From contig VGMK01000002.1 in the NCBI GenBank assembly GCA_016866375.1, forward strand, positions 1 to 33,533: DNA of 33,533 nucleotides, written 5' to 3'. Source of the stretch: Bacteroidota bacterium (GTDB lineage: Bacteria > Bacteroidota > Bacteroidia > Flavobacteriales_D > Crocinitomicaceae). Numbering within the stretch: the stretch's first letter is position 1; the number at the start of each line of letters is the position of its first letter. The translations under genes were made by a program, and so were the position numbers. Positions 1 through 33,533 of the stretch are shown here, piece after piece. Below the pieces are notes generated by a model that did no database searches, was not told where the DNA came from, and worked only from the letters and a program-made list of their open reading frames with translations.

Positions 1-1
1 T

Positions 2-499
2 TTAAATTCAGTAGATGGTAGATTTCAATATTACAGAAGCCAAGGCGGATTGACAGTAATTGTGGATTATGCACACACGCCGAACGCATTAGAAAATGTA
101 CTCCAAACCATTAACGGAATTAAGAAGAGGACAGAAAAAGTCATCACACTTGTAGGATGTGGTGGAGATCGTGACAAAACGAAACGTCCGTTGATGGCTG
201 AAATAGCCGCTAAAATGAGTCAACAAGTTATAATAACTTCTGACAACCCTCGAACGGAGGACCCGGCTCGAATTTTACAGGAAATGGAATCAGGGTTAAC
301 TTCAGATCTGCAAACTAAATCTATTTCAGTTCTAGATAGAAAACAGGCTATTAAAACGGCGATTCTACTCGCACAACCGGGTGATATCATTTTAATCGCT
401 GGCAAAGGACATGAAAAATACCAAGAAATCATGGGAGTTAAATACGATTTTGATGATTTCAAGATAACACAAGAATTAACCAATGATTTGAAGAAATAA
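2..499 (+). CDS. murE: UDP-N-acetylmuramoyl-tripeptide synthetase (MurE), C-terminal part, truncated by window start
   Basis: Open frame runs from base 2 ([34 protein letters not shown]), upstream of the ORF-track TTG at 50; [10 protein letters not shown] and the SDNPRTEDP motif are typical of MurE (DNPR is associated with meso-DAP specificity); followed by mraY. Confidence 0.93.
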
Positions 500-1743
500 T
501 GCTGTACTACTTATTTGATTACTTAGATAAACTAAATTTTCCAGGAGCAGGCTTGTTCGACTTTATTTCCTTTCGAGCTGCCATGGCATTGATCACCTCA
601 TTAATTGTATCAATTGTTTTTGGCAAGAAAATCATTCAATCCCTGCGCAAGCAACAAATCGGTGAAACCGTTCGAGATCTCGGACTTGCAGGACAAATAG
701 AGAAGTCAGGAACGCCTACAATGGGAGGGGTCATCATTCTTAGTGCTATTTTAATTCCAACGATTCTCTTTGCTAAACTGCATAACATTTACGTCATCAC
801 CATGATAATCGCCACAATTTGGTTGGGTATGATTGGCTTTTTAGATGACTATATCAAAGTATTTAAAAAGAACAAAGAAGGTCTTAAGGGTTCCTTCAAA
901 GTAATTGGACAAATTGGAGTCGGTTTGATAGTAGGTTGTATACTGTATTTTTCTGATGATGTAACGGTTCATAAAAGAGTTAGTTTAGACTACAAATTAC
1001 AAAACGACGAAGAGTTTGTCACACATCTTCATGTTCAAAATGAAGGTGAGAACTATAAGTGGATCAAAACCGACGACATGACCACCACAATTCCTTTTAT
1101 CAAAGGAAATGAGTTTAATTATAACTGGCTCATTGGTGACATGGATAAATCATATGGCTGGTTGCTTTTTATTCCAATTGTCATCTTTATTGTAATTGCT
1201 GTTTCGAACGGAGCGAACATGACCGACGGATTAGATGGTTTGGCAACAGGTACTTCTGCGATTATTGGCTTGGCTTTAGCAGTTTTAGCATATGTAAGCT
1301 CTCACGCAAAGTTTGCAGATTACTTAAATGTAATGTACATCCCACTCGCAGAGGAAATGGTAATTTTTATCGCGGCCTTTGTAGGAGCATGTATCGGATT
1401 TTTGTGGTATAACTCATTTCCAGCACAAGTTTTTATGGGAGACACCGGTAGTTTGGCTATTGGAGGAGTTATTGCAGTATTTGCTATTGCCATCAGAAAG
1501 GAGTTGCTTATTCCGGTACTTTGTGGGGTTTTCCTCATTGAAAATTTATCCGTAATGCTTCAAGTTGGGTATTTCAAATACTCAAAGAAGCGCTTTGGTG
1601 CAGGGAAGCGTATTTTTCTGATGGCTCCATTACATCATCATTTTCAGAAAAAAGGTTTACACGAAGCAAAAATAGTTTCCCGATTTTGGATTGTTGGTGT
1701 ACTTCTGGCAGTAATCGCCATCGTAACGCTCAAATTAAGATAG
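499..1743 (+). CDS. mraY: Phospho-N-acetylmuramoyl-pentapeptide-transferase (MraY)
   Basis: Motifs [60 protein letters not shown] overlap with murE stop. Confidence 0.97.
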
Positions 1744-1746
1744 TCG

Positions 1747-3090
1747 ATGCAAGGAAAAGGAAAGCATATTACCATTTTAGGAGCCGGAGAAAGCGGACTC
1801 GGTGCTGCTATTCTTGCCGTGAAGCAAGAATGGAATGTTTTTGTTTCTGATGCGGGTAAAATAAAAGATGAATTCAAACTTGATCTTCAAAATTTAAATG
1901 TCGAATGGGAGGAAGGTCAGCACGATGAAACACGGATTTTATCCTGTGATTTGATTGTAAAATCGCCTGGAATACCGAATACTGTTCCACTCATTGTAGC
2001 ACTACGTAATAGAGGAATTCCTGTTATTTCGGAAATAGAATTTGGAAGTTATTATACCAAAGGAAAAAAAATATGCATCACAGGAAGTAACGGCAAAACG
2101 ACCACCACCATGCTTACACACCACATTCTGAAAAAAGCGGGTTGGGATGTGGGATTAGCAGGAAATATAGGAAAAAGTTTTGCCAAACAAGTGGCAGAAG
2201 GAGATCACGAATGGTATGTAATTGAACTGAGCTCATTTCAACTTGAAGATATGTTTGATTTTAAAGCTGATATTGGGATTCTAACGAATATTACACCCGA
2301 CCATTTAGACAGGTATGGTTACGAAATGCAAGGATATATCGATGCAAAATTTAGAATTTTAAATAATCAAACACATGAGGATTGGTTTATCTATAACTAT
2401 GATGATCCTATTATTCATGCAGAAATTGCCCAAAGAAATCTCCCTATGAAAACAGCATCTTTTTCTCTTAAAGAAGAGGTTGCCGTTGGTGGGTATGCGA
2501 ACAAGGAACAACTAACAATAAACATAAAAGATCAATTTACTATGTCCATTCATGATTTAGCTTTAAAGGGTAAGCACAACACCCAAAATTCGTTGGCAGC
2601 AGGAATTGCCGCGAGAATTGTAGAAATTCGTAAAGATGTGGTCCGAGAAAGTCTTGAAGATTTTGTAAACGTTGAACACCGTTTAGAATTTGTTGCAAAA
2701 GTCAATGGAATTGAATTCATAAACGACTCAAAAGCAACCAATATCAATTCTACTTGGTTCGCGTTAGAAAGTATGGAAAAACCGGTAGTTTGGATCGTTG
2801 GTGGAGTTGATAAAGGCAATGACTACAATGAAATAATTGATTTGGTGAAAGATAAGGTAAAAGCAATAATTTGCCTTGGAAATGAGAACCAAAAAATAAT
2901 CGAATCGTTTTCTTCAATTGTAGAAAAAATCGTAGAGGCAAATTCTGCAGTTGAAGCAGTGGCCCATGCCTACAGGTTGGCTAAAAAAGATGAAACCGTT
3001 CTCTTGTCGCCGGCTTGTGCAAGTTTTGACTTGTTCGAAAATTACGAGGACCGTGGCAATCAATTTAAACAGGCGGTAAGAATGTTGTGA
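1747..3090 (+). CDS. murD: UDP-N-acetylmuramoylalanine--D-glutamate ligase (MurD)
   Basis: ITGSNGKTTTTMLTHHIL, LSSFQLE, HNTQNSLAA, INDSKATN, LLSPACASFDLFENYEDRGNQF motifs. Confidence 0.96.
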   Translation: MQGKGKHITILGAGESGLGAAILAVKQEWNVFVSDAGKIKDEFKLDLQNLNVEWEEGQHDETRILSCDLIVKSPGIPNTVPLIVALRNRGIPVISEIEFGSYYTKGKKICITGSNGKTTTTMLTHHILKKAGWDVGLAGNIGKSFAKQVAEGDHEWYVIELSSFQLEDMFDFKADIGILTNITPDHLDRYGYEMQGYIDAKFRILNNQTHEDWFIYNYDDPIIHAEIAQRNLPMKTASFSLKEEVAVGGYANKEQLTINIKDQFTMSIHDLALKGKHNTQNSLAAGIAARIVEIRKDVVRESLEDFVNVEHRLEFVAKVNGIEFINDSKATNINSTWFALESMEKPVVWIVGGVDKGNDYNEIIDLVKDKVKAIICLGNENQKIIESFSSIVEKIVEANSAVEAVAHAYRLAKKDETVLLSPACASFDLFENYEDRGNQFKQAVRML

Positions 3091-3091
3091 A

Positions 3092-3520
3092 ATGAATAAA
3101 GAAGAACTTCAAAAAATTCAAAATCAACTTTCGGAAGCAAAGCCAAATGGCTTTCTTATTGATCGAAGTAGTACTTTGATTGCACGTGGAAAAGTGTTAG
3201 AGATGGACGCATTTAGCTGGCAATATCCAACTATTGAAATCTTGGAACGCACCATTCTTTCTTTCCCATTTTCTGTTTTATGGTTAGGAAATCCTCCTGA
3301 AATACACGCTCTTCTCAGTAGGGGAAATATTGAACATGGTAAGCTTCATGTAATTTGTTACGATAATGATGAGATAGGACACGATGTGAATTGGGCATTA
3401 GAAACCTGTGTAAAAATGAAGTTTAAACCAGGTATTTTACTTTTCACAAGCTCTACAAGCAATACAGAATTTAATATGCGTGGTTTTTCGGAATTCATTC
3501 AATTGATTCAGACCAAATGA
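3092..3520 (+). CDS. Small protein in dcw cluster; possible degenerate MurD C-terminal-domain-like protein
   Basis: 142-aa ORF starting 2 nt after the murD stop and overlapping the ftsW start by 4 nt (ATGA); C-terminal similarity by eye to the MurD C-terminus. Confidence 0.8.
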   Translation: MNKEELQKIQNQLSEAKPNGFLIDRSSTLIARGKVLEMDAFSWQYPTIEILERTILSFPFSVLWLGNPPEIHALLSRGNIEHGKLHVICYDNDEIGHDVNWALETCVKMKFKPGILLFTSSTSNTEFNMRGFSEFIQLIQTK

Positions 3521-4701
3521 AAGATTACCTAAAATACCTAAAAGGAGATCCAGTGATTTGGATTATTACTATTTTATTAATGGCTTTTTCGCTCGTAACA
3601 GTCTACAGCTTTGTGCCAATACTCGTTAAAATTGAAGGAGGATCGCCCCTCCAATACCTCTTGAAACATTTCTTTTACGTTGTCATTGCATTTTTTATTA
3701 TGTTTTTAATTCATCGTGCGGATTCAAAATATATCAGTCAATTGTCAAAATTTAGTTACTACATGGCAGTGCTAATATTGTTATTTACCTTATTTTTCGG
3801 CTCTCAAGTTAATGATGCCGGTCGTTGGATTAAAATTCCATTCATCGGGCTTACCTTTCAATCCTCAGATTTTGCCAAGTTGGCCCTTATTCTATACTTA
3901 TCGAGGTTATTAGTTAAGAAGAAAGAGAAGTTAAATAGTTGGAGGGAAGGGGTTTTTCCGGTTGTACTGCCAATCATCGTCATCTGTTTTTTAATTTTAA
4001 AAGACAATTTTTCAACAGCGGCAATGCTCTTCATGTTGTGCCTTGCCATGCTTTTCATTGGTCGAATGCCTTACGGAAAACTTTTCACCATGCTGGGCTT
4101 TGGTTTTGTCTTAGTTTTTTTAATTATCTGCATTCATAAAGCTGCCCCAGAACTAAATATTCTCCCACGCTACGACACTTGGGTAAGTCGATATAATTCG
4201 AAGATGGATGAGTCTTCTGCAGACATATTAAAAAATGCTCAGTCAAATAATGCAAAATTAGCAATTCATAACGGTTCTTTTCTCGGACAGGGTGTTGGCG
4301 ATGGCAAACTAAAAGAGTATATTCCAGAGGCATATGCAGATTTTTACTACTCAAGTTTCGTAGAAGAATTTGGTTCAATTTCTGCCATTGTATTAATCTT
4401 AATCTATTTAATCTTATTATTTCGGATAATCCGAATAGCCTTAAAAACCGATGATTTATTTCAAACATATGTTTGTATGGGCATAGGAATACACCTTCTC
4501 ACTCAGGTAAGTATAAATATGTTAGTTTGTACAGGTATTTTCCCAGTGACCGGACAAAACATGCCCTTCTTAGCAATGGGTGGTTCAGCTTTAATTATGG
4601 CGTGTGCCTCAATCGGTATAGTACAATCATTTGCTTTTAATTTACAAAAAAGAAAATTAATGCAGAGCGAAACAACCTTTCAAACAATTAGTGGCGGATG
4701 A
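3517..4701 (+). CDS. ftsW: Lipid II polymerase / cell division protein FtsW (SEDS family)
   Basis: Polytopic; GRWIKIPFIGLTFQSSDFAKLALILYLSRLL, PEAYADFYYSSFVEEFGSISAI, GIFPVTGQNMPFLAMGGSALI SEDS motifs; between murD and murG. Confidence 0.93.
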   Translation: MKDYLKYLKGDPVIWIITILLMAFSLVTVYSFVPILVKIEGGSPLQYLLKHFFYVVIAFFIMFLIHRADSKYISQLSKFSYYMAVLILLFTLFFGSQVNDAGRWIKIPFIGLTFQSSDFAKLALILYLSRLLVKKKEKLNSWREGVFPVVLPIIVICFLILKDNFSTAAMLFMLCLAMLFIGRMPYGKLFTMLGFGFVLVFLIICIHKAAPELNILPRYDTWVSRYNSKMDESSADILKNAQSNNAKLAIHNGSFLGQGVGDGKLKEYIPEAYADFYYSSFVEEFGSISAIVLILIYLILLFRIIRIALKTDDLFQTYVCMGIGIHLLTQVSINMLVCTGIFPVTGQNMPFLAMGGSALIMACASIGIVQSFAFNLQKRKLMQSETTFQTISGG

Positions 4702-5804
4702 TTAAAAAGGTAATCATATCTGGCGGAGGAACGGGTGGACATATCTTCCCAGCAATAGCTATTGCCGATGAATTAAAGAAACGCAACCCAGAAGTAGAAA
4801 TTTTATTTGTTGGTGCCGAAGGAAGAATGGAAATGGAGAAAGTTCCTCTTGCGGGTTATCCTATTGTGGGATTGCCGATATCAGGACTCCAAAGAAGAAT
4901 AACCTTGTCTAATTTTTTTCTGCCTTTTAAAATACTCCTAAGTCTTTGGAAAGCAAGAAAAATCATTCATAATTTTAAGCCACAATTGTTAATTGGAGTG
5001 GGCGGTTATGCCAGTGGCCCGACGCTGAAAATGGGGAATTTATTAGGAATACCCACTTTATTACAAGAGCAAAATTCATTCGCAGGAAAAACTAATAAGA
5101 TTTTGGGAAAAAAAGCCAATATCATATGTGTCGCATATGAAGGAATGCAATTATTTTTCCCGCTGAATAAGCTCGTGATTACAGGAAATCCTGTCCGAAA
5201 AGAAATAGCAAAGTTTCAAGCTTCAAAATCTGAGGCCATAGAATTTTTTAAGCTGGACCCCTCGAAAAAAATTGTTCTTGTAATTGGCGGATCTCTGGGA
5301 GCTCAAGCATTGAATAATGTACTTTTAGAGGAATTGTCGAAATGGAAATCCCTAGATGGAACAGTTCAAGTTCTCTGGCAATGCGGAAGACTATACTACG
5401 AAGATTTAAAAAATAAGGTAGTAGTAGAGGGAGCAAAAAATATTTTTCTTTTTGAATTTATTCAGCGAATGGATTTAGCATATTCTGCTGCTGATCTTGT
5501 TATTTCCCGAGCCGGGGCTTTATCCATTTCAGAATTATGTTTAGTAGGCAAAGCATCGATCTTGGTACCATCCCCAAATGTGGCAGAAGATCACCAGATG
5601 AAAAATGCACAGGCATTAGTTAGGAAAAATGCCGCAGTCGTGATTAAAGATGCTGAATTGAGCAATAACTTAATTAACCAAGCGAAAGCATTACTGGCGA
5701 ATAACGAGGCACGTATCGAACTAGAGAGAAATTGCCTTCTCCTAGCAAAACCTCTTGCCACCGAGGCTATTGTTGATGAATGTGAAAAATTAGTAGGAAA
5801 ATGA
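4698..5804 (+). CDS. murG: UDP-GlcNAc--lipid I GlcNAc transferase (MurG)
   Basis: SGGGTGGHIFPAIAIADEL, GVGGYASGP, LLQEQNSFAGKTNK, ISRAGALSISEL, ATEAIV motifs; ATGA overlap with ftsW. Confidence 0.97.
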   Translation: MIKKVIISGGGTGGHIFPAIAIADELKKRNPEVEILFVGAEGRMEMEKVPLAGYPIVGLPISGLQRRITLSNFFLPFKILLSLWKARKIIHNFKPQLLIGVGGYASGPTLKMGNLLGIPTLLQEQNSFAGKTNKILGKKANIICVAYEGMQLFFPLNKLVITGNPVRKEIAKFQASKSEAIEFFKLDPSKKIVLVIGGSLGAQALNNVLLEELSKWKSLDGTVQVLWQCGRLYYEDLKNKVVVEGAKNIFLFEFIQRMDLAYSAADLVISRAGALSISELCLVGKASILVPSPNVAEDHQMKNAQALVRKNAAVVIKDAELSNNLINQAKALLANNEARIELERNCLLLAKPLATEAIVDECEKLVGK

Positions 5805-7186
5805 TCAGGACTCCTTTGGCTAAGTATTCATCTGTTTATTTCATCGGAATAGGAGGAATCGGAATGTCTGCATTGGCGCGTTATTTTATAAACCTTGGCA
5901 AAAAAGTAGGGGGGTATGATAGAATTCCGAGTGAGTTGACAGAGAAATTGATTTCGGAAGGGGCATGGATTCATTATACGGATGATATTGAGGAAATCCC
6001 AACCTGTTTTACTTCAATCGAAAATACTCTCGTGATTTATACTCCAGCAATTCCGAAATCAATGACAGAATTGAATTACTTTCAATCTCTTAATTTTCAT
6101 GTCGCTAAAAGAGCAGAGGTTTTGGGCTTGATTTCGCGTATGTCGATGGGATTGTGTGTGGCGGGGACTCATGGAAAAACAACCACAAGTGCAATGCTTG
6201 CTCACATTTTAAATGAGAGTGAATGGAAGTGTAATGCTTTTTTGGGAGGCATTGCCTCAAATTTTCACTCAAACGTAATACTTTCCTCAGCCAGTCAATG
6301 GACAATATTTGAGGCGGACGAATTCGATAGGTCATTTTTACAACTTAGTCCTAATAGCAGTATCATTACTTCTGCTGATCCAGATCACCTTGATATATAT
6401 GGTAGCAAAGAGCAATTTCTTGATGGATTTAGGCAATTTGCAATGAAATCTGATATTAAAGGTTTTTCAGTCCAGAAAGAAGGGCTTAACTTGCCGAGTT
6501 TATCAAAAGTTATTTCATATGCGTTATTCTCTTCAACGGCAGACTATACTGTTATAAATTTAAATTGGAGTCAAGGATATTTATTTGCTGATGTTCGAGG
6601 TAAAAAATTTAGTGCTTCTAATGTACAACTTGGTATACCAGGTTTTCATAATGCAGAAAATGCCTTAGCGTGTATTGCCTTACTCAGTGAACTAGGCATG
6701 TCAGAATCAGATATTCGCAGAGGGCTAGCAAGTTTCTTGGGTGTAAAAAGAAGATTTGAGTATCACATTCGAACAAATCACTTGGTATATTTAGATGATT
6801 ATGCACACCACCCCGAAGAAATAAAAAGTCTCATTTCGTCCTTAAATATGTTATACCCAGGAATCCCCGTAATTGGCATATTTCAACCACATCTTTTTAC
6901 ACGAACACGAGACTTTGCAGAAGGTTTTGCAAACGAATTAGCGAAGTTAGACGAATTGGTATTGATGCCAATTTACCCCGCGCGTGAGGAGCCTATTCAT
7001 GGGATAACTAGCGAATGGTTGTTGCAGCAAGTAAAACTAGATTACAAATCATTGAAAACGCATGCTGAAGTCATTAATCATTTCAAAGATCGAAAAAGGG
7101 GAGTTGTAGTGACTATTGGTGCAGGAGATATTGATAGGCTTGTTATGCCTTTGAAGGAAATATTAGAAACTAATTTGACGGAATGA
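5801..7186 (+). CDS. murC: UDP-N-acetylmuramate--L-alanine ligase (MurC)
   Basis: YFIGIGGIGMSALARYF, AGTHGKTTTSAMLAHIL, EADEFDRSFL, DDYAHHPEEI, FQPHLFTRT motifs. Confidence 0.96.
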   Translation: MIRTPLAKYSSVYFIGIGGIGMSALARYFINLGKKVGGYDRIPSELTEKLISEGAWIHYTDDIEEIPTCFTSIENTLVIYTPAIPKSMTELNYFQSLNFHVAKRAEVLGLISRMSMGLCVAGTHGKTTTSAMLAHILNESEWKCNAFLGGIASNFHSNVILSSASQWTIFEADEFDRSFLQLSPNSSIITSADPDHLDIYGSKEQFLDGFRQFAMKSDIKGFSVQKEGLNLPSLSKVISYALFSSTADYTVINLNWSQGYLFADVRGKKFSASNVQLGIPGFHNAENALACIALLSELGMSESDIRRGLASFLGVKRRFEYHIRTNHLVYLDDYAHHPEEIKSLISSLNMLYPGIPVIGIFQPHLFTRTRDFAEGFANELAKLDELVLMPIYPAREEPIHGITSEWLLQQVKLDYKSLKTHAEVINHFKDRKRGVVVTIGAGDIDRLVMPLKEILETNLTE

Positions 7187-7983
7187 AATTATGGCATAAA
7201 ATAATGAGTTGGGTGCTCTTGCTCGTGGGTGTAACAGTCGTTTTCTACTTTGCAAATACTCTAGATCAAAACAAGTTGGTTGATCCTCCAAATATTGCAA
7301 TAGAATACCAAGGTGAAAATGTGTTATTGACGGAACGCGAGTTGCTATCAAGACTCACTAAAAAACGATTGCTATTTACCGGTCAAAAAATTTGCGAATT
7401 GAATATCCCTGGCATTGAAAAAGCATTGCAAGAAATGCCGGAGGTGAGAAGTGCAAATGTATTTCGTGAAATAGGTAGTACTTGGAATATTAAATTAGAA
7501 TTAAGAAAACCGATTGCTCGAATTTTCAACACGCACGGCCAATCATTTTACATGGACTCTGATGGATTTCTTATGAATAGACTGGATTCTCATGTTGCAC
7601 GAACTTTGGTGTTTTCTGGGAATATTAAGGATAAATTTTTTGAAGGAAACATAAAAGATATTATTAACAACGACTCCTTGAAAAGTATCCAAAAATTAGA
7701 CGATATCTACCGTATTTCAAACTATGTTTGTAATCATCCGCTGTTGTATCATTTGCTTGCTCAAGTACACCTTGATGAAGCAGGCAATTTTCTAATGATT
7801 CCAATAGCCGATGGAGCAAATATATTTTTTGGTAAGGCAAATTCTGATAAAGAAGTTGCTGAAAAATTTGAACGATTAACGGTGTTTTATCAGCAGGGGT
7901 TACCTTATGAAGGCTGGAACAAGTATGATCAAATTAATTTAAGTTATGACGGACAAATCGTTTGCAGAACAAAACATAAATAA
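7183..7983 (+). CDS. ftsQ: Cell division protein FtsQ-like (POTRA/FtsQ)
   Basis: Single N-terminal TM then POTRA-like segment (CELNIPGIEKALQEMPEVRSANVFREIGSTWNIKLELRKPIARIF); position between murC and ftsA. Confidence 0.85.
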   Translation: MKLWHKIMSWVLLLVGVTVVFYFANTLDQNKLVDPPNIAIEYQGENVLLTERELLSRLTKKRLLFTGQKICELNIPGIEKALQEMPEVRSANVFREIGSTWNIKLELRKPIARIFNTHGQSFYMDSDGFLMNRLDSHVARTLVFSGNIKDKFFEGNIKDIINNDSLKSIQKLDDIYRISNYVCNHPLLYHLLAQVHLDEAGNFLMIPIADGANIFFGKANSDKEVAEKFERLTVFYQQGLPYEGWNKYDQINLSYDGQIVCRTKHK

Positions 7984-9298
7984 TCAGTCAATTACTAAGA
8001 GTCCAGTAATTATCGGGTTGGATATAGGAACAACAAAAATTGCATGTTTTGTCGGCAAAAAAAACGAATATGGGAAAATAGAAATTATTTCTATGGGAAT
8101 GAGCGAGTCGCTCGGTGTAATGCGCGGCGTGGTTTCGAATATAGAGAGGACTATTCAGTCTATAACCAGTGCAGTTCAAGGGGCTCAGAATTGTAAAGAA
8201 GGAAATCTTGTTATAAAAAATGTTTTCGTTGGTATTGCCGGCCAACACATTAAAAGTTTACAGCACAGAGGTATTTACACAAGGAGAGCAAAAGATGGAG
8301 AGATTTCTCAACGGGATATTGATAATTTCATTGATGACATGTATCAGTTAGTTATGAATCCTGGAGAAGAAATCATTGATGTAATTCCTCAAGAATATAT
8401 TGTTGACAAAGAACCTGAAATTAAGGATCCAATTGGTATGGCAGGCACAAGACTTGAGGCAAATTTTCATATTATTACTGGCCAAGTGAGCAATGTAATG
8501 AATATTAAAAAATGTATTGATAGGGCTAACCTAAACACCAAAGGTATTATTCTTGAGCCTATAGCTTCTGCGGAAGCGGTTTTGAGTGAAGAAGAGAAAG
8601 AAGCTGGTGTAGTGTTAGTGGATGTTGGAGGAGGAACAACAGACATTGCCATTTTTCAAGATGGTTTAATTCGTCATACTGCAGTTATTCCCTATGGAGG
8701 AAATATAGTCACTCAAGACATCAAAGAGGGCTGTAAAATTATGCAGAGACATGCTGAAGCATTGAAAGTTAGATTTGGTAGTGCTTTGGCATCAGAAAGT
8801 AAAGATAACGAAGTAGTTTGTATACCCGGAATAAGAGGAAAGGAGCCCAAAGAAATTACGCTTAAAAATCTTGCAAGTATAATTCAAGCAAGAATGGAAG
8901 AAATTATTGAACTAGTCAATTACGAAATAAGAAATTCAGGTTTTAGTAAGAAATTAATTGGGGGAATTGTAGTCACAGGCGGCGGAGCCCAATTAAAGCA
9001 TCTAACTCAACTTTTTGAGTACATGACAGGAATGGATACAAGAATTGGATATCCAACAGAGCACCTTGCCAATACCAATGAAATAAAAAATTTATCAAGT
9101 CCGATGTATGCCACTGGAATCGGTCTAGTGTTAAAAGGATTTGAAGAGTATGAAAAGAAATTCAAAACGGAGCCAGAGCTTCAGGAGATGTATACAAAAA
9201 CTGAAGTTGTGGGACACTCTGTTAAAGAAAAGAGGGGTAGATTTTTCGACAAAATAATACCGAGAGTAAAAGACTTTTTTGATGACAGTGATAATTAA
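7946..9298 (+). CDS. ftsA: Cell division protein FtsA
   Basis: VIIGLDIGTTKIACFVG, VLVDVGGGTTDIAIF, GGIVVTGGGAQLKHL actin-fold motifs; immediately upstream of ftsZ. Called start overlaps ftsQ by 38 nt. Confidence 0.95.
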   Translation: MTDKSFAEQNINNQSITKSPVIIGLDIGTTKIACFVGKKNEYGKIEIISMGMSESLGVMRGVVSNIERTIQSITSAVQGAQNCKEGNLVIKNVFVGIAGQHIKSLQHRGIYTRRAKDGEISQRDIDNFIDDMYQLVMNPGEEIIDVIPQEYIVDKEPEIKDPIGMAGTRLEANFHIITGQVSNVMNIKKCIDRANLNTKGIILEPIASAEAVLSEEEKEAGVVLVDVGGGTTDIAIFQDGLIRHTAVIPYGGNIVTQDIKEGCKIMQRHAEALKVRFGSALASESKDNEVVCIPGIRGKEPKEITLKNLASIIQARMEEIIELVNYEIRNSGFSKKLIGGIVVTGGGAQLKHLTQLFEYMTGMDTRIGYPTEHLANTNEIKNLSSPMYATGIGLVLKGFEEYEKKFKTEPELQEMYTKTEVVGHSVKEKRGRFFDKIIPRVKDFFDDSDN

Positions 9299-9321
9299 TA
9301 ACAAAATAATATAGTGTAGAT

Positions 9322-11193
9322 ATGCCATTAGAATTTGATTTACCGAAAGAAAATAACTCCATTATCAAAGTAATTGGAGTTGGTGGTGGCGGTAGTAATG
9401 CTGTGAACCATATGTTTAACCAAGGAATTGCAGGTGTCGATTTTATTGTTTGTAACACAGATCGCCAGGCACTGGATATTTCCCCTGTACCATATAAAAT
9501 TCAGCTAGGACCCACTTTAACAGAGGGTAGAGGTGCTGGAATGATACCCGAAATAGGTATGAATGCTGCCATGGAAAATATCGAAGAAATTAGAGAATTA
9601 CTATCAAAAAATACCAAGATGGTTTTTGTCACTGCTGGTTTGGGTGGTGGCACTGGAACAGGTGCTGCGCCTGTGATTGCACAAGCAGCTAGGGACTTGG
9701 GTATTCTAACTGTGGGTATAGTAACAGTTCCTTTTAATTTTGAAGGTAGAAAGCGCCGTCAGCAGGCCGAAGATGGATTAAATAAAATGAGAGAGAATGT
9801 TGATACGCTTCTGATAATAAATAATGAAAGATTACGCGATTTTGGTAAAGATATGTCGCTCTCTGAAGCATTCGGTCATGCAGATAACATTTTAACGGTG
9901 GCGGCAAAAGGAATAGCAGAGGTTATTTCTGTTACAGGAATCATAAATGTAGATTTCAACGATGTAAATACTGTCCTTCGTAATTCAGGAAGGGCCATAA
10001 TGGGAAGTGCCATTGGGGAAGGTGAAAATAGAGCCTTAGATGCCGTTCAAAATGCACTGGTATCTCCGTTACTGAACGATAATGATATTTCTGGAGCTAA
10101 ATATGTTCTTCTAAACATAACTTATGGAAATAAGGAAGTAATGATGGATGAAATTACTGAAATTACCGACTACATTCAAGATGCAGCAGGTGCCACAGCA
10201 GATGTAATCTGGGGTCACGGGTATGACGGAGCGTTAGGAGATAAATTAAACATCACTTTAATTGCGACGGGTTTTAGCTCCGAACCTCTGACAGGATTTG
10301 AGAAAGCTCCTGAGCGTAAAGTGGTGTCCTTAGACGAAGAATCTAGAAAAGAATTATTAAACCCTCTTGAATCACCATTATCCGTAAGCTCGAAAGCTTT
10401 GAACTCAACTGAATCAGTACCAACTGTTTCGGAACAACTTCAACAAGAGCCTTTTTTGAAGGTAGATATTAATGAACCGATAATCAATAATGCAAAATTC
10501 CCTAGTGATATGCCTAATGTAAACGACACCGTTTCGTTGTTTACTGATGAATCAAATGTTGTCGAAAATGAGGCTCCTTTGAACAATGCATCTCTGGACC
10601 AATCGGTGGAATCCTCCTCGGTCGAAAAAATATCATACAACTTATTCGATACTACAGAGGAAACAGATGAATCTAGTCAAGTTACGCCAATCTGGAACGA
10701 TGCCCTAATTAGTGAAACGGGAGATACAACCCAGAATAATGAGTTTACGGATAAAAATACGGAATCACCAGAATTTATTGAGCAGTCAGGTGAAGCATTT
10801 ACATGGGAATTGACGACAGAGAATGAAAAAGATTCATTAAATGAAGATGAAATAAAAATAACTTCTGATGAGGGAGTCGTAAAACACTTACTCGATGATG
10901 AAATTTCAACTTCAGAAACGTCGGGTGAAGAAAAAAGTTCAATGAGTGCTGAGGATATACAAAAGAGAACAAATGACCGCGTATCGAAAATTCAGGAATA
11001 TACTTCCAAACTGAAAAAAGCAGATGGAATTAATGAATTTGAGAAGGAACCAGCATTTGTAAGAAGAAATATCAATTTAAATACGTCTACACCGAGTACT
11101 GAAGAAAATTTTTCGAGATTTGGCTTAGCTGATGACGGAACTGGAAAATTCTCCCTCAAAAATAATAATTTCCTTCACGATAACGTAGATTAA
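9322..11193 (+). CDS. ftsZ: Cell division protein FtsZ with long acidic C-terminal linker
   Basis: [14 protein letters not shown], tubulin signature [14 protein letters not shown]-terminal [10 protein letters not shown]. Confidence 0.98.
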
Positions 11194-11194
11194 A

Positions 11195-11644
11195 ATGAGC
11201 TTGGCAGTGAAAATTAACGACGCCATTAAACAAGCTATGTTGGCTAAAGAGAAAGATAGACTTGCTGCACTGAGGGATATAAAATCAAAGCTTTTACTCG
11301 AGGCTACCTCAGGTGGCGGTGGTGATGTAAGCGATGAGGTAGCAGTTAAAATCTGTTTGAAATTACATAAACAGAGAATCGAAACATATGACTTGTATGT
11401 TACTCAGGGCCGTGACGACCTGGCTGCTGATGAACTTTTTCAAGCAAAAGTCATTGAGGAGTACCTTCCGAAAATGTTGAGTGAAGAGGAAATTCAACAG
11501 GAAGTTATAAATGTCATTAGAGAAATAGGTGCAGAAGGGCCACAACAAATGGGTAAAGTAATGGGTATTTTGACTTCAAAACTTGCCGGAAAAGCAGACG
11601 GCAAGGTTATCGCACAACTCGTCAAGGGAGCATTAACAAATTAA
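11195..11644 (+). CDS. yqeY: GatB/YqeY domain protein
   Basis: 149 aa; KDRLAALRDIKSKLLLEA, IEEYLPKMLSEEEI, GKVMGILTSKLAGKADGKVI typical of the YqeY family. Confidence 0.93.
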   Translation: MSLAVKINDAIKQAMLAKEKDRLAALRDIKSKLLLEATSGGGGDVSDEVAVKICLKLHKQRIETYDLYVTQGRDDLAADELFQAKVIEEYLPKMLSEEEIQQEVINVIREIGAEGPQQMGKVMGILTSKLAGKADGKVIAQLVKGALTN

Positions 11645-11665
11645 ACAAATAACAAACACATAATG

Positions 11666-11693
11666 AAAACGCACTGAAAGGTGCGTTTTTTTT
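11666..11693 (+). terminator. Rho-independent terminator after yqeY (end of dcw cluster transcript)
   Basis: Perfect 9-bp inverted repeat AAAACGCAC/GTGCGTTTT with TGAAAG loop followed by a continuing T-run. Confidence 0.88.
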
Positions 11694-11700
11694 ATCTTTG
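11693..11700 (+). promoter_or_regulatory. Bacteroidota-type -7 box TATCTTTG for mtnB
   Basis: Exact match to TAnnTTTG; ATG of mtnB begins after a 4-nt spacer (AAAA). Confidence 0.72.
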
Positions 11701-11704
11701 AAAA

Positions 11705-12307
11705 ATGAACGTTAACCAACTAAAAAATGAGATGGTTATGGTGATTAATAATCTACACAATAAAGGTTGTTCACCTGCCACATCGACCAATTATTCTTTT
11801 AAAGATAACGATAATCAAATTTGGGTAACAAGGTCTGGAATTGATAAATCCATTATTAGGGTGGACGATTTTATCACTATTTCAAGTGAAGGAAAATCTA
11901 TAGGAGAATATAAGGACCTCAGGCCATCAGCTGAATCTATCATTCATTGTGTGCTTTACGAAATGTTTCCTGAAACCAAATTTATCCTGCATAGCCATGG
12001 AATCTTTCCTGTTCTAATTTCATCGAGAGTATACCCTGAATTTAGAATTCAGGGGTATGAGCTACAAAAAGGATTTCCACATCACCAAACCCATCAGACA
12101 GAATCCATCATTCCAGTCTTTTGTAATAACCAAGATATGGAGTATTTTAAAAAAGAGTTGATGGAACGAAAAAGACAACTAAACAATAATTGTTTTATTA
12201 TCGAAAAACACGGGATTTATGCATGGGGGAATACTCTTTTAGACGCAAAAAAACATCTGGAAACTTTGGAGTATCTTTGTCAATGCGAATTTTTAAATAG
12301 CAAATAA
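11705..12307 (+). CDS. mtnB: Methylthioribulose-1-phosphate dehydratase (class II aldolase fold)
   Basis: NKGCSPATSTNYSF, RPSAESIIHCVLYEMFPETKFILHSHGIFPVL, IIEKHGIYAWG; adjacent to mtnD and mtnC. Confidence 0.9.
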   Translation: MNVNQLKNEMVMVINNLHNKGCSPATSTNYSFKDNDNQIWVTRSGIDKSIIRVDDFITISSEGKSIGEYKDLRPSAESIIHCVLYEMFPETKFILHSHGIFPVLISSRVYPEFRIQGYELQKGFPHHQTHQTESIIPVFCNNQDMEYFKKELMERKRQLNNNCFIIEKHGIYAWGNTLLDAKKHLETLEYLCQCEFLNSK

Positions 12308-12843
12308 TGGCAGTTTTATCGATTCCTGAAAGTGGTGTGCAAATTAAAAATGTATCTGAAATTCGAAGTTTTTTTAATGCTCGTGGCATTTTCTTCGACC
12401 AATGGTTGTGCGATGTGGAATTTTCGGATTCAGCGTCGTCAGAAGATATTCTTAAAGCCTATGAGAAAGACTTAATTCCTTTCATGAAAAAAGGCGCATA
12501 TCAGACAGCAGATGTAATTTCCATTCATTCATCCACGGAAAATTATGATGCCATTAGAGCAAAATTTTTAGCTGAACATATTCATACCGAAGATGAAATA
12601 CGTTTTTTTGTGGATGGTAAAGGCTTGTTTTGGTTTAATATGGAGGGGGATCTCATTTTCAATTTGCTTTGTGAAAAAGGTGATTTGATTTCGGTACCAG
12701 CAGGGATCAGACATTGGTTTGATGCCGGCGAAAAAGAACCGTTTGTCAAGGCAATAAGAATATTTATTGACACGAGTGGTTGGATACCGCACTACACGGA
12801 TTCTCAAATAGAAAAGTCTTATTCTCACTTCAAAATGCCATAG
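12307..12843 (+). CDS. mtnD: Acireductone dioxygenase (cupin)
   Basis: AEHIHTEDEIRFFVDGKGLFWF and PAGIRHWFD metal-binding motifs; TAATG overlap with mtnB. Confidence 0.92.
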   Translation: MAVLSIPESGVQIKNVSEIRSFFNARGIFFDQWLCDVEFSDSASSEDILKAYEKDLIPFMKKGAYQTADVISIHSSTENYDAIRAKFLAEHIHTEDEIRFFVDGKGLFWFNMEGDLIFNLLCEKGDLISVPAGIRHWFDAGEKEPFVKAIRIFIDTSGWIPHYTDSQIEKSYSHFKMP

Positions 12844-13551
12844 ATGGATTTGAGTTGCCGAGTTATACTTTCTGATATTGAAGGGACAACATCATCTGTT
12901 TCCTATGTTTACGATGTTCTTTTTCCTTATTTTAGAGAACACATTCTTGAAATCACGCAGTTTGCTCACTTAGCAGAGGTAAAGGAAGCTTTTTCGGAGG
13001 TAATAGGTATTTGCGAACGTGAGGAAGGTGTTATCTTGACTACAAGTGAGGGAGTCATGCAGAAATTGCTTGAATGGAGTATTAAAGACAAAAAGTTCAC
13101 ACCGTTGAAGACGTTGCAGGGAATCATTTGGAATAAAGGTTATCAACTTGGTGAATTAAAAGGACATGTTTATGACGACGTATCGGTTAATTTAGAGAAA
13201 TGGTCAACGAATGGATTGAAAATAGGAATATATTCCTCCGGATCAATTACCTCTCAAAAGTTACTTTTCAAATATTCATTAGCAGGTGATTTAACCAAGT
13301 GGTTGTCTTGTTATTTTGATACAACTATTGGACACAAAAGAAATGAGGATTCCTACCTTAAAATAGCTGCAGGAATAGGCCAAGATCCAAGCGAAATAGT
13401 TTTTCTATCAGATATTCAAGAGGAACTGAGTGCAGCTCGTCAAGCGGGATTCAAAACAATCCATATTCTGCGTGAAGAGGGCTCATCAAGCACCTCAACC
13501 TACAGGGCAAAAGACTTTAATGAGGTGAATAACCTGCTCCATCAACTTTAA
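12844..13551 (+). CDS. mtnC: Enolase-phosphatase E1 (HAD superfamily)
   Basis: SDIEGTTSSVSYVYDVLFPYFR, GIYSSGSITSQKLLF, DTTIGHKRNEDSYLKIA, FLSDIQEELSAARQAGF. Confidence 0.93.
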   Translation: MDLSCRVILSDIEGTTSSVSYVYDVLFPYFREHILEITQFAHLAEVKEAFSEVIGICEREEGVILTTSEGVMQKLLEWSIKDKKFTPLKTLQGIIWNKGYQLGELKGHVYDDVSVNLEKWSTNGLKIGIYSSGSITSQKLLFKYSLAGDLTKWLSCYFDTTIGHKRNEDSYLKIAAGIGQDPSEIVFLSDIQEELSAARQAGFKTIHILREEGSSSTSTYRAKDFNEVNNLLHQL

Positions 13552-13555
13552 GTAC

Positions 13556-13579
13556 CCAAAAAGGAATCAATTTTTTTGG
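13556..13579. terminator. Possible weak bidirectional terminator between convergent mtnC and DUF1573 genes
   Basis: Inverted repeat CCAAAAA/TTTTTGG with a 10-nt loop in the 28-bp convergent gap. Confidence 0.4.
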
Positions 13580-13954
13580 TCATTCTTTCGGAATAATGAA
13601 AACCTTCAGATGGAGTATTTCTTTTTTCTTTCGGGTATTAGTTTTCAAGGTTATTATCCTATCTTGGAAAAAATACTTTCCACTTGTATTGAAGGTTACA
13701 TCAATTTTAGCAGTTTTTCCCGGATCAATGGGGCCTGTAGGCAATATAACATTCGTGCATGTGCATTCGGTCTCAGATGAATAAATCATGAGTGGTACTT
13801 TCCCTCTATTGGTCACGAAATACGTTTGGTGAATTGTTTCTCCCTCTTGTGTTCTAGGAAATTTTACAGTTTTATGCTGGACATAAAAAACCGCCGACTG
13901 TGCGACTACAGCGGCGGTTAAGAAAAATATGAAGATCGCTAATCGATACCTCAA
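13580..13954 (-). CDS. DUF1573 domain protein (secreted)
   Basis: Signal peptide then VFYVQHKTVKFPRTQEGETIHQTYFVTNRGKVPLMIYSSETECTCTNVILPTGPIDPGKTAKIDVTFNTSGK, the DUF1573 pattern. Confidence 0.88.
   Translation of the reverse strand: MRYRLAIFIFFLTAAVVAQSAVFYVQHKTVKFPRTQEGETIHQTYFVTNRGKVPLMIYSSETECTCTNVILPTGPIDPGKTAKIDVTFNTSGKYFFQDRIITLKTNTRKKKEILHLKVFIIPKE
13884..13919 (-). terminator. Intrinsic-terminator-like hairpin with U-tract inside CDS
   Basis: On minus strand AACCGCCG-CTGT-AGTCGC-ACAG-T-CGGCGGTT then T-run: 12 bp of stem with a single bulged base, GC-rich, followed by TTTTTT (counting the last stem T's). Confidence 0.55.
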
Positions 13955-13959
13955 TGAAA

Positions 13960-14409
13960 TTAATTATTAGTGGGTGCTCCTGAATTATTTACAGGTGTAC
14001 CATTCTCTGGAGCGGGACCAACTTCTCCCTTAATTCGGAGAATGGAGATTCCTCCTTCGACGTTCACTGCATTAGAGGTAATAGTTACCGTTTTGTTAAT
14101 TGGGCCGGGTCTTTTAGTGTCATATTTAACACGAATTGTACCTTTGGCTCCTGGTGCTATCGGTTCTTGCGAATATTCAGGCACCGTACAACCGCATGAC
14201 CCTTTAGCATTGGAAATAATCAAAGGCAGATCGCCGGTGTTTTTAAAATCAAAGGAACAGTAGGGCTCACCGTCATACTTAATGTTGCCATAATCGTGAG
14301 TTTCCTTAGAGAACTCAATTTTAGCGCCTGATTGAACGGGTGTGCCTTGGGCTGTGACAGTCACAAATGCTGCCATTAAAAATGCAAAGGAGAATATTAA
14401 ATTTTTCAT
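13960..14409 (-). CDS. DUF1573 domain protein (secreted)
   Basis: Signal peptide MKNLIFSFAFLMAAFVTVTAQ; HDYGNIKYDGEPYCSFDFKNTGDLPLIISNAKGSCGCTVPEYSQEPIAPGAKGTIRVKYDT. Confidence 0.92.
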   Translation of the reverse strand: MKNLIFSFAFLMAAFVTVTAQGTPVQSGAKIEFSKETHDYGNIKYDGEPYCSFDFKNTGDLPLIISNAKGSCGCTVPEYSQEPIAPGAKGTIRVKYDTKRPGPINKTVTITSNAVNVEGGISILRIKGEVGPAPENGTPVNNSGAPTNN

Positions 14410-14438
14410 AAGGTTCTTAGTTTTTTATATTATATTAA

Positions 14439-14446
14439 CAAAGATA
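14439..14446 (-). promoter_or_regulatory. Bacteroidota-type -7 box TATCTTTG upstream of the DUF1573 pair
   Basis: Exact TAnnTTTG on minus strand, 29 nt before the ATG at 14409. Confidence 0.65.
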
Positions 14447-14507
14447 GGGCCTTGTTAAAGCAAATGGTTTTTTTTAACACTTCATTAACATTCAATAATT
14501 ATCTCTG

Positions 14508-15512
14508 TTAATCTCTTTTTAACCAGCCCTTTTTAAGAAAATAGATGATAAGAATTACAGACAATAATGACATCGAGCCAATAACTACGAAATACCCGTA
14601 ATGGTAATCTAATTCTGGAATGTATTTGAAATTCATGCCATATACACCAACAATGAACGTGAGCGGGATGAAAATAGACGATACAACCGTTAAAGTTTTC
14701 ATTACTTGATTCATTCTTTGTCCCTGAATTGCATAATATAAATTGGCAATTCCTTCAATAATTTGCTTATTTGCCTCAATTTCCTCGAGAATTGCTGAAC
14801 ATGACTTGTATAAATTTTGAAAATAGCGATTATTCTCTTTTTCAATAAATCTGCTATCTGTAGATAATAGTTCGTTACAAATTTCACGCATCGGTAAAAC
14901 GACCTTTCGAAGAGAAATTAGTTTACGTTTTGTAGTTTCTAACTCCCTGAATAATTGCTTACTCTGATATTCATTTATTTGATCGTCGATATATTCAATA
15001 TTTTTGATACAATCTGACAATACTTCAAAATAATTGTCAATGATGGCCTCAAGCAGACGAAATAATAAAAAATCTGTTCCTTTGGATCTAATTTTTCCAC
15101 GTCCTTTCACAATTCGGTCGCGAACATCTGCAAAATGGTCTGAGGATTTATCTTGATATGAAATTAAGTAATTTTTGTGTAAGATAAAACTCATGTTTTC
15201 GTCAATCAACGTATTTTCGCCAAGACCGCTTGGTAAAAGTGATTTTAAGGCAAAATATAAAAAGTTAGGATACTCCTCCACCTTTGGTCGCCTTGAAGGA
15301 AAATAAAGTGCTTCAATAATTAACTTATCAATTCCTAGATTTTGTGCCAAATGCTCTATGGATTGCCTATCCTCTAACCCGTGATAGTTTAGCCAACAAA
15401 TGTGGTCATCATCCACATCATTTTTTGAAAACGAATGTAAGAAATACTCGCTTGATTCCTCGTTTATGGAATAAAAGGCACTACTATATTTGTATAACTG
15501 ACAATTACTCAT
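14508..15512 (-). CDS. corA: CorA-family magnesium/cobalt transporter
   Basis: C-terminal TMs with YGMNF motif (FIVGVYGMNFKYIPEL). Track start is 15551, but the start at 15512 (MSNCQLYKYSSAFY) is preferred because it overlaps the stop of the upstream micro-ORF. Confidence 0.9.
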   Translation of the reverse strand: MSNCQLYKYSSAFYSINEESSEYFLHSFSKNDVDDDHICWLNYHGLEDRQSIEHLAQNLGIDKLIIEALYFPSRRPKVEEYPNFLYFALKSLLPSGLGENTLIDENMSFILHKNYLISYQDKSSDHFADVRDRIVKGRGKIRSKGTDFLLFRLLEAIIDNYFEVLSDCIKNIEYIDDQINEYQSKQLFRELETTKRKLISLRKVVLPMREICNELLSTDSRFIEKENNRYFQNLYKSCSAILEEIEANKQIIEGIANLYYAIQGQRMNQVMKTLTVVSSIFIPLTFIVGVYGMNFKYIPELDYHYGYFVVIGSMSLLSVILIIYFLKKGWLKRD

Positions 15513-15651
15513 AACTAATCGGAGACTTTCCTTTACTGAATGCGCAGCCATCGCAATGAGGTTGTTTTTTTAAAAATTTCCCATAGAATAGTTTGGCCAG
15601 GTATCCGACGGCTAAGGTTATTATTAAGATTACCACAATGACTTGAGTCAT
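15505..15651 (-). CDS. 48-aa single-TM protein with CxxC (MTQVIVVILIITLAVGYLAKLFYGKFLKKQPHCDGCAFSKGKSPISYE)
   Basis: Not in ORF track (below size cutoff). ATGA overlap with aminotransferase stop and ATGAGTAA overlap with corA start; hydrophobic N-terminus, basic stretch, CDGC. Confidence 0.72.
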   Translation of the reverse strand: MTQVIVVILIITLAVGYLAKLFYGKFLKKQPHCDGCAFSKGKSPISYE

Positions 15652-16511
15652 AAACCTAATTTTTTTTCCCAGAATTCGTTCAACAACACTACCAATTTTC
15701 TCGACATGTTATTGTAAAATCTTTTTGTTCTGTAGCCGCCAACCCAATTGATACCTCTAATTGCATTGGTAACAAAAATTTCATCAGCAGCGAGTATGTT
15801 TTGAGGAAGGATTGCACATTCGTATACTTTGATGCCATGCATTATTGCCAAATTTACAATCTGCATCCTCATTGTTCCTGCCAAACATCCTTCATCTAGA
15901 CTCGGAGTATACAATACACCATTACTTACTATGAAAATATTACATGACGATGTTTCTAGAATATTTCCTTTATCGTTTGATAAAAAAACGTCGTCTAGCC
16001 CTTTTTCTTGAGCGGAAATAGCAGCCATAACATAAGTCAAACCTGTTTTCGTTTTGTAGTTTGACAGAAAATTCTTTTGTAATTTGATGTCTTGGTAAAT
16101 ATCAACTTCTAGACCTTTAGCATTTAATTCAAAGTGATTGACATCATAGGGGTATACCTCTATGTAGTAAGTGCACTCATTTGAATCAGGAAGATAAGCA
16201 CCTCCTGTCACTCTATCAAGAGAAAGCCTACATCTTCCGCCTTCTTTGATATTTGATTTCTGCAATAGTTCATTCAATTTTTCCTCGAAAAAAATAGAGT
16301 TAAAATAGCTGGGAGTTCGCATTTTAATTGCTTTCGCTCCCTCTATTAATCGTTTAATATGATTCTCTATATTCACAGGTCGACCCGCAATTACACGAAT
16401 ACTCTCAAAAACACCGTCACCATATAAATGCCCCCTATTACCTGGATGTATAGTGGGGGCATCGGCAGGTAATAGAGTTCCGTTATTGTTGACGTATAGT
16501 ACTGACATCAT
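15648..16511 (-). CDS. Aminotransferase class IV (aminodeoxychorismate lyase / branched-chain aminotransferase-like)
   Basis: GDGVFESIRVIAGRP, GGRCRLSLDRVTGG, YKTKTGLTYVMAAISAQEKGLDDVFLSNDKGNILETSSCNIFIV, CLAGTMR, DEIFVTNAIRGINWV. Confidence 0.9.
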   Translation of the reverse strand: MMSVLYVNNNGTLLPADAPTIHPGNRGHLYGDGVFESIRVIAGRPVNIENHIKRLIEGAKAIKMRTPSYFNSIFFEEKLNELLQKSNIKEGGRCRLSLDRVTGGAYLPDSNECTYYIEVYPYDVNHFELNAKGLEVDIYQDIKLQKNFLSNYKTKTGLTYVMAAISAQEKGLDDVFLSNDKGNILETSSCNIFIVSNGVLYTPSLDEGCLAGTMRMQIVNLAIMHGIKVYECAILPQNILAADEIFVTNAIRGINWVGGYRTKRFYNNMSRKLVVLLNEFWEKKLGL

Positions 16512-17140
16512 AAAATCAATTCAATAAATGTGATCAATTTAGTAGGTTCCAACAAAGTTACGTAAAGAATACCAAAAAGTGCTCCACCGATATGTGCTTC
16601 ATGTGCAATTCCGCTTGTTCCTCTTTTCATTGCTAAATACTCAATTAATAAATAAAGCGGTCCAAAAATAAATGCGGGAATTGGTACAGGTATAAAAAAT
16701 AAACCCAGCTCCATGGTAGGATACCATAAAATGGCAGCAAAGATCACGGCTGAGACGGCGCCGGATGCACCCAAACTTTGGTACATTATATTATCTTGCT
16801 GCTTAACGTAAATATATCCCGTTGCAAAGATTCCCCCTAATAAATACAAAACTAAAATATGAACAGCACCACCCTCAGGTCCAAATTCATGACGCCACTG
16901 ATCTTCTAAAAAGGATCCAAGAAAATAGACTGATAGCATATTAAAGGCAAAGTGTTGGAAATCAGCATGAATGAAAATATGAGATATTATTCTAGTGATT
17001 TCGTTGTTTCGTTTAATGCGGTAAGGAAAAAATGTTAACTTGGCCTTTCGAATATCTGAATTAAAACAAAATATGGAGAAACACCCCGTAATAAAAATTA
17101 AAATCAAAATCACATTAAAACCTTGTGGCATTGAAAACAT
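16508..17140 (-). CDS. Rhomboid family intramembrane serine protease
   Basis: HIFIHADFQHFAFNMLSVYFLG, SLGASGAVSAVIF (catalytic GxSG), IAHEAHIGGALFGI (catalytic His). Confidence 0.93.
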   Translation of the reverse strand: MFSMPQGFNVILILIFITGCFSIFCFNSDIRKAKLTFFPYRIKRNNEITRIISHIFIHADFQHFAFNMLSVYFLGSFLEDQWRHEFGPEGGAVHILVLYLLGGIFATGYIYVKQQDNIMYQSLGASGAVSAVIFAAILWYPTMELGLFFIPVPIPAFIFGPLYLLIEYLAMKRGTSGIAHEAHIGGALFGILYVTLLEPTKLITFIELIL

Positions 17141-17168
17141 TTAGTACTAATTTAATAATTTAAACGAG

Positions 17169-18761
17169 TTGCTGAGACATTTAATTTTTCTGGTTGCTTT
17201 TTTAATTTTGCTCAGCTGCGAGAGCAGTCAGGAGGAGAAAAATGAGTCTGTGGATAGATTATTTTTAACTGATGTTTCAATACCTGATGATGTGAAATTA
17301 TCTAGAGCTCTTGAGAAAAGTTTTTTAAAATCATTAGGATTGAATGACCAACAGCAGTCTGCCGTTATAAATTTTTACAAGGCAAATTCATTTGGGTTCA
17401 AACATTATTCAAATAATTCCATGAGTAAGTTCGGAACTATGACAGAAAAGTGTTTAACAGAACCATTACAATTTGGCGTGCCAAAATCCAGATTGTGTCA
17501 GCCTAAGAAAGATGCACATTGGATTGAGAAAGAAATTATTATGACATCGAACTTATTAACGCTGGGAGGAACTTTAAAACATGGGTTAATTGATTTTGAA
17601 CAAAAGAAAATGAGGAATATTGTTCCTTTAGACGGGAAAGAATTTCTAGAACAGTGCAAACAATTGGATTCGCTCTCAATTGAGGAACTTATAATTAAAC
17701 AAGGTATAGTTGACACTAATTATCAATTTCTTGCTCAACATTTATATGATTTTTGCCAAAAATATCCCCTTGATACCAATTCCTTTCAATTAAAATCAAA
17801 AAAGGAAGATCCATTACTGTTCGAAATAAATATCAAAAAATCTTTAATATCTAAAGGATTTTTAAAATCAAAATCATCTGAAGCAGAATTCAATCAATCA
17901 ATTAAAAACTTTAAACGAATGTGTGGCTTTAATGAGGATAGTAATATTGACGAGGCTACCTTGCAAGCATTGAATGAGAGCACATACAACAAAGTAGTTC
18001 GCGCTTCAATTGCATTGGATAAACTTAGGCAAAGAAAGCCCGATGAAAAAAAGTTTATTCGTGTAAATTTACCATCTTTTGAGTTATTCTTCATTGCAGA
18101 TGGGGCCTTAAAAAGTAAAAATAAGGTCATCATTGGTAAAGTATCCAATCAAACACCTGAACTTCACGCACGGGTTAATAGAATTGTTTGTTATCCATTT
18201 TGGAAAGTCCCGCAGTCTATTGCAAATAAAGAAATATTGCCAGCTGTTCGAGCCAATTCACGGTATTTATCCAAAAATCAATATCGAATATATAGAGGTA
18301 CAACTGAAATTAATCCAGATAGCGTTTCTTGGCGAAAATACAGCAAGAATTTTCCTTACACTGTCATTCAAGATCCAGGACCACATAATAGTCTAGGAAT
18401 TATTAAACTCGAGTTCTATAATTCACACAACGTTTACGTTCATGACACGCCATCTAAATCTTTATTTAGAAAAGGGTTTAGAAGTTTCTCCCACGGTTGT
18501 ATGCGCTGTGAAAATCCTGTTGAATTGGCAAAAACCATATTAGATTTTGATTCCATTCGTTCGACGAACAGGAATATTTATGTCAGAGATTCTATCGATA
18601 GTATTTTGGTGAGGAAAATTAATTTCAGTATACCATTGAAATGGTCAATTCCTATTTATGTTGAGTATATTACGGTAAGTGCCACAAGGGATAATTTATT
18701 TTTTCACCTGGACTTATACAGGAGAGAAGATGAATATATTGATTTATTGCGGGTTGCATAA
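17169..18761 (+). CDS. L,D-transpeptidase (YcbB/LdtD-like) lipoprotein
   Basis: TTG start; lipobox-like LILLSC; YkuD motif HDTPSKSLFRKGFRSFSHGCMRCENP; N-terminal domain as in YcbB-type enzymes. Confidence 0.88.
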   Translation: MLRHLIFLVAFLILLSCESSQEEKNESVDRLFLTDVSIPDDVKLSRALEKSFLKSLGLNDQQQSAVINFYKANSFGFKHYSNNSMSKFGTMTEKCLTEPLQFGVPKSRLCQPKKDAHWIEKEIIMTSNLLTLGGTLKHGLIDFEQKKMRNIVPLDGKEFLEQCKQLDSLSIEELIIKQGIVDTNYQFLAQHLYDFCQKYPLDTNSFQLKSKKEDPLLFEINIKKSLISKGFLKSKSSEAEFNQSIKNFKRMCGFNEDSNIDEATLQALNESTYNKVVRASIALDKLRQRKPDEKKFIRVNLPSFELFFIADGALKSKNKVIIGKVSNQTPELHARVNRIVCYPFWKVPQSIANKEILPAVRANSRYLSKNQYRIYRGTTEINPDSVSWRKYSKNFPYTVIQDPGPHNSLGIIKLEFYNSHNVYVHDTPSKSLFRKGFRSFSHGCMRCENPVELAKTILDFDSIRSTNRNIYVRDSIDSILVRKINFSIPLKWSIPIYVEYITVSATRDNLFFHLDLYRREDEYIDLLRVA

Positions 18762-18771
18762 AAAGATTGCG

Positions 18772-18779
18772 TAATTTTA
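18772..18779 (+). promoter_or_regulatory. -7-like box TAATTTTA for rpe (one mismatch to TAnnTTTG)
   Basis: 4-nt spacer (CAAT) to ATG at 18784; TTG 22 bp upstream at 18747-18749 could serve as a -33 element. Confidence 0.5.
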
Positions 18780-18783
18780 CAAT

Positions 18784-19434
18784 ATGACTATTGTTTCACC
18801 ATCAGTGCTCTCTTGTGATTTTGGAAATATACAACGAGATGTTGAAATGTTAAATACCTCGAGTGCTGAATGGATACATATAGATGTAATGGATGGGGTT
18901 TTTGTTCCAAATATTTCCTTCGGTTTCCCAGTACTTTCTGCCATCCGACGACACACCTCGAAAGTGCTAGATGTGCACCTTATGATCTCCAATCCGGATG
19001 CTTACTTGACGGATTTTTGTAATTCAGGAGCGAATATAGTTACCGTTCATTATGAGGCCTGTACCCACCTTCATCGGACACTCTCTGAAATTAAACGTCT
19101 GGGAATGAAAGCAGGTGTGGCTTTAAATCCTCATTCTCCCATTAGCGTTTTGCAAGACATTATTACAGAAGTAGATTTGGTATTGATTATGTCTGTTAAT
19201 CCAGGCTTTGGAGGACAAAACTTTATATCCTCAACGGTGGAAAAAGTAGTACAACTTAAGGAATTAATTAATCTTAAAAATTCTAAAGCCTTAATCGAGG
19301 TAGATGGTGGTGTAAACTTAGAGACAGGAAAACTTCTTGTGCAAGCAGGAGCGGATGCCCTAGTTGCAGGTAGTTTTGTGTTTAGTTCTTCCTCACCAAC
19401 AGATACCATTCAGTCTTTGTGTGAATTGAAGTAA
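18784..19434 (+). CDS. rpe: Ribulose-phosphate 3-epimerase
   Basis: SPSVLSCDFGNIQRDVEMLN, WIHIDVMDGVFVPNISFGFPVL, DVHLMISNPD, LIMSVNPGFGGQNFI, EVDGGVN. Confidence 0.97.
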   Translation: MTIVSPSVLSCDFGNIQRDVEMLNTSSAEWIHIDVMDGVFVPNISFGFPVLSAIRRHTSKVLDVHLMISNPDAYLTDFCNSGANIVTVHYEACTHLHRTLSEIKRLGMKAGVALNPHSPISVLQDIITEVDLVLIMSVNPGFGGQNFISSTVEKVVQLKELINLKNSKALIEVDGGVNLETGKLLVQAGADALVAGSFVFSSSSPTDTIQSLCELK

Positions 19435-19458
19435 CTTTTTATTTCAGCGTGCGTTTGT

Positions 19459-20508
19459 ATGATCATGAAACTAATTTTCTTCACTTTTTTAGTTTTACTT
19501 TCCTCTAATTTCTTTTCACAAGATTTGGAGGATAAAGAGAATGAACTCAATAAATCCTTACTTCTTCTCAGGGGAGCAAAAACTGACGAGGAAATGAATG
19601 AAATAAATGCAATATTTAAAGTGAAAATGTTAGACTTTCTTAAAAATGAGGGAGCACTCAAACACAAATTTAATTCGTGCAAAACGATCTCTGTATTAGA
19701 TAGCCCTGATGGTCTTGTACGATTGATTACCTGGAATATTGAATATACTGATTTTACCTATGCCTTTGATGGGGTAGTTATGTATTTTGATGACAGTAAA
19801 GAAAAAGTTAAATTATTCGAGCTAATTGACGTTCTCGATCCTTATTCCGAGCGACCAATCGGCACAATTGATGCGAAAAATTGGTATGGTGCCTTGTATT
19901 ATCAAATGATTCCTTTTGAGAGAAATGGTAAAATGGAATATGTTCTTCTTGGTTGGGATGGAGGAACTCCAGGAAATAATTTTAAAGTAATGGATGTGAT
20001 GACAATATCCTCAAATGGCGTCAAGTTCGGAAGTCCTGTTTTCAAAGAAAAAAACACTGTTCACAAAAGAATGATTTACGAGTTTTCGGAACAAGCGAAA
20101 ATGACCTTGACCTTTGATAAGAAGTATAACCGAATAGTAATGGATCACCTTTCGCCTGAAGCACAAAGCTTGGCAGGGGTGAGATCTTTCTATGTCCCTG
20201 ACATGTCCTATGATGCTTACAACCTTGAGGATGAAATGTGGTATTTTAAGGAGGATATTATTTCGAATAACCAAGTTGGTGATAAAAAAGAAATTCAACA
20301 ATGGATAAATCCTGATGAAAATAGGCCTGGAGAAATTGTAAATCATGTCGCTAGGACACCTGAATCTGAGCTGGAATTATCTAAAACTGAAACGAAGATT
20401 ATTCCAAAAAAAGCAAGGCGTAATAAAAGACGGACGGACAATAGTTTGAAAGTAACTACTGGTAAGTATAAAATAAAAAAAAGGCCCAGGAAATTCAACA
20501 TTGAATAA
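19459..20508 (+). CDS. Secreted hypothetical protein with basic C-terminal tail
   Basis: Signal peptide (MKLIFFTFLVLLSSNFFSQ; likely start at 19465), C-terminal KKARRNKRRTDNSLKVTTGKYKIKKRPRKFNIE; TAATG overlap with the next gene. Confidence 0.85.
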   Translation: MIMKLIFFTFLVLLSSNFFSQDLEDKENELNKSLLLLRGAKTDEEMNEINAIFKVKMLDFLKNEGALKHKFNSCKTISVLDSPDGLVRLITWNIEYTDFTYAFDGVVMYFDDSKEKVKLFELIDVLDPYSERPIGTIDAKNWYGALYYQMIPFERNGKMEYVLLGWDGGTPGNNFKVMDVMTISSNGVKFGSPVFKEKNTVHKRMIYEFSEQAKMTLTFDKKYNRIVMDHLSPEAQSLAGVRSFYVPDMSYDAYNLEDEMWYFKEDIISNNQVGDKKEIQQWINPDENRPGEIVNHVARTPESELELSKTETKIIPKKARRNKRRTDNSLKVTTGKYKIKKRPRKFNIE

Positions 20509-21335
20509 TGCAGCTAGGTCAAATCAATAAACTTGCTGTTAGTAGAATAACTCCACCTGGGGCATACTTGAAAGATTTTAGAGGTGACGAAGTTTTATTA
20601 CCGAGAAAGTACCTCATTCCAGAAAATGACTTTCAAGTTGGAGCCTTAGTTGACGTCTTCGTTTTCAAAGACTCACAAAATAGAATAGTTTCCACCACTG
20701 AAAGTCCACATTTACTCCTGGGAAATATAGCTTTTTTAAAGGTAGTTCTAGTTAACATGTTTGGTGCATTTGTTGATTGGGGCTTGGACAAAAATTTATT
20801 TGTTCCGTTCAAAGAACAAGCAGAAAAAATGGAGGAGGGGCGATCCTATTTGATTACTTTGCGCTACGATAATCAAACGGATCGCTTATTTGGAAGTAGT
20901 AAAATTACAAAAACACTCGAACCCTGCAGGGAATCCTTGGAGGAGTGTCAAGTGAGCGGTTTGGTTTGGTCCACAACTGAATTAGGAGTTAAAATAATAG
21001 TGAACCAACGTTATGAAGGTTTGATTTTCAAGAACGATGTCAATAGAAAATTAGAATGTGGTGACGAGATAATCTGTTATGTTCGCAAGGTCAGAACGGA
21101 CGGAAAATTAGATTTGCAATTTGATGCATTGGGCTTGGAAAAATACGACAATGCGTATTCAGTACTCTTAGAGCGTTTAACGAAAAAAAAGGAAATTTTT
21201 CTCCACGATAAGTCAAGTCCTGAGGAAATTAATAAAGCGCTAGGAATGAGCAAAAAACTATTCAAACAAACTGTGGGGAAGTTGCTTAAAAATCAACTTA
21301 TAACTTTAACTGATAAATCCATTCGACTAAAATAA
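20508..21335 (+). CDS. S1-like RNA-binding protein, CvfB/YitL family
   Basis: MQLGQINKLAVSRITPPGAYLKDFRGDEVLLPRKY, FGAFVDWGLDKNLFVPFKEQ, KKLFKQTVGKLLKNQLI: tandem S1-like domains plus winged-helix end typical of CvfB. Confidence 0.88.
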   Translation: MQLGQINKLAVSRITPPGAYLKDFRGDEVLLPRKYLIPENDFQVGALVDVFVFKDSQNRIVSTTESPHLLLGNIAFLKVVLVNMFGAFVDWGLDKNLFVPFKEQAEKMEEGRSYLITLRYDNQTDRLFGSSKITKTLEPCRESLEECQVSGLVWSTTELGVKIIVNQRYEGLIFKNDVNRKLECGDEIICYVRKVRTDGKLDLQFDALGLEKYDNAYSVLLERLTKKKEIFLHDKSSPEEINKALGMSKKLFKQTVGKLLKNQLITLTDKSIRLK

Positions 21336-22505
21336 TTTCGGTTCAGGAAAATTCTTATAATCGAAACGAGCCCTCTTGTAAGGAAAAATATCTTGCAACT
21401 CTCCTGAATAATAAAATTCAAATGCTACCGCACCAAAAGTATATACCGTATTTCCAACCTCAAAACTAGAACCCCCTACTTCTGGTTCAGCTTTTGGTTT
21501 TGATTTGTTGAACCCTAGATTGAATAAAGACGCTAAAATTTCAGGTCTATCCTGGATAGGAAATCCGGACCTTTCCCATTGCATTTTAATTTGTTTTACG
21601 AACAGAGCGGTATACAAATAGGAGTAATAGTGATTTTTCATTTGGACTAATCTTTTAACGGTGGGACTCATGCCTTCGTTTACAGCAGCATCAAAGTTTT
21701 GTGTTGAGTCGTAGTCTAACAGATGTTCGTATTCCACCCCTAAATAAAATTTTGAATTTTTATCTTTCAAATTTTGTTCTATTCGCTGTGCTGTTGATTC
21801 TTTGACCCCGGTTACCCCGTAGGAAAAGTTATTTTCAACCACTAAAATTTTTAATGGGCCGATGTATTTTTTATACGATTCTCTTTTCGAATTAAATAAT
21901 CGTATTTGTTCTCCCACCAAACAAGCCACAATTAACCTTGGTTCAACCCCGGATACTTTTGCAGCCGAATCAATGTAGTATTTATCTTTTTTAACTGCCT
22001 CTTTAAAAGCCATCCACTCTGCTATATTCATCCACTCAAAAACGCTTAAATTGGTATTTTGACGAGGCAGAAGATTCTTCTTCATCATTGTTAAATCAGC
22101 CTGATATTGCTCATTAACCTGCATGCGAAGATCAACAGCATCCAACATTTTTAAGGCTAATTTTTCGTCCTTACTTTCTGTCCAAGCTTTCAATATATAG
22201 TTTGCATTTAACGGATAATATCGGTTCAACAAAACTATTCTATTCAGTGCTTCATAGCGATGCTTGTCCACGCTCACGCTATCAGTTTTAAATCCTTGAT
22301 TGTATTTTTTGTCCATTTCCTGGAAATAACGGTTGTTCGGGTCCGCCATACCAAAATCATTGGACGATAATATTCCGCTCTGAAACAAGACCCAGGTGCA
22401 GAGTAATCCTGCCCCGAGTATTGCAAATCCATATAATAAAATGTGGTAGGGGATTCGAAACCATTTACTGCAAAAAAAATTACGAATTCGGGATTTGAAA
22501 GACAT
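21327..22505 (-). CDS. Membrane-anchored protein with possible lysozyme/transglycosylase-like domain
   Basis: N-terminal TM; AKVSGVEPRLIVACLVGEQIRLF and NFSYGVTGVKESTAQRIEQNL resemble lysozyme-superfamily motifs. ATG at 22505 preferred over track GTG at 22511. Confidence 0.7.
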   Translation of the reverse strand: MSFKSRIRNFFCSKWFRIPYHILLYGFAILGAGLLCTWVLFQSGILSSNDFGMADPNNRYFQEMDKKYNQGFKTDSVSVDKHRYEALNRIVLLNRYYPLNANYILKAWTESKDEKLALKMLDAVDLRMQVNEQYQADLTMMKKNLLPRQNTNLSVFEWMNIAEWMAFKEAVKKDKYYIDSAAKVSGVEPRLIVACLVGEQIRLFNSKRESYKKYIGPLKILVVENNFSYGVTGVKESTAQRIEQNLKDKNSKFYLGVEYEHLLDYDSTQNFDAAVNEGMSPTVKRLVQMKNHYYSYLYTALFVKQIKMQWERSGFPIQDRPEILASLFNLGFNKSKPKAEPEVGGSSFEVGNTVYTFGAVAFEFYYSGELQDIFPYKRARFDYKNFPEPKLF

Positions 22506-22570
22506 TAACACGTAATACGGTAATGCTATTTTTAGGTTTCAACCACTTATTCGCTTAATTATAGAAATTG

Positions 22571-22578
22571 TATCTTTG
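22571..22578 (+). promoter_or_regulatory. Bacteroidota-type -7 box TATCTTTG for gpsA
   Basis: Exact TAnnTTTG with a 4-nt spacer (TTTC) to ATG at 22583. Confidence 0.72.
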
Positions 22579-22582
22579 TTTC

Positions 22583-23587
22583 ATGCATAAGCAATCGTAT
22601 GAAAAAGTAGCCATAATAGGAGGAGGGAGTTGGGCAACTGCTCTCTCAAAAATTATCTCATCGAACGGTCAATCTTTAACGTGGTGGATGAGAGATACGA
22701 AAGCTGTTGAACACATTCGTAAATTTCGTCACCATCCAAATTATCTACAATCTGTAGAGTTTGACTTATCAAAAATTACACTTTCCACCGATTTGACAAC
22801 TGCCGTAAGTGAATCTGATCTTATCATCCTCGTAGTGCCAGCCGCGTATATGGATGCGACATTAAAAGGATTATCAACTGCACATTTCAAAGGAAAAATT
22901 GTTTTTTCAGCGGTTAAAGGAATTGTTCCTGAATTTAATGCAATACCCGCAAGGTATCTACATAAGTCATTTAACATACCTTACGAAAATATTGGAATTA
23001 TTTGTGGGCCTTGCCATGCGGAAGAGGTGGCTATGGAAAGGTTGAGTTATCTAACCATAGCGTGTCTTGATGAACTTAAATCCAATGCTGTAGCGTTCTT
23101 ACTTTCAAATCGTTATATCAGGACAACACAATCTGACGACCTATTTGGTACGGAGTTATCTGCAATTTTAAAGAATATATATGCTTTAGCAGCGGGAATA
23201 TGCTCTGGACTTGGTTATGGAGATAATTTTCTTTCTGTACTTATTTCAAATGCTATTCAAGAAATAGAGCGATTTATAGACGTGGTTAGTCCTGTTCACA
23301 GAGACACTAAAACAAGTGCTTATTTGGGAGATTTGTTGGTAACAGCTTATTCAAATTTCTCAAGAAATAGAACCTTCGGATTCATGATCGGAAAAGGATA
23401 TTCTGTGGCGAATGCACAATTAGAAATGAAAATGGTCGCCGAAGGATATTATGCTACCAAGTCATTGGTTGAAATCAATCAGAAGTTTAAAGTTGAAATG
23501 CCTATATTGGAAATGGTTAATTCCGTAATTTATCAAGGGATTAGACCGCAAGAGGCCGTAAATAATTTGTCTGAAAAATTAACATAA
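22583..23587 (+). CDS. gpsA: NAD(P)H-dependent glycerol-3-phosphate dehydrogenase
   Basis: VAIIGGGSWATALSKI, LSAILKNIYALAAGICSGLGYGDN. Start moved from track TTG (22568) to ATG (22583), since the upstream codons are the promoter box. Confidence 0.95.
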   Translation: MHKQSYEKVAIIGGGSWATALSKIISSNGQSLTWWMRDTKAVEHIRKFRHHPNYLQSVEFDLSKITLSTDLTTAVSESDLIILVVPAAYMDATLKGLSTAHFKGKIVFSAVKGIVPEFNAIPARYLHKSFNIPYENIGIICGPCHAEEVAMERLSYLTIACLDELKSNAVAFLLSNRYIRTTQSDDLFGTELSAILKNIYALAAGICSGLGYGDNFLSVLISNAIQEIERFIDVVSPVHRDTKTSAYLGDLLVTAYSNFSRNRTFGFMIGKGYSVANAQLEMKMVAEGYYATKSLVEINQKFKVEMPILEMVNSVIYQGIRPQEAVNNLSEKLT

Positions 23588-24865
23588 ATGGTTAAAGTAT
23601 TCAAATTTGGAGGAGCCTCTGTTAAAGACTCGGCCGCTATACAAAATGTTGCGGAAATTCTAACAAAATATCCCGAAGATAGCATACTTGTTGTAATCTC
23701 AGCCATGGGCAAAACAACAAATAAGCTCGAAGAAGTGGTTTCTGCTTATCAATTGTCCGATGAAGCTTTATTCCTTCGTCTGATCAATGATCTTGAGGCC
23801 TTTCATTCCCAAATTTTACTTGCATTATTTTCTGATCGACAGCGTAAAATTTATCAAATTATTGAGACTATTTTCAATCAGTTAAGAATGAGATTTAGTA
23901 AACCGTTCTCAGAAAATTATTCTTTTGAATACGATCAAATTGTTTCGCTTGGCGAAGTTTTGTCGTCTCGAATTATAGATGCATATTTGACAGAGAAAGG
24001 GTTTTCTTCAGTTTGGACTGATGCACGTTCACTCTTGAGAACAGATAATAATTATCAGGAGGGAAATGTAGATTGGAAGAAGACTGAAGAGTTGATTCAA
24101 CAGAATTTAAGACCGCTTTTTACGCACAAAAAGATTATAGTTTCACAAGGTTTTGTCGGTCACACTTCTGAGGGAATGACTACCACATTAGGAAGAGAAG
24201 GGTCAGATTATACTGCGGGTATTTTTGCACACTGCATGCATGCTGAGAGCGTTACCATATGGAAGGATGTTCCTGGGATGCTTAATGCTGATCCAAAATT
24301 ATTCGAGGATACTGTTTTACTTAAACAAATTTCATTTAAGGAGGCAATCGAACTCTCTTACTATGGGGCAAGTGTTATACATCCTAAAACGGTGAAACCG
24401 CTCCAAAATAAAAACATTCCACTGTATGTCAAGTCTTTTATTAAACCTGACGAAAAAGGCACTGTCATACAAGCGAACAGTGATTTTGATAGTTTAGTTC
24501 CTTCTTACATCCTAAAATTCGACCAAGTTCTATACACTATTACACCAAAAGATTTTTCTTTTCTCGTGGAAGAAAATTTAAGCGGTATTTTTAAGCGTTT
24601 GGCCGATGCTCATGCGAAGATCAACATGATGCAAAATTCAGCATTGAGTTTTTCGATCCTTCTTGACAGAAAGAAAGTAAATCCAGATCAAGTGTTGCAA
24701 ATGTTTAGTGACAGCTATCACGTAAAATATAACGAGGGATTGGAGTTGATCACCATCCGTCATTATGATGAATCAACGATTCAAAAAGTTACCAAAAATA
24801 AAGAAATTTTAGTGCAACAAAGAACGCGACAAACGGCACGTTTAGTGGTGAAAAAAATAGAATAA
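23588..24865 (+). CDS. lysC: Aspartate kinase
   Basis: MVKVFKFGGASVKDSAAIQNVAEIL, GFVGHTSEGMTTTLGREGSDYTAGIFA, WKDVPGMLNADPK, SYYGASVIHPKTVKPL, ACT-like C-terminus. Confidence 0.94.
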   Translation: MVKVFKFGGASVKDSAAIQNVAEILTKYPEDSILVVISAMGKTTNKLEEVVSAYQLSDEALFLRLINDLEAFHSQILLALFSDRQRKIYQIIETIFNQLRMRFSKPFSENYSFEYDQIVSLGEVLSSRIIDAYLTEKGFSSVWTDARSLLRTDNNYQEGNVDWKKTEELIQQNLRPLFTHKKIIVSQGFVGHTSEGMTTTLGREGSDYTAGIFAHCMHAESVTIWKDVPGMLNADPKLFEDTVLLKQISFKEAIELSYYGASVIHPKTVKPLQNKNIPLYVKSFIKPDEKGTVIQANSDFDSLVPSYILKFDQVLYTITPKDFSFLVEENLSGIFKRLADAHAKINMMQNSALSFSILLDRKKVNPDQVLQMFSDSYHVKYNEGLELITIRHYDESTIQKVTKNKEILVQQRTRQTARLVVKKIE

Positions 24866-24903
24866 TACCTGCTTTAAGTTAGTGTGATTTCTATGATTCC
24901 TAT

Positions 24904-24911
24904 TAATTTTA
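24904..24911 (+). promoter_or_regulatory. -7-like box TAATTTTA for feoA (one mismatch to TAnnTTTG)
   Basis: 4-nt spacer (CCCT) to GTG start at 24916; same octamer and spacing as rpe. Confidence 0.48.
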
Positions 24912-24915
24912 CCCT

Positions 24916-25140
24916 GTGTCTACATTATTAGATCTTGAGATAGAAAGTAGGGCAGTTATTCTGGAGGTGTTACCATCATCCTTCAGTCCAAAAATGGCAG
25001 AAATGGGCCTTATTGCGGGAGCAGAATTATCCGTTGCGTTCAAAGCTCCTTTTGGAGATCCCATTGCTATTGAGTTGAATGGAAGCTTGTTATCGTTGCG
25101 TAAAAATGAGGCGAGTCTTATAATAATACAATTGATATGA
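24916..25140 (+). CDS. feoA: Ferrous iron transport protein A (FeoA, SH3-like)
   Basis: 74 aa; KMAEMGLIAGAELSVAFKAPFGDPIAIELNGSLLSLRKNEASLIII; ATGA overlap with feoB. Confidence 0.92.
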   Translation: MSTLLDLEIESRAVILEVLPSSFSPKMAEMGLIAGAELSVAFKAPFGDPIAIELNGSLLSLRKNEASLIIIQLI

Positions 25141-27095
25141 CACTGAAAATAGGACTTTTTGGAAATCCAAATACAGGAAAAAGTTCTTTGTTCAATATGC
25201 TGACAGGGTTAAATCAACACGTGGGAAATTTTCCTGGTGTAACCGTTGAAAAAAAATACGGGGTAATCAAGCGTTCAGAGAAAACCTTCACTATCATCGA
25301 TTTCCCCGGGATTTATTCACTATATCCAACAAGTCAGGACGAACAGGTGGTGTACGATGTCTTAAAAGTACCGAATCACCTTGATTTTCCAGACATGGCA
25401 TGCGTTGTTCTGGATAGTTCTAATCTTTCTCGAAATTTATTGCTGTTAACTCAACTTTATGACTTAAAAATTCCAATTGTAGCTATTTTAAACATGTGGG
25501 ATTTAGTAGAGAAAAGAGGATTGACAATTGACCTCTCCAATTTAGAAAAAACTTTTCCGGGCGTGACATTCGTCCAGACTAATGCGCGAGTGGGTTTAGG
25601 TAAGGAAAGAATTTTAGAGGCTTTGGAAAAGACTGTAGAAACATCAAATTATTCTCCTGTAATTGATTCGTTTGAGTTAGCCAAAATTGAAGATAAAAAA
25701 AGTCAAGAAAATGATATTAAATCGCGATATGGCTGGATAAACGAGAAACTTCCTCATATTTTAAAAACCAAGCCTGGTGTTGAAGAGAGAACTAAGAAAA
25801 TAGACAAAATCTTAACACATCCTGTAATCGGCTATTTGATTTTTCTTTCGATTCTTTTCACTGTTTTTCAGTTTATTTTCAGTTTTGCTGTCATACCCAT
25901 GGATTTTATTGATTTAAAATTTAGTCAATTGGCAGAATGGGTTGGAACGACCATGCAATCAGGATTGTTAAATGACTTAGTTTCGCAAGGAATTATTCCT
26001 GGAATAGGAGGGGTTGTGGTTTTTATACCTCAAATCGCTCTTTTATTTTTCTTTTTGTCCATTTTAGAGGAAACGGGTTATTTAGCGCGAGTGGTATTTT
26101 TAATGGACAGATTGATGAGGCCATTTGGATTAAATGGTAAAAGTGTGGTTCCCCTGATGTCTAGTGTGGCGTGTGCCATTCCTGGGGTTATGGCTACTCG
26201 AACAATTGCAGATTGGAAGGAGCGTTTGATTACAATTTTGGTTGCTCCTCTGATGAGTTGCAGTGCGCGACTTCCTGTATTTACACTCTTAATTTCGTTG
26301 ACCATACCGAACGAAGATATTGCGGGAATATTTAATTTACAAGGAATTGTGCTCATGGGCCTCTATTTACTTGGAATTGTATCGGCCTTACTCGTCGCTA
26401 TCGTACTGAATAAACTTATAAAAATTAAATCTTCAGGATATTTACTTTTAGAACTTCCAAGTTATAAATCTCCCCGTTGGAAAAATGTGATTATTAACGT
26501 TTGGGAAAAGGTAAAAATATTTTCACTAGATGCCGGAAAAGTTATTCTGTCAATTTCAATTATTCTCTGGGCGCTGGCGACATTTGGTCCCGGCGACACA
26601 ATGGAAAATGAAGCAAAAAAACGAGAAGAATTGTTAGCATCTTCTGCACTTTCCGAAGATGAAAAAGAGCAACAAATTGCAAGCGTAAAATTGGAACACT
26701 CCTATATTGGAATGATGGGAAAAGCTCTTGAACCCGTGATAGCCCCTTTGGGTTATGATTGGAAAATCGGAATTTCTTTAATCACCTCTTTTGCTGCACG
26801 CGAGGTTTTTGTCGGATCCTTGGCGACTATTTATGCTGTACATGACGAAAGCGAGGAAAACGACCGATTAATCGACCGATTAAAAAAAGAACAAAAACCT
26901 GATGGCACCCCAGTTTACACATTAGCCACAGGGATGAGTTTAATGGTATTTTATGTTTTTGCTATGCAATGTATGGCGACACTTGCGGTAGTTAAAAGAG
27001 AGACGAACTCATGGAAATGGCCGATTATTCAAATTGTATTTATGGGGATTTTAGCTTACACGGCCTCTTTTTTGACGTTTAATTGTCTGTCATAA
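25137..27095 (+). CDS. feoB: Ferrous iron transporter FeoB
   Basis: GNPNTGKSSLFNMLTGLNQHVGNFPGVTVEKKYG G-domain; Nucleoside_recognition/Gate TMs (LMSCSARLPVFTLLISL, AAREVFVGSLATIY). Confidence 0.97.
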   Translation: MTLKIGLFGNPNTGKSSLFNMLTGLNQHVGNFPGVTVEKKYGVIKRSEKTFTIIDFPGIYSLYPTSQDEQVVYDVLKVPNHLDFPDMACVVLDSSNLSRNLLLLTQLYDLKIPIVAILNMWDLVEKRGLTIDLSNLEKTFPGVTFVQTNARVGLGKERILEALEKTVETSNYSPVIDSFELAKIEDKKSQENDIKSRYGWINEKLPHILKTKPGVEERTKKIDKILTHPVIGYLIFLSILFTVFQFIFSFAVIPMDFIDLKFSQLAEWVGTTMQSGLLNDLVSQGIIPGIGGVVVFIPQIALLFFFLSILEETGYLARVVFLMDRLMRPFGLNGKSVVPLMSSVACAIPGVMATRTIADWKERLITILVAPLMSCSARLPVFTLLISLTIPNEDIAGIFNLQGIVLMGLYLLGIVSALLVAIVLNKLIKIKSSGYLLLELPSYKSPRWKNVIINVWEKVKIFSLDAGKVILSISIILWALATFGPGDTMENEAKKREELLASSALSEDEKEQQIASVKLEHSYIGMMGKALEPVIAPLGYDWKIGISLITSFAAREVFVGSLATIYAVHDESEENDRLIDRLKKEQKPDGTPVYTLATGMSLMVFYVFAMQCMATLAVVKRETNSWKWPIIQIVFMGILAYTASFLTFNCLS

Positions 27096-27131
27096 ATCTA
27101 AATTAAGTGTGTTTTATCCTGTTTAGATTTA
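27093..27131. repeat. Inverted repeat TAAATCTAAA-N19-TTTAGATTTA upstream of dnaE
   Basis: Perfect 10-bp arms (27093-27102, 27122-27131); left arm begins at the feoB stop codon. Confidence 0.8.
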
Positions 27132-27139
27132 AAAATTAT

Positions 27140-27147
27140 TACCTTTA
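27140..27147 (+). promoter_or_regulatory. -7-like box TACCTTTA upstream of dnaE
   Basis: One mismatch to TAnnTTTG; 21 nt before ATG at 27169. Confidence 0.4.
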
Positions 27148-27168
27148 TAATTCCGACAATATCCTCTC

Positions 27169-30100
27169 ATGTATTTAGTTTTTGACACTGAAACAACGGG
27201 TTTGCCCAAGAATTTCAACGCTCCAATAAGCGATACTGAAAATTGGCCAAGAGTCGTTCAAATAGCCTGGCAACTCCATGACGAATGGGGAAATTTGTTA
27301 GAACAAAAGGATTTCATTATACGTCCTGTCGGTTTTAATATTCCATTCAAATCAGAGAGTATACATGGTATTTCAACGGAATTAGCAAGTATGGTGGGTG
27401 AGGAATTAGAGGATGTACTGTATTTCTTTCAGAAGAGTTTACAAAAAGCCAAGTTTATTGTGGGACATAATGTGAACTTTGATATTAATGTTGTGAGTGC
27501 CGAGTTTCACCGGACTGGACAGGAAGTTTCTATCGATAAACCGATATTGGACACGTGTACGGAACACACAGCCCTCTTACTCCAGCTGCCTGGCGGTAAA
27601 GGCGGTAAATATAAACTGCCAACCTTAACGGAGTTGAGTGAATATTTATTCGACGAAACTTTTGAGGAGGCGCATAATGCCTCTGCGGATGTTGAATCTA
27701 CAGCTCGCTGTTTTCTCGAATTAATTCGAAGGGAGTATTTCTCTTTGGAATCCATTATGCAGCACGCGGGTTTTTTTGAGGAATATAAATTAAAAAATCC
27801 TGACAAAATTTCTCTCGTTGGATTAACTCATGTTAACCTTAAAAAAGAAAGTGCCAAATTAAGACCCGGTATAAAAAAACAAGCGAATAATGGAGATTCA
27901 AGCAACCTAGACATTTCCTCTCTTACAAAACTACCGTTTGGGCATTTACATAATCATACGCAGTATTCAATCTTACAATCTACCACCGAGGTCAATGCAC
28001 TCGTGCATAGAGCTATTGAATACGAAATGGATGCGGTTGCTATCACGGATACAGGTAATATGATGGCAGCCTTTCATTTTGAGAAAGCTGTTTCCTCGTA
28101 CAACCAAAAAGTTATTGCTGAGCGAAATGAGTCGGAAGCCAAGGGAATTCCGTTCACAAAAAAAGAACTTTTACCAATCATTGGATGTGAATTTAACTTA
28201 TGCAAAAATCGATCAGATAAGACTCAAAAAGACAATGGATATCAAATCGTACTTCTTGCCAAGAATAAGGCAGGATACGAAAATCTGATGAAGTTAGCTT
28301 CTATTGCTTACACCGAGGGTATGTATTACGTACCGAGAATAGATAGGGAAATTTTATCTGCGCATGCGAATGATTTAATTGCACTTTCGGGGCATTTACT
28401 CGGCGAATTACCACATTTGATTTTAAATGTGGGTGAGCGCCAAGCCGAAGAAGCCCTTTTATGGTGGAAATCACTATTTGGAGATGATTTTTACCTTGAA
28501 TTAAATCGCCATCATTTAGAAGATGAAGAAAGGGTGAATGCTACATTGGTTGATTTTTCAAGAAAGCATAAGGTAAAAACTGTTGCGACAAATAATACTT
28601 ATTACCTGTCAAAAGAAGATGCTGTAGCTCACGATGTGCTCTTGTGTGTAAAAGATAATGAACTGGTTCAAACTCCAAAAGGAAAAGGCAGAGGCTATCG
28701 TTTCGGCTTAGAAAACGATCATTATTATTTCAAGACAAAATCGGAAATGATTGAATTATTTGCAGATATTCCCGAAGCCATTGAGAGTATTGGGGAAATT
28801 GTTCATAAGTGTCAACCCTATGGTCTTTCAAGAGATGTATTACTGCCTGCTTTTGAAATCCCAAAAGAATTTCAAGATAGCTTGGATCTCACAGATGGGG
28901 GAAAGCGAGGCGAAAATAATTATTTGCGTTATTTGACAATGGAAGGATCTAAAAAGAGATATACAGAAATAACGAAAGAAATTGAGGTTCGTATTGAATT
29001 TGAACTGGAAACAATTCAGCGAACAGGTTATCCTGGATATTTCCTTATCGTGCAAGATTTTTGTCAAGCAGCTCGCGATATGGGTGTTTCTGTCGGCCCA
29101 GGAAGAGGTTCAGCGGCAGGATCGGTGGTTGCATATTGCACAGGAATAACGAATGTAGATCCGATAAAGTATGATTTACTTTTTGAGCGTTTTCTTAACC
29201 CTGATCGTGTTTCCATGCCAGATATTGATATTGATTTTGATGACGAAGGAAGAGGCAAAGTAATTAATTATGTAATCAACAAGTACGGTGCAAATCAAGT
29301 GGCTCAAATCATAACCTATGGAACTATGGCTGCGAAATCGGCTATTCGTGATACTGCAAGGGTTATGAATTTACCACTTCCTGAGGCAGATCGCCTTGCA
29401 AAAATGATTTTTGATTTATCCTTGAAAGACACAATTAATCTTGACGAAGCAATCCTAGTGGATAAGTTGAGAAATCAAGAGGCAATCGCCGCGGCGAAAG
29501 AATTAAGAAAAATAGCCCAATCTAGAGGCTTAGAAGGTGAGGTATTGCGCAAGGCAATGGAAATTGAGGGGTCAGTTAGGAATACGGGAATTCATGCATG
29601 TGGTGTGATCATAACCCCCGACGACTTGACTAAATTTGTGCCTGTGGCTCTTGCAAAAGACTCTGATTTAGTCTGTACTCAATATGACAACTCCGTTGCG
29701 GAATCTGCTGGGCTACTCAAAATGGACTTTCTTGGTCTGAAGACGCTGACATTGATAAAAGATGCAGTACAATTTATCAAAGAGGTTCATCAGATTGAGC
29801 TCGATCCGGATTCATTTCCTATTGATGATGAAAAGACTTACACGTTATTTCAGCGTGGTGAAACGGTTGGAATATTCCAATACGAGTCGACAGGAATGCA
29901 AAAATATTTGAAGGAATTAAGACCCACAGAATTTGCAGATCTCATTGCCATGAACGCGCTTTATCGTCCCGGGCCAATGGAGTATATTCCATCCTTTTGT
30001 CGGAGAAAACACGGTGAGGAAGAAATTATTTACGACTTGCCTGAATGTGAGGAAAATCTAAAGGAGACGTATGGGATAACTGTATACCAAGAACAGGTCA

Positions 30101-31524
30101 TGTTACTGTCCCAAAAATTGGCGGATTTCACCAAGGGTGAAGCAGATACCTTGCGTAAAGCGATGGGTAAGAAAGACAGAAAAGTACTGGATAAAATGAA
30201 ACCAACATTTATCGAGCGTGCATCTGAAAAAGGCTTTCAACCCGAAATATTGAAGAAAATATGGAAAGATTGGGAAGCTTTTGCGTCCTATGCGTTTAAT
30301 AAATCTCACTCCACCTGCTACGCCTGGGTTGCTTACCAAACAGCCTATTTGAAGGCGAATTATCCGGCGGAATACATGGCGTCGGTTTTGAGTAATAATA
30401 TGAACGATATTAAGCAGGTCTCATTTTTCATGGAGGAATGTAGAAGAATGGGAATTGATGTCTTTGGGCCAGACATTAATGAGTCTAATTATGCATTTAC
30501 GGTAACACAAGCGGGAGCGATTCGATTCGGCCTTGGTGCCATAAAAGGAATAGGAGAGGGTCCGGTGGATATGATCATCAAGGAACGAAACTTAAACGGT
30601 CATTACTCCTCTATTTTTGATTTAACCAAACGATTACCCTCAAGCGCATGCAATAGGCGTGTATTGGAAAATTTAGTATATTCAGGAGGATTGGATTCAT
30701 TTAATAATATGCACAGGGCTCAATATTTTGTCCAAGATTCGAACGGTAAATTATTTTTGGAAACAGCGATTCGTTTTGGCAGTAGCCATCAAGGAAACAG
30801 CAATGCTGCTCAACAAACAATTTTTGAATTGTCCGATGAGGTAAGTGCTATTGAACCAACAATTCCGAAGTGTGACGAATGGCCAAGTATTTATAAACTC
30901 AATAAGGAAAAGGAGGTTGTTGGGATATTTATTTCTGGACATCCGTTAGACGATTTTAAAATAGAAATTTCTTCTTTTTGCAACGGAACGATTGGTATGT
31001 TGCAAAACATGAAACAGCATGTGAACAAAGAAATTATGTTAGCAGCCATCGTAACGGATGGTGAGCATCGTATGACAAAAAATGGAGATGCCTTTGGTAC
31101 CATTTTAATTGAAGATTATAATGATTCCTTCAAAATATTTTTATTCAAGGAAAATTACCTGAAATTTAAACACTTCATGGAGCCCGGAACCTTTGTAATT
31201 ATTAGAGGAAGAATTGAAGTACCGAAATATAGAACGGAACTAGAGTTTGTGATAAGCTCCATCGAGTTGCTGAACGAATTCCGAGAAAAGAAGACCAAGC
31301 AAATCTCCATAAAACTTTCAAATCGAGAGGTTGATCAGTTGATGCTCGATAAACTCAACAATTTATTTACACAGAATACTGGAAATTGCCAAGTGCATTT
31401 TACCATTTATGATGTTAACGAAGGAATAGAAATAAATATGCCGTCGCGGTCTGTACGTGTGAAGCCGTCTAAAGAATTGTTCCAGGAACTTGCCGCCCTT
31501 GATTTAAAATTCCGACTAAACTAA
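27169..31524 (+). CDS. dnaE: DNA polymerase III subunit alpha with N-terminal DnaQ-like 3'-5' exonuclease domain and PHP domain
   Basis: N-term YLVFDTETTGLPKNFN, FIVGHNVNFDINVV, AHNASADVESTARCFLEL (exonuclease); LPFGHLHNHTQYSILQS (PHP); GPGRGSAAGSVVAYCTGITNVDPI, MPDIDIDFDDEGR (Pol III alpha). Confidence 0.97.
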   Translation: MYLVFDTETTGLPKNFNAPISDTENWPRVVQIAWQLHDEWGNLLEQKDFIIRPVGFNIPFKSESIHGISTELASMVGEELEDVLYFFQKSLQKAKFIVGHNVNFDINVVSAEFHRTGQEVSIDKPILDTCTEHTALLLQLPGGKGGKYKLPTLTELSEYLFDETFEEAHNASADVESTARCFLELIRREYFSLESIMQHAGFFEEYKLKNPDKISLVGLTHVNLKKESAKLRPGIKKQANNGDSSNLDISSLTKLPFGHLHNHTQYSILQSTTEVNALVHRAIEYEMDAVAITDTGNMMAAFHFEKAVSSYNQKVIAERNESEAKGIPFTKKELLPIIGCEFNLCKNRSDKTQKDNGYQIVLLAKNKAGYENLMKLASIAYTEGMYYVPRIDREILSAHANDLIALSGHLLGELPHLILNVGERQAEEALLWWKSLFGDDFYLELNRHHLEDEERVNATLVDFSRKHKVKTVATNNTYYLSKEDAVAHDVLLCVKDNELVQTPKGKGRGYRFGLENDHYYFKTKSEMIELFADIPEAIESIGEIVHKCQPYGLSRDVLLPAFEIPKEFQDSLDLTDGGKRGENNYLRYLTMEGSKKRYTEITKEIEVRIEFELETIQRTGYPGYFLIVQDFCQAARDMGVSVGPGRGSAAGSVVAYCTGITNVDPIKYDLLFERFLNPDRVSMPDIDIDFDDEGRGKVINYVINKYGANQVAQIITYGTMAAKSAIRDTARVMNLPLPEADRLAKMIFDLSLKDTINLDEAILVDKLRNQEAIAAAKELRKIAQSRGLEGEVLRKAMEIEGSVRNTGIHACGVIITPDDLTKFVPVALAKDSDLVCTQYDNSVAESAGLLKMDFLGLKTLTLIKDAVQFIKEVHQIELDPDSFPIDDEKTYTLFQRGETVGIFQYESTGMQKYLKELRPTEFADLIAMNALYRPGPMEYIPSFCRRKHGEEEIIYDLPECEENLKETYGITVYQEQVMLLSQKLADFTKGEADTLRKAMGKKDRKVLDKMKPTFIERASEKGFQPEILKKIWKDWEAFASYAFNKSHSTCYAWVAYQTAYLKANYPAEYMASVLSNNMNDIKQVSFFMEECRRMGIDVFGPDINESNYAFTVTQAGAIRFGLGAIKGIGEGPVDMIIKERNLNGHYSSIFDLTKRLPSSACNRRVLENLVYSGGLDSFNNMHRAQYFVQDSNGKLFLETAIRFGSSHQGNSNAAQQTIFELSDEVSAIEPTIPKCDEWPSIYKLNKEKEVVGIFISGHPLDDFKIEISSFCNGTIGMLQNMKQHVNKEIMLAAIVTDGEHRMTKNGDAFGTILIEDYNDSFKIFLFKENYLKFKHFMEPGTFVIIRGRIEVPKYRTELEFVISSIELLNEFREKKTKQISIKLSNREVDQLMLDKLNNLFTQNTGNCQVHFTIYDVNEGIEINMPSRSVRVKPSKELFQELAALDLKFRLN

Positions 31525-31529
31525 AAAAA

Positions 31530-31548
31530 AGACTGCCCGGAGCAGTCT
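31530..31548 (-). terminator. Rho-independent terminator for the zinc-ribbon gene (minus strand), possibly bidirectional
   Basis: AGACTGC/GCAGTCT stem with a 5-nt loop; 8-A run on + strand gives a U-tract for minus-strand transcripts; lies between convergent genes. Confidence 0.82.
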
Positions 31549-31569
31549 CTAATACCTTTTATGGCTTTT

Positions 31570-32364
31570 CTATTTAGATGCAGCTTTTTTTCTGCTCGAT
31601 TTGACCTCTTTGCCTTCCTCAATACCGTCAAATGGGACTAAAATTCTGCCACAGTGCTCACACACAATAATTTTCTTTTTAGTAACTATATCGAGTTGTC
31701 GTTGAGGGGGTATTTTATTGAAGCAGCCGCCGCACGAACCGCGCATAACCTGTACGACTGCAAGACCATTTTTAGCATTATTTCTCAAGCGTTCGTATGC
31801 ATTGATGAGCCTTCCTTCAATATTTTTTTTGGCAGCATCAGATTCTCTTTGGAATTGTTCCTCTTCTTTTTGAGTTTCTCTAATGATGGCATCAAGCTCT
31901 GCTTTTTTATGGTCTAAATCTGCCTGTTTTGAGGTTAATTTTTCCGTTGCCTCGTTTAAAACTTCTTGCTTATTTTCAATTTTAAATTTTGCCTCTTTAC
32001 TCTTCTTTTCATGCAATTTAATCTCCAATTCTTGAAATTCCACTTCCTTCGAAAGGGACTCAAATTCACGATTGTTTCGCACGTTATTTTGTTGCTCTTT
32101 GTATTTTGCAATGGCCGTTTCAGAATCCTTGGTGGCCATTTTTCTGTCGTTAATCTCTGTTTCTAATTCATTAATTTCATCATTGATTTTTCCTATGCGA
32201 GTGGTTAATCCGCTCACCTCGTCTTCTAAATCTTGAACCTCAAGAGGTAATTCTCCTCTAATAGTTCGAATTCTGTCAATTTCAGAATCAATTTTTTGAA
32301 GATTAAAAAGGGCGTCTAATTTTTCCGCTACAGTGGCTTCTTTCTTTGTTGCAGTTGCTGCCAT
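31570..32364 (-). CDS. C4-type zinc ribbon domain protein with N-terminal coiled coil
   Basis: Long coiled coil, then GSCGGCFNKIPPQRQLDIVTKKKIIVCEHCGRILV. Confidence 0.92.
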   Translation of the reverse strand: MAATATKKEATVAEKLDALFNLQKIDSEIDRIRTIRGELPLEVQDLEDEVSGLTTRIGKINDEINELETEINDRKMATKDSETAIAKYKEQQNNVRNNREFESLSKEVEFQELEIKLHEKKSKEAKFKIENKQEVLNEATEKLTSKQADLDHKKAELDAIIRETQKEEEQFQRESDAAKKNIEGRLINAYERLRNNAKNGLAVVQVMRGSCGGCFNKIPPQRQLDIVTKKKIIVCEHCGRILVPFDGIEEGKEVKSSRKKAASK

Positions 32365-32367
32365 TGG

Positions 32368-33462
32368 CTATAAATAATTTAATGGATTCGTATTAATTTG
32401 CGTTAGATGGATGGCAAAGGTACTAAATTTTTCTTTTAGTTTTTCAGCAATTAATTCTCCTGTAAATTGTTCGCTTTCATAATGACCTATATCAGCAATT
32501 ATTATCTGATTCTCGGCCTCAAAAAAATCATGGTATTTAAAGTCCGCACTGATAAAAATATCTGCACTTGCCTGTATTGCTTTAGAAAGAAGAAAACTTC
32601 CAGATCCGCCACAAATAGCTACTTTTTTAATCGTGGAAGTATGTGGTTTAGTATATTTTATAACCCCACAATTGAATGTCTTTTTTAAGTGTTGTAAAAA
32701 TGCACTCACCGTAATTTCTGAGTCAAGTTCACCTATCATGCCGGAGCCAATTTCTTGATTGAAATTTTGTATTTTAAGCCATTCGTGAGCAACTTCTTCG
32801 TAGGGGTGTGCAGTAAAAAGTGCTTTTGAAACCAATGATTTCACAGTTGTGGGTATGAGGTATTCTACTCTGTATTCGTTTACCTCTTCGCGTACAAATA
32901 CCTCTCCAATGGAAGGATTTGCATCTTGGTTAGGCATAAAAGTTCCAAGACCCTTACTTCTAAAATGACATGCTGAATAATTCCCAATTCTGCCACCGCC
33001 ATTTTCAAAAATGGCATTATCGACTTTTTCTAGTGCATTTTCGGGCATATATACCACTAGTTTTTCGAGTTGATCAGATTTTGGTGCTAGAATTTTCGTT
33101 TTCTTGAGGTTTAATTTTTGGGCAATTTTTGCATTTACACCTTGAAAATGATTGTCTAGATTGGTATGAATAGCATATAAAGCAATATGTTGACGAATGC
33201 ACTGAATAAGAACCCGATTTACTAAGTTTTGTTGTGCTAAATTTTTTATTCCTCTGAAAATTACAGGATGATGCGAAACTATCACATTGCAATTTTTCTG
33301 AAGCGCCTCCGTCACTATTTCTTCTGTAACGTCTAAAGAAATCAAAACATTACTAATATCCATGTCTTTCTCGCCGACAAGTAAACCTGAATTATCATAC
33401 TCCTCCTGAAGAGAAAGCGAAAAGGAGGATTCCAAAAAATCACATAAATCAGCGACTTTCAT
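32368..33462 (-). CDS. Nif3-like dinuclear metal center hexameric protein (NIF3/YbgI/YqfO family)
   Basis: LQEEYDNSGLLVGEKD, VIVSHHPVIFRGIKNL, YAIHTNLDNHFQGVN, ADIFISADFKYHDFFEAENQIIIADIGHYESEQF. Confidence 0.95.
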   Translation of the reverse strand: MKVADLCDFLESSFSLSLQEEYDNSGLLVGEKDMDISNVLISLDVTEEIVTEALQKNCNVIVSHHPVIFRGIKNLAQQNLVNRVLIQCIRQHIALYAIHTNLDNHFQGVNAKIAQKLNLKKTKILAPKSDQLEKLVVYMPENALEKVDNAIFENGGGRIGNYSACHFRSKGLGTFMPNQDANPSIGEVFVREEVNEYRVEYLIPTTVKSLVSKALFTAHPYEEVAHEWLKIQNFNQEIGSGMIGELDSEITVSAFLQHLKKTFNCGVIKYTKPHTSTIKKVAICGGSGSFLLSKAIQASADIFISADFKYHDFFEAENQIIIADIGHYESEQFTGELIAEKLKEKFSTFAIHLTQINTNPLNYL

Positions 33463-33463
33463 A

Positions 33464-33533
33464 TTAAAGTTTTTTAGTTAATGACATGCTGTAACCTAGT
33501 CCATATGGCTTATGAATGTAATCGCCAGATTTA
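33464..33533 (-). CDS. C-terminal end of an upstream minus-strand gene, truncated by window end (...KSGDYIHKPYGLGYSMSLTKKL*)
   Basis: Open minus-strand frame ending in TAA at 33466-33464, 1 nt before the NIF3 ATG; consistent with the tight operon packing seen elsewhere. Confidence 0.55.
   Translation of the reverse strand, partial: KSGDYIHKPYGLGYSMSLTKKL

Follow-up and report, generated by a model that had tools for sequence, protein, structure and literature searches.

A reduced-cysteine FeoB-associated micro-gene parted from feoB by an inversion in a Crocinitomicaceae genome

With which partner does a 48-aa membrane micro-protein work when its gene starts on the stop codon of an aminotransferase gene and ends on the start codon of corA? 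The question is raised by the window, the stretch of 33,533 nucleotides analysed here. Our analysis suggests that the product is probably a FeoB-associated micro-protein that was parted from feoB, the gene for a bacterial iron importer, and acts in trans with FeoB. The identity of the micro-gene and the inversion that displaced it are put forward with high confidence, and the chances that the micro-protein itself handles Fe2+ are regarded as even.

The micro-gene and its overlapping neighbours

The original prediction of a minus-strand ORF joined to both neighbours through ATGA and TAA/corA overlaps was borne out by the sequence. The 48-aa ORF runs from 15651 to 15505 (minus strand), and its translation, read from the window sequence, is MTQVIVVILIITLAVGYLAKLFYGKFLKKQPHCDGCAFSKGKSPISYE*. 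The locus contains the following features:

15505..15651, minus strand: micro-gene, putative FeoB-associated Cys-rich membrane protein, PF12669-like (exact ORF, profile match, congeneric homologues, purifying selection)
15648..15651, minus strand: ATGA overlap of aminotransferase stop and micro-gene start, the left inversion junction (sequence; both sister species; order in relatives)
15505..15512, minus strand: 8-nt overlap of micro-gene stop and corA start (sequence; both sister species)
14508..15512, minus strand: corA, TIGR00383, above cut-off (profile match)
15648..16511, minus strand: class IV aminotransferase (AT4), PF01063, placed beside the micro-gene by the inversion (profile match)

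The micro-gene TAA lies over the corA ATG as ATGAGTAA (15505-15512), an 8-nt overlap that both sister species retain (ATGAGTAA/ATGAGTAG), and the ATGA overlap with the aminotransferase TGA is identical in both as well. Judged from these overlaps, translational coupling of the micro-gene is plausible. The conserved corA start was assigned to 15512 (MSNCQLYKY); a longer mechanical start at 15551, which would overlap the CxxC codons, was rejected, as relatives begin at the MSxCQLYKY position in the alignment. The length of the micro-ORF is unremarkable, given that 50 ORFs of at least 40 aa overlap the surrounding 10-kb stretch. Length alone is thus insufficient, and the micro-ORF was accepted as a gene because it is conserved, as evidenced in its homologues, its CxxC and the large excess of synonymous over non-synonymous change.

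Conservation across the genus and family assignment

Conservation of the frame and the CxxC, the check attached to the original prediction, was found across the genus (Crocinitomicaceae, Flavobacteriales). A profile built from 18 homologues and run over 86 genomes gave a micro-gene homologue in 74, including three weak but correctly placed matches (G076, G110 and G203), and 94 of 96 distinct homologues carry the CxxC. The relatives with named records are Crocinitomicaceae and Flavobacteriales metagenome-assembled genomes. Two homologues depart from the CxxC: L034, where the arrangement is CHSNCGC, and G110 (L140), in which the ORF behind feoB (L140 964-1053) has the membrane helix and ends before any Cys, giving a Cys-less version. 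Four genomes have feoB and lack the micro-gene; in G123, G145 and G149 the site runs into contig ends or masked bases, which leaves G135 as the only apparently real absence. Two additional matches, one inside g19459 of L128 (antisense) and one doubling the micro-gene in L221, where there is one CxxC ORF, were judged false. Q3 and both cysteines are invariant in the 67-row alignment, the latter forming the following motif:

15544..15555, minus strand: CDGC (CxxC) motif, residues 33-36 (both Cys invariant, 67-sequence alignment)

PF12669 (FeoB_associated) was the sole Pfam family matching the window protein at E<0.01, with E=8e-4 and 20.1 bits, below the gathering score of 27 bits. Syntenic congeneric orthologues score 27.3-31.8 bits, above 27, and 50 of the 67 aligned homologues match the family at E<0.01 (best 1.6e-7), suggesting that the original prediction had picked the right relatives when it likened the ORF to FeoB-associated proteins. 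The window micro-protein has two cysteines only, and does not carry the described PF12669 motif Cx3-5Cx2-3Cx6-8C (PMC8749426); the CxxC alone is also found in most of the genus. Because only this CxxC is present, it was classed with the feoB-linked genes as an orthologue of reduced Cys content and not as a full-motif member. Searching NCBIfam with the micro-protein gave nothing relevant (BlaR1 and OadG-related fragments, E>0.02), the FeoC family was matched in neither Pfam nor NCBIfam, and a PDB profile search yielded no solved structure, with a single chance match to eS26 (E=0.077). The family itself is known, and the micro-gene is a reduced-Cys orthologue within it, not a new CorA system. 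Annotation size limits and Pfam cut-offs overlook such reduced two-Cys forms.

Linkage of the micro-gene to feoB

The micro-gene lies directly downstream of feoB in 70 of the 74 congeneric genomes carrying it. In 69 it follows the FeoB_C domain on the same strand at a distance of 558-670 bp; in the 70th, G124, the pair is split by a contig end. The upstream gene was identified as feoB by Gate and FeoB_C domains in two relatives and by a FeoB_C search across the genus. The micro-gene never occurs in a genome lacking feoB, and both are absent in eight, several of which are incomplete (Fisher p=9e-9, 86 genomes). FeoB-like upstream ends were also observed in other families of the order (L034, L037, L038, L045 and L048). 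The location beside corA had been taken in the original prediction to set the ORF apart from the FeoB-associated family, a view opposed by this gene order.

Among 80 corA loci, retrieved through their similarity to corA and a few of them with short flanks, feoB is present in 47 and the micro-gene in all 47 of those, whereas the 33 loci without feoB nearby have it in only L148 (G195) and L156 (G136), and 31 lack it. The micro-gene therefore tracks feoB, not corA (47/47 versus 2/33 loci), and a reading as a corA-specific gene was rejected on this linkage. The usual row in the genus is gpsA - lysC - feoA - feoB - micro - corA - DUF1573, facing mtnC/mtnD/mtnB - yqeY - ftsZ, and its end is retained in the window:

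13580..14409, minus strand: two genes, which we take to be DUF1573-like, downstream of corA (matched there in relatives; old feoB-micro-corA-DUF1573 row)

Some observations were made alongside. Between ftsZ/yqeY and the DUF1573 pair, a three-gene methionine-salvage-like row (11705-13551), presumably mtnB, mtnD and mtnC, is conserved in the genus. The corA match of G115 (L046 1651-2457) is in two pieces within one 272-residue open frame, with about 38 middle residues missing, owing to either an internal deletion or an assembly error. Four records labelled Chitinophaga, Polynucleobacter or Chryseobacterium (L151, L153, L155 and L168) have the gene order of this Crocinitomicaceae genus, and their labels look wrong.

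The inversion that parted the micro-gene and feoB

The window has an intact feoB, 10 kb from the micro-gene and on the opposite strand:

24916..25140, plus strand: feoA, 74 aa, GTG start (directly upstream of feoB, 4-nt overlap; same place in relatives)
25137..27095, plus strand: feoB, 652 aa, intact (PF07664, 64.2 bits; ORF)
15652..27168, no strand: inverted segment of about 11.4 kb, AT4 - rhomboid - L,D-transpeptidase - rpe - ... - gpsA - lysC - feoA - feoB (gene order in relatives)

The next gene after this feoB is dnaE, and no micro-gene was found among the small ORFs listed downstream. Uninverted relatives read micro | feoB feoA lysC gpsA ... rpe, L,D-transpeptidase, rhomboid, AT4 | dnaE, some of them lacking one gene; AT4 there adjoins dnaE, past the distal end of feoAB. 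This order was read in ten relatives, of which nine (L127-L134 and L139), read over 20 kb, span both junctions, and the tenth, L135 (G123), has the same order up to a contig end within feoB. The breakpoints fall between feoB and the micro-gene and between the aminotransferase gene and dnaE, the right junction now being in the feoB/dnaE gap (27096-27168). The inversion is common to the window and two sister species: G108 has the same segment inverted, and G195 has both junctions on separate contigs. As judged from these arrangements, a single inversion of about 11.4 kb accounts for every gene order, and it is because of this inversion that the window copy is not behind feoB as its orthologues are.

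Since the overlap of aminotransferase and micro-gene is the left inversion junction, a functional link of the micro-protein to the aminotransferase is unlikely. A second case of separation was observed in G136, where feoB is on a different contig from micro-gene and corA. The two inversion junctions revealed no long repeat; a 10-base direct match, TTTAAAAATT, is uninformative because the DNA is AT-rich. No description of FeoB-associated genes separated from feoB by inversion was found in the excerpts of open-access literature searched.

Selection after separation

In the three species pairs of the inversion clade, pS of the micro-gene is 0.72-0.83 versus pN of 0.30-0.36 (Fisher p 2e-7, 4e-5 and 4e-5, values that treat sites as independent), a comparison of three species in which two pairs have a saturated dS. 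The original prediction had named a Ka/Ks of about 1 in relatives with the same gene order as telling against it; this was not seen, pS exceeding pN two- to threefold in every pair. All three species have the start overlap, the stop overlap and the CxxC in common. Close pairs with feoB-linked copies gave a micro-gene dN/dS of 0.09-0.50, on few changes. Micro-gene identities in the clade are 46, 48 and 52%, versus means of 46, 37 and 46% for feoB-linked pairs of like corA divergence; as the clade values are not below those of the linked pairs, no loss of constraint is seen. Between the window and G108, the micro-protein shares 48% identity, corA 68% and the aminotransferase 84%. Taken as measures of constraint, the substitution patterns show that purifying selection has continued to maintain frame, overlaps and CxxC since the separation. 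Being kept intact after feoB moved, the micro-gene appears to make a working protein.

Predicted topology and proposed role

The AlphaFold2 model contains one helix, followed by an unstructured tail of low confidence:

15571..15648, minus strand: single predicted helix, residues 2-27, a transmembrane segment and then a basic stretch (AlphaFold2 model)

Block pLDDT values are 90 and 93 for residues 1-20 and 68 for residues 21-30. The hydrophobic N-terminus together with this helix is indicative of a single N-terminal transmembrane helix, and K20, K25, K28 and K29 cluster around its end, in good agreement with the plan read earlier of an N-terminal TM, a basic stretch and a CDGC. Because the lysines lie at or after the helix end, we infer from the positive-inside rule an N-out helix with the CxxC facing the cytoplasm.

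The ancestral micro-gene sat behind feoB, and a single inversion of about 11.4 kb removed feoAB, leaving the micro-gene after the aminotransferase gene and before corA. One N-out transmembrane helix would put the CxxC thiols on the cytoplasmic side, and the micro-protein may act in trans with FeoB, either taking Fe2+ that leaves the pore or sensing the iron or redox state, a part ascribed to FeoC-like subunits elsewhere. A metal-handling accessory had been suggested in the original prediction; its metal handling is retained here, as putative iron handling with FeoB on the basis of linkage, and CorA as the partner is disfavoured by the counts of corA loci.

Alternative explanations

An accessory of the adjacent CorA channel, serving Mg2+/Co2+ handling or gating, would fit a micro-gene that immediately precedes corA and overlaps it by 8 nt, as it also does in two sister species, and a micro-corA pair that is intact in all four genomes where feoB left. 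However, 31 of the 33 corA loci without feoB nearby have no micro-gene, and eight congeners (G121, G208, G207, G128, G193, G152, G122 and G114) have feoB and then the micro-gene with no corA match behind. In G053 (L118 4911-5033) only a C-terminal remnant of corA (residues 294-334) is left, flanked by an intact micro-gene and DUF1573, and in other genera of the family, sampled with 1.5 kb flanks, the micro-gene had no corA match next to it. We consider such an accessory very unlikely and the functional link to CorA weak; corA is an old but lineage-specific neighbour of the feoB-micro pair. Retention of the micro-gene away from feoB in four genomes could alternatively be caused by selection for corA coupling. 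A related reading, in which a trans-acting Feo subunit was freed from feoB co-transcription and its output rewired to the aminotransferase-corA transcript in the inversion clade, is thought unlikely; if true, ferrous iron uptake would be tuned together with CorA.

A general membrane thiol or redox protein, such as a disulphide or thiol-relay helper without specificity for FeoB, would share the generic layout of a lone CxxC behind a membrane helix, with two Cys only. The near-perfect feoB linkage and co-occurrence across the genus, as well as the FeoB-like upstream ends in other families of the order, make this quite unlikely. A decaying leftover of the separation, readable by chance and non-functional, could account for the faster divergence of the micro-gene relative to its two neighbours between the window and G108, and for the short Cys-less version in the congener G110. 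This is highly improbable, given the excess of pS over pN in every inversion-clade pair, the identical boundaries and CxxC of the three species and the lack of acceleration compared with feoB-linked pairs. A FeoB-associated micro-protein acting in trans with FeoB is thus the reading we prefer.

Comparison with known systems

The micro-protein shares with the PF12669 family its size, single N-terminal helix, basic linker, C-terminal cysteines and profile match, as well as, in relatives of the window, the position behind feoB. It differs in having a CxxC instead of the longer Cys motif, in scoring below the curated cut-off and, in the inversion clade, in being 10 kb from a feoB on the other strand.

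FeoC of Proteobacteria is a cytoplasmic protein with a winged-helix fold. Like the micro-protein, it is a small Cys-bearing partner of FeoB, and has been suggested as a functional analogue of the FeoB-associated proteins (PMC8749426), the relatedness of the two being described there as unclear. Unlike FeoC, the micro-protein is predicted to be a single membrane helix within 48 aa, with no winged helix. In some species a Cys-rich C-terminal domain fused to FeoB or FeoAB represents the same element (PMC8749426, PMC8980893), whereas the micro-gene of the window is separate and even unlinked; such fusions are rare, and the function of the family is termed unknown (PMC8980893). The transcript of a family member in Porphyromonas gingivalis is 1.8-fold up under iron depletion (PMC10434189), and in Bizionia, too, a response of family transcripts to iron or an iron regulator is on record (PMC9478572).

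A 2022 study of Feo evolution regarded the functional translation of FeoB-associated Cys-rich ORFs of Firmicutes and Bacteroidetes as a question still unanswered (PMC8749426). The inversion clade may be viewed as a natural experiment on it, with the ORF cut from feoB and its frame, overlaps and CxxC kept. The question becomes testable because the micro-gene is naturally separated from feoB, and the unlinked arrangement lets the micro-gene be studied apart from feoB.
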